A stretch of 64,000 bases of DNA, from the NCBI GenBank assembly GCA_026391795.1, contig JAPLDI010000045.1, positions 1 through 64,000 on the forward strand, read 5' to 3'. Every line of letters begins with the position of its first letter. Position 1 is the first letter of the stretch. Below the pieces are notes generated by a model that was given only the letters and a program-made list of their open reading frames with translations, did not search any database and had not been told where the DNA came from. The position numbers and the translations under genes are program-made. The stretch comes from Bacteroidota bacterium. Its GTDB lineage: Bacteria; Bacteroidota; Bacteroidia; Bacteroidales; FEN-979. This document shows positions 1 through 64,000 of the stretch, piece by piece.

Positions 1-1047
1 CGGTAATCTGCATAATATCACGCATAGGAATTCCCGCCAAATATGCGTTAGTGGCAAATGATCTCCTCGCTGTGTGTGTTCTTATTTCACGCCATTTTTG
101 AAAATTGCCATTCCCAAGTTTTTTATCATGTGCCTTCTGACCTATCCATCGGAGTGCATCATTTGTTTTTTGATTTAATGGGATCTGTATGGTTCCATAT
201 TGTTCCAGAATTTCCTTAACCAGTGGTTTTACCGGAATGATTACAGGCTCATTGGTTTTTTGTGTTCTGACATGTAATTTCCCATCGTGTATTTTATCCT
301 TTGAAACTTTCCCCCAATCTGAATGTCTGAGTCCGGTATAACAGTTCAGAACAAACATGTCACGTACTCTTTTGTATTCAGGTAAGTCAATCTTCATTTC
401 ATAAAGCGTTTTTATTTCAGCCTCAGTCAAGAAAATTGTGTCCGCATCCTCTTTCAAAACCTTGAAATCCCTTTTCTGATGATCACGGTTTGTGGTCAAG
501 TTATCCTGAAGCGCTTCGTTCATCAATCGTTTTATCCTTTTAATATGGCTTCCGATTGTATTTGGTTTAAATCCCTTAACCTTCAAATAATTGATAAACT
601 TGAGGTAGAAATCTTTCCCGATAGTATCAAAATCGATACGGAATGAATTTTTTTTCTCAAATTCTTCAAGGTGGTTTTTAAGACCATTGTAATGGTCCAG
701 ATGAGCTTTACTGATCTTGTGCTTAAATCTTTCCCGGAAGTGAAAACTTTAAAGGCTTCGGTCATTATTGCGGCCTTCCGGTTGACCTCTTCTTCGGAAA
801 TCTTTATTCCCATTGGGAAAAGCTCATCATATTTATCCAAAAAAAAGTTGACAGTTTCACGAAGCCTCTTATTTTCATCCGCAAAATCTTTGACCGGTTT
901 TACTTTCTGAGCTTCCTGGTCCCATTTGCTGACAAGAACATGCACTCCACTCGAAAGTCTCAAACGCTTATGATTGAAGGTGAATGAAATAAGTAGAAGG
1001 GCTTTCCCGTTTTTTTCTTTATCAGGGTAGAAGATTAATGACGCCAT
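1..1047 (-). pseudogene. Bacteroidota-type tyrosine recombinase (integrase), frameshifted and cut by window edge
   Basis: Site-specific integrase of the Bacteroidota phage/conjugative-element type, read right to left. The first frame starts at an ATG at 1047 (MASLIFYPDKEKNG) and gives the N-terminal arm-binding domain. The reading frame then breaks near 733-735, at a GGG run on the coding strand. The remaining protein is open in another frame to base 1 (from ERFKHKISKAHLDHYNGL onward): SAM-like core-binding domain, then the catalytic domain with the first catalytic arginine in CYTGLRHSDW, the beta-strand lysine region VRTQKTNEPV, and an HxxR box in THTARRSFATN. The nucleophilic tyrosine would lie beyond the window. 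A lost G in a GGGG run would explain the break (ancestor TSGERFK). It is either an inactivated relic of a mobile element or a sequencing error; no cargo genes of an element are visible to its right. Confidence 0.85.
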
Positions 1048-1062
1048 AATTTGTACTATTTT

Positions 1063-1148
1063 ATTTGTCAGTACAAAGATACGAACTGTCAACTTCTTGT
1101 ACAAATTTGTCAGTAAAAGTTATTAACCGTCGGTAAACGTCAGTAAAC
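1063..1148. repeat. Cluster of four GTCRGTA direct repeats upstream of the integrase
   Basis: GTCAGTA occurs at 1067-1073 and 1109-1115 (both inside a shared ATTTGTCAGTA), GTCGGTA at 1129-1135 and GTCAGTA at 1139-1145; the last two are extended to GTCRGTAAAC and lie 10 bp apart. The cluster is directly upstream of the integrase start. Arm-type binding sites of a tyrosine recombinase, or sites of its regulator, would be placed like this, but that role is inferred from position only. Confidence 0.4.
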
Positions 1149-1283
1149 AATGTTTAATATTGTGTAGCATTGACGGGCATTACAAACGTATTGTCTTGAT
1201 CTTCAAAATTCCTTATATGACCCCTCCGGGGTCATCCATTAATCTAATTATTTTTCATTTTCCATCCTACTACTAGCAAATCT

Positions 1284-1332
<49 letters not shown>

Positions 1333-1359
1333 CAATTTCCTGCATTTATCATTCCTTCT

Positions 1360-2205
1360 TCATTCCCCCTCCCGGTGAAACCGGATGAGTCCTTCCATCG
1401 GCGATTTCAGGATGATGCCTGCATGAAGGCGGTTTTCGGTCATGGTTTCAAGAAGGATATCCCTGAAATGCCAGGCAATTGAACCCACGAAACTGATGGT
1501 AAGATTCTCATGATCCCTGTATTTCCGTATCTGCTCATCAAGGAACGACTGGAAGGATTTTTTCACAAGATCATGAAAGAACGGATGATCCTGCCGGGGA
1601 GCGATGAACTCGCTGAAAGATGCCAGGAACCGGTTCGGGAAAGGCCGGTTATAGATCGCATTGAGAATGTCTTCAAGTGACAATCCGTACTGCAGGTCAA
1701 ACTGGGTACTGATCTCTTCGGGAAGTCTTTTCTTCAGGTAGTTCTCCATGAAAATTTTGCCAAGGTTTGAACCGGCTCCTTCGTCACCGAAAAGATAACC
1801 CAGTGACGGAACCGTGCTGAATACTTCCTCGCCATCGTAATAACAGGCATTGCATCCTGTCCCCAGTATGCAGGCGATCCCTTTGTCCTTGCCAAGCAGG
1901 GATCGTGCAGCCCCAAGGATATCGTGGTAAACAGAGACCGATGCCTTACGGAAGAAAAGTTGCATGGCATCGCGGAGCATGTTGTTGTTGTTCTCGGTTG
2001 AACAGCCTGCACCGTAAAAACGGATCGTCTTTACAAAATCGGCCGGAAGGTTCGGAACAAGGTCAGCCATCAGAATGGCTTCGACCGTCTCCGAAGTGAT
2101 GAAATAGGGATTCATGCCTGCTGTCTGTACCGTGCTGACAACCCTGTTGTCTTCCAGCAAGGTCCAGGTGGTTTTGGTTGAGCCGGAGTCTGCGAGTAGT
2201 AACAT
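1360..2205 (-). CDS. BadF/BadG/BcrA/BcrD-type ASKHA kinase, N-acetylglucosamine-kinase-like
   Basis: 281-residue protein of the ASKHA (acetate and sugar kinase/Hsc70/actin) fold. The phosphate-1 loop is at the very N-terminus (LADSGSTKTTW), the phosphate-2 loop is GIACILGTGCNAC, and the GDEGAGSNLG segment is typical of the bacterial N-acetylglucosamine-kinase-like branch of the BadF/BadG family. FVGSIAWHF fits the adenosine region. The likely reaction is ATP-dependent phosphorylation of an amino sugar in the cytoplasm, for instance in cell-wall recycling; the substrate cannot be fixed from sequence. The ATG at 2205 gives the expected N-terminus immediately before the phosphate-1 loop. It lies downstream of miaA in the same direction, separated by about 310 bp that are mostly tandem repeat. 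No promoter was recognised directly upstream, so transcription may come through the repeat from miaA. Confidence 0.82.
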   Translation of the reverse strand: MLLLADSGSTKTTWTLLEDNRVVSTVQTAGMNPYFITSETVEAILMADLVPNLPADFVKTIRFYGAGCSTENNNNMLRDAMQLFFRKASVSVYHDILGAARSLLGKDKGIACILGTGCNACYYDGEEVFSTVPSLGYLFGDEGAGSNLGKIFMENYLKKRLPEEISTQFDLQYGLSLEDILNAIYNRPFPNRFLASFSEFIAPRQDHPFFHDLVKKSFQSFLDEQIRKYRDHENLTISFVGSIAWHFRDILLETMTENRLHAGIILKSPMEGLIRFHREGE

Positions 2206-2231
2206 GGAGTGAAGTGGTAAAATTTAAATTA

Positions 2232-2254
2232 CGAAATGGCGAAATGGCGAAAAT
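2232..2254. repeat. Octamer array (CGAAATGG), about 3 units
   Basis: Two complete CGAAATGG units followed by CGAAAAT. The motif is the same as the octamer array at 7741-7771 (GCGAAATC/GCGAAATG), which makes it a dispersed family rather than a local event. It sits in the leader of the kinase gene. Confidence 0.8.
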
Positions 2255-2279
2255 TTATTTAATTGTACAGTTGACAGTA

Positions 2280-2530
2280 ACTTTACAAACTTTACAAACT
2301 TTACAAACTTTACAAACTTTACAAACTTTACAAACTTTACAAACTTTACAAACTTTACAAACTTTACAAACTTTACAAACTTTACAAACTTTACAAACTT
2401 TACAAACTTTACAACAAACTTTACAAACTTTACAAACTTTACAAACTTTACAAACTTTACAAACTTTACAAACTTTACAAACTTTACAAACTTTACAAAC
2501 TTTACAAACTTTACAAACTTTACAAACTTG
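2280..2530. repeat. Nonamer satellite ACAAACTTT, about 27 units
   Basis: An almost perfect 9-bp tandem array of about 250 bp, with one irregularity near 2411-2415 where three bases are duplicated. It fills most of the gap between miaA and the kinase gene. Its right end contains the miaA stop codon (TAA at 2522-2520). Degenerate versions of the same nonamer occur at 5777-5826, 11812-11849, 36184-36256 and 56748-56797. Both strands are open by virtue of the 9-bp period (LQT or VCK repeats), which is not coding evidence. Confidence 0.95.
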
Positions 2531-3443
2531 ATAAACTCTTTTTCTGAACAAAGTTAAGTATTTCTTCTTCCTGGTCGGGGTGAAACCACCGGATCGACTT
2601 GTCTTTCCTGAACCAGGTCATCTGCCGTTTGGCGTATCGCCGTGAATGGGTTTTAATGTTGGCAATGGCCATATCCAGTGGGACTTTTCCGGAAAGGTAC
2701 TGGAACAGCTCCCTGTACCCTACTGTATTCAGGGCATTCAGGTTCCGGAATGGATACAACTGCCGGGCTTCTTCCAAAAGCCCCTCCTCCATCATCCGGT
2801 CGACGCGTTCGTTGATTCGCTGGTTCAGTTCTTCTTTATCCCGGGTAAGTCCGATCATGATAATTTCAAAATCGCGGGGTTTAGCCTTGTTCTTCCTGAG
2901 CTCAGAAAATGGTTTCCCGGTTGCGATGCAAACTTCCAGCGCACGGAGCAACCGGTTGGGGTTGGCAAGATCCACCTTCTTATAATAAACAGGATCGAGC
3001 AGCTTCAATCTTGAACGGAGCGACTCGATACCCTCTGTGTCATACATGGATTTCAGCTCTTCCCGCAGCGTTCCATCCGGATCGGGAAGGTCATCGATGC
3101 CATGACACACGGCATGCAGATAAAGGCCGGAACCTCCTGTCATGATAACAACCGGATGATCCCGGAACAGTTGATCCAGCAGATTCAGCGCCTCCGTTTC
3201 AAACCGGGATACATTATAGTCTTCGCGGATGGAGACAGTTCCGATGAAATGGTGGGGAGCCAGTTGAAGTTCACTTTCACCGGGTCGTGCAGTGCCAATC
3301 CGCATCTCCTTATATACCTGACGCGAATCGGCAGAGAGGATTTCGGTTTTCAGGATGCGTGCAAGATGAATTGTGGAAGTGGTTTTCCCGACGGCTGTCG
3401 GGCCGGTGATAACCAGGAGTTTCGGCTTTGCATCAGTAATCAT
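2520..3443 (-). CDS. miaA: tRNA dimethylallyltransferase MiaA
   Basis: 307-residue enzyme that transfers the dimethylallyl group from DMAPP to N6 of A37 in tRNAs reading UNN codons. The P-loop is ITGPTAVGKTT near the N-terminus. The DSRQVYKEM and GTARPGE motifs and the SGLYLHAVCHG segment follow the family, as does the C-terminal tRNA-binding region with RRYAKRQMTWFRKD. I chose the ATG at 3443 because it gives the normal family N-terminus; a longer upstream frame exists but would cover the end of the preceding gene. The start overlaps the stop of the pRiA4b-like gene by 11 bp, so the two are translationally linked. The last codons (KSLSSL-stop) run into the 9-bp satellite, and the TAA stop lies inside the repeat. 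Confidence 0.95.
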   Translation of the reverse strand: MITDAKPKLLVITGPTAVGKTTSTIHLARILKTEILSADSRQVYKEMRIGTARPGESELQLAPHHFIGTVSIREDYNVSRFETEALNLLDQLFRDHPVVIMTGGSGLYLHAVCHGIDDLPDPDGTLREELKSMYDTEGIESLRSRLKLLDPVYYKKVDLANPNRLLRALEVCIATGKPFSELRKNKAKPRDFEIIMIGLTRDKEELNQRINERVDRMMEEGLLEEARQLYPFRNLNALNTVGYRELFQYLSGKVPLDMAIANIKTHSRRYAKRQMTWFRKDKSIRWFHPDQEEEILNFVQKKSLSSL

Positions 3444-4221
3444 CGGATTCGCTGTCGAAACCAGGGTGCTTATCTTCAAGGCCTTCAATGTCATCAAACT
3501 CCCCGAGGTTTTCGATATCTTCGGAGTTGTCGTCGAGGTCTGTGAACGGATCCTCCTCATGACGACCTGACGATGCCGGCTTTTTCTCAGGCATGATCAC
3601 CTTTCCTTCTTCCATGATATCGTCGAGCTGGCTTTCAATCTCCGCGAGCTCAGAATCATCTTCGATCATCTCTGAGAACATGCTTTTCTCACCGGGGAAA
3701 TAAGCAGGTGCCTTGGCAACCGGCACCGGAGTAATCTTTTCAGGTTGTCCGGCATCCGGAGTTAAGGGCATTGCCGCCTTTTTGGGAAGTTCTCCTTTTG
3801 CACTCACGCAGCGCGGAAGCGGGAAACATTCATCGGTTTTGATAATCTTGAACAACTCGATAAAGAGGATGTAAGAATCTTTTCCGGTGAATTCATAAAT
3901 CAGCCTCTGATGCGGATCATCAATGTAATTTTTCAGTACAGAGTCCTTCATGAGGTGAGGAACATAGATCTCCGTAACGACCTGGTCGATGTCGTCATCG
4001 TATTTTCGCACCTGTTTCTTCTGGTATTTGAAAGAGAACTCCAGTTTCTTTTTGAATTTGTTATCGGTGGTATAAAACAAAGCATTATCGCAATTATCCA
4101 GGTTGGCACAAGAAACGATGGCATAATGGAAATCAAGAAAGTTCTGAACGGGCTGGATCTCAATCTCTCTTAAGAAGTCTTCATGATCTTCGCTGGTCAG
4201 CCGGAACCTGTAAATTATCAT
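3433..4221 (-). CDS. Plasmid pRiA4b ORF-3-like domain protein with acidic tail
   Basis: 262 residues. The first 130 or so resemble the pRiA4b ORF-3 / IS1096 passenger TnpR-like domain (opening MIIYRFRLTSEDHEDFLREI, later HQRLIYEFTG). The domain is known from plasmids and transposons and from chromosomal genes, and its biochemical role is unsettled. The second half is low complexity and strongly acidic (many D/E, ending DSESDDY), with no recognisable fold. It sits between the CCA-type nucleotidyltransferase and miaA, overlaps miaA by 11 bp and is driven by a clear promoter at 4264-4294. A role linked to tRNA maturation would be a guess from context only. No transposase or inverted repeat accompanies it, so it appears domesticated. 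Confidence 0.7.
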   Translation of the reverse strand: MIIYRFRLTSEDHEDFLREIEIQPVQNFLDFHYAIVSCANLDNCDNALFYTTDNKFKKKLEFSFKYQKKQVRKYDDDIDQVVTEIYVPHLMKDSVLKNYIDDPHQRLIYEFTGKDSYILFIELFKIIKTDECFPLPRCVSAKGELPKKAAMPLTPDAGQPEKITPVPVAKAPAYFPGEKSMFSEMIEDDSELAEIESQLDDIMEEGKVIMPEKKPASSGRHEEDPFTDLDDNSEDIENLGEFDDIEGLEDKHPGFDSESDDY

Positions 4222-4263
4222 AATCCAAATCCGTTTAGAAGTTTAAAAGTATAAAATTACGCA

Positions 4264-4294
4264 CAAACTTAAAATGTATTGTTTAAAAAGCAAA
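4264..4294 (-). promoter_or_regulatory. Bacteroidota promoter for the pRiA4b-like gene and miaA
   Basis: On the minus strand the -33 box TTTG is at 4294-4291 and the -7 box TAAGTTTG (TAnnTTTG) at 4271-4264, with exactly 19 nt between. It lies 43 bp upstream of the ATG at 4221 and just downstream of the preceding gene's stop at 4301. This is an exact consensus match. Confidence 0.7.
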
Positions 4295-4300
4295 AAAGAA

Positions 4301-5713
4301 TCAATTCTCCCTGACAACCAGTCCCAGGTTTTTTCCTGCCTGCAGCATAAACTGAAATGCAGCATCATATTCATTCGGGATCTCACCTTCAAGGATCGCT
4401 TCGGTGATGGCATCCTTGATGATACCGACCTCTTTTGAAGGGGCAATCCCGAATGTTTCCATGATGATCTCTCCGGATACCGGAGGCTGCCAGTTGCGAA
4501 GCCGGTCTTTTTCCTCAATCTCCTTCAGTTTCCTCCTGACCTCTTCGAAGTTCTCCAGGAATTTCTTCACTTTGACGGGATTTTTCGAGGTGATATCCGC
4601 TTCACACAGCAGCATCAGGTCATCGATGCTGTCGCCGGCTTCGAAGAGCAATCTCCTGACCGCTGAATCCGTAACCTCTCCTGTAATGGCAATGGGACGA
4701 AGATGGAGCAACACGAGTTTCTCCACATACTTCATCTTCTCATTCATCGGCAGCCGGAATTTCCGGAAAACCGCGGGGACCATCTTAGACCCCTTGAAGT
4801 CATGCGCGTAGAAAGTCCAGCCGATGCCGGCAACAAATTTCTTCGTTGCCGGTTTGGCAATATCATGGAGAATGGCAGCCCATCTCAGCCAGAGGTTTTG
4901 TGTCCTCAGGGATAAATTGTCCAGGACTTCCAGGGTATGAAAAAAATTATCTTTGTGTCCTTTCCCATCGATACTCTCCGTTCCCTTCAGCGCGACCAGA
5001 TCCGGGAAGATGATCTGCAGCAGTCCGGTCTCTTCCAGCATCCTGAATCCGATGGAGGGAGTATCCGCCTGGATGATCAGGTTCAGTTCATCCGTCACCC
5101 GTTCAATGGAAACAATATGAATGCGTTCAGCGTTGCGTTTTATAGCCGAATAACAGCTGCTTTCAATTGTAAAATCGAGCTGGCAGGCAAAGCGGATGGC
5201 ACGCATCATCCGAAGGGGGTCATCCGAAAAGGTAATATCCGGATCCAGGGGTGTCCGGATAATCTTATCCCGGATATCTGACCTTCCGTTAAAAGGATCA
5301 ACAAGGTTCCCGAAATTTTTCTTCCCCAGGTCAAAAGCCATGGCATTGATTGTGAAATCACGGCGGTTCTGATCTTCTTCGAGGGTTCCATCTTCCACAA
5401 TTGGTTTCCGTGAATCACGCTGGTACGATTCTTTCCGTGCACCCACGAATTCAACCTGAACATCCCCCGATTTTAACATGGCTGTTCCGAAGTTCTTGAA
5501 GAATTTCACCGGGACATCTCCGCCCAGGTTCTCTGCCACCTTCAGGGCAAAGTCAATTCCGCTTCCCGTGACTACGATATCGATATCTTTCCTGGCATCT
5601 CTCCCCATGATAGAATCCCTTACAAATCCGCCAATGACAAAGGCAGAAACGTTCATCTTCTCAGCAACAAGAGAGATAACTTTGAAGATGGGGTTCGTGA
5701 GATGAGATTTCAT
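4301..5713 (-). CDS. cca: CCA-adding / poly(A) polymerase family tRNA nucleotidyltransferase with HD domain
   Basis: 470-residue class II nucleotidyltransferase. The polymerase-beta head shows GGFVRDSIMG and the paired acidic motif DIDIVVTG, followed by RRDFTINAMAFDL and the RIHIVSIERVTDE neck region. A C-terminal HD domain begins at about residue 240 (HDIAKPATKKF), which could remove 2',3'-phosphates or act as a phosphatase. Expected role: synthesis or repair of the 3' CCA end of tRNA. In lineages with split enzymes such a protein may add only CC or only A; the sequence alone does not settle this. The minus-strand order with the pRiA4b-like gene and miaA makes a tRNA-maturation neighbourhood. 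Confidence 0.9.
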   Translation of the reverse strand: MKSHLTNPIFKVISLVAEKMNVSAFVIGGFVRDSIMGRDARKDIDIVVTGSGIDFALKVAENLGGDVPVKFFKNFGTAMLKSGDVQVEFVGARKESYQRDSRKPIVEDGTLEEDQNRRDFTINAMAFDLGKKNFGNLVDPFNGRSDIRDKIIRTPLDPDITFSDDPLRMMRAIRFACQLDFTIESSCYSAIKRNAERIHIVSIERVTDELNLIIQADTPSIGFRMLEETGLLQIIFPDLVALKGTESIDGKGHKDNFFHTLEVLDNLSLRTQNLWLRWAAILHDIAKPATKKFVAGIGWTFYAHDFKGSKMVPAVFRKFRLPMNEKMKYVEKLVLLHLRPIAITGEVTDSAVRRLLFEAGDSIDDLMLLCEADITSKNPVKVKKFLENFEEVRRKLKEIEEKDRLRNWQPPVSGEIIMETFGIAPSKEVGIIKDAITEAILEGEIPNEYDAAFQFMLQAGKNLGLVVREN

Positions 5714-5737
5714 AATTCGTTGATGAGCTGATGAGTT

Positions 5738-5776
5738 GAGATCCCTCCTGCGTCGGGATTAATTCGACTAATCATT
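5738..5776. repeat. 39-bp dispersed repeat, copy 1 (inverted partner at 11768-11806)
   Basis: These 39 bases are a perfect reverse complement of 11768-11806. Copy 1 runs straight into the nonamer satellite. Copy 2 has an additional 35 bp between the same two elements, bounded by TCATT direct repeats, as if copy 1 had lost that piece by recombination between the TCATT sequences. Confidence 0.9.
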
Positions 5777-5826
5777 AACTTTATAAACTTTATGAACTTT
5801 ACAAACTTTATAAACTTTATAAACTT
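5777..5826. repeat. Degenerate nonamer array (AACTTTATA), about 5 units
   Basis: Units are AACTTTATA, AACTTTATG, AACTTTACA, AACTTTATA, AACTTTATA and a partial one. This is the same family as the 2280-2530 satellite. The array lies between the divergent CCA-type and isocitrate dehydrogenase genes. Confidence 0.85.
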
Positions 5827-5833
5827 ACACCGG

Positions 5834-5841
5834 CAAAATTA
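5834..5841 (-). promoter_or_regulatory. Candidate -7 box for the CCA-type gene
   Basis: The minus-strand TAATTTTG at 5841-5834 matches TAnnTTTG; the -33 region (near 5861-5864) is poor. Transcription from here would put the nonamer array at 5777-5826 into the 5' leader of the mRNA. Confidence 0.4.
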
Positions 5842-5879
5842 ATGAATCATGCAGTACAAGCATAAAAAATGATTTTCCT

Positions 5880-5910
5880 TTTGCGGATTGGGTCGTCTTT
5901 TGTAATTTTG
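5880..5910 (+). promoter_or_regulatory. Bacteroidota promoter of the isocitrate dehydrogenase operon
   Basis: TTTG at 5880-5883, 19 nt, then TAATTTTG at 5903-5910: an exact match to the housekeeping sigma consensus of Bacteroidota. Transcription should start about 7 nt downstream, leaving a leader of roughly 35-40 nt before the ATG at 5955. Confidence 0.75.
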
Positions 5911-5954
5911 AAGTCCATTTCTGAAGTTCATCAATCACTCTAAATTCTATTTTT

Positions 5955-7148
5955 ATGACAAAAAGGACAATCGTAGCGATGCCCGGAGACGGCATCGGAA
6001 AAAATGTACTGAAAGAATCGGTCAGGGTATTGGATGCAGTTGGTTTTGAAGCAAATTATGTACATGGTGATATCGGATGGGAATTCTGGTGCAAGGAAGG
6101 AAACCCGCTGCCCGACAGGACACTCAGGCTGCTGGAAGAACATAAAACTGGACTTTTCGGAGCCATCACCTCCAAACCCAAAGATAAAGCAGAAGCTGAA
6201 CTGGCTCCTGAGCTGAAGGACAAGGGCTATGTTTATTACAGTCCGATCGTTGCCATGCGGCAGAAGTACGACCTCGATATCTGCATGCGTCCCTGCAAGA
6301 CATTCAAGGGAAATCCCCTGAATTTCATCCGCCGCGGCCCTGGAAATACCATTGAGGAGCCGGAAATCGATACTATGATCTTCCGTCAGAATACCGAAGG
6401 CTTGTATGGAGGTGTTGAATGGACAAATCCTCCCGACCAGGTGTATGAGGCACTTATGACACACAAGAAATTCAAGGAAAATTTTGCCTGGTGCCCTCGT
6501 CCTGAACTGGCTGTTTCCACGCGTATCCTCACAAAAAAATACACCACACGGATAATAAAGGCAGCGTTTGAGTATGCCAAAACAAAAGGGTTCAACTACG
6601 TCACTGTTTGCGAAAAACCCAACGTGATCAGGGAAACCTCAGGCATGATGCTGAAAATCGCACAGGAGATGTCGAAAAATGAGTTTCCAGGTATAAAGGT
6701 CCAGGATACGAACATCGATGCACAGATGATGTGGCTAACCAAAAATCCTGAAACCTACAACGTAGTCGTTGCCAGCAATATGTTCGGGGATATTATTTCC
6801 GATGGTTTTGCAGGACTGGTCGGCGGACTGGGATTTGCCTGCAGCGCCAACATCGGCCCTGAAGTGGCAGTCTTTGAACCCACCCATGGATCTGCGCCAA
6901 AATATGCCGGATTCAACCCGTCGATCGTCAACCCGGTTGCCATGATCCTTTCCGCATGCATGATGCTTGAACACCTCGGCGAGAATGAAAAGGCAAAAAG
7001 GATCTATGACGCCGTTGCATCGGTTGTACTGGAAGGAAAAGTCAGGACCTACGACATGATGAAGCTTTCGGGAAACCCGGATGTATTCAGCAAAGGCGCT
7101 GCAACAACAGAACAGATGACCGATGCGATCATCGCGAAACTAAAGTAG
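5955..7148 (+). CDS. Isocitrate dehydrogenase (isocitrate/isopropylmalate dehydrogenase family)
   Basis: 397-residue beta-decarboxylating dehydrogenase. It opens with VAMPGDGIGKNVL, has the RQNTEGLYGGVEW substrate loop, the CEKPNVIRETSG segment holding the catalytic lysine region, the metal-binding NMFGDIISDGFAGLVGG, and the HGSAPKYAG cofactor loop. The expected reaction is isocitrate to 2-oxoglutarate plus CO2 with NAD(P)+. The fused aconitase 760 bp downstream supports isocitrate rather than isopropylmalate as substrate, and there are no leu genes nearby. Cofactor choice cannot be stated with certainty. The ATG at 5955 lies behind an exact promoter. A 44-bp gap with an octamer repeat (AGCTCATC) separates it from the next gene. 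Confidence 0.87.
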   Translation: MTKRTIVAMPGDGIGKNVLKESVRVLDAVGFEANYVHGDIGWEFWCKEGNPLPDRTLRLLEEHKTGLFGAITSKPKDKAEAELAPELKDKGYVYYSPIVAMRQKYDLDICMRPCKTFKGNPLNFIRRGPGNTIEEPEIDTMIFRQNTEGLYGGVEWTNPPDQVYEALMTHKKFKENFAWCPRPELAVSTRILTKKYTTRIIKAAFEYAKTKGFNYVTVCEKPNVIRETSGMMLKIAQEMSKNEFPGIKVQDTNIDAQMMWLTKNPETYNVVVASNMFGDIISDGFAGLVGGLGFACSANIGPEVAVFEPTHGSAPKYAGFNPSIVNPVAMILSACMMLEHLGENEKAKRIYDAVASVVLEGKVRTYDMMKLSGNPDVFSKGAATTEQMTDAIIAKLK

Positions 7149-7192
7149 ACGCGCTACTTAAAAAGCTCATCAGCTCATCAAATATAAAAGAC

Positions 7193-7741
7193 ATGACCGA
7201 TCAGATACTGAACCTTTGGCCCGAACTGATGTGGATCCAGGATCCGGATCTTCGGGAGAAAACAGCCAGAACATGGGAACTGGCGCTTGAAAAGAGCGTG
7301 CTGACCCCCGATGATCTTCAGAAGATCCCCTTCACGCTGCTTGCCGGCCCGGAAATGAAAGTCTCTTTTATGGCACATAAGCGGTGTGTTGTGCATGTTG
7401 CCCGGGATGCGGGGAATAAGATGAACGAATTCTTCAAAGAAGATCTTCCTGTCGACATGGATGTCCTGATCGCCGGGGCGATCCTGGCTGACGTCGGAAA
7501 ACTGCTTGAATATGAACTTGACAAGGATGGGAAATCTGTCCAGGGAAAATACGGAAAGTACCTGAGGCATCCGTTCTCAGGTGTGTCATTGGCCGAGCAG
7601 TGCGGCGTGCCCGCCGATGTTTGCCATATCATCGCCACCCATGCCGGGGAAGGAAACATGGTGAAACGGACGGTGGAGGCCTACATCGTTCACCATGCCG
7701 ATTTCATGACCTTCGAACCATTCCGGGAACGACTAAAATAG
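7193..7741 (+). CDS. Small HD-superfamily-like protein between isocitrate dehydrogenase and aconitase
   Basis: 182 residues with the pattern of an HD-domain phosphohydrolase: HKRCVVHVARDAG, then ILADVGKLLEY where HD enzymes normally read LHDIGK, then HPFSGVSLAEQ, IIATHAGEG and a C-terminal VHHADFMTFEP. The histidine of the HD doublet is replaced by alanine here, while the other histidines and the second aspartate motif remain. It is therefore either an HD fold with altered metal chemistry or a binding protein. No substrate can be named. The gene is co-directional with its TCA-cycle neighbours, 44 bp after isocitrate dehydrogenase. Its TAG stop (7739-7741) shares its final base with the first unit of an octamer array. 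Confidence 0.72.
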   Translation: MTDQILNLWPELMWIQDPDLREKTARTWELALEKSVLTPDDLQKIPFTLLAGPEMKVSFMAHKRCVVHVARDAGNKMNEFFKEDLPVDMDVLIAGAILADVGKLLEYELDKDGKSVQGKYGKYLRHPFSGVSLAEQCGVPADVCHIIATHAGEGNMVKRTVEAYIVHHADFMTFEPFRERLK

Positions 7742-7771
7742 CGAAATCGCGAAATCGCGAAATGGCGAAAT
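7741..7771. repeat. Octamer array (GCGAAATC/G), 4 units
   Basis: GCGAAATC at 7741 and 7749, GCGAAATG at 7757, GCGAAAT at 7765. The first base is also the last base of the HD-like gene's TAG stop. The family is shared with 2232-2254. Confidence 0.9.
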
Positions 7772-7774
7772 ATT

Positions 7775-7905
7775 TTCTTTGCGGCATTTGCGTAGAATCT
7801 TTGCGGCCTTTGCGGTTAAAATTAATTTCACGAAGGTTCACGAAGAAGACACGAAGTCACACGAAGAATTCAAATCGTAAATCGTAAACCGTAAACCATA
7901 AATTG
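7775..7905. repeat. Mosaic of three further short repeats before the aconitase gene
   Basis: Three different motifs follow one another. TTTGCGG-type units lie at about 7777-7816. Four CACGAAG units spaced 10-11 bp occupy about 7829-7867. A heptamer series (AAATCGT, AAATCGT, AAACCGT, AAACCAT) runs from about 7870 to 7900, ending just before the ATG at 7908. Together with the octamer array they fill the whole 166-bp gap. Confidence 0.8.
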
Positions 7906-7907
7906 AA

Positions 7908-9713
7908 ATGAATCTTATCGAAAAGATAATTGCAGCCCATTCCAGCCAGCCGATGGTAAAGCCGGGAGACATCGTGGATGTGATGATTGACACCCGCGCT
8001 GCCAGGGATTTTGGAGGGGCAAACGTAGTGAAAAACCTCCTGGATAACGGATTGACTGTTGATGATCCCTCGAAAACCATATTTACCTTCGACTGCAACC
8101 CGGGCGGATCGGATCAGAAGTATGCTCAAAACCAGCATTACTGCAGGCAATATGCACGTGAGAACAACATCCGTATTTATGATGTCGATTCGGGGATCGG
8201 GACGCACCTGGCCATTGACACCGGCCTTTCATGGCCCGGAAGCACCTTTGTTTCCACCGACTCTCACGCCAACATCATGGGGGCCATCGGTTCGTTCGGA
8301 CAGGGAATGGGCGACCAGGATATTGCAGCAGCATGGGCAAAGGGTTACGTGTGGTTCAAGGTTCCTGCCTCTGTCAGGATCAACCTGAATGGAAAGAAAC
8401 CTTCAGACGTTTCGGCCAAAGATATCGTGCTTAACCTTCTCTCTGTCTTCGGCGCGAACAAGATGCTGGGATATTCGGTGGAGATCTATGGTGAGGAAGC
8501 CGATAAACTCAGTTTGTCGGAGCGGGTCACCATCTCTTCCATGGCCACGGAGATGGGAGCGATCATCCTGCTTTTCTCCCCCTCCCCTTCAGTGCTAAAT
8601 GAGCTGAAAATGAAGACCGGTAAAACTTTTGACGCCATTTCTGCAGATCCTGACGCAGTTTATGAGAAGAGCTTCGACCTTGACATCAGCAAGTTTGTTC
8701 CGATGGTTGCTAAGCCCGGCCATCCCCATGATGATATTGCTGTTCAGGAAGTCATGAACATCAAGATCGATTCAGGTTTTATCGGAAGCTGCACAAATGG
8801 GCGGATTGAAGATCTCAGGATTGCAGCAGCCATCCTGGATGGGAAAAAAGTTGCTCCCGGGGTTGTCCTGAAGATCGTACCTGCAACAGATGCCATCTGG
8901 ACTCAGGCTATGAATGAGGGACTTATCAAAATATTCAAGAATGCAGGCGCCATGGTTTCCAATGCAGGTTGTGCAGGGTGCGCAGCCGGTCAGGTCGGAC
9001 AAAACGGTCCCGGTGAAGTGACCATCAGCACGGGAAACAGGAACTTTGAAGGGAAACAGGGCAAAGGATTTGTTTACCTTGCGTCACCCGCAATCGTAGC
9101 CGCATCAGCTGTTGCAGGGTGCATTACCACACCGGACAAGATACCCGGAACACCGGCTTTATTTGCCGTTACGCGTCACGCGTCACGCGTTACGCGTCAC
9201 GATGAAAAGGTAAAGGCTGAGAAACCAACGGTCGTTGAAGGCATGGTATGGATCATTCCCAAAGACGACATCGACACCGATATGATCTTTCACAACCGTT
9301 ACCTGACGATCACCGATATCAAAGAGATGGGCCAGTATACCTTTGATAACCTGAAAGGATTCGAGGATTTTCCAAAGAAAGCCAAGTCAGGTGATATTGT
9401 GATTACGAATAAAAATTTCGGTGCAGGAAGTTCACGGCAGCAAGCCGTTGACTGCTTTCTCTCGCTGGGCATCAGCTGTATCCTGGCCGAATCCTATGGC
9501 GCCATTTACGAACGCAATGCCATCAATGCAGCGCTGCCGATCCTCACCTATGATCCGGCGCAACTTGAAAATGCAGGGATAAAAAACGGGAACCGTATCC
9601 GGGTGGATTTTATTACGGGTGAACTGATCAACCTGGACAACGGAAAAACATGTTCCGTCAACAGGTTTTACGACGCTCAGCTGGCGATCTACAGGAACGG
9701 AGGGTTGTTGTAA
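7908..9713 (+). CDS. Single-chain aconitase / isopropylmalate-isomerase-type hydratase with in-frame heptamer insertion
   Basis: 601 residues joining the large and small subunit types of the LeuC/LeuD-like aconitase branch. The large part has three cluster ligands: a cysteine in GSCTNGR near residue 294 and two in GCAGCAAGQ near 354 and 357, which would hold a [4Fe-4S] cluster. The swivel part begins near residue 440 with VWIIPKDDIDTDMIF and contains the GAGSSRQQAVDC substrate loop. The expected reaction is citrate to isocitrate, supported by the isocitrate dehydrogenase upstream; isopropylmalate or homoaconitate chemistry is possible for this branch. The linker holds VTRHASRVTRH (residues about 421-431), encoded by a 7-bp DNA repeat unlike the rest of the gene. 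Confidence 0.87.
   Translation: MNLIEKIIAAHSSQPMVKPGDIVDVMIDTRAARDFGGANVVKNLLDNGLTVDDPSKTIFTFDCNPGGSDQKYAQNQHYCRQYARENNIRIYDVDSGIGTHLAIDTGLSWPGSTFVSTDSHANIMGAIGSFGQGMGDQDIAAAWAKGYVWFKVPASVRINLNGKKPSDVSAKDIVLNLLSVFGANKMLGYSVEIYGEEADKLSLSERVTISSMATEMGAIILLFSPSPSVLNELKMKTGKTFDAISADPDAVYEKSFDLDISKFVPMVAKPGHPHDDIAVQEVMNIKIDSGFIGSCTNGRIEDLRIAAAILDGKKVAPGVVLKIVPATDAIWTQAMNEGLIKIFKNAGAMVSNAGCAGCAAGQVGQNGPGEVTISTGNRNFEGKQGKGFVYLASPAIVAASAVAGCITTPDKIPGTPALFAVTRHASRVTRHDEKVKAEKPTVVEGMVWIIPKDDIDTDMIFHNRYLTITDIKEMGQYTFDNLKGFEDFPKKAKSGDIVITNKNFGAGSSRQQAVDCFLSLGISCILAESYGAIYERNAINAALPILTYDPAQLENAGIKNGNRIRVDFITGELINLDNGKTCSVNRFYDAQLAIYRNGGLL
9171..9201. repeat. Heptamer array (ACGCGTC) inside the aconitase coding sequence
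   Basis: Units begin at 9171, 9178, 9185 (ACGCGTT) and 9192, followed by ACG. The array encodes an arginine/histidine-rich piece of the interdomain linker and leaves the frame open. It is the only array of this class found within a gene here. Confidence 0.9.
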
Positions 9714-9721
9714 AATAAGCT

Positions 9722-9780
9722 GATGCTGGATGCTCGATGCTGGATGCTCGATGCTGGATGCTCGATGCTGGATGCTGGAT
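9722..9780. repeat. Heptamer array alternating GATGCTG / GATGCTC, 8 units
   Basis: Eight consecutive 7-bp units; the first seven alternate between the two forms to give a 14-bp higher-order period, and the last two are both GATGCTG. The array starts 8 bp after the aconitase stop. The same heptamer reappears at 56611-56731. Confidence 0.92.
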
Positions 9781-9796
9781 AGTTGTTACTGGGTAT

Positions 9797-9817
9797 CTCA
9801 CCTCTCACCTCTCACCT
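9797..9817. repeat. Heptamer array (CTCACCT), 3 perfect units, containing a stop codon
   Basis: Units at 9797, 9804 and 9811. The minus-strand TGA stop of the acyltransferase gene (9814-9812) lies inside the third unit. Confidence 0.9.
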
Positions 9818-10678
9818 TTTCAGCTTCCATCTCCTGTGCGACCAGAGATAATATTCCGGATTTTCGCGGATGATCTTTTCCAGCGTATTCATATAAATAC
9901 GTGTAATATCACCGGGTGCGGTTTTGGAAGGGTCTTCCACCAGCATAAAAAACCTCACCTTATAAAATCCGCGTTTTATTTTTCGGGGATAAGCAAAGAC
10001 TACCGGCATATTGTGAAGCCGGGCATATTTTTCAGGACCATGCAAAACAGCGGTGTCCTGGTTCATGAATGGCATCCAGTAGGCCAGTCTTGCGCTGGAA
10101 GGACTCTGGTCAGCAACCATGTAGAAGATGGCAGGTTCGCCATAATCCTTTTGAAACACAGCCGTTGTGTTGGTGATTGAAGCCAGCAACGACCTTCCCC
10201 GGACCCTTGTTTTCTGGATAAATGCATCCACTCCTTTATTGGAAAGTGGTTTATAGAATCCGACGGGCCTGTGTTTTAACTGTGTACCGGAAGCAATACC
10301 TGCCCATTCCCAATTGTTATAATGCCCGCCGACACAAATAACCGACTTACCCTCCCGGCACAATTCATCGAGAAACGCAGTGTTTTCGTATTCATACCTT
10401 CTGACAACCTCTTCTTCCTTCATGGAAAAAGCTTTCATGCTTTCAACAATGAGATCGCAAAAATGATGGTAAAACCCGGAAGCAATCGACCGGATCTCCT
10501 TCTCAGATTTAACCGGAAAAGAATTGCGCAGGTTTTCGAATACCACCGTTTTCCGGTAACCAACAACCTTATATGCCAGTAAATAAATCAGATCGGAAAA
10601 TAAATACAGTGCTCCGAAGGGAACGATCCTGAAAAGAAAAACCAGGGATCTCATTAAAACAAGGGTGGCGAGTTTCAT
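9812..10678 (-). CDS. LpxL/HtrB-type lipid A acyltransferase family protein
   Basis: 288-residue membrane-associated acyltransferase. An N-terminal hydrophobic segment (residues about 5-40) precedes the conserved core. GGHYNNWEW carries the H-x4-E catalytic pair (near residues 119 and 124), VADQSPSS matches the second conserved block, and the C-terminus ends in YYLWSHRRWK as in the family. Expected role: transfer of a secondary fatty acyl chain to a lipid A precursor at the inner membrane; an ornithine-lipid or other acceptor is possible. It stands alone, convergent to the aconitase gene and divergent from lplA. Its stop codon is provided by a CTCACCT heptamer array. Confidence 0.88.
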   Translation of the reverse strand: MKLATLVLMRSLVFLFRIVPFGALYLFSDLIYLLAYKVVGYRKTVVFENLRNSFPVKSEKEIRSIASGFYHHFCDLIVESMKAFSMKEEEVVRRYEYENTAFLDELCREGKSVICVGGHYNNWEWAGIASGTQLKHRPVGFYKPLSNKGVDAFIQKTRVRGRSLLASITNTTAVFQKDYGEPAIFYMVADQSPSSARLAYWMPFMNQDTAVLHGPEKYARLHNMPVVFAYPRKIKRGFYKVRFFMLVEDPSKTAPGDITRIYMNTLEKIIRENPEYYLWSHRRWKLKR

Positions 10679-10701
10679 GCGGCTAAATTAATTAAAAAGT
10701 A

Positions 10702-10709
10702 TAAATTTG
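10702..10709 (+). promoter_or_regulatory. Candidate -7 box of lplA
   Basis: TAAATTTG matches TAnnTTTG, 20 bp upstream of the lplA ATG at 10729. No good TTTG lies at the expected distance, so only the -7 element is supported. Confidence 0.45.
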
Positions 10710-10728
10710 TGATCTAATTTCCACACTG

Positions 10729-11712
10729 ATGCTGATCATCCGCAGACACAATACAGATCCTTATTTCAACCTTGCTACCGAAGAATATGTATTGAAGGAG
10801 ATCAGGGATGACTCGTTTATGCTCTGGCGAAACGAACCTTCCATCATTGTCGGAAAACACCAGAATACCCTGGCAGAGATCAACCTGGATTACGTGCGGG
10901 AGAATAAAATCAAGGTAGTGCGGCGGTTATCAGGGGGAGGTGCCGTATTTCACGATCTGGGGAACCTGAACTTCACCTTTACCATGCAGGGAGAAGGGAA
11001 TAACCTGATCGATTTCAGGAAATATACGGAACCGATCCTGGAAGTACTGGTAAAACTCGGGATCGATGCCCGTTTCGAAGGCAGGAATGACCTGACCATT
11101 GACGGGAAGAAGTTTTCAGGAAATGCGATGCATATCTGGAAAAACAAGGTTCTGTCGCACGGCACACTCCTGTTCTCCTCCCACATGCCCGACCTGAGCG
11201 GCGCCCTGAATGCCGATCCTCTGAAATTCAAAGATAAAGCCGTTAAATCGGTACGAAGCAGGGTTACCAACATCAGCGAACACCTGACCGAACCCATGGA
11301 TGTAATGGAATTCTCAACCCTCATCGAGAATCATATCATGGAAAAATACCCTGATGCCACGCTGTATGAACTCTCGGAAAAAGATCATGAACGGATCCGG
11401 GAGATGGTAGCATCCAAATACGAAACCTGGGAATGGAATTTCGGGTATTCGCCCCAGTACAATTTCAAAAAGGTTTTACGTACGCAGAACAGCGGAACCC
11501 TTGAATTCAATATCGATGTTGCCGACGGCATCATCCGGGATATCCGGATTTTCGGAGATTACTTCAATTCATGCGATACCGAAGAGATCGAAAATATTCT
11601 GAAGGATCTTCCTCACAATGAAAAAAAGATCAGGGAAGCCCTGGCACCCTGCAACATCGGCGATTATTTCAGCAATCTGACGCTTGATGAGTTTATGAAT
11701 GGGATGTTTTGA
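10729..11712 (+). CDS. lplA: Lipoate-protein ligase A
   Basis: 327 residues of the LplA/LipB/BPL superfamily. It activates free lipoate with ATP and attaches it to a lysine of lipoyl domains (2-oxoacid dehydrogenases, GcvH). Diagnostic pieces are NLATEEYVL, the RRLSGGGAVFHDLGNLNFTF nucleotide/lipoate loop, and the accessory C-terminal domain after about residue 240 (YNFKKVLRTQNSG). Full length compared with bacterial LplA with its small C-terminal domain. Its substrate proteins are not in the window; a glycine cleavage or 2-oxoglutarate dehydrogenase partner would fit the TCA genes to the left. Confidence 0.93.
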   Translation: MLIIRRHNTDPYFNLATEEYVLKEIRDDSFMLWRNEPSIIVGKHQNTLAEINLDYVRENKIKVVRRLSGGGAVFHDLGNLNFTFTMQGEGNNLIDFRKYTEPILEVLVKLGIDARFEGRNDLTIDGKKFSGNAMHIWKNKVLSHGTLLFSSHMPDLSGALNADPLKFKDKAVKSVRSRVTNISEHLTEPMDVMEFSTLIENHIMEKYPDATLYELSEKDHERIREMVASKYETWEWNFGYSPQYNFKKVLRTQNSGTLEFNIDVADGIIRDIRIFGDYFNSCDTEEIENILKDLPHNEKKIREALAPCNIGDYFSNLTLDEFMNGMF

Positions 11713-11767
11713 GGTAGAAAGTTTGTAAAGTTAATGAGACTATTATTTTGCGAACGCAGTGAAGCAA

Positions 11768-11806
11768 AATGATTAGTCGAATTAATCCCGACGCAGGAGG
11801 GATCTC
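11768..11806. repeat. 39-bp dispersed repeat, copy 2
   Basis: Perfect reverse complement of 5738-5776. To its left lie 35 bp absent from copy 1, then a nonamer fragment (about 11717-11732). To its right follows the nonamer array at 11812-11849. Confidence 0.9.
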
Positions 11807-11811
11807 AGCAA

Positions 11812-11849
11812 AGTCTTAAAGTTTGTAAAGTTTGTAAAGTTCATAAAGT
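11812..11849. repeat. Nonamer array (AAAGTTTGT), about 4 units
   Basis: Same family as 2280-2530, seen in the opposite orientation on the plus strand. It lies after lplA and before the DUF1338 gene. The last unit is degenerate (AAAGTTCAT). Confidence 0.85.
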
Positions 11850-11899
11850 AAGTTTTATATAAACAGCCTAGTAAAATTTCGCTAATTAATTTTAAAAAA

Positions 11900-12706
11900 A
11901 TGACCCACCAGGAAATCTTCGAGCGGCTTTGGCAGGATTACATCACGCAAAATCCTGCAACAAAAAAAGTTTATGACCTGCTGGTCAGGGAGGGAGAAAC
12001 CATTGTCAACGACCATGTTGCTTTCCGCACCTTCAATCATCCGCTGACCGGTATTGATGCGATTGCAAAAATCTTTTTGAAGAACGGATACGTTTACAAG
12101 GGTGATTATCATTTCGAACAAAAGAAGCTGTATGCCCGGCATTATGAACACAAGTCAGACCCGCAGGCACCGAGGGTATTTATCAGTGAACTCCTTGTTG
12201 AACATTTCAGTGAGCATATGAAAGCTACAGTGAACCAGTGGGTAGCCAGCATTCCGTTGAATCTGATCAAATCTGACGAATTGATTTTTGCCGGGAATGT
12301 CATCGGGATCCCGTCGTACAAGACGTATGAAAAACTCAGGATCGAATCAGAGTATGCTGCATGGCTCTATGTCAACGGGTTTTGTGCGAACCACTTTACG
12401 GTCAGCGTCAATTCACTGAGGGAATATGACACGGTTGAGAAGGTCAATACATTTCTGAAAGCCAATGGATTCCTCCTCAACGATGCGAACGGGGAGATCC
12501 AGGGAACTGCCAATGATATGCTGGAGCAATCGAGTATCAAAGCCGGGATCAACCGCATCACTTTCCAGGAGGGCGAATTTGATATCCCCGGATGTTATTA
12601 TGAGTTTGCGCTAAGGTACCCTGAACCGAACGGAAAGCTCTACAGCGGATTTGTCGCCAAATCGGCAGATAAAATTTTTGAATCGACGAATTATTATAAA
12701 AAATGA
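11900..12706 (+). CDS. DUF1338 / HglS-like 2-oxoadipate dioxygenase-decarboxylase family protein
   Basis: 268-residue VOC-type metalloenzyme of the DUF1338 family. In Pseudomonas putida the family member HglS converts 2-oxoadipate to D-2-hydroxyglutarate in an Fe(II)-dependent reaction. Candidate metal ligands follow the family pattern: His39 in NDHVAFRTF, His165 in ANHFTV and Glu235 in YYEFA. FRTF and the SGFVAKSADKIFEST end are also typical. This is the short form; HglS itself is longer. It overlaps the next gene by 4 bp (ATGA), and a D-2-hydroxyglutarate-dehydrogenase-like gene is third in the same operon, so substrate and product fit a 2-oxoadipate (lysine-derived) route. The substrate assignment is inference. 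Confidence 0.85.
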   Translation: MTHQEIFERLWQDYITQNPATKKVYDLLVREGETIVNDHVAFRTFNHPLTGIDAIAKIFLKNGYVYKGDYHFEQKKLYARHYEHKSDPQAPRVFISELLVEHFSEHMKATVNQWVASIPLNLIKSDELIFAGNVIGIPSYKTYEKLRIESEYAAWLYVNGFCANHFTVSVNSLREYDTVEKVNTFLKANGFLLNDANGEIQGTANDMLEQSSIKAGINRITFQEGEFDIPGCYYEFALRYPEPNGKLYSGFVAKSADKIFESTNYYKK

Positions 12707-13947
12707 GAGGTTTCCTCTATTCTGTCCTGTGGATCGTTTTGCTGATCAACCTCCCCGGATGCGGCCCCGGGAATAACAGGACAAATGGCAACTCCGTTTC
12801 TGCCGCCACGGTAGTGAAAGGCAAAATCATCCCGAATGTCACCTGCCGGAAATTCTATAGCGTCAGTTACGCACTTTTTCTTCCGGAGAGCTATACTACA
12901 ACCCGGAAATTCCCGGTGATCATCGCTTTTGACCCGCAGGGGAGCGGGATTCTTCCGCTGGAAAAGTACAAGGATCTTGCAAACAAGTACGGCTACATCC
13001 TCATGGGGTCGAACGATTCGAAGAACGGACAGGATATGAACACTTCCGGATTCATCATTGATGCCTTATTCAGTGAAACTTCCGGCAGGTATGCCATCGA
13101 TTCGACGCGGATCTATGTGATGGGATTTTCGGGCGGGGCACGAATAGCATCCATGATCGGGTTTTACCAGGGAGATGTTACCGGCGTGATCGGTTGCGGT
13201 GCCGGATTTCCTTCTGTCAGCCAGCCCATGCGTTTCAGACCCGACTACATCTCGTTCGCAGGAAATGCTGACTTTAACATGAACGAACTGATTAACCTCG
13301 ATAAACAACTTGACCAGGCAAACTATACCCATGCATCCATCCTGTTTAACGGGAAGCATGCGTGGCCGCCGGCTGAGATCATGGAAAATGCATTTTTCTG
13401 GACTGAATTCTGTGCGATGCGGAAAGGCCTCATCCCAAAGAATGATTCGATGATTCATACCTTTATCCGGCTGCAGGAAAAAATCCTTCAGAAAGATAAA
13501 GAAGCCGGAGATGAACTTTCACGGCAGCACCATCTTGTGAACCTGATCCGGTTTGTGGATGGATTGTATTTTACGGATGATTTCAGGAATGCCCTTGCAG
13601 ATGTTGAAAAATCTTCTTCCTACAAAGCCCAGGAAGAACAAAGGAAGAACCTGATGGCAAAGGAGATGGATGAACAACAACAGCTGAACGAAAATTTCTT
13701 CGTAAAGGACTCTGACTGGTGGAAAAGGAAGATCGGGAGTTACAACGGTCGGATCACTGCGGGAAAGGATTCTTCCGATGTGAGGATGTGCAAGAGGCTA
13801 AAGAGTTACCTGAGTCTTATTTCCTACATGAACTATTCCCGCAGTTTATCCTCAAAGGATTCTGTTGCTGCCCGGCATGCCATGATCATATACCAGATCG
13901 TCGACCCGGAAAATGCAACCCTTACCAGGGGAGATAAAGGAAAATAG
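12703..13947 (+). CDS. Lipoprotein with alpha/beta-hydrolase (esterase-like) domain
   Basis: 414 residues. A signal peptide ends in the lipobox LPGC (cysteine near residue 20), so the mature protein is probably lipid-anchored in the cell envelope. Residues about 45-230 look like a PHB-depolymerase/dienelactone-hydrolase-type alpha/beta hydrolase: FPVIIAFDPQGSG, an oxyanion-region strand, and the nucleophile elbow GFSGGARIASM with serine near residue 143. HAWPP (residue about 222) may hold the catalytic histidine. The C-terminal 170 residues are helical, charged and unrecognised. It starts in an ATGA overlap with the DUF1338 gene and ends directly before the next ATG, so the three genes are one transcription unit. 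The substrate is unknown. Confidence 0.75.
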   Translation: MRGFLYSVLWIVLLINLPGCGPGNNRTNGNSVSAATVVKGKIIPNVTCRKFYSVSYALFLPESYTTTRKFPVIIAFDPQGSGILPLEKYKDLANKYGYILMGSNDSKNGQDMNTSGFIIDALFSETSGRYAIDSTRIYVMGFSGGARIASMIGFYQGDVTGVIGCGAGFPSVSQPMRFRPDYISFAGNADFNMNELINLDKQLDQANYTHASILFNGKHAWPPAEIMENAFFWTEFCAMRKGLIPKNDSMIHTFIRLQEKILQKDKEAGDELSRQHHLVNLIRFVDGLYFTDDFRNALADVEKSSSYKAQEEQRKNLMAKEMDEQQQLNENFFVKDSDWWKRKIGSYNGRITAGKDSSDVRMCKRLKSYLSLISYMNYSRSLSSKDSVAARHAMIIYQIVDPENATLTRGDKGK

Positions 13948-16881
13948 ATGGACATCAACAAAAACCGTGAGATTTCTGAAGCACTTCGTTCTGCCTTTCG
14001 CGGTGAACTTTTTACCGACCTGCTTTGGACGACGATGTATGCGACCGATGCATCTGCCTACCGTGAAATGCCCCTGGGTGTTGCACGTCCATGTCATGCC
14101 GAAGATATCCGAACGCTTCTGGCCCTTGCAAGGAAACATTCGTTTCCCCTGATCCCCAGAACGGCAGGCACTTCTCTTGCCGGCCAGGTCGTCGGAAACG
14201 GATTAGTAGTCGATGTTTCGAAGTACATGACGGAGATCCTTGAGATCAACATAGAGGAACATTGGGTTCGGGTGCAACCCGGCGTTATTCTTGATGAACT
14301 GAATAAAAAAATTGAGCCATACGGATTATTTTTCGGACCGGAGACTTCCACCTCCAGCCGTTGCATGATCGGCGGAATGGTTGGAAACAACTCCTGCGGA
14401 GCACATTCCATCCTTTACGGGAGTACACGCGATCATGTGATCTCCATGAAGACCCTCCTTGCAGATGGTTCTGAAGTTGAATTCACCGATCTGACCCCTG
14501 GAGAGGTAAAGGAAAAAATGCAGGGTGACAGTCTGGAAAGTACGATCTACCGTACCTTTTACGAAATACTGTCTGACCCTTTCAACCAGTCGGAGATCCG
14601 GAAAGAGTTTCCCAAACCTTCCATCCACCGAAGAAATACGGGCTATGCCCTTGACCTGCTGCTTGAAACCAATCCGTTTACCGGAAACGGAATTCCTTTT
14701 AATTTTTCAAAAGTACTGGCCGGATCGGAAGGGACGCTTGCATTTACCACGGAGATCAAACTCAACCTGGTTTCCTTGCCGCCAAAGCAGAAAGCGCTGA
14801 TCTGCGTTCATTGCAACTCTGTACAGGAAGCACTGGAAGGCAACCTGGTCGCCCTGAAATACAACCCCGGAGCTGTGGAACTGATGGATAAAGCCATCAT
14901 GGATTGCACCCGCGACAACATCACCCAGCGGCAGAACCGTTTTTTTATTGAAGGAGATCCTGCTGCCATCCTGATCATTGAGTTTGCCCGTGAATCGAAA
15001 GAGGAGATCCTGGTTATCGCCCGGGAGCTGGAACGCGAAATGCGGGCCGCCGGTTATGGAACCCATTTTCCCCTCATCTTTCCCCCCGACCTGAAAAAAG
15101 TCTGGGATCTCAGGAAGGCGGGACTGGGAGTTCTCTCCAATTACCCCGGCGACCGGAAGCCCGTTCCTGTGACAGAAGATACGGCAGTGAGCCCGGAGGA
15201 CCTTCCCGGCTATATCCGGGAATTCCGCCATATGCTTGAAAACCTTCACCTGGAATGCGTCTATTATGCGCATATTGGTTCAGGCGAACTGCACCTGCGA
15301 CCGGTGCTGAACCTGAAAGATCCGGCAGATGTTGACCTGTTCCACACCGTTGCCCTGGAGACGGCAAAACTGGTAAAGAGATACCGGGGATCGCTGAGCG
15401 GGGAACATGGTGATGGCCGGCTTCGGGGGGAATTCATTCCGCTGATGATCGGTCGGCATAATTACAGCCTGTTAAAGAAAGTAAAGCTGGCGTTTGATCC
15501 TCAGGGGATCCTGAATCCAGGCAAGATCACGGATACCCCGAAGATGAACTCCGGTCTTCGGTTCGACCCGGGCCAGGAAGCTAATAAAATATCTACCGTT
15601 TTTGACTTCTCCTCCAGCCATGGCATCCTGCGTGCCGCCGAGCAATGCAACGGTTCGGGTGATTGCAGGAATACTTTTCTTACCGGTGAAGGGATGTGTC
15701 CCTCCTACCAGGCCCTCAAAGATGAGAACACCACGACACGGGCCAGGGCAAACATCTTGCGGGAATTCCTGACAAGGTCTGTTAAAGAAAACCCTTTCGA
15801 TCACAGGGAAATTTACGATGTGATGGACCTGTGCCTTTCCTGCAAGGCCTGTAAGTCTGAATGCCCTTCGAATGTGGATATTGCGAAGCTGAAGGCTGAA
15901 TTTCTGCAGCACTATTATCAATCAAACGGAATTCCCCTGCGGTCTTGGTTGATTGCCAATATTACCTCCATTAACCGCCTGGGCAGTTTACTTCCCGGAG
16001 TTTTCAATTTCGCTCTGCGATCTCCCTTTCTCTCCCAAAGCATCAAAAAGATCCTGGGATTTGCACCTGAAAGGAAGATACCGTTATTGTATAAAATCAC
16101 CTTGAAATCCTGGATTAGAAAGCATCCGCAGATCATTAAGGAAAAAAAAGGAAAAGTCTTTCTTTTCGCTGATGAATTCACCAATTACAATGATGTTGAG
16201 ATCGGGATCAAGGCAATCTGTTTGCTGAATGCCCTCGGCTACGAAGTTGAGATTCCCCGCCACCTGGAAAGCGGGCGGACCTTTATCTCGAAGGGAATGG
16301 TGAGGAAAGCAAAAATCATTGCCAATAAAAACATCTCGCTGCTGAAGAATCGTATCACAGCATCAACCCCTTTGATCGGCATCGAACCTTCCGCAATCCT
16401 GACCTTCCGTGATGAGTACCCTGAACTAGCAACGGAATCGTTGATTGAAAGTGCACACCGGATCGCAGAAAACACGTTCCTTTTTGATGAATTTATCATG
16501 AAGGAGTTTGACCGGGGCCTGATCAGGGCATCCGCCTTTACGCTGGAGGAACGAACCATAAAACTCCATGGGCATTGTCATCAAAAAGCCCTCGCATCCA
16601 TCGAACCGACAAGAAGAATGCTGTCCATTCCCGGGAAATTCAGGGTTGAGCTGATCCGTTCCGGTTGTTGCGGCATGGCGGGAGCGTTCGGATATGAGAA
16701 GGAACATTATGAGGTTTCGATGAAAGTGGGTGAAATTTCATTACTCCCGGAAGTAAGGAGAGCTGGAGAGGAAGTCATTCTTGCTGCCCCCGGAACCAGC
16801 TGCAGGAACCAGATCCTTGACGGAACCGGCAGAAAAGCGTTCCACCCGGTTGAGATCCTGCACGACGCACTGTTAATCTGA
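13948..16881 (+). CDS. FAD/Fe-S oxidoreductase of the GlcD-YdiJ type, probable D-2-hydroxyacid (D-2-hydroxyglutarate) dehydrogenase
   Basis: 977 residues. The FAD-binding PCMH domain lies at about 40-250 (RTAGTSLAGQVVGNG; TSTSSRCMIGGMVGNNSC) and the FAD oxidase C-terminal domain at about 265-530 (LSGEHGDGRLRG). A ferredoxin-type region follows at about 565-650 (CLSCKACKSECPSNVD near 630). The C-terminal CCG domain includes HCHQKAL and SGCCGMAGAFGYE. This one-chain architecture matches YdiJ, an E. coli D-2-hydroxyglutarate dehydrogenase, and D-lactate dehydrogenases of the Dld-II type. The DUF1338 gene two positions upstream favours D-2-hydroxyglutarate oxidised to 2-oxoglutarate, with electrons passed towards quinone. 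The ATG directly abuts the preceding TAG. Confidence 0.85.
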   Translation: MDINKNREISEALRSAFRGELFTDLLWTTMYATDASAYREMPLGVARPCHAEDIRTLLALARKHSFPLIPRTAGTSLAGQVVGNGLVVDVSKYMTEILEINIEEHWVRVQPGVILDELNKKIEPYGLFFGPETSTSSRCMIGGMVGNNSCGAHSILYGSTRDHVISMKTLLADGSEVEFTDLTPGEVKEKMQGDSLESTIYRTFYEILSDPFNQSEIRKEFPKPSIHRRNTGYALDLLLETNPFTGNGIPFNFSKVLAGSEGTLAFTTEIKLNLVSLPPKQKALICVHCNSVQEALEGNLVALKYNPGAVELMDKAIMDCTRDNITQRQNRFFIEGDPAAILIIEFARESKEEILVIARELEREMRAAGYGTHFPLIFPPDLKKVWDLRKAGLGVLSNYPGDRKPVPVTEDTAVSPEDLPGYIREFRHMLENLHLECVYYAHIGSGELHLRPVLNLKDPADVDLFHTVALETAKLVKRYRGSLSGEHGDGRLRGEFIPLMIGRHNYSLLKKVKLAFDPQGILNPGKITDTPKMNSGLRFDPGQEANKISTVFDFSSSHGILRAAEQCNGSGDCRNTFLTGEGMCPSYQALKDENTTTRARANILREFLTRSVKENPFDHREIYDVMDLCLSCKACKSECPSNVDIAKLKAEFLQHYYQSNGIPLRSWLIANITSINRLGSLLPGVFNFALRSPFLSQSIKKILGFAPERKIPLLYKITLKSWIRKHPQIIKEKKGKVFLFADEFTNYNDVEIGIKAICLLNALGYEVEIPRHLESGRTFISKGMVRKAKIIANKNISLLKNRITASTPLIGIEPSAILTFRDEYPELATESLIESAHRIAENTFLFDEFIMKEFDRGLIRASAFTLEERTIKLHGHCHQKALASIEPTRRMLSIPGKFRVELIRSGCCGMAGAFGYEKEHYEVSMKVGEISLLPEVRRAGEEVILAAPGTSCRNQILDGTGRKAFHPVEILHDALLI

Positions 16882-16900
16882 GACTCTTTGCTATTTCCAA

Positions 16901-16925
16901 ATCGCACACGTGTGCGGTTATTTTA
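16901..16925 (+). terminator. Palindrome with T-rich tail after the FAD/Fe-S gene
   Basis: CGCACACGTGTGCG (16903-16916) is a perfect 14-bp palindrome. With flanking pairs it can form a 7-bp stem around ACGT, followed by TTATTTT. It could end the DUF1338 operon, or be a protein-binding palindrome; the tail is short for a strong intrinsic terminator. Confidence 0.35.
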
Positions 16926-17139
16926 AAACACTTCATGGTCCATAAACCACAATCCTTTTTCCGGAAAACTAACTTCAATTATTAATTTAATTAACTGACT
17001 GATAAACAGTCTAATAGTATGCCAACAACGGAATACCTACCGATTCGGCATTTTCTGGCATATCTTTTGCAAAAATGAGCTTCGCTACACAAATTTTAAC
17101 AATTTTATCCATACACACCATTTCACTAAAACCTGCCTT

Positions 17140-17625
17140 ATGAAGAAAATCGCCATTCTCGGAATTTGCTTGCTTATGATTGCTTCAGTTGCCTGCAAGA
17201 AGAAAACGGAAGATCCTGCACCTGTACCTTACGCCTATTTCAAAGTAGACGGAGTAGCAAAGAGCTACACGGTTTATTCGAAATTCACGAAAGATTTATG
17301 TTCAACCTCCACATTCTGCTGCCGTTTCTCTTCCAATAACACTGAGACTGCTGCCCAGATGAAATTCGGCATCCCCGGTGATCCGGTGGTGGGTCTCGTT
17401 TACAAAACCGGCGATTACCGGTTCTCCTGTTTTTATTTTGACGATGCCCAGGTACGTTATGATTTTGCCACTGCGCCTTTTTCCGTTGTATTCACCCAAT
17501 GGGATGGCCAGGGAGGCTGGGCCAGAGGGAACTTCTCCGGATGGCTAAAATCACCCACCAACGATTCCATTCATATCACCGATGGATATTTCCAGAACAT
17601 GATCTGGACAATGGGGACAAAATAG
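17140..17625 (+). CDS. Small putative lipoprotein, unknown function
   Basis: 161 residues. The signal peptide MKKIAILGICLLMIASVAC ends at a lipobox-like SVAC, so the mature protein would start at a lipidated cysteine followed by KKKTEDPAP, a typical charged tether. The rest is beta-rich with many aromatic residues (CFYFDDAQVRYDF) and no motif I recognise. It is a single gene with weakly promoter-like TATCTTTTG about 80 bp upstream (near 17058). The downstream neighbour is convergent. Confidence 0.7.
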   Translation: MKKIAILGICLLMIASVACKKKTEDPAPVPYAYFKVDGVAKSYTVYSKFTKDLCSTSTFCCRFSSNNTETAAQMKFGIPGDPVVGLVYKTGDYRFSCFYFDDAQVRYDFATAPFSVVFTQWDGQGGWARGNFSGWLKSPTNDSIHITDGYFQNMIWTMGTK

Positions 17626-17668
17626 TTCCCCCTGGATATTTCTGTTAAGGAATAGGGAGGATTGATGA

Positions 17669-18580
17669 TCAGATGGCGATCGTAATGCCGTCTTCAGCAA
17701 GTATTGTGCCCGGAAATACCGACCGGGTTTCTTCCAGTAACGGTTCAATTTCATCGTACCGGGCAGAGAAATGTCCGATCATCAGTTTTTTTACACCGGC
17801 CTTTTTTGCAAGTGTTGCTGCATCCAGCGTGGTTGAATGTAGCTTTTCCCTGGCGCTGGCAGCCATGTTCTGCATGAAGGTTGTCTCGTGGTAGAGAAGG
17901 TCACACCCGCGGATAAACGGCACGATGGATTCAGTATAGGCTGTATCGGAACAATAGGCATAGGATCTTGGTGAGGGGGGATCCTGCGTCAGCTCATCAT
18001 TCCTGAAGACCCTCCCCTGCGCATCCACGAAATCCTTTCCCAGCTTCAGATTATGCCTCTCGGAAACCGGGATATCAACATCGGTGAGGATTTTCTTTCT
18101 TATCTTCCGCAACTGAGTTTTCTCCCTGAACAGAAATCCGCATGTGGGAATGCTGTGCAGGAGTGGAAAAGAATGTACAGTCACTTTTTCATCTTCATGG
18201 ATCAGGTTAAACCCGGAAAAGGAAAGCGGATAAAAGAGCAAAGGATAGTTGAGTGTGGTAAGGGAAACCTCAAGCTGGAGGTCGAGGATCTCCTTCAGTT
18301 GAGGCGGTCCGTAGAGATGTATCTCTTCCTTTCTTCCCAACAGATGAAAGGTATTGAGTAACCCGATCAGTCCGAAAAAATGATCCCCGTGCAGGTGACT
18401 GATGAAGATCCGTTGAATCCGTTGAAAATGAACATGAAATTTCCGGATCTGGAGTTGGGTTCCCTCTGCGCAGTCAATTAAAAACAAGCGCTCATTTACA
18501 TTGAGTAAATGAGCGCTAGGGTTTCTCGTCAGCGTGGGAATTGCAGAATTGCTTCCAAGAATGGTGACTGAAAAGGTCAT
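17669..18580 (-). CDS. rnz: Ribonuclease Z
   Basis: 303-residue metallo-beta-lactamase-fold endonuclease that trims 3' trailers of precursor tRNAs (tRNase Z). The N-terminal TRNPSAHLLN segment is typical of bacterial RNase Z, and the zinc motif is SHLHGDHFFGL. Later histidines lie in HSIPTCGF, YHETTFM (preceded by SDTAYTE) and GHFSARY. Length fits the short form. It follows rpsA in the same direction with a 6-bp gap, so the two are probably co-transcribed. There is no CCA-type gene adjacent, but one is present at 4301-5713. Confidence 0.94.
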   Translation of the reverse strand: MTFSVTILGSNSAIPTLTRNPSAHLLNVNERLFLIDCAEGTQLQIRKFHVHFQRIQRIFISHLHGDHFFGLIGLLNTFHLLGRKEEIHLYGPPQLKEILDLQLEVSLTTLNYPLLFYPLSFSGFNLIHEDEKVTVHSFPLLHSIPTCGFLFREKTQLRKIRKKILTDVDIPVSERHNLKLGKDFVDAQGRVFRNDELTQDPPSPRSYAYCSDTAYTESIVPFIRGCDLLYHETTFMQNMAASAREKLHSTTLDAATLAKKAGVKKLMIGHFSARYDEIEPLLEETRSVFPGTILAEDGITIAI

Positions 18581-18586
18581 TTCTGA

Positions 18587-20629
18587 CTATTCTTCCTTAG
18601 GTTCTTCTGCCTGAGGCTCTTCAGTTTTATTTCCTGCTTCCTTGGCAGCTTCTTTGCGTGCATGCTTTTCCTTTTCCTCGGCTTTGATCATATCCGATTT
18701 GAGGTTGGCAAGGGATTCGATATCACCAAGTGTGGTCTTTTCGAGGTTATCCTTGATCTTCTTGACTGTTTTCTTACCCGAATCCTTGGTTTTTCTCTTG
18801 TCATCTGATTCGCCTTTCTTTTCGCCGGCCACAGAATCCTGGTAAACCTTGGTATGGGAAAGGATGATTTTCTTATTATCCTTTGAGAATTCAATCACCT
18901 TGAAATCGAGAACTTCTTCCTCCTTGGCATGACTTCCATCTTCCTTGCTCAGGTGACGGAGCGGGGCAAAACCTTCAACACCGTAAGGAAGTGCGATGAT
19001 GGCGCCCTTGTCGTTCATATTTACAATGGTACCGCTATGCACCGATCCGACGGAAAATACAGATTCGAAAACATCCCATGGATTTTCCTCGAGCTGTTTG
19101 TGCCCCAGGCTAAGCCTGCGGTTATCCACGTCAATGTCGAGAACCATGACATCGATCTTCTCGCCGGTCTTGGTGAATTCGGCCGGATGCTTGATCTTTT
19201 TCGACCAGGAGAGGTCAGAAATATGGATCAACCCGTCAACGCCTTCTTCCAGTTCAACAAAAATACCGAAATTGGTAAAGTTGCGAACAGTAGCGCTGTG
19301 CTTTGATTTCAGCGGATATTTTTCCTTGATGTTTGCCCATGGATCGGGGATCAGCTGTTTGATACCCATCGACATCTTCCGCTCTTCGCGGTCGAGTGTA
19401 AGGATAACAGCTTCCACTTCCTGTCCTACCTTAAGGAAATCCTGTGCCGTACGAAGGTGCTGTGACCATGACATTTCGGAAACGTGAATCAGTCCTTCAA
19501 CGCCGGTTGCGATTTCAACAAATGCACCGTAGTCGGCAATGACCACAACTTTCCCTTTGATCTTGTCGCCTACCTTCATTGTCTCGCTCAGTGAATCCCA
19601 TGGATGAGGAGTAAGTTGTTTCAGGCCGAGGGCGATGCGTTTTTTATTTTCATCGAAATCAAGAATAACAACCTTGATTTTCTGATCCAGTTTGACAATT
19701 TCTTCCGGATGACTGATTCGTCCCCAGCTGAGGTCGGTGATGTGGATAAGTCCGTCAACGCCGCCCAGGTCGATGAATACGCCGTAGGAAGTGATATTTT
19801 TAACGGTACCTTCGAGGATCTGTCCTTTTTCAAGTTTCTTGATGATCTCAGCCTTCTGTGCTTCCAGTTCATCTTCGATCAGAGCCTTGTGGGATACCAC
19901 AACGTTCTTGTATTCGTGGTTGATCTTCACCACTTTGAATTCCATGACTTTGTCAACGAATACATCGTAATCGCGGATGGGCTTCACATCGATCTGTGAT
20001 CCTGGAAGGAAGGCCTCAATTCCAAAGATGTCGACGATAAGTCCGCCCTTGGTACGCGATTTCACATACCCTTTGATGATCTCCTGGGTTTCGTAAGCGT
20101 TGTTGATACGCTCCCACGATTTCAGGATGCGTGCTTTCTTGTGCGAGAGAAGGAGCTGGCCACTGGGGTCTTCCTGGTTCTCTACATAAACTTCTACTTT
20201 GTCACCGACTTTCAGGTCAGGATTGTAACGGAATTCATTGAGCGGAAGAACGCCATCGGATTTAAAGCCGATGTTGATCACGACTTCCCGGTTGTTCATG
20301 GCAACAATGGTTCCGTCAATCACTTCGTGTTCGGTGATGGAACTCAGGGTTCTGTCATATTCCTGCTCCAGGCGAGCTTTTTCAGCAGCGTCATAGATCT
20401 CATGCTTCTTCCCTATCGAATCCCAGTCAAAGTCTTTCATGGAATCGTAGGCTGATTTGGGGGCAGCAAATACAACGGGTTTTTCAAGTTCTTCTGCAAA
20501 GGTCTTTGCAGGCTCTTCTTCTGTTGCAATTTCCTTGGTTTCTTCAACAACTTCCTCGGAAACATCTGTCTTCACATCTTCCGGTTGAGTTTGTTCCAAT
20601 TCGTTGTTAACATCTAATTCTTCAGTCAT
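18587..20629 (-). CDS. rpsA: 30S ribosomal protein S1, six S1 domains
   Basis: 680 residues. Six S1/OB domains lie in order, beginning near residues 98, 182, 268, 353, 438 and 525; the third to fifth are most regular (for instance GVDGLIHITDLSW, GVEGLIHVSEMSW, GVDGLIHISDLSW). An acidic N-terminal extension of about 90 residues and a lysine/glutamate-rich tail of about 90 residues flank them, as is common in Bacteroidota S1. It brings mRNA to the 30S subunit; in this phylum most genes lack a Shine-Dalgarno sequence, and indeed the starts in this window show none. A -7 box lies about 130 bp upstream, leaving a long leader. Confidence 0.95.
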   Translation of the reverse strand: MTEELDVNNELEQTQPEDVKTDVSEEVVEETKEIATEEEPAKTFAEELEKPVVFAAPKSAYDSMKDFDWDSIGKKHEIYDAAEKARLEQEYDRTLSSITEHEVIDGTIVAMNNREVVINIGFKSDGVLPLNEFRYNPDLKVGDKVEVYVENQEDPSGQLLLSHKKARILKSWERINNAYETQEIIKGYVKSRTKGGLIVDIFGIEAFLPGSQIDVKPIRDYDVFVDKVMEFKVVKINHEYKNVVVSHKALIEDELEAQKAEIIKKLEKGQILEGTVKNITSYGVFIDLGGVDGLIHITDLSWGRISHPEEIVKLDQKIKVVILDFDENKKRIALGLKQLTPHPWDSLSETMKVGDKIKGKVVVIADYGAFVEIATGVEGLIHVSEMSWSQHLRTAQDFLKVGQEVEAVILTLDREERKMSMGIKQLIPDPWANIKEKYPLKSKHSATVRNFTNFGIFVELEEGVDGLIHISDLSWSKKIKHPAEFTKTGEKIDVMVLDIDVDNRRLSLGHKQLEENPWDVFESVFSVGSVHSGTIVNMNDKGAIIALPYGVEGFAPLRHLSKEDGSHAKEEEVLDFKVIEFSKDNKKIILSHTKVYQDSVAGEKKGESDDKRKTKDSGKKTVKKIKDNLEKTTLGDIESLANLKSDMIKAEEKEKHARKEAAKEAGNKTEEPQAEEPKEE

Positions 20630-20757
20630 TTAATTTTGCTTTGTGGCAGTGCTTGTGCAACCGCCGGGTGAATACTCTGTGAATTGCTTATCTCATCCTA
20701 ATGGCCGGAATATCAATACGAACCCGGGCCTTTTTCCTTCGGATGAAATTTGGGGGG

Positions 20758-20765
20758 CAAAGGTA
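20758..20765 (-). promoter_or_regulatory. Candidate -7 box of rpsA-rnz
   Basis: Minus-strand TACCTTTG at 20765-20758 matches TAnnTTTG; a TTGG at about 20791-20788 is a partial -33. The transcript would have a leader of about 120 nt before the ATG at 20629, room for the autogenous control known for S1 in other bacteria, but no specific structure was identified. Confidence 0.5.
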
Positions 20766-20820
20766 GAAAGAAAATAATTAAAAACCAACTGGTTGGTTAG
20801 AAGTACGAACGATTCACCAG

Positions 20821-23800
20821 CTATCTAATCAGTGTCACAGTTCCGATTGTCTTGTATTCACCCTTGCCGACATCGGATCCTTCCCAGATGGTTCCGTCCA
20901 AAAACATGGCGGTGATCTTCCATACATAGGTTCCCTGCTGGTAGATCGATCCGTCGTCCCTGCGGCCTTTCCATCCCTCTTTGGGCCTGCCCTGCTCATC
21001 CAGCGCCGTGGATTCCCACAACTTATGTCCCCATGAATCAAACACTTCCACCCTGTACTGGATAAGGTTGATACCCACCGGCTTGAACTCCCGAACCCCG
21101 TCCAGCTCACTGCCCGGCACAAACGCATTGGGTACATACAACCCCTTGAACATCACCTCGTACTTATAGAAGGTCGTATCGGCACACCCGAAATGATTCG
21201 AGGAGATCAGCATGATGGTGAAGATGCCCTCATCCTTGTACAGCATCACCGGGTTCTCTTCCGTGGTCGTATACCCGTTGCCAAGGTCCCAGTAATAGCT
21301 GTCTGCCCCTTCCGACTTGTTGCGCAGCTGGATCTTGCCCGTCATGTTCGATACATTGTCGATCACCATGAAGGCGGCCAGCGGCGTCGGGTTCACCGTT
21401 ACCGTCGAATCCACCGTGTCATAACATCCGTTGTTGTCCCTGACCGTCAGCTGTACATCATAATTCCCGGCTTTCTTGTACTCGTATACCGGGTCCTTCT
21501 GCGTGGAGGAATCCCTGCTGGTCTGAGGCACCCCGAAGTTCCAGTGCCATCCCGCTATGCTCGTGTCGATGGCAACCGACTGGTCAAAGAAATAGGTCGG
21601 GTTGTCGCTGCAGGCCAGCGTATTGATGAACCTGGCATCCGGCAATGCATGGACACTGGCCACCTTGCTGATGGAATCCCTGCAGCCATTGCTGTTCACC
21701 ACCACCAGGCTCACCGTATACCGCCCTGCCTTTGTGTAATGATGCGTGGGATCTTTCAACGACGAACTATTGTTTACTCCCGATGCCGGATCCCCGAAAC
21801 TCCATCTCCACATCGAGATAGCTGTCCCGTAACCATTGCTCTGGTCCTTGAACAGGCTCACCGCGTTCAGGCAAACACCCCCCGAGAGGAACCCTGCCTG
21901 AGGTGACCTGCTGATGGTAACCATCCGTCTTGCCGTATCTGTAAAGGTCTGGCCCGACACTCCCGCACGGATGATCAGCGTCACCGGGTAACTCCCCGAT
22001 GAGCCGTAGCTGTGCGTGATCGTATGGGCATAGGTCGTATATACCGTATCCCGCCCGTCACCGAACAGCCAGTGCCACTGGTTGATCTGACCCACCGGCG
22101 AAGAGTTGTCCGTGAACCTTACCGGCGAATCCGAGCACCCCTGTGGCGTCACCTGCGTAAAGGCCGCCGTGATGCACGAGGAACGCGTTACCAGATGCGA
22201 GACCGTATCCCAGCACCCGTTGCTGTTGGTCACCTTCAGCGTGACACCATAGGTCCCCGCATTCGCAAACACATGCGTTATGTCTCCCTGCGATGGCGGT
22301 ACCAGCGTCTGCTCTGCCGTCCCGTCACCGAAGTTCCACACCCAGCTTGCAATCGTCCCGCTGCCCGGGGTCGACCCGTCGGTGAATACGCTTACACTGT
22401 CGCACGGTGCAGATACAAAGGTGTATGCCGGCTTCGGCAATCCCCGCACGATCACATTGCGATAAACACTGTCAACACAATTATCCGAATCCCATGCCTT
22501 GAGCTTCACCACAAAGCTGCCCGAAGAGGTAAACACATGCGTGGGATTGCGCTGCGTGGAGGTGTTGTTGCTCCCCGAGGCAGGATCACCAAAATTCCAT
22601 TGCACAAAATACAGCGAATCGCCCATGGCATCATTGCGGGCATGGAAATGCGTCGGGGTGCTGAAACATACCGAGTCGTGGGTAAAGCTCAGCATAAAGC
22701 CCGGCTTCACATATACACTCTTGGTCAGGGTGTCCTCACAGCCCTTGTCATCGGTCACGATCAGCGTGACAAGGTAGTTCGTGTCGGTCACCGGAAAGAC
22801 ATAGGTCGGATCATGTAGCGTGGAGGTGGACCCCGGCTCAAAGATCCACAAACGCCCCGTGATCGATGACCCGTTGCCCTGCGACTGATCGTGGAAGGTC
22901 ACCTGGCCCGCCGGACAGAAGAAGTTCGTATAGCTGAACCCTGCCTGTGGCAACGGGTAGGAGACCACCGGGATCACCACCGAGTCACGGCATCCTGCCG
23001 TATTGGTCACCCGTAACTTAACATTATAGGTGCCGGCAGCACTATAGGTGTACGAGGGGTTCTGTAACGTCGAACTCCCTGTCCCGTCGCCAAAGTCCCA
23101 CAACCACGACGAAAGCTGGCTGTTTGGAGCAACCGAAAGATCGGTAAACTGTGTCGGGCTGTTCACGCACGAGGAGCTGAACGAGAACATCGCCTGCGGC
23201 GACTGTGATACTACCACAGGCATTAGCGTGTCGTTCGTACAAAGGTTCGTATTGATTATGCTCAGCCTGACCATGTAAACTCCTGCCGAGGTGAACACAT
23301 GAGAGGGGTTCTTAAGCGTGGATACATTGCCCGTCCCCGAGGCAGGATCCCCGAAGTTCCAGTTCCACGACACGATGCCCGGGGCATTGGCCACCGAGTG
23401 ATCCATAAACTGGGTCGGGCTCCCTTTACACGCCGTGTCGGAGGTGAACTGCGCTACCGGACTTGCACTGACCGTGACCACCCTGGTGATGGAACTCACG
23501 CAGCCAGTGGCACTGCTCACACTGAGCATCACGTTGTAACTCCCCGATGCACTGAAGCTGTGAACCGGGTTCTGCAACGTGGAAAGGTTCGATGACCCCG
23601 AGAGCGGGTCGCCGAAGTTCCATAACCACTGCGTTACCGGCGAGCCCCCGTTGGACTGCGTCTGGTCTGTAAACTGTACCGGGCTCATCTGGCAACGGCC
23701 CGAAGAATATGTATAGTTGGCTACCGGGGCCCCCTGTACCACCACCGGGTGGGTCACCGAGGAACTGCACCCGCCAACCGTGGTCACCTTCAGCACTGCA

Positions 23801-26800
23801 GTGTAACTCCCGCTCTGGGAATATACATGGCTCGTATTGGGTGAGCCCGGGTAGGTGATCGTCTGGGTTACCCCATCGCCGAAGTCCCACTCCCACTTCT
23901 GGATCATCCCGGCCGTAGAGATGGACTGGTCGGTAAAGGTCACCGCCGTGCCCAGGCACGCAGGGCTGCTGGTGATGAACGAGGCTACCGGCAACGGCAT
24001 CACATGCACACCCTTGGTCGTATCCCTGGTACACCCCGCCTGGGTGGTCACCGTCAGGGTCACCTGGAAAGTGCCGCTCACAAGGTACGTATGAACCGGG
24101 CTGGACAGGGTCGAGGTGCCCCCGTCGCCGAACTGCCACAGGTACTGGGTGATGATCCCGCCACTGCCCGTGGACAGGTTCGTGAAGATCGTGGGCGAGC
24201 CCACACAAGAGGTATCGGCTCTGAAATCTGCCACCGGCAGGGAGATCACATCCACCGTATGGACGATCGTATCCGAACAGCCCATGGCATTGTATACGAT
24301 CTCGCTGACACTGTAGCTGCCCGGGGAACTGAACGTATGCGCGGGGTTCTGCTGCGTGGAGCTGTTGCCCGTGCCCGAGACCGGGTCCCCGAAGTTCCAC
24401 TTCCACTGCGTGATGTTACCGCCTCCGTTGGACTGCGAATTGTCTGTGAACTGTATCGCCTGACCTGCACAGTTGCCCGAAGAATAACTGAACCCGGCCA
24501 GCGGTGAGAAATTGCTGTTTACCTGGTGATCCACAAAGTCGGTGCACCCATCCGTGGTGGTCACCGTAAGCCGTACCGTATGCGCATTGGCTGTCCCGGC
24601 AAATGTATGTGTCACATCCGGGTTGCCCGGGGCAAGGATCACTACCACCGGGGTACCGTCACCAAAGTTCCATTCCCACTTCACAATGCTGGAGGGATAA
24701 CCTGCTACTGTCGTTGACCCGTCGGTGAACGATACCGGGAAGCCCTGGCATCCCCCTGCACTGAAGGTAAACGCTGCCTGTGGCAACGGCCGTACCAGCA
24801 CACCCATGGTGGTATCCTTCACGCATCCGTTGCTGTTGGTAACGCTCAGCTTCACTTGATGGATCCCGTAAGATGAATAGGTATGCGAGGGGTTCTCAAG
24901 GTGCGACACTGCGCTGCCGTCTCCGAAGTCCCACGTGTAGCCAATCATGCCTGATGAATGGGCTATCGAAAGATCGCTGAACTGCGTGGGCGAATGCAGG
25001 CAAACCGTATCAGCACTGAAATTGGCCAGCGGCGATGCACTGATGAGGATCACCTTCTGCGTGGTGTCACCGCACCCGTTCACATTGGCGATGATAAGCT
25101 GCACCGTGTAGCTGCCCGGGGCCGTAAACGTATGGATGGGGTTCTCAAGCGAAGAGCTGTTGTTCATCCCCGACACCGGATCACCGAAGTTCCACAGCCA
25201 CAGAACGATTGCTGAGCCTTGTCCGCTCGTGCTCTGATCCGTGAAGGAGACTCCCGTCTGTGAACACACCGGTGAGGGGTAACCAAAGTCGGCTGACGGA
25301 GAGGGGCTGCTGGTCAGGGTGTGTTCCGTATAGCTCGTACATCCTTCAGAGGTGGTCACCGTAAGCCTGACTACATGCGATGGTGCTGTGCCTGCAAACG
25401 TATGCGTTACATTCGCATTGCCCGGGGACACAATCACTACCACCGGGGTCCCGTCCCCGAAGTTCCATTCCCACTTCACGATCATGCCCAGTGACCCGGG
25501 AGCCATGGTGGACAGATCCGTGTATTGTACTGCTCCGCCAAGGCAGCTCTGCGAACTGTAGCCAAAGGCTGCCACCGCCGGCGAAGTAACCACTACACTC
25601 TTGATGGTATCGCCGGTGCACCCGTTCGAATTCATTACCGTCAGCGTTACGGTGTACGTCCCGCTGAGCATATACTGGTGTGTGGGGTTCTCAAGGTGAG
25701 ACTCTGCCGTGCCGTCGCCGAAGTTCCACGTATAGCTGATCATCGTTCCGGCATTGGAGGTGGAAAGGTCCGTAAACGTGGTGACCCCTCCCTGGCAGGC
25801 TGTATCGGCCCGGAAATCGGCTACCGGCCCGATGCCGATGGTTACCGTCCTGACTACCGTATCGCTGCATCCCGTAAAACTGCTTACCACCAGCGATACC
25901 GTGTAGGTGCCTGCCGTACTATAGGTATGGATGGGGTTCTGCAGGTTGGAGGTGTTGCCCGTGCCCGAGCCCGGGTCTCCGAAATCCCATATCCACCCGG
26001 AGATACTCCCGCCCTGGTTCGTTGTGCTCTGGTCTGTAAAGGTTACCCCCTGACCCTGGCAGTGGATCGTCCCGCTGCTGAAATCTGCCACCGGAGAGGC
26101 GATGCTCCCGATCACATGCTCGACCCACTGGGAGCAGCTGTCGTTGCTCCATACCGTCAGCCGTACCGTGTGGCTCATCCCTCCGCCCACAAACGTATGC
26201 ACCACATTGGGCGAACCCGGAAGTATCACCTCCTGCGTGGTCCCGTCACCGAAATCCCACAGCCATCTGGCTATATAACCCGGGTAACCCGTGGCAACGG
26301 TGGAGTGATCCGTATACTCTACCGGGCTCCCGAAACAGGCCGGAGTCGACCAGCTGAACATCGCTATCGGTAGCGGGTTCACACGGACACCGTGGGATAC
26401 CCGGTTCTGGCAGCCATGAAGGTCGGTCACCGTCAGCGTGGCAACATAGGTACCAGGTGCCGTATAGGTATGCGTAGCCGAAAGCGGGCTCGTAACAGGT
26501 ACCGAGCCGTCGCCAAAATCCCATAGCCAGTCAACGATCGAGTCCACATGCGTGATCAGGGGATCTGCCGTGAAGCTCACCAGCTGACCGTTGCAGGCCG
26601 AGTCATGCGTGAACTCGACCCCAGGGGCCGCAAGTATGTATACTGTCCTTACCACCGTATCCCTGCACCCATTGAAGTTCCCGATGATCAGGCGTACTTC
26701 GTATGAGATGCCTCCCGTGCTGAACAGATGAGCAGGGTTCTGCTGCGTGGAGGTGTTGTAGATGCCCGAGTTCCCATCCCCGAAATCCCAGCTCCACGAG

Positions 26801-28500
26801 ATGATCGAACCGCCACCATTGGTGACCGAGACATCCGTAAACTGTACCGGCTGCCCCTGGCAGTGTGTCGAATACGTGAACCCTGCCACCGGCACCGGGA
26901 TAACCACCTGGTCGTGTACATACGTGCTGGTGGTCCCCCAGTTGTCACGAATGGTCAGCGATACAGGGTAGCTCCCAACCGCCGTATACAGATGGCATAC
27001 ATTCGGGTTGTTCGGGAAATGGATCGTATCAAAGGGCGTCCCGTCTCCGTAGTTCCATATCCAGGTGGTGATATAGGTAGCCGGCGGGTTCGGAACCGTG
27101 GAGAGATCCTCAAAACACATCGGAGTGCCAAGGCACGTGGGTGAACTGCTCGAGTAAAACGCGTTCTGTACCGGCGGCACAAAGATCTCATGCATCACCG
27201 AGTTGCTGCATCCATTGGTATCCGTCACCGTCAGGATGCAATGGAACGTGGTCGAGCCCGGGTACAGATGCAACGGGTTATGCCCGTAGCCGAACGTGCC
27301 GTCGCCAAAGTTCCACACAACCATGTACCCTACTGCCCCAAGATCCACAATCGATGAATCAATATGGAACTGGATCTCGTAGTTCACCAGCGTGGTATTC
27401 CAGGTGTATTCCACAGCAGGTAAAGGAAAGACAGTTACCGCAGCAGATCCCGAAAGCATTCCCGGAACTGCCGTACAATAAGCATCCGTAAGCCCGGTTA
27501 TGGTATAAACACAGGAGAATTGAGGAAAGATCCTGACAATATAGGGTGATGTCATGATTCCACTGACAGTGGTCACAGTTGTACCATCGGTATAGCTTAG
27601 TATCCAGGGAGCTGTTCCTTTTAAGTCGAACCGGAGCGTCACACTGTCACCCCTGCAAACCTTATCTCCGCCGATCAGGGAAAGCAATGCAGACGGGGTC
27701 GGATGTTCCTGGATGAGGGTGACACTCTGCGTTGTACTGCACAATGCTGAATCCCTGATCAAGACAGTGTAGGTTCCCGGCTGAAGGTTTATTGCCGGAT
27801 TTGACGTCTGCGCCAGCGGATCATCCCATTGGAAAGTAAAGGGAGGAATCCCGCCTGTGACATTAGCAAATGCGGCTCCGTCGTTTGCACCAAAACAGGT
27901 TACATTGGTCGGGGTTATCGTTGCAGAAACAGTACTGATCCTCACTTTGACTGTGGAGGAAGCGGAAGGGCAGCTTGCTGCATATCCGCTTCCGGTAAGC
28001 GTAAGAATCACAAAACCGGTTTGAATGTCGGACGGACCAGGGGCATAGGTGGGATGAAGGACCCACGGATTACTGAATGTTCCATCCCCCGGGGTGGTCC
28101 AATGTACCGATGCGCAATCCAGGCTATCGGCTGCCGCAAGAGTGACAAGGGAACCGCTGCAGACAATCAGGGTTGGTCCTGCACTTACCCATGGGATACC
28201 GGTCACCCATACCAACCCAATGACGGGGTCTCCGATACAGCCTGCGGCTGTTGTTTCAACGACAGAAACCTGGAAAACACCCTCTGTCATTCCCCAATTC
28301 ACAAGAATGCTGTCATTAAAGGTAACGGGTGATTGCACCCCCCCCTGGATGGTCCAGGCAAAGGTTGAACCCGGAAGCCCTATCACGTGATACCCCGTAC
28401 CCGTTGTTCCTATACATACCGTATCCATATACTGCCCGGAAACTCTCCCCGAAATCAGCAGCAAACTGAGAAACAATATGTATGGAAACCTTTTCAGCAT
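20821..28500 (-). CDS. Giant secreted PKD-repeat adhesin-like protein with type IX secretion type B C-terminus
   Basis: 2559 residues. A signal peptide (residues 1-22, MLKRFPYILFLSLLLISG) is followed by PKD-like and unclassified modules, then one SprB repeat at about 195-265 (TCFGANDGAAFANVTGG). Next come about 24 PKD domains, recognised by W-x-FGD motifs spaced about 88 residues from near residue 400 to 2410. The last 95 residues (YVPNAFVPGSELDGV to GTVTLIR) match the gliding-motility-associated / T9SS type B sorting domain, so the protein should cross the outer membrane through the type IX system and stay at the surface. Domains 2-16 form a higher-order repeat of three domain types. It is third in the operon, 13 bp after the previous gene. 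Its role is probably adhesion or motility; no catalytic domain is seen. Confidence 0.9.
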   Translation of the reverse strand: MLKRFPYILFLSLLLISGRVSGQYMDTVCIGTTGTGYHVIGLPGSTFAWTIQGGVQSPVTFNDSILVNWGMTEGVFQVSVVETTAAGCIGDPVIGLVWVTGIPWVSAGPTLIVCSGSLVTLAAADSLDCASVHWTTPGDGTFSNPWVLHPTYAPGPSDIQTGFVILTLTGSGYAASCPSASSTVKVRISTVSATITPTNVTCFGANDGAAFANVTGGIPPFTFQWDDPLAQTSNPAINLQPGTYTVLIRDSALCSTTQSVTLIQEHPTPSALLSLIGGDKVCRGDSVTLRFDLKGTAPWILSYTDGTTVTTVSGIMTSPYIVRIFPQFSCVYTITGLTDAYCTAVPGMLSGSAAVTVFPLPAVEYTWNTTLVNYEIQFHIDSSIVDLGAVGYMVVWNFGDGTFGYGHNPLHLYPGSTTFHCILTVTDTNGCSNSVMHEIFVPPVQNAFYSSSSPTCLGTPMCFEDLSTVPNPPATYITTWIWNYGDGTPFDTIHFPNNPNVCHLYTAVGSYPVSLTIRDNWGTTSTYVHDQVVIPVPVAGFTYSTHCQGQPVQFTDVSVTNGGGSIISWSWDFGDGNSGIYNTSTQQNPAHLFSTGGISYEVRLIIGNFNGCRDTVVRTVYILAAPGVEFTHDSACNGQLVSFTADPLITHVDSIVDWLWDFGDGSVPVTSPLSATHTYTAPGTYVATLTVTDLHGCQNRVSHGVRVNPLPIAMFSWSTPACFGSPVEYTDHSTVATGYPGYIARWLWDFGDGTTQEVILPGSPNVVHTFVGGGMSHTVRLTVWSNDSCSQWVEHVIGSIASPVADFSSGTIHCQGQGVTFTDQSTTNQGGSISGWIWDFGDPGSGTGNTSNLQNPIHTYSTAGTYTVSLVVSSFTGCSDTVVRTVTIGIGPVADFRADTACQGGVTTFTDLSTSNAGTMISYTWNFGDGTAESHLENPTHQYMLSGTYTVTLTVMNSNGCTGDTIKSVVVTSPAVAAFGYSSQSCLGGAVQYTDLSTMAPGSLGMIVKWEWNFGDGTPVVVIVSPGNANVTHTFAGTAPSHVVRLTVTTSEGCTSYTEHTLTSSPSPSADFGYPSPVCSQTGVSFTDQSTSGQGSAIVLWLWNFGDPVSGMNNSSSLENPIHTFTAPGSYTVQLIIANVNGCGDTTQKVILISASPLANFSADTVCLHSPTQFSDLSIAHSSGMIGYTWDFGDGSAVSHLENPSHTYSSYGIHQVKLSVTNSNGCVKDTTMGVLVRPLPQAAFTFSAGGCQGFPVSFTDGSTTVAGYPSSIVKWEWNFGDGTPVVVILAPGNPDVTHTFAGTANAHTVRLTVTTTDGCTDFVDHQVNSNFSPLAGFSYSSGNCAGQAIQFTDNSQSNGGGNITQWKWNFGDPVSGTGNSSTQQNPAHTFSSPGSYSVSEIVYNAMGCSDTIVHTVDVISLPVADFRADTSCVGSPTIFTNLSTGSGGIITQYLWQFGDGGTSTLSSPVHTYLVSGTFQVTLTVTTQAGCTRDTTKGVHVMPLPVASFITSSPACLGTAVTFTDQSISTAGMIQKWEWDFGDGVTQTITYPGSPNTSHVYSQSGSYTAVLKVTTVGGCSSSVTHPVVVQGAPVANYTYSSGRCQMSPVQFTDQTQSNGGSPVTQWLWNFGDPLSGSSNLSTLQNPVHSFSASGSYNVMLSVSSATGCVSSITRVVTVSASPVAQFTSDTACKGSPTQFMDHSVANAPGIVSWNWNFGDPASGTGNVSTLKNPSHVFTSAGVYMVRLSIINTNLCTNDTLMPVVVSQSPQAMFSFSSSCVNSPTQFTDLSVAPNSQLSSWLWDFGDGTGSSTLQNPSYTYSAAGTYNVKLRVTNTAGCRDSVVIPVVSYPLPQAGFSYTNFFCPAGQVTFHDQSQGNGSSITGRLWIFEPGSTSTLHDPTYVFPVTDTNYLVTLIVTDDKGCEDTLTKSVYVKPGFMLSFTHDSVCFSTPTHFHARNDAMGDSLYFVQWNFGDPASGSNNTSTQRNPTHVFTSSGSFVVKLKAWDSDNCVDSVYRNVIVRGLPKPAYTFVSAPCDSVSVFTDGSTPGSGTIASWVWNFGDGTAEQTLVPPSQGDITHVFANAGTYGVTLKVTNSNGCWDTVSHLVTRSSCITAAFTQVTPQGCSDSPVRFTDNSSPVGQINQWHWLFGDGRDTVYTTYAHTITHSYGSSGSYPVTLIIRAGVSGQTFTDTARRMVTISRSPQAGFLSGGVCLNAVSLFKDQSNGYGTAISMWRWSFGDPASGVNNSSSLKDPTHHYTKAGRYTVSLVVVNSNGCRDSISKVASVHALPDARFINTLACSDNPTYFFDQSVAIDTSIAGWHWNFGVPQTSRDSSTQKDPVYEYKKAGNYDVQLTVRDNNGCYDTVDSTVTVNPTPLAAFMVIDNVSNMTGKIQLRNKSEGADSYYWDLGNGYTTTEENPVMLYKDEGIFTIMLISSNHFGCADTTFYKYEVMFKGLYVPNAFVPGSELDGVREFKPVGINLIQYRVEVFDSWGHKLWESTALDEQGRPKEGWKGRRDDGSIYQQGTYVWKITAMFLDGTIWEGSDVGKGEYKTIGTVTLIR
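23230..27190 (-). repeat. Five-fold higher-order repeat of three PKD domains within the giant gene
   Basis: The W-x-FGD cores lie about 265 bp apart (near 27045, 26775, 26505, 26243, 25975, 25710, 25450, 25183, 24920, 24655, 24388, 24125, 23875, 23610 and 23347). They cycle A-B-C. A has a proline-containing insert after GDG (GTPVVVI, then PGN or PGS). B has GDP-x-SG-x-x-N. C opens with D-x-x-C and usually has a short GDG loop. This gives a period of about 795 bp, five times. The last C domain has acquired a B-type GDPASGTGN loop. Confidence 0.75.
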
Positions 28501-28513
28501 TGTATGTTAATTA

Positions 28514-30775
28514 TCAGTTATGGAATATCGGTGAAGTTGATGGCAATGGGTTGACTAGTACCGGGTAAGTTGCCGGGACAGCCGGATTACAGCCATTCGT
28601 ATCCGTATAAGTTACAGTAATTGTCTGGATTCCAACTACATTCCATGTTACATGAATGGAACTGGAGGTATTACCACCGGTAATAGTTCCTCCCGTTATT
28701 GTCCATGAATAATTCGTCATCCCTGGTTCCGTGGTGTAAATGTTATTGGTGGTGTTCACACAAACAGGTGCCGGACCGCTGATTGTCGCTACAGGCAATG
28801 GGTCGACCGTAACCGGAAAAACCGAGGAACTTGCAGGATTGCATCCGTTCAGGTTAGTATACGTTACTGTAACGAAGTGTGCCCCTACTATGTTCCATGT
28901 CACCGTAATGGCATTGGTTCCGGCTCCGGCGGTTATCGTTCCTCCGTTTATCGTCCAGTTGTAGTTTGACATCCCTGCTTCAGTTGTATAGATTCGACCG
29001 GAGGAGTTTACACAAACAGGAGTCGGACCTGCGATCGTCGGCACAGGCAGAGGATTCACGGTTATAGTAACGTTGATGGGTATTCCCGGGCATCCATTGG
29101 CTATGGGCGTCACCGTATAGGTTACAGTGGCAGGTGAAGGTGTAGAATTAGTCAGCGTCTGGGAAATTGTGGACCCGTTTCCGTTAAATGCACCGGAAAT
29201 GCTTCCTGCAGGTGAAATGGCAACTGTCCAGTTGAAAAGCGTAAGAGCAGTTGAACTGGAAAGTGCGATACTTGTGGTTCCCATGGAACAGATCGATTGC
29301 GAGCCAGGTGTTGCTGTTACGTTCGGTGTTGGATTCACCGTTACAACAACAATGATGGGCAATCCAGCACACCCGTTGGCTGTTGGAGTGATGCTGTAAG
29401 TTACAAATGCCGGATCCGGTGTCAGGTTCGTAAGTGTTTGTGCAATTGTATTTCCGTTGCTCGCAAAAGAACCGGTGACGCTGCCTGCCGGGGAAACAGC
29501 TGCCGTCCATCCGAAAGTCGTTCCGGCTGTAGTGCTTGTGAGGCTGATCCCCGTAATTCCTGCCGAGCACAGTGTCTGCAAAGAAGGGGTGGCCGTGACA
29601 TTCGGGGTTGGATTGACTGTGATCACCACCAGCAGCGGGAGTCCTGTACAGCCATTGGCTGATGGAGTAACGGTATAAGTTGCGGTTGCAGGATTCGGAG
29701 TGACGTTCAGTAATGGCTGGCTGATCAGATTGCCGCTGCCTGCTGTCGCACCGGTGATACTTCCGGCAGGTGCGACGTTTACTGTCCAGGTATACGTTGT
29801 CAATGCGGTTGCACTTGACAAAGCCACACTGGTGGAGTTGCTGGAGCAGATAGTCTGGGCTGCCGGTGTTGCTATGGCAACTGGAGTGGGATTGACTGTA
29901 ATTAAAACAGTAACCGGGAGTCCCGGGCAACCATTGGCCGATGGTATGACTGTATACGTCACCGTTGCCGGGTTGGGTGTAATGTCAATCAATGGCTGAC
30001 TGATCGTATTTCCTCCTCCGGCAGATGCACCTGTTACACTTCCGGCTGGTGAAACAGCAACTGTCCACGTAAACGTAGTCAATGCCGTAGTGCTTGAAAG
30101 TGCAATATTGGTTGATGTGTTGGAACAGATTGTCTGTGCAGCCGGGGTTGCAAGGGCAACAGGTGTCGGGTTTACTGTAACCGTCACGTTGACCGGTAAC
30201 CCCGGGCATCCATTGGCAGACGGAGTAACGGTATAGGTTACGGTGGCCGGATTGGGTGTTGTGTTGATCAGGGGCTGAGATATGGCATTCCCACTGCCGG
30301 CAGAGGCACCTGTGACACTTCCGGCCGGGGATACAGTAAAAGTCCAGGAGAAGGTTGTTCCCGCAACGCTGCCTGTCAGTGCAATGCTGGTGGAGCTATT
30401 GCTGCAAATGGTCTGTGATGCCGGTGTTGGTATCACATCCGGTGTCGGGTGAACAGTGACAACAATTGTAACCGGGGGACCGATACAACCCGCCGCATTT
30501 GTTTCAACAACCTGTAAGGTACAGGTACCCACACTCGTCCACAAAATAGTGACAGAACTACCCGTTCCCGTGATGGTTCCGTTCCCGCCCGTAATTGGAA
30601 TAACAGACCACGCATACGTTGACCCGGGCATATTTATTACACCGTATGGCTCATTTGCACCCAGACAAACGGATTGATCACCACTGTTCGGATAGGGCTG
30701 TGCTTCTGCAGCCATTCCAATCATGGTCAGCATCATCCATATTACCCACCATCTTTTATTCAATTTCATTTTCAC
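28514..30775 (-). CDS. Secreted repeat protein with PKD-like modules
   Basis: 753 residues. A signal peptide (residues about 8-26, ending MAAEAQ) leads into one module. Five near-identical modules of about 93 residues then start near 112, 202, 295, 388 and 482, each with a P-TP-x-Q-T-[IL]-CS motif and ANGC-x-G-[LI]-P near the end. Two shorter modules (PVCVN, TNYSW type) follow near 577 and 660. No recognisable type IX sorting domain is present; the protein stops after PLPSTSPIFHN, a tail similar to that of the gene upstream. It is probably a surface or matrix component made with its two neighbours. The DNA of the five modules is a tandem repeat with a period of about 280 bp. Confidence 0.78.
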   Translation of the reverse strand: MKMKLNKRWWVIWMMLTMIGMAAEAQPYPNSGDQSVCLGANEPYGVINMPGSTYAWSVIPITGGNGTITGTGSSVTILWTSVGTCTLQVVETNAAGCIGPPVTIVVTVHPTPDVIPTPASQTICSNSSTSIALTGSVAGTTFSWTFTVSPAGSVTGASAGSGNAISQPLINTTPNPATVTYTVTPSANGCPGLPVNVTVTVNPTPVALATPAAQTICSNTSTNIALSSTTALTTFTWTVAVSPAGSVTGASAGGGNTISQPLIDITPNPATVTYTVIPSANGCPGLPVTVLITVNPTPVAIATPAAQTICSSNSTSVALSSATALTTYTWTVNVAPAGSITGATAGSGNLISQPLLNVTPNPATATYTVTPSANGCTGLPLLVVITVNPTPNVTATPSLQTLCSAGITGISLTSTTAGTTFGWTAAVSPAGSVTGSFASNGNTIAQTLTNLTPDPAFVTYSITPTANGCAGLPIIVVVTVNPTPNVTATPGSQSICSMGTTSIALSSSTALTLFNWTVAISPAGSISGAFNGNGSTISQTLTNSTPSPATVTYTVTPIANGCPGIPINVTITVNPLPVPTIAGPTPVCVNSSGRIYTTEAGMSNYNWTINGGTITAGAGTNAITVTWNIVGAHFVTVTYTNLNGCNPASSSVFPVTVDPLPVATISGPAPVCVNTTNNIYTTEPGMTNYSWTITGGTITGGNTSSSIHVTWNVVGIQTITVTYTDTNGCNPAVPATYPVLVNPLPSTSPIFHN

Positions 30776-30844
30776 TCCACCTTTCTAGTTACGCAGTGCA
30801 TTATTTCATGTTATCGTTTTCCTATTTTTTCAAGCCTGTTTCAA

Positions 30845-33118
30845 TTAATTATGATAAATCAATGATGTCGGAATTATTGGGGTCACCGTCAATGTTGCAG
30901 GATTGGTGGTGGTATTGATTAAGCATGTGCCGGTCACAATACAGCGATACTGGTATCCTGTCATTCCGGTGGTTGCACCGGTGATGGTCAATGTATTGGT
31001 CATAGCCCCGCCATAAACACCCCCATCCGAAACATTACTCCATCCGCTTCCTGAGTTAACCTGCCACTGGTACGTCAAACCTGATCCCAGGGCAGTAACA
31101 GTGAACAGGGTGTTAAATCCTTCACAGACCGAAGTGTTTGAAGGTTGTACTGTAATGGAAGGAGGATCATAAACGGTTACATTAAAGATGGCCGGGCCGG
31201 CTGAAGTACAGCCATTTAAATCAGTATATATAACGCTGACTGTATTCACTCCGGCAGTATTCCATGTTACCGTGACCGTATTGCTTGCGGGTGTCCCCCC
31301 GGAAGTGATTGTCCCTCCCGGTGAGACATTCCAGATATAGTTCGTCATACCTGGTTCAGTTACATAAACATTTCCGGAAGAGTTGACACACACAAGAGCC
31401 GGACCTGTTAAGGTTGGGACAGGGAGCGGGTTTATGGTCACCGTAACCGGCACTCTCTGACTGATGCATCCTGATATCGGATCCCTGGTTAAAACATAGA
31501 ATGTAGTCGTAGCATTCAGCAGAGGAGTAACAAATGTCGTTGAGCCCGCTAAGAGCAATGTGCCGCCGGTAGCAGCACTGTACCAGTCGGCTGTGAATGC
31601 TGCCGGGACTACAGTGGCATGGAGCGTATCAATCCCAGGACCACAGTGGGCTCTATTGGAGGCCACAGGATTGTCGGGAGTTTTGCTGTAGTAAACCCAA
31701 AGAGGAACATAGGAGCTGCTCCCTGAGTACCACCAGGAGTTGATCATTTTTTCATGACAGTCAATTCCGGCCCAATCGTGACAAACAGAAGTTGTCGGGT
31801 CGCATCCACCGAGATTAACCGTTGTGGGAGCATTCGGACAATTTCCGTCATTTGTAAGCTGCGAGTCATCCCAATAGATCAGGGGTTCAGAAAGCGCAGG
31901 GCCCCGCGGCCGGATGAGGGAGACTTTGTACCCCAGCGGATTCTGTTCAATATCCCAGAGCGGGAGGTTGGTTAATCCATTGATAAAAGTGACGGCAAGC
32001 ATGAGCCAGGTCCCTGCCGGTACCTGGCCTCCATGACCATCAAGTCCCCCCCAGGGAATGTGATTCAAACCAGGATTCACATCAGATTCAATGAGTACAT
32101 CATAGGTCGAATCGCCATAAGGGATATCGATATCGACGATTATTCTCCCTTTTTTGTTGACAACGACTTCGATGTATTTCCTGCCTGAACATACAGGATA
32201 GTTTGGATCATCAATCATCGTGGGATCACTGATAACCCTTCCGTACTGACCGTCAGGGTATACCAATGAATCAGGATTGCTCAGAAAGACCTTGTACCAT
32301 GCTATTCCCGGGAAAGTGGCGTAGGTGTTGTTGTTATTTGATTGCCGGTCGACTGGAAAATTGCCTGTATTCAGGCAGCCTACCGGATTGCAGAAAATTG
32401 TCCCTTCTCCCCAATGTACCCCGCTGAATTTTATGCGGGTCGTGATTCCATCGTCAGAATAAACATAGAGGGCAGCATTGAAAGGTTCATAGGTATTATT
32501 CCCTCCAAGGTTTGCATAGAACTGCCATGACTGTGACCATACCCGACCGTTGATTGTATCCGCAGGTAAGGCAGGCAAGTTCAAACCGGTGACTACCTGG
32601 AAATCAAAATAGGTGAACTCAACGGTACCATTTCCCCCGGGAATACTTTTAATCTCAAAATACCAGTTACCTGTATCAGCAATGCTCACAACCTTTTGGG
32701 AGAGTGGATTGTAACCGCTGTAGGCCTGGAATGGGCCCACTACTGCATTGCGATAATACCGGATATACCCAGGAGCGGGAGCTGAAGGAAGGTTTCCGGT
32801 CATGGCGATTGTGCCATTTGGCCTTCTCAGGTTATATCCCACATTTGCTACCGGACTCTGAAGTCCGAATAAGATGGTCTCGCCAACATTTTTTATATGG
32901 ATATACAGCCTGTAATTTGCAGGGCAACCGATGTATCCGAACCGGGTGTACATCGGATTGTTCCTGTCAATCATCAATGAAGCACTGGAAACCGTCGAGT
33001 CGGGTAAAACCTGTTTGGTCCCTTCGGCGTATACGGAATCACACAGACTCAGTAACAATACAATGGCTGCTGAGTTTGCGATTAAAAACTTTTTGATTCC
33101 TGGTAAAAGGTGTTTCAT
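30845..33118 (-). CDS. Secreted protein with FlgD-like and Ig/PKD-like modules
   Basis: 757 residues, first gene of the surface operon. The signal peptide is at residues about 10-32 (hydrophobic, ending SVYAEG). Residues 35-450 form an unrecognised beta-rich region; within it WGGLDGHGGQVPAGTW resembles the FlgD-like module common in exported Bacteroidota proteins, followed by LTNLPLWDIEQNPLG. An Ig-like stretch, one PVCVN-type module near residue 566 (shared with the next gene) and an Ig-like domain near 659 follow (SVCEGF, TYQWQV, YQYRC). It ends in PTSLIYHN, similar to the tail of the downstream protein. No enzyme motif was seen. The AT-rich 800 bp upstream probably carry the operon's control region. 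Confidence 0.72.
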   Translation of the reverse strand: MKHLLPGIKKFLIANSAAIVLLLSLCDSVYAEGTKQVLPDSTVSSASLMIDRNNPMYTRFGYIGCPANYRLYIHIKNVGETILFGLQSPVANVGYNLRRPNGTIAMTGNLPSAPAPGYIRYYRNAVVGPFQAYSGYNPLSQKVVSIADTGNWYFEIKSIPGGNGTVEFTYFDFQVVTGLNLPALPADTINGRVWSQSWQFYANLGGNNTYEPFNAALYVYSDDGITTRIKFSGVHWGEGTIFCNPVGCLNTGNFPVDRQSNNNNTYATFPGIAWYKVFLSNPDSLVYPDGQYGRVISDPTMIDDPNYPVCSGRKYIEVVVNKKGRIIVDIDIPYGDSTYDVLIESDVNPGLNHIPWGGLDGHGGQVPAGTWLMLAVTFINGLTNLPLWDIEQNPLGYKVSLIRPRGPALSEPLIYWDDSQLTNDGNCPNAPTTVNLGGCDPTTSVCHDWAGIDCHEKMINSWWYSGSSSYVPLWVYYSKTPDNPVASNRAHCGPGIDTLHATVVPAAFTADWYSAATGGTLLLAGSTTFVTPLLNATTTFYVLTRDPISGCISQRVPVTVTINPLPVPTLTGPALVCVNSSGNVYVTEPGMTNYIWNVSPGGTITSGGTPASNTVTVTWNTAGVNTVSVIYTDLNGCTSAGPAIFNVTVYDPPSITVQPSNTSVCEGFNTLFTVTALGSGLTYQWQVNSGSGWSNVSDGGVYGGAMTNTLTITGATTGMTGYQYRCIVTGTCLINTTTNPATLTVTPIIPTSLIYHN

Positions 33119-33914
33119 CTGAACCGATTAATTTCTCCTGTTTTTTTCGTTACCTAAGCCCAATTCAAAAATCAATTTTATCTGCCTCATTTGTGTTATA
33201 CAACTTTAGAATTAACTTACATGATTCACAGATTAGATATCCCTGACTTTTGAAGGAACCTTTATAAAAACAATGAACAAGTTGAAGCAAGTAAAAAAGG
33301 TGATGTTGAGAGTCTGAGGTGCATTGAATTATACAGACGATAAGAACAAAATGTTTCAGTAAAATTCTTGAAGTTATTCACAAAAAACAGAATTAACTTA
33401 TGATGAAAAAGTATATATTTAATTAAAACCATATCTGGAGTGATTATTGGGTATTTCAGATTATGCTTTAAAAATATTACCCTTCCTAAAAGAACAGGTA
33501 ATCGATGAAAAGTAACCCTAAAAAACAGGAGAAAATGAACGGGAACAACCGTGCATTTTCCGACTCCCCCTTTGTCAGTATCATGGTTCATATACAGGAA
33601 TTGACGAATATGATAATTCGTTTCATCTATCGTGGTGTCATTAATCAATGGTATGCGAATTGAAAATCAGGTACAGTGCACAGCGGATTACAAATTATAT
33701 GCCAGCAGACAGTAGACCACAGGTTCAAAGTGATGCAGAATTCCGGAAAACTATACAGAATGTGACTTTCGTCGGGTATAAGTTTTTTCCTGATAAACGA
33801 TTCACAAAAAAAATGGGAATTTTCTTCAACTATTTCATGTAAAAAAACCGCACAACTGTGTGAAAACAACGGTTGGACATTTTACCTACCTTTGCAGTTC
33901 GAAAAACCGAGAAT
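33119..33914. other. 796-bp AT-rich gene-free region between the surface operon and ychF
   Basis: No frame here has protein-like composition or a plausible start, and none resembles a known family. The sequence is visibly more AT-rich than its surroundings. It must contain the promoter of the minus-strand surface operon (not recognised; CAACTTTA near 33201-33208 is a poor match) and holds the ychF -7 box at 33887-33894. A degenerate ACCGCACAACTGTGTG lies near 33847-33862, with a left half similar to the palindrome at 16903-16916. Confidence 0.5.
33887..33894 (+). promoter_or_regulatory. -7 box of ychF that fixes the start codon
   Basis: TACCTTTG matches TAnnTTTG. A longer frame could begin at a TTG at 33873, but that is upstream of the expected transcription start, so the ATG at 33915 is the real start. 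Confidence 0.55.
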
Positions 33915-35006
33915 ATGCCTTTACGTTGTGGAATCATAGGACTTGCCGGCTGCGGAAAAACAACTTTGTTCAATTGTATCTCGAATACCCGTGCAGAGGT
34001 TCATAAAGCCTCCTTTGCCGGATCAAAATCAAACCTTGGCATCATGAATGTGCCTGACCCCCGCCTCCAGGTGATCGACAAATTCATTCATGCAGAACGG
34101 ATTGTGCCGACGACAATTGAAATGGTTGATATTCCGGGGCTGACAAAAGGCGGAACCCACAATGAAGGGAACAAATTCCTTGCGGATATCCGGAATGTGG
34201 ATGCACTGATCCACGTGATGCGCTGTTTCGATGATCCCATGATGCCGCACATGGATGGATCCGTAAACCCGGTCAGGGACAAGGAAGCCGTTGACCTTGA
34301 GCTCCAGATCCGGGATCTGGAGTCGGTCGAAAAAAAAATCCAGAAAGTAGAAAAGCAGGGTAAGGCCGGGGATAAGGAGGCGAAGCATACGCTTGAGATC
34401 CTGAATGTCTACAAAAATCATCTCGAGTCTTTCCAATCCGCCAGGACCGCCCCGGTTCATAAAGAGGATAAGAAGCACATCGAGGACATGTTCCTGCTAT
34501 CCGATAAACCGGTAATGTATGTATGCAACGTGGATGACCGGTCGGCTGTTTCAGGAAATGAATTTTCCCACAAGTTCCTTGATTCTTTGAAAAACGAAGA
34601 GGCGGAAGTACTTATCATTGCCGGAAAGCTGGAGGCTGAGATTGCCGAACTTGAAACAGCCGGTGACCGTGAAATCTTTCTTGCCGATGCAGGTTTGAGT
34701 GAACCCGGTGTGAACCGCCTGGTACGGTCAGCATTTCACCTGCTTGACCTTCAGAATTTCTTTACCGCGGGCCCAAAGGAAGTCAGGGCATGGACCATTA
34801 AAAAAGGGATGACAGCTCCTCAGGCTGCCGGTGTGATCCACAGTGACCTGGAACGCGGGTTTATCAGGGCGGAGGTTATGAAATATGAGGATTTTATACG
34901 CCTCGGTACTGAACATGCATGCCGGGAAGCCGGGAAACTCTTCATTGAAGGGAAAAATTATGTGGTGGATGACGGAGATATCATGCATATACGTTTCAAC
35001 GTATAG
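33915..35006 (+). CDS. ychF: Redox-responsive ATPase/GTPase YchF (Obg family)
   Basis: 363 residues. The G1 loop GLAGCGKTTLFN lies at the N-terminus, and the switch II region DIPGLTKGGTHNEGNKFL is typical of YchF. A coiled-coil insertion follows at about residues 120-175 (rich in K/E), and the C-terminal TGS domain includes the TAGPKEVRAWTI segment. Family members bind ATP rather than GTP and associate with the ribosome, with a role in stress response. The ATG at 33915 gives the conserved MPLRCGIIG opening. hydE follows 59 bp downstream in the same direction, with a short GAAGAAT repeat between. Confidence 0.93.
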   Translation: MPLRCGIIGLAGCGKTTLFNCISNTRAEVHKASFAGSKSNLGIMNVPDPRLQVIDKFIHAERIVPTTIEMVDIPGLTKGGTHNEGNKFLADIRNVDALIHVMRCFDDPMMPHMDGSVNPVRDKEAVDLELQIRDLESVEKKIQKVEKQGKAGDKEAKHTLEILNVYKNHLESFQSARTAPVHKEDKKHIEDMFLLSDKPVMYVCNVDDRSAVSGNEFSHKFLDSLKNEEAEVLIIAGKLEAEIAELETAGDREIFLADAGLSEPGVNRLVRSAFHLLDLQNFFTAGPKEVRAWTIKKGMTAPQAAGVIHSDLERGFIRAEVMKYEDFIRLGTEHACREAGKLFIEGKNYVVDDGDIMHIRFNV

Positions 35007-35020
35007 CATTGAGTGCTTCT

Positions 35021-35046
35021 GAAAATGAAGAATGAAGAATGAAAAT
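35021..35046. repeat. Short heptamer array (GAAGAAT)
   Basis: GAAGAAT at 35027 and 35034, flanked by GAAAAT on both sides. It lies between ychF and hydE, and is the smallest member of the array class recorded here. Confidence 0.6.
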
Positions 35047-35065
35047 TTGAAAAGAACAGTACACC

Positions 35066-36154
35066 GTGAAAAGTGAAATTGACGACATATTAAATAAAAG
35101 CACCTTTTCGAAAGAAGATCTTGTCAAACTGCTGAGCGCTGATGAACAGGAGAGCCGCAAAATCTATGAACGTTCAAAAGCAGTCAAGGCAGAACAGGTA
35201 GGCCGGAAAGTCTATTTCAGGGGACTGATTGAATATTCAAACTATTGCTCCAAAAACTGTCTCTATTGCGGGATCCGTGCAGGAAACAGCCGCTATATCC
35301 GGTACGAAATGACGGATGAAGAGGTGATGGAGGCAGCAACGTATGCCTTCGAAAACAAGTTCGCCTCCATCGTTATTCAATCCGGCGAGCGGAACGACCG
35401 GAAATTCATCGACACTATAGAGCGGCTGCTGAAAGAGATCCACCGGATGTCGGATGGCAGACTTCATGTGACACTTTCCCTTGGCGAACAAACGGAAGAG
35501 ACCTACCGGAAGTGGTTTGCAGCCGGGGCACACCGCTATCTCCTCCGCATCGAGGTTTCAAATCCGGATCTTTATAAAAAACTTCATCCTGCCGACCGTC
35601 ATCATGATTACAACGAGAGGCTGGAGGCGCTCAGGCGGCTCCGCAGGGCAGGATACCAGGTAGGCACCGGGGTGATGATCGGCCTCCCCTTTCAAACCCT
35701 TTCCGACCTCGCCGACGACCTGATCTTCTTCCGTGACTTTGATATTGATATGGCAGGGATGGGACCTTACATCGAACATGAAGACACCCCGCTCTATCAG
35801 TTCAGGAACGAACTCCTCCCCCTTCGTGAACGTTTTCTTCTGTCGCTTAAAATGGTAGCGCTTCTGCGGATCATGATGAAAGACATAAACATTGCCGCTA
35901 CTACCGCAATGCAGACGATCGATCCGCAAGGACGTGAAAAAGCCTTGCTGATCGGGGCAAATGTGATCATGCCAAACCTGACGCCGGTCAAATACCGCCA
36001 GAACTACCTTCTCTACGAAAATAAGCCCTGCCTTGATGAAGAAGCAGAAGAATGCAAGAGTTGCCTGGAAGCAAGGATCGCCCTGGCAGGAGATGAGATC
36101 GGCTATGGGGAATGGGGAGACTCGAAGCACTTTAAACGCAGAACAGAAAGCTGA
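35066..36154 (+). CDS. hydE: [FeFe]-hydrogenase H-cluster maturation radical SAM enzyme HydE
   Basis: 362 residues beginning with GTG. The radical SAM cluster motif C-x3-C-x2-C is in YSNYCSKNCLYCGIRAGN, which also matches the HydE-specific surroundings (RGLIEYSN before, RYEMTDEEV after). Further family features are QSGERND, IEVSNPDLY and GTGVMIGLPFQT. HydE helps build the dithiomethylamine bridge and diiron centre of [FeFe] hydrogenase. C-terminal cysteines occur at KPCLDE and EECKSCLEA. No HydF, HydG or hydrogenase gene is nearby, so the partners are elsewhere, or the gene is a remnant or paralogue. PylB is the closest alternative, but no pyrrolysine genes are visible. Confidence 0.88.
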   Translation: MKSEIDDILNKSTFSKEDLVKLLSADEQESRKIYERSKAVKAEQVGRKVYFRGLIEYSNYCSKNCLYCGIRAGNSRYIRYEMTDEEVMEAATYAFENKFASIVIQSGERNDRKFIDTIERLLKEIHRMSDGRLHVTLSLGEQTEETYRKWFAAGAHRYLLRIEVSNPDLYKKLHPADRHHDYNERLEALRRLRRAGYQVGTGVMIGLPFQTLSDLADDLIFFRDFDIDMAGMGPYIEHEDTPLYQFRNELLPLRERFLLSLKMVALLRIMMKDINIAATTAMQTIDPQGREKALLIGANVIMPNLTPVKYRQNYLLYENKPCLDEEAEECKSCLEARIALAGDEIGYGEWGDSKHFKRRTES

Positions 36155-36183
36155 TCAACGCACAACGTGCAATTAAGAAGGAA

Positions 36184-36256
36184 GTTGTAAAGTTTGTAAA
36201 GTTTGTAAAGTTTGTAAAGTTTGTAAAGTTTGTAAAGTTTATAAAGTTTATAAAGT
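36184..36256. repeat. Nonamer array (AAAGTTTGT), 8 units
   Basis: Eight units on the plus strand, becoming AAAGTTTAT at the right end. The array lies after hydE and before rlmD, and is the same family as 2280-2530. In the direction of the gene that ends next to it, it reads AAAGTTTGT, as at 2280, 11812 and 56748. Confidence 0.9.
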
Positions 36257-36321
36257 CACAATCGTTGCAGGTATTACGAAACAAAACCAATTCACCACTT
36301 CACTAATTCGCCACAATAAAA

Positions 36322-37752
36322 ATGACCAATACCATTTTTGAACATATAGAAATTCTTGATGCGGGTTCGGAAGGAAAGGCCATTGCGAAAATCGGTGATC
36401 TTGTGATCTTTGTACCCTTTGTTGTTCCTGGAGATGTGGTGGATATACAGCTGATCCGAAAGAAAAAGTCATACCTGGAAGGGAAAGCCATAAAATTTCA
36501 TTCCTATTCAGAAAAACGGCAGGATGCCTTCTGCGAACATTTCGGAACCTGCGGAGGTTGCCGCTGGCAGAACATGAAGTACGAAGAGCAGCTCTTCTAT
36601 AAGCAAAAACAGGTAAAGGATGCGATCCAGAGGATCGGGAAGATCGAAAATGCCCTGATCCATCCCATCCTTCAATCTCCGGAAAGCATCTATTACCGAA
36701 ATAAACTTGAATACTCATTCTCCAATCATCGCTGGCTGACCTCCGGTGACAAATCGGAAGGAGGAAGAGTGGATGACCAGGGGATGAATGCTCTCGGATT
36801 CCATATTCCGCTGCTGTTCGACAAGATCCTCGACATCAACCACTGTTATCTCCAGGCAGACCCGTCGAATGAGATCCGCCTCGAAGCCAGGAAATATGCC
36901 CTGGAACAGAACTTTTCTTTTTATGATGCAAGAACATGGAAGGGATTCATGCGGAATCTCCTGATCCGGACGTCCCTTTCAGGCGAAGTAATGGTCATCC
37001 TGGTCTTTCAGAGCGATGAAAGAGAAGATATCACAATGTTCCTGGATCATCTCCTGTCAAAATTCCCTCAGATCTTATCCCTCTACTACGTAATCAACGG
37101 GAAGAAAAACGATGTGATCACCGACCTTCCTTTTATTCATTACAAGGGAGAAGCCTACCTTAAAGAAATGATGACCACGTTTAACAAGGAAAAAGAGGTT
37201 GAATTTCACATCCGGCCGGCCTCCTTTTTCCAGACCAATACCCGGCAGGCGTTCACGTTGTATCATAAAGCCGGAGAAGCAGCAGGCTTCAGGGGCGATG
37301 AAACCGTTTATGATATTTATTGCGGAATCGGTACCATCTCAAGCTATATCGCAGGATCAGTAAAGAAGGTGATCGGAATTGAATCGGTATCCTCTGCGGT
37401 GGAGGATGCACGGGAGAATGCCCTGAGGAACGGGATCACCAACACCTCTTTTTTTGCGGGGGAAGCAGAAAAACTGCTGACTGCTGAATTTTTTGCACAG
37501 CATGGAAAGCCTGATGTCATCATCACGGATCCACCGCGTGCCGGAATGCACGAGAAGGTCGTCAAGGCCATTCTGCAAGCCGCGCCTCAGAAGATCGTTT
37601 ATATGAGCTGCAACCCTGCAACACAGGCACGGGATCTATTCCTGATGAAAGAGCAATATGATCTTGTTGAATGCCAGCCCGTGGATATGTTTCCGCATAC
37701 CCAGCATGTGGAAAACATCGCCCTGCTCGCCCGGAAAAGCCCGGTCACTTAA
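36322..37752 (+). CDS. rlmD: 23S rRNA (uracil-5-)-methyltransferase of the RlmD/RumA type
   Basis: 476 residues. An N-terminal TRAM domain (GEGKAIAKIGDLVIFVPF style) is followed by the iron-sulfur cysteines of CEHFGTCGGCRWQ plus a later cysteine in INHCYLQ. The SAM-binding motif is YDIYCGIGTIS, DPPRAGMHEKV follows, and the catalytic cysteine lies in YMSCNPATQARD. The enzyme makes 5-methyluridine in 23S rRNA; whether the target is U1939 or U747 cannot be read from sequence. Its 3' end overlaps the convergent aroK gene by 8 bp. Confidence 0.93.
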   Translation: MTNTIFEHIEILDAGSEGKAIAKIGDLVIFVPFVVPGDVVDIQLIRKKKSYLEGKAIKFHSYSEKRQDAFCEHFGTCGGCRWQNMKYEEQLFYKQKQVKDAIQRIGKIENALIHPILQSPESIYYRNKLEYSFSNHRWLTSGDKSEGGRVDDQGMNALGFHIPLLFDKILDINHCYLQADPSNEIRLEARKYALEQNFSFYDARTWKGFMRNLLIRTSLSGEVMVILVFQSDEREDITMFLDHLLSKFPQILSLYYVINGKKNDVITDLPFIHYKGEAYLKEMMTTFNKEKEVEFHIRPASFFQTNTRQAFTLYHKAGEAAGFRGDETVYDIYCGIGTISSYIAGSVKKVIGIESVSSAVEDARENALRNGITNTSFFAGEAEKLLTAEFFAQHGKPDVIITDPPRAGMHEKVVKAILQAAPQKIVYMSCNPATQARDLFLMKEQYDLVECQPVDMFPHTQHVENIALLARKSPVT

Positions 37753-38254
37753 GGATCCCTTTGATTAGTTCCGCCAGTGGTTTCGTGTCATCCACCGGCC
37801 CGTCAATGATATGATCTGCCTGCAGGTAATAGACATCCCTCTCCGCCAGCTGGTTCCGGATAAACTGTTCGAGCTCTTCGGCAGGGACATTTTTCAGCAA
37901 AGGACGCTTCCTCTTTACACTCTTCAGCCGGGTGACAAGATCGGCTATTTCCATACGGATGTAAATGCTGATGCCATGTGCCTTGATGAACTGTATATTC
38001 TCGTCGGAACACGGGGTTCCTCCCCCGGTAGCAATAATGGTATCATTAAGTGATTCTGTTTCCAGCAACAACTGATGCTCAATCTTCCGGAAGACAGGAT
38101 CCCCGTATTTCTCAAAGAAATCAACAATTCCAATACGGTACCTCTCCTCGAAAACATCATCCAGATCAACAAAGGAAAGTCCGGTCATGCCGGAAATTTC
38201 CTTTCCCAACTTTGACTTTCCTGAGGCCATGTACCCGATGAGGTAGATTTTCAT
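37745..38254 (-). CDS. aroK: Shikimate kinase
   Basis: 169 residues, P-loop GYMASGKSKLGKEI, shikimate-binding aspartate and arginine in FVDLDDVFEERYR, the GGGTPCSDEN block, and the lid region KSVKRKRPLL. It phosphorylates shikimate at the 3-hydroxyl in the chorismate pathway. Chorismate also feeds MqnA, encoded 2.4 kb to the right. It is convergent with rlmD and shares 8 bp with its end. Confidence 0.94.
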   Translation of the reverse strand: MKIYLIGYMASGKSKLGKEISGMTGLSFVDLDDVFEERYRIGIVDFFEKYGDPVFRKIEHQLLLETESLNDTIIATGGGTPCSDENIQFIKAHGISIYIRMEIADLVTRLKSVKRKRPLLKNVPAEELEQFIRNQLAERDVYYLQADHIIDGPVDDTKPLAELIKGILK

Positions 38255-38374
38255 TCGATCCTGTGTTCTGTAAAAACGAGAAACAACAACTCTGCGCGAT
38301 TCCTTTCTTCAGATTTTCATGACGAATATACAGAAGAATTGAGAGTATTCCCCTTAATATTGCCTGATTTTACC

Positions 38375-38382
38375 TATTTTTG
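38375..38382 (+). promoter_or_regulatory. -7 box of the DUF1573 lipoprotein gene
   Basis: TATTTTTG matches TAnnTTTG, 26 bp before the ATG at 38408. A longer frame starting at 38339 would begin upstream of it, which supports the shorter start. Confidence 0.55.
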
Positions 38383-38407
38383 CACTCAAATTCACCGGAA
38401 TTCCCTT

Positions 38408-38875
38408 ATGAACAAAAATTTTGCAGCTCTTATCATCCTGTACAGCGGAATCATTCTATTTACACTCTCTGCCTGCAACAGCAACAGGATCTCATCCGAC
38501 GTTATTGAAAATCCGAATACGGCCAGCGGAAAAGGTGACCTTTCGCAGCTTCCCTCGTTCAAATTTGAAGCGGAATCGCATGATTTTGGTAAAATCGTGC
38601 AAGGAGAAACTGTTTCCTTCCCTTTTAAATTCAGGAACACAGGAAAATCAGACCTGGTCATCTCCGATGTAAGCACTTCCTGTGGCTGCACCGTACCTTC
38701 CTTTCCAAAAGCTCCGGTTCACCCCGGGCAGGACGGAATCATCAGGGTCACATTCAACAGCGCCGGGAAACGGGGTTTTCAGAATAAGAATATTGTCGTC
38801 GTGGCCAATACACAACCAAATACTTTCGTTCTCAGGATAAAAGCGGAAGTATCAATGGCAGGGAGCCAGAAGTAA
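38408..38875 (+). CDS. DUF1573-domain lipoprotein
   Basis: 155 residues. The signal peptide ends in a lipobox-like LSAC (MNKNFAALIILYSGIILFTL, then SAC), so the protein is likely lipid-anchored. The DUF1573 domain is clear: HDFGKIVQGETVSFPFKF, then GKSDLVISDVSTSCGCTVP and PGQDGIIRVTFNSAGKRG. This is an immunoglobulin-like fold common in Bacteroidota envelopes; its function is unknown. It precedes yajC in the same direction, separated by 167 bp with a heptamer array. Confidence 0.9.
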   Translation: MNKNFAALIILYSGIILFTLSACNSNRISSDVIENPNTASGKGDLSQLPSFKFEAESHDFGKIVQGETVSFPFKFRNTGKSDLVISDVSTSCGCTVPSFPKAPVHPGQDGIIRVTFNSAGKRGFQNKNIVVVANTQPNTFVLRIKAEVSMAGSQK

Positions 38876-38927
38876 TTGCAGAAACCGGAGATCAGAATAC
38901 AGAGCACAAAAAATATGGATTGAGTCT

Positions 38928-38969
38928 CGGAAATCAGACATCTGACCTCAGACCTCCGAACTCGGATAG
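38928..38969. repeat. Degenerate heptamer array (CAGANNT family), 6 units
   Basis: CGGAAAT, CAGACAT, CTGACCT, CAGACCT, CCGAACT and CGGATAG follow with a strict 7-bp step. The same family occurs at 51033-51088. It lies between the DUF1573 gene and yajC. Confidence 0.8.
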
Positions 38970-39042
38970 GACAAACAACAATTGAAAATATTTAATCACT
39001 AATTTATCAGTAAACTTTTAACCTTAATTAAACCCTTTCAAG

Positions 39043-39378
39043 ATGAATTTACTCAGTATTGTTTTAATGGCGCAGCCCGCAGCAGGCGGAGCAGCGAACA
39101 GCTCCAGCACATGGTATTCTTTCCTTCCCCTGATCCTTATCGTGGTTGTATTTTACCTGTTTTTCATCCGTCCTCAGATGAAGCGTTCAAAGGACCAGAA
39201 AAAATTCAGGGAATCGCTGGAAAAAGGACAGAAGGTCATCACCATCGGTGGTATCCATGGCCGTATCGTCGAAATCCAGGAGACAACGGTCACCATCGAA
39301 GTTGAAGGTCAGGTTCGGTTGCGCGTGGAAAAATCAGCCATTGCCATCGATAATTCACAAACCATTGAGAATAAATAA
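39043..39378 (+). CDS. yajC: Preprotein translocase subunit YajC
   Basis: 111 residues. One membrane segment (LPLILIVVVFYLFF, residues about 29-45) is followed by the hallmark IRPQMKRSKDQKKF and the GQKVITIGGIHGRIVEI cytoplasmic domain. YajC associates with SecDF-YidC. The N-terminal stretch before the membrane segment is slightly longer than in E. coli. The YbbR-like gene starts 26 bp downstream. Confidence 0.94.
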   Translation: MNLLSIVLMAQPAAGGAANSSSTWYSFLPLILIVVVFYLFFIRPQMKRSKDQKKFRESLEKGQKVITIGGIHGRIVEIQETTVTIEVEGQVRLRVEKSAIAIDNSQTIENK

Positions 39379-39404
39379 ACTCAAGGTTTTCTAACCCGGA
39401 CAAC

Positions 39405-40016
39405 TTGGAACCCGATTTCATTGAATTCATAAGGAATGCCAGGAAAAGAAAGGTTGAGAAGTTCAGAACTCAACTTTACATTTTCCTGGTATGCCTTGTC
39501 CTTTCGGTATTTCTGTGGATCCTGGTCCATCTTTCGAAAGAATATTTTTATACAACCGAGTACCGGTTAAACTATACCCAGGTTCCCTGGAACATGAAAA
39601 TGACGGGCTGTTCTGACAGCGTGCTGATCCTGACCATCCGGCTCCAGGGTTATGAGTTCTTTTCAGAACAGTTTTTCCGCCGGAGAAAGCGGGAAACAGA
39701 TGTCAGCCTGAAGGGGTTAAAAATGAAGACCGCGGATGAGCAGTTCACCGGATACCTTCTTACACGCGGCATCGCAAGAAACATTGCAGAACAGACCACC
39801 TACCCGCTTGAGATCTTTGCTACCTCTCCGGATACGATCTTTTTTTCATTTGAAAAGAGACCCCTGAAGCGGATGCTCCCGGCCCGCCTTACACCTGTGA
39901 CATTGATTCATTCGAAAACCGATTCACTGTTGAAACGGCCCGACAGCATCCACGGAAACGGTTACCGCTCAGAGATCAACAAAAAAGAGAATCCCCGGAA
40001 AAAGAACGACAAATAA
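39405..40016 (+). CDS. YbbR-like single-pass membrane protein
   Basis: 203 residues beginning at a TTG (no ATG in a suitable place; the next is well inside the conserved part). One N-terminal membrane helix (IFLVCLVLSVFLWILVHLS) is followed by an extracytoplasmic region that resembles the YbbR/CdaR-type repeat only weakly, and a basic, polar C-terminus. The location between yajC and coaE is the usual one in Bacteroidota for such a gene. Its TAA stop overlaps the coaE ATG by one base. Function unknown; no cyclic-di-AMP synthase gene is adjacent. Confidence 0.7.
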   Translation: MEPDFIEFIRNARKRKVEKFRTQLYIFLVCLVLSVFLWILVHLSKEYFYTTEYRLNYTQVPWNMKMTGCSDSVLILTIRLQGYEFFSEQFFRRRKRETDVSLKGLKMKTADEQFTGYLLTRGIARNIAEQTTYPLEIFATSPDTIFFSFEKRPLKRMLPARLTPVTLIHSKTDSLLKRPDSIHGNGYRSEINKKENPRKKNDK

Positions 40017-40642
40017 TGCTGACAGTCGGCCTGACAGGAAACATCGGCAGTGGAAAAAGTCTCGTATCGGAGATCTTTTCGACCTTTGGAGTACCCGTGT
40101 ACCATGCCGACCAGGAATCCAAAAAGTTCCTGGCAGCACCCCAGGTCAGGACAAAAATAATTGAAAGGTTCGGTGAGAAAACCGTATCCCCTTCCGGAGA
40201 AATTGACCGCACGGAACTCGCAAAAATTGTCTTTTCAGATGAAAAGGCCCTGCTGGCACTCAATTCCATCCTTCACCCGCTGGTGATCGGTGATTTTTGG
40301 GAATGGAGGAAAGCTTACGGCCTTCATCCCTACATTATCCAGGAAGCAGCGATCATCTTTGAAAGCGGGATTGCCGCCTTGTTCGACAAGATCATCCATG
40401 TATCCTGCCCAAAAGAAATTGCCATCGCACGCGTCATAAAGAGGGACGGTACCGATGGCAATTCCGTGAGGCAACGCATGCGCTACCAGATGGAAGATGA
40501 GGAGAAGGCGGCTCTTTCCGATTTCGTGATCCGCAATGACGGCACCGGAATGCTCCTGCCCCAGGTCCTCTTCATCCATGAACAGATCTTACAGATTAGC
40601 GCGAACGGGAACAATAAAGAAATTGTCAACTATCTCTTTTAA
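40016..40642 (+). CDS. coaE: Dephospho-CoA kinase
   Basis: 208 residues. P-loop GLTGNIGSGKSLVSEIF, then HADQESKKFL and the ILHPLVIGDFWEW motif, QEAAIIFESG, and the C-terminal IRNDGTG. It catalyses the last step of coenzyme A synthesis, phosphorylation of the 3'-hydroxyl of dephospho-CoA. It overlaps the upstream YbbR-like gene by one base, indicating translational coupling. Confidence 0.95.
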   Translation: MLTVGLTGNIGSGKSLVSEIFSTFGVPVYHADQESKKFLAAPQVRTKIIERFGEKTVSPSGEIDRTELAKIVFSDEKALLALNSILHPLVIGDFWEWRKAYGLHPYIIQEAAIIFESGIAALFDKIIHVSCPKEIAIARVIKRDGTDGNSVRQRMRYQMEDEEKAALSDFVIRNDGTGMLLPQVLFIHEQILQISANGNNKEIVNYLF

Positions 40643-40683
40643 GAATTCCGATTTCTGTATTTTTACAGTTGAAATTGTTGATC

Positions 40684-41436
40684 ATGGAACTGCTTAAGAT
40701 ATCTGCCGTCTCGTACCTGAATACATTTCCTTTTGTTTACGGGATCGAACGGTCAGGATTGCTGGCAGATTATCGCCTCGAACTCGATATCCCTTCTCTC
40801 TGCGCTGAGAAGCTCAGAAAAGGGACGGTTGACGTTGCACTGATACCGGTAGGGGCGCTGAGTGATTTTGCTTCCTATGATTTTGTCACGGATTTCTGTA
40901 TAGGTGCAGTGAACAGCGTTAAAACCGTATTGCTCCTGAGTCATAAGCCCATTGAAAAGATCAGGGAAATAGGATTGGATTACGATTCCAGGACATCCGT
41001 CAGGCTGATCAAAGTGCTGGCCCGTCACTCCTGGAAGATTGATCCGTCATGGAAGAACCTCATGCCCGGGCAGGCTGCCACCGATCATGGGATGGAAGCC
41101 ATTGTTGCCATCGGTGACAAAACCTTCGAACTGATTAAAAAATACCCTTACTGCTATGACCTTGCCGAAGAATGGATAAAGTTCACCTCGCTGCCTTTCG
41201 TGTTTGCAGCCTGGGTGACAACAAAAACGCCTCCTCCTCCCCTTCTGCAGGAGCTGAACCGGGCACTGAACTTCGGGGTAAGCCACATCAGCGAGACACT
41301 TGAGTTCTTTAAAAACAGGCTGCCTGTCGGAGAAGACTGCAAGTCGTACCTCGAGAAAAATATCTCCTATACCTTTGACGAACCCAAGAAAAAGGGGTTG
41401 GGATTGTTCCTTGACTACATAAAGGAACAGCGCTAA
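40684..41436 (+). CDS. mqnA: Chorismate dehydratase MqnA (futalosine pathway)
   Basis: 250 residues with a periplasmic-binding-protein-like fold. LKISAVSYLNTFPFVYGI and VDVALIPVGAL are characteristic, as is the YDSRTSVRLIKVL segment. MqnA converts chorismate to 3-[(1-carboxyvinyl)oxy]benzoate, the first step of futalosine-dependent menaquinone synthesis, so the organism probably respires with menaquinone made by this route. The ATG at 40684 was preferred over an upstream TTG. The other mqn genes are not in the window. Confidence 0.9.
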   Translation: MELLKISAVSYLNTFPFVYGIERSGLLADYRLELDIPSLCAEKLRKGTVDVALIPVGALSDFASYDFVTDFCIGAVNSVKTVLLLSHKPIEKIREIGLDYDSRTSVRLIKVLARHSWKIDPSWKNLMPGQAATDHGMEAIVAIGDKTFELIKKYPYCYDLAEEWIKFTSLPFVFAAWVTTKTPPPPLLQELNRALNFGVSHISETLEFFKNRLPVGEDCKSYLEKNISYTFDEPKKKGLGLFLDYIKEQR

Positions 41437-41439
41437 AAA

Positions 41440-41460
41440 AATTAAGAATTACGAATTATC
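41440..41460. repeat. Heptamer array (AATTANN), 3 units, containing the yidC stop codon
   Basis: AATTAAG, AATTACG and AATTATC at 41440, 41447 and 41454. The minus-strand TAA stop of yidC is at 41458-41456, inside the third unit. The whole gap between mqnA and yidC is this array. Confidence 0.75.
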
Positions 41461-43384
41461 TTCTTTGTTTCGCCATCTCTTCCAGCCGTTTCTGGAATCC
41501 GGATTTCTTGACCGGTTTCTTCTTGTTGGCCTCAATCTGCGCATGAAGTTTCTTCTCATCAATCGTTGACCGGATGATGTAGATCTGTGCAAACGTGAGA
41601 AGGTTGGCAAGCAGGTAATAGTAACTCAATCCCGAAGAATAATCGTTGAACCAGAAGAGGAACATCACAGGCATGAGGTACATCATCGTCTTCATGCCGG
41701 GCATCTGGCTTTGGGTGGAACCCATCATCTGTTCATTGATACGGGTGTAGAAAATGCTGGAGATGGTCATCAGCAGGGCAAAGAGGCTGATGTGGTCACC
41801 ATACCAGGGAATGGTAAACCCGCCCGGGAAAGTATAGATGGAGTCATAGGAGGAAAGGTCAGTGGCCCACAGGAATGACGACTGCCGAAGCTCGATGGAG
41901 GAGGGGAAAAACCGGAACATGGCAATCAGGATGGGCATCTGCAGAAGCAGAGGGATACACCCGGCCATCGGGTTCACACCTGCACGCTTATACAGATCCA
42001 TGGTGGCCTGCTGCTTCTTCATGGCATCCTCTTTCTTCGAAAACTTTTTGGTCAGTTCATCAATGTCGGGTTTCAATGCCCTCATCTTGGCTGAGGACTT
42101 ATACGTTTTGAATGCGATCGGGAACAGTACCAATTTTAGAAGGATGGTCAGGATAAGGATGATGATCCCGTAGTTCCACCCGAAATTTCCGAAGAAGGTG
42201 AAGACCGGGATCACAGCCCATATATTGATCCATGCCATCGGGGCGAAACTCCATCCCAGCGGGATCTGACGTTCCATCCCCAGCCCGTACTTTTTCAAAC
42301 CATAAAACTTCATCGGTCCAAAGTACATCGAAAGAGGAATGGATTTGGTCTCGGCAGGCACAAAAGAGATCCCGGCTTCGGCCGACATCGACCGCAGGTA
42401 TCTTGCGTTTCTTGGTAAAGTCAGGGTTTTAACCCTGGGATCAGTAAAGAAATCGTTGGCTATGACGGTGGAAGCAAAAAACTGCTGTTTGAAGGAGATC
42501 CATTTGACCCTTTCGTTCTTCAGGTCTTTTGACTGGTCTTTTGTCTCGGTGAGGTAATCCACTTTGTCCTCAAAGAACTTGTAATATACCGTGGAGTTAA
42601 GCCGCTCCATCTTGACGCTTTTCTCCTGGCGATTCAGGTTTTCTTCCCAGTTCAGCACAAGGAACTTTGTCCCGGGATCAAACACATCTGTCATTCCTGA
42701 GAAATTCATGCGGAACCCCAGCATGTATTGATCGCCCAGGAGAGTATAGACAAATTCGATGTATTTTTTTGTGTTCAGCGCAGTATCGGAGGCATCCACA
42801 TAGAGCCGCATGGCAAACTGCAGGGAATCTTTTCCTGTAACGGTAAGGGAACCCGCGTTCTCTTTACCGGTTAAAACAGGTCTGAAATAGAGTTTATCGG
42901 TATAGATATCCCGGTTGTTGACAAAAAAATGAAATCCGAAATGAAGGGAGTCATCATCCATCAGGATCAGGGGCTGTCCATCCCAGGCTTTGTATTTCTT
43001 CAGTTCCACATATTCGATCTTCCCTCCTTTTGAAGAGATCCTGAGTTTCAGAACCTCGTTCTCGAGCGTGAAGGATTCATTTTTCCCTGCAGCGGAACCG
43101 GCGAAAACGCTCAACTGCTCCTTCAGGCCTTCGCGGCTGAGTTTAATGCTGTCGGAAGGAGTTCCTGACTGTATCTTAAGCTTTCGTTCGGCCTGTGCAA
43201 GGGCCTGTTCACGGGCCTGCGCTGCAATCGCCACATCCCGCTTCTGCTTTTCTGTAAAGTTAATGCTGTCGTACTTCCTTTTCTGGACATCCATCTCTTT
43301 TTTGGATGGGGTCATCAGGTAGCTGTAGGCGATGAAGATCCCGAAAATCAAAAGGAGTCCGATGATCGTGTTCTTGTTATTCAT
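41456..43384 (-). CDS. yidC: Membrane protein insertase YidC
   Basis: 642 residues. The first membrane helix (IGLLLIFGIFIAYSYLM) is followed by a large periplasmic domain (about residues 60-350). The conserved insertase core then begins with WNYGIIILILTILLKLVLFPI and includes KMRALKPDIDELTKKF, GCIPLLLQMPILIAMFRFF and the last helices, with a basic C-terminal tail (KKPVKKSGFQKRL). It inserts inner-membrane proteins with or without SecYEG. pyrG lies 119 bp upstream in the same direction, and yidC has its own promoter-like sequence. Confidence 0.96.
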   Translation of the reverse strand: MNNKNTIIGLLLIFGIFIAYSYLMTPSKKEMDVQKRKYDSINFTEKQKRDVAIAAQAREQALAQAERKLKIQSGTPSDSIKLSREGLKEQLSVFAGSAAGKNESFTLENEVLKLRISSKGGKIEYVELKKYKAWDGQPLILMDDDSLHFGFHFFVNNRDIYTDKLYFRPVLTGKENAGSLTVTGKDSLQFAMRLYVDASDTALNTKKYIEFVYTLLGDQYMLGFRMNFSGMTDVFDPGTKFLVLNWEENLNRQEKSVKMERLNSTVYYKFFEDKVDYLTETKDQSKDLKNERVKWISFKQQFFASTVIANDFFTDPRVKTLTLPRNARYLRSMSAEAGISFVPAETKSIPLSMYFGPMKFYGLKKYGLGMERQIPLGWSFAPMAWINIWAVIPVFTFFGNFGWNYGIIILILTILLKLVLFPIAFKTYKSSAKMRALKPDIDELTKKFSKKEDAMKKQQATMDLYKRAGVNPMAGCIPLLLQMPILIAMFRFFPSSIELRQSSFLWATDLSSYDSIYTFPGGFTIPWYGDHISLFALLMTISSIFYTRINEQMMGSTQSQMPGMKTMMYLMPVMFLFWFNDYSSGLSYYYLLANLLTFAQIYIIRSTIDEKKLHAQIEANKKKPVKKSGFQKRLEEMAKQRR

Positions 43385-43446
43385 GAATCGTGAATGATGT
43401 TTTCAATTGTGAATCTCCGGCCTCTGCCGGACAGGATTTGGGTGTG

Positions 43447-43476
43447 CAAAGATACTGGAAAAGTTAATACGACAAA
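43447..43476 (-). promoter_or_regulatory. Candidate promoter of yidC
   Basis: Minus-strand TTTG at 43476-43473, then TATCTTTG at 43454-43447 with 18 nt between, one short of the usual 19. The ATG is at 43384. Confidence 0.55.
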
Positions 43477-43503
43477 GCGATTGCAGGAAAGCTGATCATC
43501 CTC

Positions 43504-45135
43504 CTATTTCCGTTTGACACGTTTCTTCCGTCCTGCGTGGTCGATGGCAGCCTTGGCAAATGCCTTGAAGATGGGGTGCGGGTTGGCTACGGTACTTTTA
43601 AATTCAGGATGAAACTGCACCCCGATGAACCAGGGGTGGCCTTTGAGTTCGACGATCTCAACAAGGTTGTCCTTTTCGTTGATTCCCACGGGAATCATTC
43701 CTGCTTTCTGGTATTGTTCCAGGTAGGCATTGTTGAATTCATAACGGTGTCGGTGCCGTTCAGAAATGTTCTCCGTTTTGTAGATATCGAAAATTTTCGA
43801 TCCTTTTTTCAGACGGCACGGATAGGCTCCCAGCCGCATGGTTCCTCCCAGCCCGGAGATCTTCTTCTGCATCTCCATCATATCGATGACCGGATATCGC
43901 GTGGTCTTGTCAAACTCCGTGGAATTGGCTCCTTCCAGTCCAAGCACATGACGTCCGAACTCTACAACGGCACATTGCATCCCCAGGCAGATACCCAGGA
44001 ACGGGATCTCATTTTCACGGGCATACTGGATGGCTGTGATCTTTCCTTCGATCCCGCGGTGACCGAACCCCGGGGCAACCAGGATGCCGTTCAATCCGGC
44101 AAGTTTCTCCCCGACATTCGAATCCGTGATCGTCTCCGAGTGGATGGTCCGCACATTGATCCTGCACTGGTTAGCCGCACCTGCATGGATGAAAGATTCA
44201 TTGATGGATTTATAGGCATCCTTCAGTTCAACATATTTTCCAACAAGCCCGATGGTCACCTCTTTATTCGGATTCTTCAGTTTGAACAGGAATTTCTCCC
44301 AGTCGGCAAGATCGGGTTCCTGTGTACATTTCACCTTCACCTTCTTCAGGATCTCGTTATCCAGACCTTCCGCATGCATCAGCAGGGGAACATCGTAGAT
44401 CGATTCGGCATCGATGCATTCGATTACCGACGTAGGAGCCACGTTGCAGAAAAGGGCGATCTTCTTTTTCAATCCTGCTGAGAGATGTTTTTCCGTCCGG
44501 CATACGATAATATCCGGCTGAACTCCCGACTCAAGCAGGGTTTTCACGGAATGTTGGGTCGGCTTGGTTTTCAGTTCACCGGCGGCAGCCAGGTAAGGAA
44601 CAAGAGTAAGGTGAACCACCACACAGTTTTTTCCCAGCTCCCAGCGCATCTGACGAACCGCTTCAATGTATGGCAGCGATTCAATATCGCCCACGGTCCC
44701 CCCGATCTCAGTGATGACAAAATCGTAATTCCCCTTATGCGAAAGCAGCATGATCCTGTATTTGATCTCATCGGTGATGTGCGGGATTACCTGGACAGTC
44801 TCTCCAAGGTACTCTCCCTGCCTTTCCTTTGTGATGACCGACTGGTAGATGATGCCGGTGGTGATGTTGTTTGCCTGGGAAGTGGGCACATTCGAGAACC
44901 GTTCATAATGGCCAAGGTCGAGGTCGGTCTCCGCCCCGTCTTCCGTGACGAAACATTCACCGTGTTCATACGGATTCAGTGTACCAGGGTCGATGTTGAT
45001 ATAGGGATCCAGTTTCTGGGTGGTGACGGAAAATCCTCTTGCTTTCAGTAATTTGGCAATAGAGGCCGAAATGATTCCTTTACCCAGGGAGGAGGATACC
45101 CCGCCGGTCACGAAAATGTATTTTGTCTTTGACAT
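43504..45135 (-). CDS. pyrG: CTP synthase
   Basis: 543 residues. The N-terminal synthetase domain ([40 protein letters not shown]) is followed by a class I glutamine amidotransferase domain from about residue 290, with the cysteine in [14 protein letters not shown] and the His/Glu pair in [10 protein letters not shown]. It converts UTP to CTP with glutamine as nitrogen donor. Full length for the family. Divergent from gapA across 180 bp that hold a promoter for each. Confidence 0.97.
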
Positions 45136-45165
45136 CAGGATGTGTGCTTTACTTCATAGAAAAAG

Positions 45166-45173
45166 CAAAAATA
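45166..45173 (-). promoter_or_regulatory. Candidate -7 box of pyrG
   Basis: Minus-strand TATTTTTG at 45173-45166 matches TAnnTTTG, about 30 bp upstream of the ATG at 45135. The -33 region is only partial. Confidence 0.45.
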
Positions 45174-45260
45174 AGGCTTTAATTTAGGATAAGAAAGGAT
45201 TTGAGAATGAATTCTGTTCACAAAATTTTAAACATTTTTTTTCGTTACCTCCATAATCCT

Positions 45261-45268
45261 TAATTTTG
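45261..45268 (+). promoter_or_regulatory. -7 box of gapA
   Basis: TAATTTTG, identical to the isocitrate dehydrogenase -7 box, 47 bp upstream of the gapA ATG at 45316. Upstream is a T-run rather than a clear TTTG. Confidence 0.55.
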
Positions 45269-45288
45269 CAGCCGCATTTGAAAATTAA

Positions 45289-46320
<1,032 letters not shown>

Positions 46321-46337
46321 CGAGTTTAAACTTATCA

Positions 46338-46367
46338 TAAAAAAGGGGAAGATCACTTCCCCTTTTT
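46338..46367. terminator. Bidirectional intrinsic terminator between gapA and the TPR gene
   Basis: AAAAAGGGGAAG, loop ATCA, CTTCCCCTTTTT: a 12-bp stem whose A and T flanks supply a U-tract in both directions. It sits between the convergent ends of gapA (46320) and the TPR protein gene (46372), and is the clearest intrinsic terminator in the window. Confidence 0.85.
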
Positions 46368-46371
46368 CTTT

Positions 46372-48426
46372 TTATTTTGCCAATACGCTGAGCTTTTCCA
46401 GATACTTTTCGTTGACAGCATATCCAGCCTGCCTGGCCTTCAGGGCATCACGGTACGCTTCAGCGTAAGCCCTCCTTCCCTCGTTTGCGAGCGCACGGAT
46501 GTAGTAAACCTGCCCATCATCAGGAAAAAGCCCGAGGGCATGGTCACATTGGCGCACCGCTTCATCGTACGATTGTTTTTTATACAGGCTGATGGCGATG
46601 TTCACCGTTGCATCCCTCCTTCCGGGCTCGATCTCAAGGACCTTGCGGAAGTCTGCAATCGCCTCATCATAACGGTTGAGGTTGTCTTCATAGAGGATCC
46701 CCCTTCTGAGCCAGGCGTCCGGCGTGCCGGATGAAACCCTGATCGCTTCCGTGTATACGCTTTCCGCCTGGCTGTATTGTCCAAGCCGGGTGAGGTTTAT
46801 CCCTTTTAATACATACCCTTTTGGATTGTTCGGCGCAATGATGACCGCTTCGTCAAAAACCTTGAGGGCTTCGGCATACTCTCCTCTGTTTTCATAGGCG
46901 ATGCCAAGGTTGTAACGGGCTTCAGCGTCGAAAGGGCTGGAAGGCTCATGGAGGGAAATCACTTTCTGAAAATCCACGATGGCCAGTGAGTCATTCTTTA
47001 CCTGGTTAAGATAGATAGTTCCCCGTAACATGTAAGGCACTGCGGGCGGGTTCCGCTCGCACGACTTATCAGCATATTCCAGTGCTTCCTGGTAATTACC
47101 CGAATTGTACTGCTGGAGTCCTACGCCAAAATATCCGCGCCAGTAGCCCGGGTATTTTTCAATGACATCGTTCCAGAACGTAAGGTTATCCTTCCATATT
47201 TTGGAACGCTGAACGGTAATCATGGAAAAAATCACCAGGATCGCAATCGTCGCCGCCAAAGACAAGTACTTCCATCTCCCCGGCTGGCTGAACCGCGCAT
47301 AGAGCTGGCCGGCAATGAAAAAAAGGCCGATGTAGGGTATGTAGGTGTAACGCTCGTTTATCAGCGAATCGCCGACCGGAACCAGTTTGATCATGACCGA
47401 AACCGTGATAAGGTAGAAGAAGAAGCCGAACAGGAAATCTTTGGTTCTTCGCAGGGACCGGAATGCAAAAAATACCAGAAGTATCAGAAGAGCCGGCAGG
47501 AGAAAGAAATACCAGGGGAAGGATCCCAGTTGAGAATACGTATAGGGATGAACGGCTGAAAGATGAACCGGCACAACCAGTTTGAAAAGGTAGGTCATCA
47601 GTCCGTAGCAGGCGTTCAATGCACTCGAAACAGAAACCGGATGCTGTTCATTGAGGGCAGTCACTTCAACCTGCGCCCGGATTGCAAGGATGCCAAAGAA
47701 CAGGCTGAGCACCAGGAAGGGGATCTTCTCAAGAAAGAGTCGTATGCTGATTTTCCTTCCTTTGTAATAATCAAAAAGAAAAAACAAAACCGGGAGTGTG
47801 ACGGCCTGGGCCTTGGCAAGGTTTGAAAGAATGAAGAGGAGGAAAGCCATGCCCAGGAGCAGGGATTTCTCTGTCTTCAGGTAACAGATATAAAGCATGG
47901 CGCCTCCGAGGTAGAATGCCCCGTAAAGAACATCCTTCAGCTCCGACACCCAGACAACCGACTCCACGTGCATGGGATGAACTGCGAACAGGGCGGCTGT
48001 GAAGGCAGCCGATTTCCACCCTTTGCGATCGGTCAGTTCATAAACAAGAAAAAAGACGAGGGTGACATTCACCAGGTGGAGCAGGATGTTGTTCAGATGA
48101 AACCAGAAAGGGCTTACCCCGGCATACAGGTCAGGATCGCCATGCGGAAAAACCAGCCATTCGCAATGAAGCCACAGAAGGGTCAGAGGATGGTAATTCC
48201 CGAGGTAGAATGTGGAGAAGGAAAAAACCTCGCGGAAACTGAAACTTTTAAGAAAAGGATTTTCATAGGTATAGCTGTGATCATCCCAAAGGATTAGGCC
48301 ATTCCCGAGGACGGGAAGAAAAATAATAAATGTGGCAGCAAGAATGATCAGCAAAGGAATATAAGGGCGGACCGTGGCTGATGAGGCCCCGTTGACAGCG
48401 TGTTTCCCGCTCAGTTTTTTCTTCAT
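46372..48426 (-). CDS. Multi-pass membrane protein with C-terminal TPR repeats (TMTC/GT-C-like)
   Basis: 684 residues. The N-terminal 400 or so residues hold many hydrophobic segments. The first is followed by an outward loop with a D-D pair (ILWDDHSYTYENP), the layout of GT-C glycosyltransferases and the TMTC-type O-mannosyltransferases, which also carry TPRs behind the membrane domain. From about residue 430 to the end there are about six to seven TPR units (for example YNLGIAYENRGEYAEALKVF). Expected role: glycosyl transfer from a lipid carrier to an exported product, though the activity is not proven by sequence. Single gene, convergent to gapA and divergent from the PhoB-like regulator. 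Confidence 0.72.
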   Translation of the reverse strand: MKKKLSGKHAVNGASSATVRPYIPLLIILAATFIIFLPVLGNGLILWDDHSYTYENPFLKSFSFREVFSFSTFYLGNYHPLTLLWLHCEWLVFPHGDPDLYAGVSPFWFHLNNILLHLVNVTLVFFLVYELTDRKGWKSAAFTAALFAVHPMHVESVVWVSELKDVLYGAFYLGGAMLYICYLKTEKSLLLGMAFLLFILSNLAKAQAVTLPVLFFLFDYYKGRKISIRLFLEKIPFLVLSLFFGILAIRAQVEVTALNEQHPVSVSSALNACYGLMTYLFKLVVPVHLSAVHPYTYSQLGSFPWYFFLLPALLILLVFFAFRSLRRTKDFLFGFFFYLITVSVMIKLVPVGDSLINERYTYIPYIGLFFIAGQLYARFSQPGRWKYLSLAATIAILVIFSMITVQRSKIWKDNLTFWNDVIEKYPGYWRGYFGVGLQQYNSGNYQEALEYADKSCERNPPAVPYMLRGTIYLNQVKNDSLAIVDFQKVISLHEPSSPFDAEARYNLGIAYENRGEYAEALKVFDEAVIIAPNNPKGYVLKGINLTRLGQYSQAESVYTEAIRVSSGTPDAWLRRGILYEDNLNRYDEAIADFRKVLEIEPGRRDATVNIAISLYKKQSYDEAVRQCDHALGLFPDDGQVYYIRALANEGRRAYAEAYRDALKARQAGYAVNEKYLEKLSVLAK

Positions 48427-48446
48427 GATAACGGTAATCAGGTGTA

Positions 48447-48454
48447 CAAATTTA
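48447..48454 (-). promoter_or_regulatory. Candidate -7 box of the TPR membrane protein gene
   Basis: Minus-strand TAAATTTG at 48454-48447, 21 bp before the ATG at 48426. No clear -33 box. It lies in the same short region as the PhoB-like promoter. Confidence 0.4.
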
Positions 48455-48472
48455 TCAATTCAGTACTGAATA

Positions 48473-48517
48473 TTAATATTTTGTTAACTAGTCATACTGA
48501 ATTCCTTATTACTTTTG
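48473..48517 (+). promoter_or_regulatory. Promoter region of the PhoB-like regulator with a two-unit Pho-box-like repeat
   Basis: TACTTTTG at 48510-48517 matches the -7 consensus, 18 bp before the ATG at 48535. Upstream, TTAATA (48473) and TTAACT (48484) lie 11 bp apart, the period of Pho boxes and of the element in front of the phosphate porin. This would allow autoregulation; two units are weak evidence. Confidence 0.4.
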
Positions 48518-48534
48518 AACTTTATCAGAAAAAA

Positions 48535-49218
48535 ATGGATAAATCCGACTATAAGATACTTCTCGTTGACGACGAACCCGATATCCTCGAATTTGTAGGA
48601 TATAACATTCGAAAAGAAGGCTATACGCTTTTCACCTGTTCCAACGGGAAGGATGCCATACAGACTGCAAGAAAGGAGATCCCGCACCTTATTATCCTTG
48701 ACATCATGATGCCGGGAATCGATGGGATCGAAACCTGCATCGAACTTCGCAAGATCGAAGCCCTAAAATCCACGCTCATTGCATTCCTGACAGCCCGTAG
48801 TGAAGATTTTTCGCAGATCGCGGGTCTGGATGCCGGAGGCGATGATTATATTACGAAACCGATCAAACCGCGCGTGCTCATCAGCCGTATCAATGCTTTG
48901 CTCAGGAGATCACCGGAAATGCCGGAGATTGAAAAGCGGATCATCGTCGGGGATATCATTATCGACCGGGAAAAATTCATCATCCTGAAAAACGGAGAAG
49001 AGATCAATCTTCCGCGCAAGGAATTTGAGCTTCTCGAACTGCTGGCCTCCAGGCCAGATAAGGTTTTCACCCGGGAACAGATCTTCGAAGAGGTATGGGG
49101 CAATGATGTGGTTGTCGGCGACCGGACTATCGATGTCCACATCCGGAGGATCCGGGAGAAACTGGGATCCGATAACATCAAAACAGTAAAAGGCGTAGGC
49201 TACAAATATGAATCCTGA
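48535..49218 (+). CDS. OmpR/PhoB-family response regulator, probable phosphate regulator
   Basis: 227 residues. Receiver domain with acidic pair Asp12/Asp13 (LLVDDEPDILEF), phosphoacceptor Asp56 (LDIMMPGIDG) and Lys108 (YITKPIKP). A winged-helix domain from about residue 130 includes LPRKEFELLELLASRP and the recognition-helix region GDRTIDVHIRRIREKLG. The ATG at 48535 follows a -7 box; a longer frame would begin upstream of it. The kinase gene overlaps its end by 11 bp, and the phosphate transport cluster is convergent next door, so this is most likely the PhoB equivalent. Confidence 0.9.
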   Translation: MDKSDYKILLVDDEPDILEFVGYNIRKEGYTLFTCSNGKDAIQTARKEIPHLIILDIMMPGIDGIETCIELRKIEALKSTLIAFLTARSEDFSQIAGLDAGGDDYITKPIKPRVLISRINALLRRSPEMPEIEKRIIVGDIIIDREKFIILKNGEEINLPRKEFELLELLASRPDKVFTREQIFEEVWGNDVVVGDRTIDVHIRRIREKLGSDNIKTVKGVGYKYES

Positions 49219-50275
49219 CCGGAACATAAGTCCCAGTACCTGGATGCTGATCAACTCTTCTGCGATCATCATCGTTCTTTCGTGTCTTTACATTGTTTCG
49301 GCCCTTGCCATGGAGGAAAACATCCTCTGGATCCCTCTGCTGATAACCGATGCCGGCGTATTCCTCCTCTCCTACTTCATCTACCGGTACATCCTTGAGA
49401 AATTCATCTACGATAAAATAAAACTGATCTACAAGAGCATCCATAAACTCAAATCAAAAAAATCATTCAAGGAGATGGAGCTTACGCTTGATAAAGACAT
49501 TATCAGCAAGGTCAATGAAGAAGTTTCGGAATGGGCCCAGGACCGGAGGCAGGAGATCGAGGAACTGAAAAAGCTGGAAGCCTATCGCAGGGAGTTTCTC
49601 GGGAATGTTTCGCATGAGCTGAAAACACCACTCTTTAATATTCAGGGCTATATCCTGACCTTGCTCGATGGCGGTCTTGATGACCCGACGATAAACAAAG
49701 AATATCTTCAGCGATCCGGAAAGAATATCGAACGGATGATCTCAATCGTGGAAGACCTGGAAGTGATCTCCCGTTTTGAAACCGGGGAACTTAAACTCGA
49801 CATCCTTAATTTTGATATCGTGGCGCTCTCCAACGACGTGAGGGAACTGCTTGAAGTGAAAGCAAAGAGGAAACACATCCAGCTGAACATTTCAAGGGAG
49901 TTCGACAAACCGTTGTATGTTAAAGCGGATAAGGAACGGATCCGTCAGGTTCTGATAAACCTCCTCGATAACAGCATCAAATATGGCAGGGAAAACGGGT
50001 CAACAAAGGTTGATTTTTTTGATATGGACGAGAACCTCCTGATTGAAGTAAGTGACAACGGACTTGGAGTGGATGCAAAAGACATTCCAAGGCTGTTTGA
50101 ACGGTTTTTCAGGGTGGATAAAAGCCGGTCGCGCGAACAGGGGGGGTCAGGACTTGGCCTCTCTATCGTAAAACATATTATCGAGGCGCATCAGCAAACC
50201 ATCAATGTAAGAAGTTCAATTGGTGTCGGAACCACTTTTGCTTTTACACTTCAGAAGGCGGATTCTGTTCATTGA
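49208..50275 (+). CDS. PhoR-like sensor histidine kinase
   Basis: 355 residues. Two N-terminal membrane helices (about residues 11-35 and 42-65) with almost no periplasmic loop between, then a linker and a HisKA domain with His136 in NVSHELKTPLFNIQGY. The ATPase domain has the N box LLDNSIKYG, G1 DNGLGVDA, and G2 GGSGLGLSIVKHI. The lack of an outside sensing domain fits kinases such as PhoR, which read the state of the Pst transporter through PhoU rather than binding phosphate. It overlaps the regulator gene by 11 bp and the convergent phoU gene by 32 bp at its end. Confidence 0.9.
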   Translation: MNPDRNISPSTWMLINSSAIIIVLSCLYIVSALAMEENILWIPLLITDAGVFLLSYFIYRYILEKFIYDKIKLIYKSIHKLKSKKSFKEMELTLDKDIISKVNEEVSEWAQDRRQEIEELKKLEAYRREFLGNVSHELKTPLFNIQGYILTLLDGGLDDPTINKEYLQRSGKNIERMISIVEDLEVISRFETGELKLDILNFDIVALSNDVRELLEVKAKRKHIQLNISREFDKPLYVKADKERIRQVLINLLDNSIKYGRENGSTKVDFFDMDENLLIEVSDNGLGVDAKDIPRLFERFFRVDKSRSREQGGSGLGLSIVKHIIEAHQQTINVRSSIGVGTTFAFTLQKADSVH

Positions 50276-50996
50276 CACTTCCCTTATCCTCATCGGAGCC
50301 AAAGTCACGGTGCTTTTCATTCACAAACTCCTGGTCCCAGAAACGTTTTTTGTGCTTTACCAGCTTCCCTTCCACCAGGAAGTAGATCGATTCTGCAATA
50401 TTCAATGAGTACCCGGCAATCCTCTCAATCTGTGAGAGTATTATCATGAGGTTCGTAGCTACGACCACAACATCCGATTTCTTCGTCATCTGTTCAATTA
50501 TATTCTCTGAAATGACCTGGACTCGTTCACGGATGATCTCGGAATCATTATAAATGTCCTTGATGAACACTACATTCCTTGAATTCAGGATCGCAATGAC
50601 ATCCCTGACAATAGCATCGGTTGCTTCCGCTAGTTCATTGATCTTCAGCTCCTGGAGGATATCTTTATAATCACTCAATCCATCAATTCTTCTGGCAATG
50701 TTGACTGCATGGTCACCCATCCGCTCCAGGTCATTATTCATCCTGAGTGAAGCCATGATCAAACGCAGGTCGGTGGCAACCGGTTGTGTCAGCGCAAAGA
50801 TCCGCTGGCAAAGCTTGTCGATCTTGACATCGAGCTCATCCACCGCATTGTCTGTTTCAATAATTTCGCGTGCCAACTCAACATCGCAGTTAACCAGTGC
50901 AACCATGGTCTGGTGCACCTGCGAAGCCACAAGGTTCCCCATCTTCAGGATCCTTTTTTTTAATTTCTCAAGTTCGAGTTCGAAATGTCTTTCCAT
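50244..50996 (-). CDS. phoU: Phosphate signalling protein PhoU
   Basis: 250 residues, a two-fold three-helix bundle. The repeats show ELARKI-like acidic motifs (DVELAREIIETDNAVDELD; RMGDHAVNIARR) and a second copy around RIAGYSLNIAESIYFLVEG. A polar tail of about 30 residues after the second repeat makes it longer than E. coli PhoU. It links the PstSCAB transporter with the sensor kinase and keeps the response off when phosphate is ample. Its last 32 bp overlap the 3' end of the kinase gene on the other strand. Confidence 0.94.
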   Translation of the reverse strand: MERHFELELEKLKKRILKMGNLVASQVHQTMVALVNCDVELAREIIETDNAVDELDVKIDKLCQRIFALTQPVATDLRLIMASLRMNNDLERMGDHAVNIARRIDGLSDYKDILQELKINELAEATDAIVRDVIAILNSRNVVFIKDIYNDSEIIRERVQVISENIIEQMTKKSDVVVVATNLMIILSQIERIAGYSLNIAESIYFLVEGKLVKHKKRFWDQEFVNEKHRDFGSDEDKGSVNEQNPPSEV

Positions 50997-51032
50997 GTTG
51001 TATTTTCATTAACATAATTACTTATTTTCTAT

Positions 51033-51088
51033 CAGAAGTCAGAGGTCGGAGTTCAGAATTCAGACCTCCGTTCTCTGACCTCTGCCCT
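51033..51088. repeat. Degenerate heptamer array (CAGANNT family), 8 units, between pstB and phoU
   Basis: CAGAAGT, CAGAGGT, CGGAGTT, CAGAATT, CAGACCT, CCGTTCT, CTGACCT and CTGCCCT. The left and right halves are roughly reverse complements, so the RNA could fold into an imperfect hairpin. The array fills most of the only sizeable gap inside the pst cluster, apart from that before the porin gene. Confidence 0.8.
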
Positions 51089-51098
51089 CTCATTTCCA

Positions 51099-51857
51099 TC
51101 AACCAAACCTCCCCGTTATATAATCCTCTGTCTGCTTCTTCTCCGGTACCGTGAAGATCTTCTTAGTCTTGCCAAACTCGATCAGTTCACCGATATAAAA
51201 AAATGCGGTGTTGTCGCTTACACGGGCGGCTTGCTGCATGTTATGCGTGACAATGATGATCGTATAGTTTTCCTTCAGAGCATAGATCAACTCTTCTATT
51301 TTTGAAGTCGAGATCGGATCGAGTGCACTTGCAGGTTCATCCATCAGGATGATCTCGGGATCGACAGCCAGTGTCCGGGCTATACAAAGCCTTTGTTGTT
51401 GCCCCCCCGAAAGACCCAGTGCCGAATCGTGTATCCGGTCTTTCACCTCTTCCCAGATTGCAGCCCGCTGCAGAGACCGCTCTACGATTTCAGTCAACTT
51501 TTTTTTGTCGTTTATACCGTTTATCCTGGGGCCATAGGCGACATTTTCGAAAATAGATTTTGCAAACGGGTTGGATTTTTGAAACACCATTCCCACTTTC
51601 TTGCGAAGGTTTACCGAATCAACATTCTTATCATAGATATTGAAATTGTCAACCAGCACTTCCCCAGTGATTTTTACGCCGGGGATGAGGTCATTCATAC
51701 GGTTCAGCGTTCTCAGGTAAGTTGATTTTCCACAGCCGGATGGCCCGATCAGCGCGGTTACCTGTTTCTCGGGAATGTCCATCGAAATGGAATTCAGCGC
51801 AATCTTGGTTCCATAGTAGAGCGAAAGGTCTCTCGTCTTGATTTTAGTTTCTTTCAT
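51099..51857 (-). CDS. pstB: Phosphate ABC transporter ATP-binding protein PstB
   Basis: 252 residues. Walker [21 protein letters not shown]-loop FQKSNPF, signature [12 protein letters not shown], Walker [14 protein letters not shown] and switch His in [27 protein letters not shown] is typical of PstB. It powers high-affinity phosphate import with PstA and PstC. It follows pstA by 23 bp and precedes phoU by 102 bp containing a heptamer array. Confidence 0.97.
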
Positions 51858-51880
51858 TGTGATTCTTCTACTTCATATTT

Positions 51881-52777
51881 TTAATGAGCTCTTCTCAGTC
51901 TTGACCGTATCAATACCGCCACCAGGTTGAGTGTAAAGGTCAGCAGCAGTAAAACAAGGGTTGTGGCAAACTGGATCGGCAGGGTCTGATCGACATTGAC
52001 AGACTGCGTTGACATAATGTAAATATGGTAACCGAGCGACATGAACTGGTCGCTGAGGCCGCGTGGCAAGGTTGCAAGGTAATAGGCCGCTCCCGTGAAA
52101 AGGATCGGAGCCACCTCCCCGGCGCCTCTTGAGACGGCAAGGATGGTTCCCGTGAGGATGCCCGATCTTGAACCGGGAAGAACAACCTTACGGATCGTCT
52201 GCCATTTGGTTGCACCCAGTGCAAGGCTCGCCTCCCTCAATTCCCTTGGAACAGTCTTGATCGATTCTTCCACCGAAACGATAACAACAGGCAGCGTCAA
52301 AAGTGCCATGGTCAGACTTGCCCAAAGAATATTGGGTTGCGCCCAGGTAAGTTGTCCGCCGAAAAATGCCTTATCCATCCCGCCTCCGACAAACTTTATA
52401 AAGAAGCCGAGTCCGAAAAGTCCGAAAATGATGGAAGGAACCATTGATAGTGTCCTTACGGCAAACTGAACGGTTTTGGCGATCCAGGATGATTCCCTGG
52501 CATATTCGGTAAGGTAGAGTGCGGTGATGGCTCCGAAGGGAACCGCTGCTGCCGACATGATGATCACCATCAGGGCTGTACCGAAAAGGGCAGGGAATAT
52601 ACCGCCCTTTGTCATACCCTCCTCCGGGAAGGAGGTCAAAAAAGCCCATGTCAGCTGGTTTTTCCCGCCGATAATAATGACAACCAGCATGATGATAATG
52701 ATCGCAATGATCAGCACCACGGAGAACCCGGTGACCCCGATCATCACGCCCCCCGTTATTTTTTGAATCTTTTTCAT
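51881..52777 (-). CDS. pstA: Phosphate ABC transporter permease PstA
   Basis: 298 residues with about six membrane helices. The permease coupling loop is in SLALGATKWQTIRKVVLPGSRSGILTG, and the YLTEYARES and MVPSIIFGLFGLGFF segments fit the family. It forms the transmembrane channel with PstC. Its start overlaps the pstC stop by 4 bp (ATGA), so the two subunits are translated together. Confidence 0.95.
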   Translation of the reverse strand: MKKIQKITGGVMIGVTGFSVVLIIAIIIIMLVVIIIGGKNQLTWAFLTSFPEEGMTKGGIFPALFGTALMVIIMSAAAVPFGAITALYLTEYARESSWIAKTVQFAVRTLSMVPSIIFGLFGLGFFIKFVGGGMDKAFFGGQLTWAQPNILWASLTMALLTLPVVIVSVEESIKTVPRELREASLALGATKWQTIRKVVLPGSRSGILTGTILAVSRGAGEVAPILFTGAAYYLATLPRGLSDQFMSLGYHIYIMSTQSVNVDQTLPIQFATTLVLLLLTFTLNLVAVLIRSRLRRAH

Positions 52778-54036
52778 GTTTTTCCCTGTAAGCGGGTCAT
52801 CAATCTTCCTTTAACATAGAATTCAGCAGTAGCGTTGAGGGCGAATGTGAAAATAAAAAGCAGGGTTCCGATGAGGAACAATACATTGTAATGGGTGTCC
52901 CCAAAGACCACCTCCGCCATCTCGGCCCCGATCGTGGCTGAGAGTGTCCTCACCGAATCAAAGGGATTCATGGATATAAGTGCTGCATTGCCTGTGGCCA
53001 TCAGAACAATCATGGTTTCTCCGAATATTCGTCCGATTCCAAGCAGCACCGCGGCAAAGATACCGGGAGCTGCAGCGGGTAAGGTCACAAAAAAAGCGGT
53101 CTGCCACTTTGAAGCTCCCAGAGCAAGGCTGGCTTCTTTGTACGTTGATGGTACAGCTGTCATAACATCTTCGGTCACGGTAAAAATGATCGGGATCGCA
53201 GCGAGGGCCATTGCTATTCCACCCACAAAAGCATTGAGACGGGTTTCATACCCAAACAGATGCTGAAAAAATGTTGCCAGGACGATCAGTGCAAAAAAAC
53301 CAATTACCACCGAAGGAAATCCTGCAAGAATTTCAATGGCAGGTTTTATGATCTCCCGCATCCAGCGTGGCGAAAATGCTGCTGAAAAAAGTGCTGCAAG
53401 AATTGCAAGCGGAGCAGCAAAAAGAATCGAAATAATCGTAATTTTAAATGTACCAATGATCAGCGGCAGTAACCCGTACCTGGGATTTTCAGATACCGGC
53501 ATCCAGGTTTTGCCCGCAAGCCCTTTCAGGGTAACACGGTTTGCGTTTGAAGATTCATTTTCCTTGTAAGCAGGAATTGCAGACCCGCCAGATTCAGCTG
53601 CAGCAACTACTGTGTCAGTAGTCGCACCATAAACCTCCTGTTTGTCAGGAGAAGTTGAAGAAGTACTTCCTCCATATACCTCCTGGTTGTTCTCATTCTG
53701 CTCTCCTGCTGCCGCTTCAGTTCCATAGGTTTCCTGCTTCGCTGATGAGATTTCAGTTTTCGTTTCAGCCTTTCCTGTAAATATGGGTAATGTCTCCCTG
53801 AAGACAAAGAGGAAGATCAGGATGATGATAGCGATGGAAAAGAATGCCACACCGGATATAATCTTCTCCGCAAAGAATTCAGAAGGTCTGCGTTGTTTTT
53901 TGAGGCTTTCATTGCTGAAAACGAACTGTTCAATTGGCTTCCGGGAGGGTTCTTCTGTATGGACCTTCGGTTGGGTATCTCCTTCCAGGGGTTGGCCGGT
54001 CTCTTCACTATTCATTATCTTCTTTATAAAATCCAA
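52774..54036 (-). CDS. pstC: Phosphate ABC transporter permease PstC with an enlarged, repeat-bearing first loop
   Basis: 420 residues, longer than usual PstC (about 300-340). Residues 1-50 are a polar cytoplasmic extension and the first helix is at about 58-80. A polar extracytoplasmic loop of about 90 residues follows, with three spaced Q-E-[TV]-YG motifs (near residues 98, 116 and 133) in an Ala/Ser/Glu/Thr-rich context. The conserved permease core then begins (GLLPLIIGTFKITIISILFA; SLALGASKWQTAFFVTLPAAAPG; FGETMIVLMATGNA). It pairs with PstA. The loop insertion is not part of the family core and may contact PstS or the envelope. Confidence 0.93.
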   Translation of the reverse strand: MDFIKKIMNSEETGQPLEGDTQPKVHTEEPSRKPIEQFVFSNESLKKQRRPSEFFAEKIISGVAFFSIAIIILIFLFVFRETLPIFTGKAETKTEISSAKQETYGTEAAAGEQNENNQEVYGGSTSSTSPDKQEVYGATTDTVVAAAESGGSAIPAYKENESSNANRVTLKGLAGKTWMPVSENPRYGLLPLIIGTFKITIISILFAAPLAILAALFSAAFSPRWMREIIKPAIEILAGFPSVVIGFFALIVLATFFQHLFGYETRLNAFVGGIAMALAAIPIIFTVTEDVMTAVPSTYKEASLALGASKWQTAFFVTLPAAAPGIFAAVLLGIGRIFGETMIVLMATGNAALISMNPFDSVRTLSATIGAEMAEVVFGDTHYNVLFLIGTLLFIFTFALNATAEFYVKGRLMTRLQGKT

Positions 54037-54080
54037 AAGCAGCGCATTTTGCGCTGCCCTGGAACCATTTACTAACCAAT

Positions 54081-54920
54081 CTACTTAACCGGGAAATATC
54101 CCTGATCAACCACAAGTTTTTGTCCTTCCGGTCCAAGGATCCAGTCAATGTAGCTTTTCATCTCTCCGGTCGGCCTGTTCCTCAGGTACATATAAAGGTA
54201 CCTGCTGATGGGATAGGTGCCGTTCTTAATGGTTTCGGCACTGGCTGTATAACCGGGAGTTTTATCATCTTTTTTCACGAGGCAATGCTTTACTCCTTTT
54301 GCATAGGCTGCACCACCGTATCCGATTCCGAATTTATCGTTCTTCACGGCATTTACAACAGCAGAGGTTCCGGGAAGTGTCTGGCAGCTGGCTGCATAGT
54401 CACCTTTTACCACGTTCTCCTGGAAGAAAACATAAGTTCCAGAACTGTTTTCACGTCCGTAAAGCTTGATAGCCTCATCCGGACCGCCCACTTCTTTCCA
54501 GCTCTTGATCTTTCCGGTGTAAATTCCGCTCAGTTGTTTGATCGTGAGCTCATTTACGGGGTTCGATTCGTTCAGGTAGACCGTGATACCGTCTTTTGCG
54601 CAACGGATCTCAACACCCAGTGAACCGTAACGTTCCTTCAGCTTGTCGATTTCGCTTTGTTTCATCGGACGGCTGGAATTGCAGATATCGGTTGCCCCGT
54701 TAATAAGGGCCGAGATACCGGTTCCTGATCCGCCGCCGGTTACCTGGAGGGTCACTTCGGGGTGCGATTTCATATAGACCTCTGCCCATTTCTGGGCAAG
54801 GATCACCATGGTATCGGATCCTTTGATGGTGATTTTCTTGGGAGCAGGCATGAAGGCGAAGGTGATCATTGCAAGGAGGATCACACCTGCCATCGTTGTT
54901 ATTATGTTTGATCTTTTCAT
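54081..54920 (-). CDS. pstS: Phosphate-binding protein PstS
   Basis: 279 residues. The N-terminal hydrophobic segment (residues about 8-26, ending MPAPKK) has no lipobox cysteine, so it is probably periplasmic. The phosphate-binding loops are KGSDTMV, GGGSGTGI, SSRPMKQSE and GRENSSGTYVFF. It delivers phosphate to PstCA. It is located between the porin gene (46 bp) and pstC (44 bp). Confidence 0.95.
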   Translation of the reverse strand: MKRSNIITTMAGVILLAMITFAFMPAPKKITIKGSDTMVILAQKWAEVYMKSHPEVTLQVTGGGSGTGISALINGATDICNSSRPMKQSEIDKLKERYGSLGVEIRCAKDGITVYLNESNPVNELTIKQLSGIYTGKIKSWKEVGGPDEAIKLYGRENSSGTYVFFQENVVKGDYAASCQTLPGTSAVVNAVKNDKFGIGYGGAAYAKGVKHCLVKKDDKTPGYTASAETIKNGTYPISRYLYMYLRNRPTGEMKSYIDWILGPEGQKLVVDQGYFPVK

Positions 54921-54966
54921 GATTCGTATTTTTAACTTTTCAAAATTAACTCTTTATACAATTCTT

Positions 54967-56514
54967 TTAAAATTTTACCTGCAACCGAACGGTCAGAATG
55001 TTCTGCTTTACCGCCTGGCTCCAGTCGTAGGTGCTCTTTACATTATTTACGGTATAGGAAGTAACAACATTTCCTACACCTTTATCATTGGTACCTACTT
55101 TTTTGTTCATCGGCATTTCGTACCCTACCATGAACTTGATGTTTTCGGTGAAAAAATAGGAATAGGCAAAGGTCCAGGTTCCGTAAGCGATATCGGCGGT
55201 ACCCGAAGTAAGTGAGTTGGCCGTGGTGGTTTTTGTCATCGTTTTGGTTTCAACAACAGGACCTGAGCCGCTGTAATCGGTCTTGGTCGTCTTCGTAACA
55301 TCGGCTACCTTGGCATCATAACTGCCGTCCTTGGTTCCGATCTTGTCGTTTCCGATCCCGGTATTCGGGTTGTAATAGTCATATCGTACAGCGATCTGGT
55401 TGCGTTTGCCGATGTTTTTTACAAGGTACACATAGTATCCGCTGAACTTCCTGGAAATTGCAGGAGCGCTCTTAATGTATGTAGTGGTGAGGTTAGAAAC
55501 AACAAGTGTATCGGTTATTCCGGTAGTAGAAGATGATTTAACAGAAGCGCTTGCGGAGTATCCCGGTGTTGAGTTCACACCCCAGATGTATTCACCTTTC
55601 AGTGCGAGTCCGCCCAGGACATCCAGGTAGAGTTGTCCTTCAAATCCTATCCACTGCTTCGGCACAGTTGCGCCAATGCTGCTGTTCGTTTTGTTATAGG
55701 TATAATCTGAATTCAGCACATCCAGGCTGTTGGCCTTGATCTTGCCATAATAAGCATGGGCACCGATGGTTAGTCCGCCAACCCTTCCGAATCTGAAAGC
55801 ATAGGTGACACGTCCCATGAAATCCTTTGCATTGTCAAAATCGGTGTTCTGCCCAACAGTAGTCGGGGCGTCATAGGTGTTTGTACCGTAATTGAAAGCG
55901 GGATTGGTGATTGAAATCCCGTCGTTGCCATTGAAAATGGCCAGCTGGATTTTCAGTGGAAATTTCTGGGGATTGATCTCCAGTTTTGCGCCGATCGCCC
56001 TTTCGTCCGGATAGATCGCACGGATCACGCGCGAACGTTCGGGAACTTCGCGGCTGCTGGATGAATATTCAACTTCGTAATTGGGCCTGTTGAATTTACC
56101 AGCCCACAGGGAGAAGGTCTTGATCCAGGGATCGTTGGCCTGAACGTAAGCATCTTTGATGGTGATGTTCCCCGGTTGAAAATCGGGCTGTAATACAAAA
56201 TTAATACCATTAACAGGTTCATACGTGAATTTGATACGTGCCCTGCGGATCATAAAATAGTTACCCGGGTAAACACTCGATTGTTCATAGTTAATCCACT
56301 GCGCCTGGATGTAACCTGACAGTTTGATTTTTGTCAGTTTGTCCAGACTTGATTCTGCTGTTGCAAGTCTTTCTTCCACTCCTACGACCTTGTCGTGAAG
56401 CGTGGTTACCTGGGGTGCCAGCGTGTCAGTGCCGCTCTGAGCCTTTACTGCCTGGGAAGGGGCCAGGAACAATATCATTCCCAGTGTTAAAATTGAGAGA
56501 GAGAGTTTTTTCAT
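54967..56514 (-). CDS. Phosphate-selective porin O/P family outer-membrane protein
   Basis: 515 residues. A signal peptide (MKKLSLSILTLGMILFLAPS, cleavage near AVKAQ) is followed by a short predicted coiled coil at about residues 35-60 (HDKVVGVEERLATAE). A porin O/P-type beta-barrel then covers the rest (IKLSGYIQAQW; YFMIRRARIKFTYEP; DAYVQ; AGKFNRPNYEVEYSSSSREVPERS) and ends in a terminal aromatic-containing strand VRLQVKF. It should let phosphate or polyphosphate through the outer membrane. It is the first gene of the pst cluster and has a -7 box and a three-unit Pho-box-like element upstream. Confidence 0.9.
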   Translation of the reverse strand: MKKLSLSILTLGMILFLAPSQAVKAQSGTDTLAPQVTTLHDKVVGVEERLATAESSLDKLTKIKLSGYIQAQWINYEQSSVYPGNYFMIRRARIKFTYEPVNGINFVLQPDFQPGNITIKDAYVQANDPWIKTFSLWAGKFNRPNYEVEYSSSSREVPERSRVIRAIYPDERAIGAKLEINPQKFPLKIQLAIFNGNDGISITNPAFNYGTNTYDAPTTVGQNTDFDNAKDFMGRVTYAFRFGRVGGLTIGAHAYYGKIKANSLDVLNSDYTYNKTNSSIGATVPKQWIGFEGQLYLDVLGGLALKGEYIWGVNSTPGYSASASVKSSSTTGITDTLVVSNLTTTYIKSAPAISRKFSGYYVYLVKNIGKRNQIAVRYDYYNPNTGIGNDKIGTKDGSYDAKVADVTKTTKTDYSGSGPVVETKTMTKTTTANSLTSGTADIAYGTWTFAYSYFFTENIKFMVGYEMPMNKKVGTNDKGVGNVVTSYTVNNVKSTYDWSQAVKQNILTVRLQVKF

Positions 56515-56542
56515 GTTCTTTATGAGATTGATTTTTATGCAG

Positions 56543-56550
56543 CAAAAATA
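56543..56550 (-). promoter_or_regulatory. -7 box of the phosphate porin-pst operon
   Basis: Minus-strand TATTTTTG at 56550-56543 matches TAnnTTTG, 29 bp before the ATG at 56514. No TTTG lies at 19-21 nt, which is what an activator-dependent promoter would show. Confidence 0.55.
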
Positions 56551-56572
56551 TAGCGGTTAACAAAGCCTCGTG

Positions 56573-56600
56573 TTAACAGTGCATTACCGTTATGTTAACA
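56573..56600 (-). promoter_or_regulatory. Pho-box-like triple 11-bp repeat upstream of the phosphate porin operon
   Basis: TTAACA at 56573, TTACCG at 56584 and TTAACA at 56595: three TTANCN hexamers at exact 11-bp steps. A further TTAACA at 56557 is out of phase. The geometry matches Pho boxes of other phyla (for example the TTAACA direct repeats of Bacillus PhoP). The element ends about 20 bp upstream of the -7 box, covering the region where the -33 box should be. Confidence 0.55.
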
Positions 56601-56610
56601 AATTGTGAAC

Positions 56611-56731
56611 GGATGCTGGATGCTGGATGCTGGATGCTGGATGCTGGATGCTGGATGCTGGATACTGGATGCTGGATGCTGGATACTGGATGCTGGATAC
56701 TGGATGCTGGATGCTGGATGCTGGATGCTGG
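56611..56731. repeat. Heptamer array (GGATGCT / GGATACT), about 17 units
   Basis: Consecutive 7-bp units, mostly GGATGCT with occasional GGATACT. They begin 10 bp beyond the Pho-box-like element. The heptamer is the same as at 9722-9780. Confidence 0.92.
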
Positions 56732-56747
56732 AATAGAAGGAATTACA

Positions 56748-56797
56748 CTTTATACTTTATGAACTTTATGAACTTTATGAACTTTATAAACTTTACA
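56748..56797. repeat. Degenerate nonamer array (ACTTTATGA), about 5 units
   Basis: ACTTTATGA/ACTTTATAA units of the 2280-2530 family, directly after the GPP34 gene's stop codon (56799). Heptamer and nonamer arrays thus stand side by side in this 284-bp gap. Confidence 0.85.
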
Positions 56798-56798
56798 C

Positions 56799-57485
56799 TC
56801 AATTATGAATACTCACATTCGACGACATGATCGCAAGGCGGATCGCCTCCTGGATATCCTTGATTTTTTGTGAAGTTTCTGTTAACGGTTCTTTAAATTC
56901 GGTGATCTCCTTAATCTTGATCCTGACTTTCAGAAAATGTTCCTGGAGTAAAAAATTCTTGTCAATCATCCTGCACGTACGCATAACTGCCATCAACATC
57001 ATATCAACGGCTGATAATTCCTGTTCACCCATGACTTTCGAATACAGATTTGCCACAATCTGTTTTTTGATTTGAACATTAACCAGTGGATATTTATCCT
57101 GAAAGAAAATCAGGAGAAACCTGTAGTCTTCTTTTACAAGGATATTTTTCTTAATGAGATTCTTCAGCAAGGATTTCCATTTCAGTCCGCTTTTATAGAC
57201 GATACGCTGAATGGCCTTTTTAAGGGTCAGTTCTTTTTTGGATTTCCCCAACACTTCAAGTGCTGAGTCGATCACTTTATCCCCGGTTTCTTCAGTTTTG
57301 ACAACGCGGACAAGAATCCCGTTTATTTCGATTCTCCCGGATTGCTCCAGTTCAAACAAAACGGCCCCGGCCAATCCGAATTTGATGCGCTGCTCTGAGT
57401 TCCCGAACCATCCCTTATCACTTAAAGCAAGAAGAACAATTGTTTCAAGGAACGAGAGGTCAACATTATTTTCTGCTTTTTCCAT
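56799..57485 (-). CDS. GPP34 (GOLPH3/Vps74-like) family protein
   Basis: 228 residues, largely helical. The pattern LSFLETIVLLALSDKGWFG, then IKFGLAGAVLFELEQSGRIE, and later TGDKVIDSALEVL matches the GPP34 domain, known in eukaryotes as GOLPH3/Vps74 (a PI4P-binding Golgi adaptor) and present in bacteria with unknown function. The last 60 residues are charged helices. It is 46 bp downstream of pit and no promoter was seen between, so it is probably co-transcribed with the phosphate transporter. A link to membrane phospholipid or phosphate status is an inference. Confidence 0.78.
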   Translation of the reverse strand: MEKAENNVDLSFLETIVLLALSDKGWFGNSEQRIKFGLAGAVLFELEQSGRIEINGILVRVVKTEETGDKVIDSALEVLGKSKKELTLKKAIQRIVYKSGLKWKSLLKNLIKKNILVKEDYRFLLIFFQDKYPLVNVQIKKQIVANLYSKVMGEQELSAVDMMLMAVMRTCRMIDKNFLLQEHFLKVRIKIKEITEFKEPLTETSQKIKDIQEAIRLAIMSSNVSIHN

Positions 57486-57531
57486 TTTTCAGTATTGCGA
57501 ATAACATTAACTCATTTTATGAATGAAAATT

Positions 57532-58923
57532 TCATTTCATGATCAGGCGAAACAATAAAAACAGACCACCCGACAGTACAATCGTGACCGGCAGTGTGAA
57601 CAACCAGGCTGTAAGGATATTCTTTATTGTATTCATCTGGAGGTTTTGCCTCCCTTCCCCTGCAACCATCGCACCTGCCACACCGGAGGAAAGGACATGT
57701 GTTGTGCTTACTGGTAATCCGAATTTGGTAGAAACTCCGATCGTACTGGCAGCAATGATCTCTGCAATGGCTCCCTGTGCATAAGTAAGGTGGGTTTTCC
57801 CGATTTTTTCTCCTATCGTTACCACAATTCTTTTCCACCCGATCATGGTTCCCAAACCAAGCGAAAGGGATACAATCAGGATTACCCATCGGGGAGCATA
57901 TTCTGTATGCGATCTGATCTTTTTTACATTTGATCTCAGGATTGTCATATCCACCGGCCTGAGAAAGGCTTTCGCTTTCTTATCCGCGTTTTTTAAAATC
58001 CCGTCAATTTTTTTACCGATCAGAATAATGGATTTCCTGATCTTAAAGTTTTCCTTTTTATCCATCTTATCAAATGAAACGACGCCCTGCAACCCTTTGA
58101 CAATTGACGCTATATTTGCCTGTACAACATGATAATCATTGAGTTCGGCTTCATGCAACGCAGTCGTATCCATTTTATTCAGCGTGAATTCAATCTTTCT
58201 TACGTCCATCCTGAGATCCGCAGGAACCTTGTTCCTGTCGAGTGCGAAAAATGCAGGGGCAAAAGCAATGAGGATCAGCATGATCAACCCTACCCCCTTC
58301 TGTCCGTCATTGGATCCATGCGCATAGCTCACACTGGTGCATGTAAGTACAAGGATGCTCCGGATCCAGATGGGAGGCGGCTTCTTCCCCTGTGGTTCTG
58401 TAAATATCTCTTTGTTTTTAATAACCTTTTTAAGTAAAAGCATAAATAACAAGGCAAACCCGAATCCAAAAACAGGAGAAATCAGCAGGGAAAGCCCGAC
58501 TTCAATGACCTTCGACCAGTTTAGGGCTACAGAATGGCTGCCAGGCAGGATCATGAATGCAAGGCCGACTCCGAAAATAGAGCCGATGATCCCAAAGTAC
58601 CATGTGGAAAGATTCCAGATGATCGCCGTCAGTATCAAGGAAAGGATCATGGCGATGTTGTGAGAAAGGTTCTGATCTATCATTACCTCGGTGGGAAGAA
58701 GATTGATGATACCAATGGCAACCGCGATCCCGCCTACATTCACACCAATAAAATTCCAGAAGCCGGACCATACCACGGCCACCGTAGGTTTGAGTGAGTG
58801 GGTGTAGATAACCGTGGCGACTGCATTGGCAGTATCATGAAACCCGTTAATGAATTCGAATGCAACTGCGGCAAGGATGCATAAAATGAGAAACACCGTG
58901 TAAACGGCATCAAGTCCGAACAT
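57532..58923 (-). CDS. pit: Low-affinity inorganic phosphate transporter, PiT family, with a large central helical insertion
   Basis: 463 residues. The PiT signatures are at both ends: GFHDTANAVATVIYTHSLKP near residue 27 and GLPVSTTHVLSSGVAGAM near residue 400. Between the two membrane halves lies a soluble segment of about 110 residues (about 225-335), rich in charged helices (KIEFTLNKMD; KIRKSIILIGKKIDGILKN), reminiscent in character, though not demonstrably in sequence, of PhoU-like helical bundles. It imports phosphate with a cation. No DUF47/PhoU-like partner is adjacent; instead GPP34 follows. Divergent from the PHP-glycosyltransferase gene. Confidence 0.93.
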   Translation of the reverse strand: MFGLDAVYTVFLILCILAAVAFEFINGFHDTANAVATVIYTHSLKPTVAVVWSGFWNFIGVNVGGIAVAIGIINLLPTEVMIDQNLSHNIAMILSLILTAIIWNLSTWYFGIIGSIFGVGLAFMILPGSHSVALNWSKVIEVGLSLLISPVFGFGFALLFMLLLKKVIKNKEIFTEPQGKKPPPIWIRSILVLTCTSVSYAHGSNDGQKGVGLIMLILIAFAPAFFALDRNKVPADLRMDVRKIEFTLNKMDTTALHEAELNDYHVVQANIASIVKGLQGVVSFDKMDKKENFKIRKSIILIGKKIDGILKNADKKAKAFLRPVDMTILRSNVKKIRSHTEYAPRWVILIVSLSLGLGTMIGWKRIVVTIGEKIGKTHLTYAQGAIAEIIAASTIGVSTKFGLPVSTTHVLSSGVAGAMVAGEGRQNLQMNTIKNILTAWLFTLPVTIVLSGGLFLLFRLIMK

Positions 58924-58942
58924 ACGTCAGTAAATTGGTAAG

Positions 58943-58950
58943 CAAATGTA
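58943..58950 (-). promoter_or_regulatory. Candidate -7 box of pit-GPP34
   Basis: Minus-strand TACATTTG at 58950-58943 matches TAnnTTTG, 20 bp before the ATG at 58923. A TTTG at 58982-58979 is too far (28 nt) for a standard -33. A single TTAACA is at 59004, without 11-bp partners. Confidence 0.45.
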
Positions 58951-59181
58951 AAAAGTTTGGTTATTTCTCTACCTGTCGCAAACAAGACACTTATAATTTA
59001 TTATTAACACTTTCTCTGACCAAAACCAAATCTGCAAGGATTTAGGTATCATCCAATTCCGGAATGATAAAATCTGAGATAGCCAAATGAAAAGGTTCCA
59101 TTTAATGATTTGTTATCATTCTGTTCACATTCATGTAATCTCCTTGCCCTTATTTTGTCTGTTTTATGGTACCAGGCTAAG

Positions 59182-61872
59182 ATGAATAATACTGAAAAAC
59201 AAATAAATACCTTTCAGGACGAACTGTTTCATGAACTATCTGACTTCCTGTCAACACAAAAAGCCAGATTCCCTTCTGATGAAATCCTGAAAATAGATCT
59301 TCATTGCCATGACCATAACAGCGACGTTCCGGATGAACTTCTCGGAAGGATCCTGAACCTCCCTGAAACATGGACCAGCTCCGAGCAGCTGATGGAAACC
59401 CTGATGAAGAATGATTGTGATACACTTACCATCACAAATCACAATAATACACGCTCCTGCTATGAATTAAGGGAAAAGGGCATCGATATTTTGACAGGTG
59501 CCGAATTCAGCGTCACCGTGCCCGATTTCGATATCGGTATTCATGTCCTGGCCTACGGTTTTACAAAAGATCAGGAGAAGATGATGATGAAGGTCCGGAA
59601 AAACGTTTATGCTTTCCAGGAGTTCGCCTTTCAAAATGATATCCCTACGATCTGGGCCCATCCCTTATACCATTATAGTATTAAAGGAACACCTCCTTTC
59701 AGTTTTTTCTCAAAAATGCTCCTGGTCTTTGAGCGTTTTGAAGTCCTCAACGGTCAGCGGGATACCTGGCAGAACATGCTGGTCAAGGTCTGGCTCGAAA
59801 GCATTACCCCTGAGATGATTGATACCCTGGCTTCGGAAACGGGAATCGATCCGTTAAAATATTGCAGGAATCCATATAAGAAGTCGATGTCGGGCGGGTC
59901 CGACAGCCACATGGGGATTTTCTCGGGAATGACCGGCACTTACCTTTATATTCCGGAGCTGAGAAAAAGACTGGAAACCAGTACGAGGTCGGAACTGGCG
60001 CTTGAAGCGCTCCGGGAGGGAAGAATGGCACCTTACGGTTCTCACCAGAACAGCGAAAAACTCACCATTGCCTTCCTTGATTATGTCTGCCAGATCGCAC
60101 TTTACCGGACGGATCCGGGCATGCTCAGGATCCTTCTTCATAAAGGGTCAGACCAGGAGAAGATCATTGCCCTGCTTATATCCAATGGTTTTGCCGAGCT
60201 TCAGCGACACAAGGTGACGATGAATTTCGTTGAGGTGTTTCACAACTCTTTTCTGGGAAAAGCCCCCGGGTTTACAAAGCGCCTATTCGTCCCAAGGGTA
60301 TACAAACCGGTATTCGATGATGCTTTGAAGATCGCGGCAAACTATACCAGTTCATCCGACCGTATCGTTGATAACTACAAGGAAAACATTGCCTCCATCT
60401 ACCATAAACTGAATTCGATTCTGTTCGGCAGACTGAATGTAAAGGTTGAAAAGATCCGTCAACAGGAAAATGGCATGGATATTACACTGAATAACCTGAT
60501 CAACCATTTTGAGATTCCCAGTGAGTTCAGGGCTCTTCTGGAGAACACACGGAAAATTGCAACAAAACCGGAAGACCGGATGGAACTCCCTAATATTCCT
60601 GATCTTCTGGATGGACTTTCTTTCCCGCTCCTGGGTTCAGCGCTGATCCTTGCAGCACATTTTACCAGTTCCCGTGTCCTTTATACCACACGTCCCCTGT
60701 TGCAGACGTTTTCCGAAAAGATCGGCAAACTTGAACATCCGAAGAAAATGCTCTGGCTTACCGACACCTTTGGCGACAACAATGGGGTTTCGATGGTACT
60801 CAAATCGATGCATGATGAGATCAAATCCAGGAATTTACCCATCGACATCATGGTTTGCAGCAATACCATCGAACCAGACGATCATCTCATTGTAATGAAA
60901 CCGGTGGCTGAATACAACCTGCCCCTTTACCGGGAACAGTCGATCCGGATTCCGGACTACCTTGAAATCCATCATATTTTTCATGACGGCGAATACGACC
61001 GGCTGATCTGTTCAACGGAAGGGCCTATGGGTCTCGCTGCTTTATACCTGAAGAACGCCTACTCCGTCACCTCCTATTTTTACCTTCACACGGACTGGGT
61101 CATGTTTGCAAAAAAAGTGCTCGACCTCGACCGTGGAAATCTTAACCGCTTCAGGCGCCTTCTCCGCGCTTTCTACAAATCCTTCGACGGATTGTTCGTG
61201 CTTAACTCCGACCAGGCAAAATGGCTCACCGGCAGGGAGATGGGGTTTGAACCGGAAACGGTTCATCCCACAGCTCACTGGGCAGATGAGAATTTTGTTC
61301 CAGGGAAGGATTCGAGAAAGGATTTCCCCGGGGTTCAGGAGAGCGATCCTGTGGTTTTATTTGCCGGACGGATAAGCCATGAAAAAGGGGTCATGGAATT
61401 GCCGGAGATCGTAAGTGGGTTGAAAGAGACTTTTCCAAATCTGAAACTGATCGTGGCCGGTACCGGGCCGGCTGAAAACGAGCTCAGGGAAGCCCTGCCG
61501 GAAGCAATTTTCCTTGGATGGGTCGACCATACTGAACTGCCCGGCATTTATTCCTCCGCTGATCTTCTGATCCTTCCATCCAGGTTTGATACTTTCAGCT
61601 GTGTAGTCCTCGAAGCCCTGAGTTGCGGACTGCCTGTAATTGCCTGTAAAACCAAAGGGCCTAAAGATATCATCCTGGAGGGGACCAACGGATACCTTGT
61701 AAATTCCAATCCCGAATTCATTGAGAAAATGAATGGTTTTTTCAGGGATAAAACCACACAGGCAGAATTCCGGGAGAATGCGCTGAGAAGAGCGAAGCAG
61801 TACAACAAGGAAATTATCATCAAACGCTTCCTGCAGCAAGTCGGACTCACCGGAACTGTTCATCCCGAATAA
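59182..61872 (+). CDS. PHP-domain phosphoesterase fused to a GT-B (GT4-like) glycosyltransferase
   Basis: 896 residues from the ATG at 59182. The PHP metal motifs come in order: DLHCHDHNSD (about residue 39), TNHNN, GAEFSV, WAHPLYH and GGSDSHMG (about residue 235). A central region of about 250 residues (270-520) has no motif I know. The rest is a glycosyltransferase of GT-B fold: WLTDTFGDNNGVSMVL near the N-terminal half, and the donor half with LFAGRISHEKG (about 725), VAGTGPAENEL, LPSRFDTFSCVVLEAL and GLPVIACKTKGPKD. It joins a phosphoesterase and a glycosyl transfer domain in one chain, so it may make a glycosyl phosphate product and dephosphorylate it, or cleave a phosphodiester. The GH13 gene starts in the last base of its stop codon. 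Confidence 0.85.
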   Translation: MNNTEKQINTFQDELFHELSDFLSTQKARFPSDEILKIDLHCHDHNSDVPDELLGRILNLPETWTSSEQLMETLMKNDCDTLTITNHNNTRSCYELREKGIDILTGAEFSVTVPDFDIGIHVLAYGFTKDQEKMMMKVRKNVYAFQEFAFQNDIPTIWAHPLYHYSIKGTPPFSFFSKMLLVFERFEVLNGQRDTWQNMLVKVWLESITPEMIDTLASETGIDPLKYCRNPYKKSMSGGSDSHMGIFSGMTGTYLYIPELRKRLETSTRSELALEALREGRMAPYGSHQNSEKLTIAFLDYVCQIALYRTDPGMLRILLHKGSDQEKIIALLISNGFAELQRHKVTMNFVEVFHNSFLGKAPGFTKRLFVPRVYKPVFDDALKIAANYTSSSDRIVDNYKENIASIYHKLNSILFGRLNVKVEKIRQQENGMDITLNNLINHFEIPSEFRALLENTRKIATKPEDRMELPNIPDLLDGLSFPLLGSALILAAHFTSSRVLYTTRPLLQTFSEKIGKLEHPKKMLWLTDTFGDNNGVSMVLKSMHDEIKSRNLPIDIMVCSNTIEPDDHLIVMKPVAEYNLPLYREQSIRIPDYLEIHHIFHDGEYDRLICSTEGPMGLAALYLKNAYSVTSYFYLHTDWVMFAKKVLDLDRGNLNRFRRLLRAFYKSFDGLFVLNSDQAKWLTGREMGFEPETVHPTAHWADENFVPGKDSRKDFPGVQESDPVVLFAGRISHEKGVMELPEIVSGLKETFPNLKLIVAGTGPAENELREALPEAIFLGWVDHTELPGIYSSADLLILPSRFDTFSCVVLEALSCGLPVIACKTKGPKDIILEGTNGYLVNSNPEFIEKMNGFFRDKTTQAEFRENALRRAKQYNKEIIIKRFLQQVGLTGTVHPE

Positions 61873-63515
61873 TGATACAAAGCAATAACCACACGGTCTG
61901 GTGGAAGCATGGGGTCTTCTACCATATCTATCCCCGCAGCTTCTATGATTCCAACAATGACGGGATCGGCGATATCCGGGGCATCATCCGGAAACTGGAA
62001 TACCTTTCAGAACTTGGTATTTCTGCAATCTGGATCTCCCCGCTCTATCAATCACCCATGCATGATTTCGGTTATGATATTTCCGATTACCGGACGATTG
62101 ATCCTGTTTTTGGCGACCTGGAGGATTTCAGGTCTCTTCTCAGGGAAGCCCATGAGCGCGGGATACGGATCATAATGGACCTGGTCATGAACCACACCTC
62201 GGTCGAACATCCCTGGTTCATCGAATCCTGTTCCTCCAGGGATAATCCCAAACGCGACTGGTATATCTGGCGCGATGGACTCTTCAGGGGCAAACCCAAT
62301 AACTGGAGATCGGCATTCGGAAGCAGTGCATGGGAATATGACAAACCTACCGGACAGTATTATCTTCATTCCTTCCTGAAAGAGATGCCCGATCTGAACT
62401 GGCGGAATAAGGAGCTCAGGAACACCTATTTTAAGGAAGTCAGGTTCTGGCTCGATCTCGGTGTTGACGGGTTCAGGCTGGATGTGATCAACATGATCGT
62501 AAAGGATAAAAAGTTCAGGAATAATCCCCTCTTCTTCGGGATTCCCTGGATCCAGAAACATGTTTACACCAGGAACCGTCCAAAATCTATCAGGATCACC
62601 CATCTCCTGCGAAAACTGCTGGATGAATATGTTGACCGTATGTGCGTCGGTGAGATCTACTCACTTCCACCCGGTGATCCTGCCCGTTCTGCTGGTTACC
62701 TCGGATCAGGTGATGACGCGATAAATCTTGCTTTTGATTTTTCACTGATGTTCCAGCCCTGGAATGCCAGGAAAGTCTGTGCCTGTCTTACAACGTGGTA
62801 TGACCACATCCCTGTAAATGGCTGGGCCTGCAATGTCCTTTCCAATCACGATCTTTTCAGGAGCAATAGCCGGTTCGGGAAGAAAAAGAATTTTTACGAA
62901 AAGTCGAAGCTTCTAGCCGTTCTCCTGCTGACGGTAAAAGGTACTCCATTTATTTATTATGGTGAGGAGATCGGGATGACAAACGGACGGCTGACAAAAA
63001 AGCAGATCGTCGATCCGCTCGGTAAGAAATTCTGGCCTCTTTTCAAGGGAAGAGACCGGGCCCGTACACCCATGCAATGGACTCCCGGAAAAAATGCGGG
63101 CTTTTCCGAAGCCAGCCCCTGGCTTCCGGTAAACCCTGAATTTCCTGAATTAAATGTAGAAACAGAGTCATCAGATCCGGCATCGTTATTGAACCTTTAC
63201 AGACAACTGATCCGACTGCGCAACGAAACAGAAACCCTTCAATCTGGCGATTGGGTACCCCTGATAAAAGGTGGAAACGGGATACTTGCATTTCTCCGGA
63301 TCCTGGGAGACGACAGCGTTCTTGTACTCCTGAATTTCAGAAATAAGATATCAAAAATATTCCTGCCGATACCTTCCAATGGGAATGTGCTGGTGTCGAC
63401 GCACAGAGTGGAAGGATCCAACTTCAAATCCCTGGAGGATCGTTTATTCCCTTATGAGGCAATAGCTGTGCGACTGAATGACACACGCCCAGAGAGTCAC
63501 AAACCGTTCTCTTAA
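61872..63515 (+). CDS. GH13 alpha-amylase family enzyme (oligo-1,6-glucosidase / trehalose-synthase-like)
   Basis: 547 residues. The TIM-barrel regions are clear: YPRSFYDSNNDGIGDIRGI, DLVMNHTSVEHPWF, DGFRLDV with nucleophile Asp204, CVGEIYS with acid/base Glu261, and LSNHD with Asp327. It has the DSNNDGIGDI start typical of the oligo-1,6-glucosidase/sucrose-hydrolase/trehalose-synthase group, and a C-terminal beta domain after about 460. No signal peptide is visible, so it is probably cytoplasmic. Substrate: an alpha-glucoside, possibly the product of the upstream glycosyltransferase, with which it shares one base of overlap (TAATG). Confidence 0.9.
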   Translation: MIQSNNHTVWWKHGVFYHIYPRSFYDSNNDGIGDIRGIIRKLEYLSELGISAIWISPLYQSPMHDFGYDISDYRTIDPVFGDLEDFRSLLREAHERGIRIIMDLVMNHTSVEHPWFIESCSSRDNPKRDWYIWRDGLFRGKPNNWRSAFGSSAWEYDKPTGQYYLHSFLKEMPDLNWRNKELRNTYFKEVRFWLDLGVDGFRLDVINMIVKDKKFRNNPLFFGIPWIQKHVYTRNRPKSIRITHLLRKLLDEYVDRMCVGEIYSLPPGDPARSAGYLGSGDDAINLAFDFSLMFQPWNARKVCACLTTWYDHIPVNGWACNVLSNHDLFRSNSRFGKKKNFYEKSKLLAVLLLTVKGTPFIYYGEEIGMTNGRLTKKQIVDPLGKKFWPLFKGRDRARTPMQWTPGKNAGFSEASPWLPVNPEFPELNVETESSDPASLLNLYRQLIRLRNETETLQSGDWVPLIKGGNGILAFLRILGDDSVLVLLNFRNKISKIFLPIPSNGNVLVSTHRVEGSNFKSLEDRLFPYEAIAVRLNDTRPESHKPFS

Positions 63516-63783
63516 AGGAAATCAATCCTGCCCCCTCAATTTACACCTCAGTTTCGCTCTTCCTGCAACGAGTAAGCTATTGGAGCTTCTTCTACAGATC
63601 TGAGGGAAGGAGAGGTCTTTGATACCCGCCTGCCTGTTATTGACTTAGGGCAAACGAACATTCCGCGGAGGATAGGTAAACCATCAATACCCTCTTCCCT
63701 CTGACGGATCTTGTTTTTTTTTGGCTTCTACACTTTTTCCATTTTGTTCTTTGGTGTTCAAATCGTGTCAACTATTCTGTCCC

Positions 63784-64000
63784 TTATATGGGGTAATTAC
63801 TCAATAACTGGGATGTTATCTGGTAAAATTCAAATTCTTCTTTTTTCCTCCTCGTGATCTCTTTAATCTTCAAAACGATTGAATTGACCCCTTTTGCCTG
63901 TAGCATATTGTGGAATGTGCCCTCAAACCAGAGCCGGGTTCCGTCCTTACGGGTCACCTGGAATTCCAATTCTGATGCCAGGCGGGGCTGAATCAGAACA
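63784..64000 (-). CDS. C-terminal end of a PAS-domain signalling protein (partial)
   Basis: The frame is open from the window end to a stop at 63784. The visible 71 residues or so end a PAS/PAC module: EFQVTRKDGTRLWFEGTFHN, then GVNSIVLKIKEITRRKKEE, followed by a short tail ending LLSNYPI. Such modules usually sit in histidine kinases or diguanylate-cyclase-type sensors, but the upstream part is outside the window. There is no kinase domain after the PAS module, so any output domain would have to be N-terminal, or the protein is a truncated or stand-alone sensor. Confidence 0.7.
   Translation of the reverse strand, partial: VLIQPRLASELEFQVTRKDGTRLWFEGTFHNMLQAKGVNSIVLKIKEITRRKKEEFEFYQITSQLLSNYPI

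Follow-up and report, generated by a model that had tools for sequence, protein, structure and literature searches.

A putative operon for the conversion of 2-oxoadipate to 2-oxoglutarate in Bacteroidota and its probable place in a plant-like breakdown of lysine

In Pseudomonas putida, D-2-hydroxyglutarate is oxidised by a D-2-hydroxyglutarate dehydrogenase, and the same fate is predicted for it at the locus described here. Another closely related system is the lysine catabolism of plants, with its LKR/SDH, AASADH and FLO7/AT1G07040 proteins. According to PMC7286885, FLO7, HglS, YdcJ and AT1G07040 all turn 2-oxoadipate into 2HG, and HglS was active on 2-oxoadipate alone among the seven 2-oxoacids assayed. 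The same paper holds the HHE residues, together with an arginine, to be predictive of this activity. The chemistry is already known from Pseudomonas and plants; it is the setting that is new. Experiments have established the HglS step in Pseudomonas, E. coli and plants, and its gene is now found beside that of a likely product-consuming enzyme in many Bacteroidales and Flavobacteriales. No report of lysine breakdown past 2-oxoadipate in these organisms was found in the openly licensed literature.

The locus lies in a stretch of 64,000 nucleotides (the window) from an uncultured Bacteroidota bacterium of the order Bacteroidales (contig JAPLDI010000045.1 of assembly GCA_026391795.1). With the HglS of P. 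putida, as described in PMC7286885, its first protein shares the predicted reaction, the metal triad and the substrate arginine; nevertheless, it is of the short FLO7/3LHO type, with 268 aa. The dehydrogenase also differs from the P. putida system in being of the long YdiJ type with an Fe-S part, and the genome holds saccharopine enzymes. The likeness to plants lies in the presence of both LKR and SDH and in the FLO7-like HglS. Unlike in plants, LKR and SDH are separate genes, and a YdiJ-type enzyme would deal with D-2-hydroxyglutarate. A search of the window's genome, which is 95.6% complete, brought up no P6C/AASA dehydrogenase of the usual type (NF050084) with an E-value of 1e-100 or lower.

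Layout of the locus and its surroundings

The hglS-like and hydrolase genes share four bases (ATGA), and the ydiJ-like gene starts at the base after the hydrolase stop. The reading frames (Table 1) thus agree with an earlier note on this DNA, which described three overlapping or abutting genes. The same note had the operon feeding into the TCA-type genes just upstream, and this part did not hold. The two groups are not one transcription unit, as an opposite-strand gene, whose product we take from its sequence to be an LpxL-type acyltransferase, as well as lplA and a gap of 187 bases between lplA and hglS, intervene. The sole tie of the upstream genes to the hglS operon is the product, 2-oxoglutarate. 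The lplA gene, often an upstream neighbour of hglS, is regarded as a context gene, perhaps co-transcribed with hglS in relatives; the two are at most two genes apart at 20 of the 79 named loci and at 12 of 36 others.

Table 1. Genes at and upstream of the locus, in positions of the window
Feature	Position	Strand	Remarks
IDH gene	5955-7148		TCA-type; upstream of hglS
Aconitase-like gene	7908-9713		TCA-type; upstream of hglS
Putative LpxL-type acyltransferase gene (assumed)	9812-10678	opposite	between the aconitase-like gene and lplA
lplA, lipoate-protein ligase	10729-11712	+	TIGR00545, 421.7 bits (cut-off 280)
hglS-like gene (DUF1338/PF07063)	11900-12706	+	268 aa; Pfam, phmmer, AF2/Foldseek
Lipoprotein alpha/beta serine hydrolase gene	12703-13947	+	414 aa; conserved residues, AF2, Foldseek
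YdiJ-like FAD/4Fe-4S D-2-hydroxyacid dehydrogenase gene	13948-16881	+	977 aa; Pfam, NCBIfam, conserved residues

A scan for sigma-70 promoters found six against 8.2 expected, none beyond chance. Terminator-like sites numbered 14 against 8.2 expected, 13 of them within genes, and thus mark no borders of units. A Bacteroidota-type promoter pattern gave four matches in the window against 1.3 expected; one of these (5880-5910) precedes the IDH gene, and none falls between lplA and hglS.

The three predicted proteins

The HglS-like protein matches the HGLS family of Pfam (PF07063) with 107.2 bits, the cut-off being 25, and phmmer gives E-values of 3.5e-32 with rice FLO7 (6W1K) and 2e-77 with 3LHO. 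Its AF2 model (pLDDT 90.4) superposes on 6w1k_A with a TM-score by query of 0.91 at 2.1 A, as against only 0.55-0.58 for 6W1G/6W1H in the same Foldseek search. By its sequence and model, the protein is of the short, plant-FLO7-like type. Through the FLO7 alignment and conservation, His39, His165 and Glu235 are predicted to be the metal ligands. Similarly, Arg43, which lies four residues past the first histidine with the same spacing as His70/Arg74 of HglS, is predicted to bind the distal carboxylate of the substrate, as the counterpart of HglS Arg74 and FLO7 Arg64. All four residues are kept in 115 of 115 HglS homologues of at least 230 aa, a set in which some contigs were fetched twice (e.g. 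L052 = L121). The alignment itself (A1) used 19 of 37 HglS sequences, the full counts being taken from the larger set; in one of the 80 named loci (L193), the gene caller gave no HglS reading frame. The protein is thus predicted to be an Fe(II)/O2-dependent 2-oxoadipate dioxygenase/decarboxylase. Cytochrome bd is present in the window's genome, which agrees with the use of O2 by such an enzyme.

The third protein carries the FAD_binding_4, FAD-oxidase_C and Fer4 domains of Pfam together in one chain, and E. coli YdiJ (PMC9504171) likewise unites an FAD, an FAD-oxidase C-terminal and an Fe-S part. It differs from that protein in sharing only 30% identity with it and in scoring 637.8 bits with NF049975, below the NCBIfam equivalog cut-off of 1350, and is therefore filed as YdiJ-like and not as YdiJ proper. 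Arg389, Lys404, His442, His449, Arg451, Glu486 and His487, which include the presumed metal and carboxylate residues, are shared with E. coli YdiJ and kept in all of the 61 homologues that reach 900 aa or more; the alignment (A3) held 12 sequences, 11 from the loci along with the E. coli one. In human D-2-HGDH, PMC7801405 gives Arg386, His434, His441, Glu475 and His476 as metal and substrate residues, which are matched, by motif and not by alignment with the human sequence, by Arg389, His442, His449, Glu486 and His487. It also assigns Lys401 and Asn443 to the C5-carboxylate. The position of Asn443 is, again by motif, occupied by Arg451 here and in E. coli YdiJ, and Lys401 has no sure counterpart, with Lys404 lying near. 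At this position, two residues past the second metal histidine, mouse LDHD has Ile407. The YdiJ-like protein is predicted to be a D-2-hydroxyglutarate dehydrogenase.

The hydrolase lying between these two enzymes has a lipobox cysteine (Cys20) and a helical C-terminal part, and matches BD-FAE with 21.8 bits, below the Pfam cut-off of 26.8. Ser143, Asp190 and His219 are the predicted catalytic triad; these residues and Cys20 are invariant in all 12 aligned sequences (A2, 12 of 16) and in 23 of 23 homologues of at least 380 aa. With its AF2 model (pLDDT 85.1), the Foldseek matches are alpha/beta hydrolases, namely esterases, FrmB, lipases and feruloyl esterases, as well as S9 peptidases. It shares the fold and the serine nucleophile, with Asp and His, with feruloyl esterases and FrmB S-formylglutathione hydrolases (BT_4077, 7XRT; 7L0A), at 12-16% identity and TM-scores by query of 0.38-0.40; unlike these, it is a lipoprotein with an extra helical C-terminal part. 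The gene is present in eight of the 48 named HglS-YdiJ loci. The earlier suggestion of an extracellular release of some precursor by the hydrolase found no support; the remaining 40 loci are without it.

Gene neighbourhoods and lysine-pathway genes in other genomes

Of 115 HglS loci, 69 have a YdiJ homologue nearby; in 57 of these it is encoded downstream of HglS on the same strand, and in 12 it lies upstream and on the other strand. The other 46 showed none in the stretch fetched; many contigs stop within the flank, and such absences make the counts lower bounds. After thinning, the pairing was seen in 55 of 92 loci (below 80% HglS identity) and in 21 of 46 (below 65%). The arrangement is not due to chance, and the outcome that the earlier note had named as refuting its idea, a pair confined to this genome, did not arise. 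In Aliidiomarina, a YdiJ scoring 1434 bits, above the NCBIfam cut-off of 1350, lies three genes off HglS.

Genes of lysine breakdown also recur beside HglS. An aldehyde dehydrogenase (ALDH) above the curated cut-off for L-piperidine-6-carboxylate (P6C) dehydrogenase adjoins it in nine loci (L075, L080, L082, L155, L170, L173, L187, L188 and L192). Ten neighbours of this kind were scanned, and the remaining one, from Deinococcus radiophilus, scored 357.6 against the cut-off of 730 (one of two plasmid records opened). Saccharopine-dehydrogenase domains are encoded at most two genes away from HglS in L082, L170, L183, L187, L188 and L192, and L187 combines LKR-like, SDH, HglS and P6C dehydrogenase genes.

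In the window's genome, split LKR and SDH genes lie in tandem and resemble human AASS (E 3e-71 and 2.7e-81, respectively). There are four ALDH-family matches, one of which is a P5C dehydrogenase. At the same threshold of 1e-100, only 8 of 61 relatives have a P6C dehydrogenase. Among these relatives, LKR of the strong type was found in 31 of 32 with HglS against 8 of 29 without it (P 9e-9), where partial matches at contig ends (G312, G320, G324 and G330) were counted as present and six genomes with a distant LKR (33-37% identity, E 1e-56 to 1e-60), as well as G340 (73 residues), as absent; G319 and G331 count as HglS-positive through partial matches only. With the six distant matches included, LKR is present in 31 of the 32 with HglS and in 14 of the 29 without it (P 1.6e-5). 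Among the 24 genomes that belong to other families, the link is then lost, with 2 of 2 and 8 of 22 (P 0.16), and the strong type alone gives P 0.02. The link in the relatives is dependent on the scoring and is inflated by kinship.

Across 296 genomes of the phylum, the 17 with HglS had LKR in 8 (P 0.08), YdiJ in 10 (P 0.21) and P6C dehydrogenase in 13 (P 0.04); the limit for calling LKR was an E-value of 1e-30, which gave 78 genomes, as against 91 at E 0.001. This co-occurrence is weak, against expectation, and the case therefore rests on the gene neighbourhoods. Of the 279 genomes of the phylum that lack HglS, 116 carry YdiJ, which thus has a job of its own as well.

A probable lysine route and its alternatives

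The operon probably accounts for the two final reactions in a plant-like breakdown of lysine to 2-oxoglutarate. Lysine would enter through saccharopine by the split LKR and SDH, encoded elsewhere in the genome, thereby supplying 2-oxoadipate. The aldehyde step on the way may be taken by an aldehyde dehydrogenase, the best candidate being the P5C dehydrogenase, and the transamination to 2-oxoadipate presumably by an aminotransferase. The HglS-type enzyme, with Fe(II) and O2, would then decarboxylate and hydroxylate 2-oxoadipate to D-2-hydroxyglutarate, which the YdiJ-like flavo-iron-sulphur enzyme would oxidise to 2-oxoglutarate, its electrons passing on, probably to the respiratory chain. The lysine or 2-oxoadipate module of HglS and D-2-hydroxyglutarate dehydrogenase that the earlier note had proposed for Bacteroidota is, thus, well supported by sequence and neighbourhoods, apart from its tie to the TCA operon. 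The association of the HglS-YdiJ locus with saccharopine-pathway genes offers a testable route for lysine carbon into the TCA cycle, and the pairing with HglS suggests a function for the YdiJ-type enzymes of Bacteroidota. A far wider proposal is distinctly unlikely, namely that many Bacteroidales degrade lysine completely by an aerobic plant-type pathway with split LKR and SDH, a FLO7-like HglS and a YdiJ-type dehydrogenase, that the P5C dehydrogenase of the proline pathway replaces P6C dehydrogenase in the window's family, and that the surface hydrolase was recruited to liberate a precursor derived from lysine that is acylated or esterified.

The YdiJ-like enzyme might instead serve general repair, clearing the D-2-hydroxyglutarate that SerA makes from 2-oxoglutarate, so that the operon is shared over a common compound and lysine is not an important substrate. 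E. coli YdiJ has been tied to SerA-made D-2-hydroxyglutarate (PMC9504171), and the presence of YdiJ in HglS-less genomes of the phylum fits this reading. The window's family fits it too, with YdiJ in 36 of its 37 genomes, among them six of seven that gave no HglS match. HglS, SerC and YdiJ also stand in a row at one locus (L198), though a P6C-dehydrogenase-like gene lies just ahead of them. Such a role is, nevertheless, unlikely to account for the operon, given the restriction of HglS to 2-oxoadipate in the assays above and its clustering with P6C and saccharopine dehydrogenases in several lineages. It is very doubtful that the protein is a dehydrogenase of D-lactate or another D-2-hydroxyacid, placed near HglS for metabolic convenience. 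LctD, glycolate oxidase and D-lactate dehydrogenase do outrank D-2-hydroxyglutarate dehydrogenase among its PDB sequence matches, and its NF049975 score is under the YdiJ cut-off; but the arginine two residues past the second metal histidine, placed by motif only, suits a second carboxylate.

The substrate of HglS itself may be sought in another basic amino-acid route, either of arginine and ornithine or of lysine via succinylated intermediates. In Pseudoalteromonas donghaensis (one of 12 records opened), a homologue 51% identical sits in the arginine ast operon, where astC-like, astA, astD, DUF1338 and type III PLP decarboxylase genes are consecutive. This reading is very improbable for the present locus, as the substrate arginine fits 2-oxoadipate and the Pseudoalteromonas AstA has no BLAST match among the genes of the fetched HglS loci; in the same search, AstD reaches only 26-29% identity, to genes of the P6C-dehydrogenase type, and AstC only 28-33%. 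It is extremely improbable that the upstream IDH and aconitase-like genes encode a homoisocitrate dehydrogenase and a homoaconitase that supply 2-oxoadipate to HglS. The top NCBIfam matches of the IDH are indeed homoisocitrate dehydrogenase models, and aconitase/IPM/homoaconitase is the family of the aconitase-like protein. This source was set aside because the scores, 271 and 270 bits, are far below the cut-offs of 540 and 500; moreover, the opposite-strand gene separates both genes from hglS, and LKR and SDH in the genome provide an alternative source of 2-oxoadipate.

Operon layout and flanking genes

The earlier note had placed hglS, a lipoprotein hydrolase gene and a YdiJ-like gene, overlapping or abutting, at 11900-16881, and ORF calls confirmed all three frames and their junctions. 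lplA and hglS are 187 bases apart. Beyond the opposite-strand gene, the operon's strand carries genes for an aconitase-like, an HD-domain and an IDH-type protein. In the aconitase-like protein (7908-9713), the large and small domains are fused, the large part scoring above the NF001614 cut-off. The top models for the IDH-type enzyme (5955-7148) are homoisocitrate dehydrogenases, every one below its cut-off.

Genes of the operon and its flanks
Feature	Position	Strand	Placement	Match
HglS-type gene		+	first ORF of operon	PF07063 (HGLS)
Hydrolase gene		+	second ORF of operon	sub-threshold Pfam match only
YdiJ-type gene		+	third ORF of operon	FAD_binding_4, FAD-oxidase_C, Fer4 domains
lplA (lipoate-protein ligase)	10729-11712	same as operon	upstream	TIGR00545, above cut-off
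Opposite-strand gene	9812-10678	opposite	between lplA and aconitase-like gene	
161-aa protein gene	17140-17625	+	next + strand gene downstream of operon	
RNase Z		other strand	after the 161-aa protein gene	

Lipoate-protein ligase is often encoded near hglS, at most two genes away in 20/79 loci of the 80-locus set; lipoylated 2-oxoacid dehydrogenases taking the product are perhaps the reason.

The encoded proteins

By sequence search, 3LHO from Shewanella (a 'putative hydrolase') and rice FLO7 6W1K (E 3.5e-32 for the latter) come closest to the window HglS among solved structures. Its AF2 model (pLDDT 90.4) matches 6W1K_A with a TM of 0.91 by query, whereas P. putida HglS (6W1G/6W1H) gives only 0.55-0.58. 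PMC7286885 reports the conversion of 2-oxoadipate to 2HG by FLO7, AT1G07040, YdcJ and HglS alike, and its authors predict the same activity for DUF1338 proteins with the arginine. His39, Arg43, His165 and Glu235 are invariant (19/19 aligned, 115/115 homologues).

The YdiJ-type protein scores 637.8 bits with the YdiJ model, below the cut-off of 1350, and shares 30% identity with E. coli YdiJ, a verified D-2-hydroxyglutarate dehydrogenase (PMC9504171). The metal and C1-carboxylate residues of human D-2-HGDH (PMC7801405) are kept in 61/61 homologues. Where the human enzyme has Asn443 and mouse LDHD has Ile407, the window's family and E. coli YdiJ carry an arginine; these motif positions therefore support a dicarboxylate as the probable substrate.

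The inserted hydrolase has a lipobox cysteine and a Ser-Asp-His set that never vary (23/23). The AF2 model predicts an alpha/beta hydrolase fold with an extra helical part, and its 50 listed structural matches, 10-19% identical in sequence, comprise esterases, lipases, FrmB-type hydrolases and S9 peptidases. It is found in 15/36 loci of the 36-locus set, all within the 18 loci of the window's family, and in 8 of the 48 HglS-YdiJ loci of the 80-locus set. L063, a family locus, lacks it, and so do L067, L068 and L081, which are not of the family. Within the family the hydrolase evolves faster than HglS (33-75% vs 60-83% identity to the window proteins). Its translational coupling suggests common expression and nothing beyond.

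Neighbourhoods of hglS in other bacteria

The survey of DUF1338 neighbours proposed in the earlier note covered 115 HglS loci, namely the 36-locus set and the 79 loci with an HglS ORF in the 80-locus set. YdiJ lies near HglS in 69 of them, 57 times downstream on the same strand and 12 times upstream on the opposite strand; it is absent from the fetched stretch in the other 46. After thinning by HglS identity, it is present in 55/92 loci (80%) and 21/46 loci (65%). By a rough estimate, one or two YdiJ genes per several thousand would give about 1% of loci or less by chance. The 12 opposite-strand loci are Flavobacteriales as far as titles tell, usually with a gene of ~150-170 aa in between, which is AsnC/Lrp-type in L174. 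In L174:4464-8789 and similar Flavobacteriales loci, the genes of YdiJ and the Lrp/AsnC regulator diverge from hglS, and the signal that this regulator senses may be lysine or a breakdown product.

Genes of lysine breakdown are also found beside HglS. An aldehyde dehydrogenase (ALDH) closest to P6C dehydrogenase adjoins it in 8/79 loci of the larger set and 4/36 of the smaller, and all nine of these 12 that were scanned exceed the curated cut-off. L082, L170, L183, L187, L188 and L192 encode saccharopine-dehydrogenase domains at most two genes away from HglS; in L187 (Cyclobacteriaceae), LKR-like, SDH, HglS and P6C dehydrogenase genes stand together. In a Neisseriaceae MAG (L198:6482-12786), a P6C-dehydrogenase-like gene, HglS, SerC and YdiJ are consecutive; here both known D-2-hydroxyglutarate sources (2-oxoadipate and the serine pathway) adjoin the likely dehydrogenase. 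A Deinococcus radiophilus plasmid (L203:3794-7562) carries a DAO-family oxidase, DUF1338 and an aldehyde dehydrogenase consecutively, the last below the P6C dehydrogenase cut-off. This row is reminiscent of the Pseudomonas pipecolate route (amaA/amaB).

Probable lysine degradation and other settings

Strong-type LKR was found in 31/32 HglS-bearing relatives vs 8/29 without HglS, the latter rising to 14/29 with distant matches included. Among the 296 genomes of the phylum panel, HglS occurs in 17, LKR in 78 (E 1e-30), YdiJ in 126 (E 1e-100) and P6C dehydrogenase in 152 (E 1e-180); all three partners are therefore common without HglS. Alongside HglS they number 8/17 (P 0.08), 10/17 (P 0.21) and 13/17 (P 0.04), respectively. 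Partner genes without HglS can have other routes as their end or, for YdiJ, clear SerA-made D-2-hydroxyglutarate. Not every HglS homologue goes with lysine genes. Pseudoalteromonas donghaensis (NZ_CP032091.1, L202:2405-5783) encodes a 51%-identical DUF1338 protein behind astC-like, astA and astD genes of an arginine-succinyltransferase operon, and a gene for a type III PLP decarboxylase comes next. This arrangement hints that HglS may serve lysine degraded via succinylated intermediates, or a different substrate. AstA gave no match among the fetched HglS loci. The SerC gene after HglS in L198, despite the P6C-dehydrogenase-like gene before it, and the 46 loci with no YdiJ in the fetched stretch also speak against the lysine reading. 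On balance, it is probable that the HglS-YdiJ operon acts in lysine degradation through 2-oxoadipate. The chemistry of HglS and YdiJ is already known, and the operon's lineage is a new setting for it, useful to specialists rather than startling; a search of openly licensed papers found no description of the operon in this lineage.

The window's own genome holds one HglS gene, one YdiJ at E 1e-100, cytochrome bd and an LKR + SDH tandem at G000:C37 (L103:7518-8831 and 9029-10366). P6C dehydrogenase was not found there at E 1e-100. Its four ALDH-family matches include a P5C dehydrogenase (TIGR01236, 774.5 bits, cut-off 613.6), which is the best substitute. Two relatives, G313 and G351, have a gene of 542-543 aa next to their P6C dehydrogenase gene, and the one in G351 encodes an aldehyde dehydrogenase; by eye, the N-termini of both 542-543-aa proteins are like that of the own genome's P5C dehydrogenase. 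After the LKR + SDH tandem (L103:7518-12432) come a TerB/DnaJ-domain protein and an Oxidored_FMN (Old-Yellow-Enzyme-type) protein, and L104 and L105 have genes of similar sizes and N-termini at the matching place, as judged by eye.
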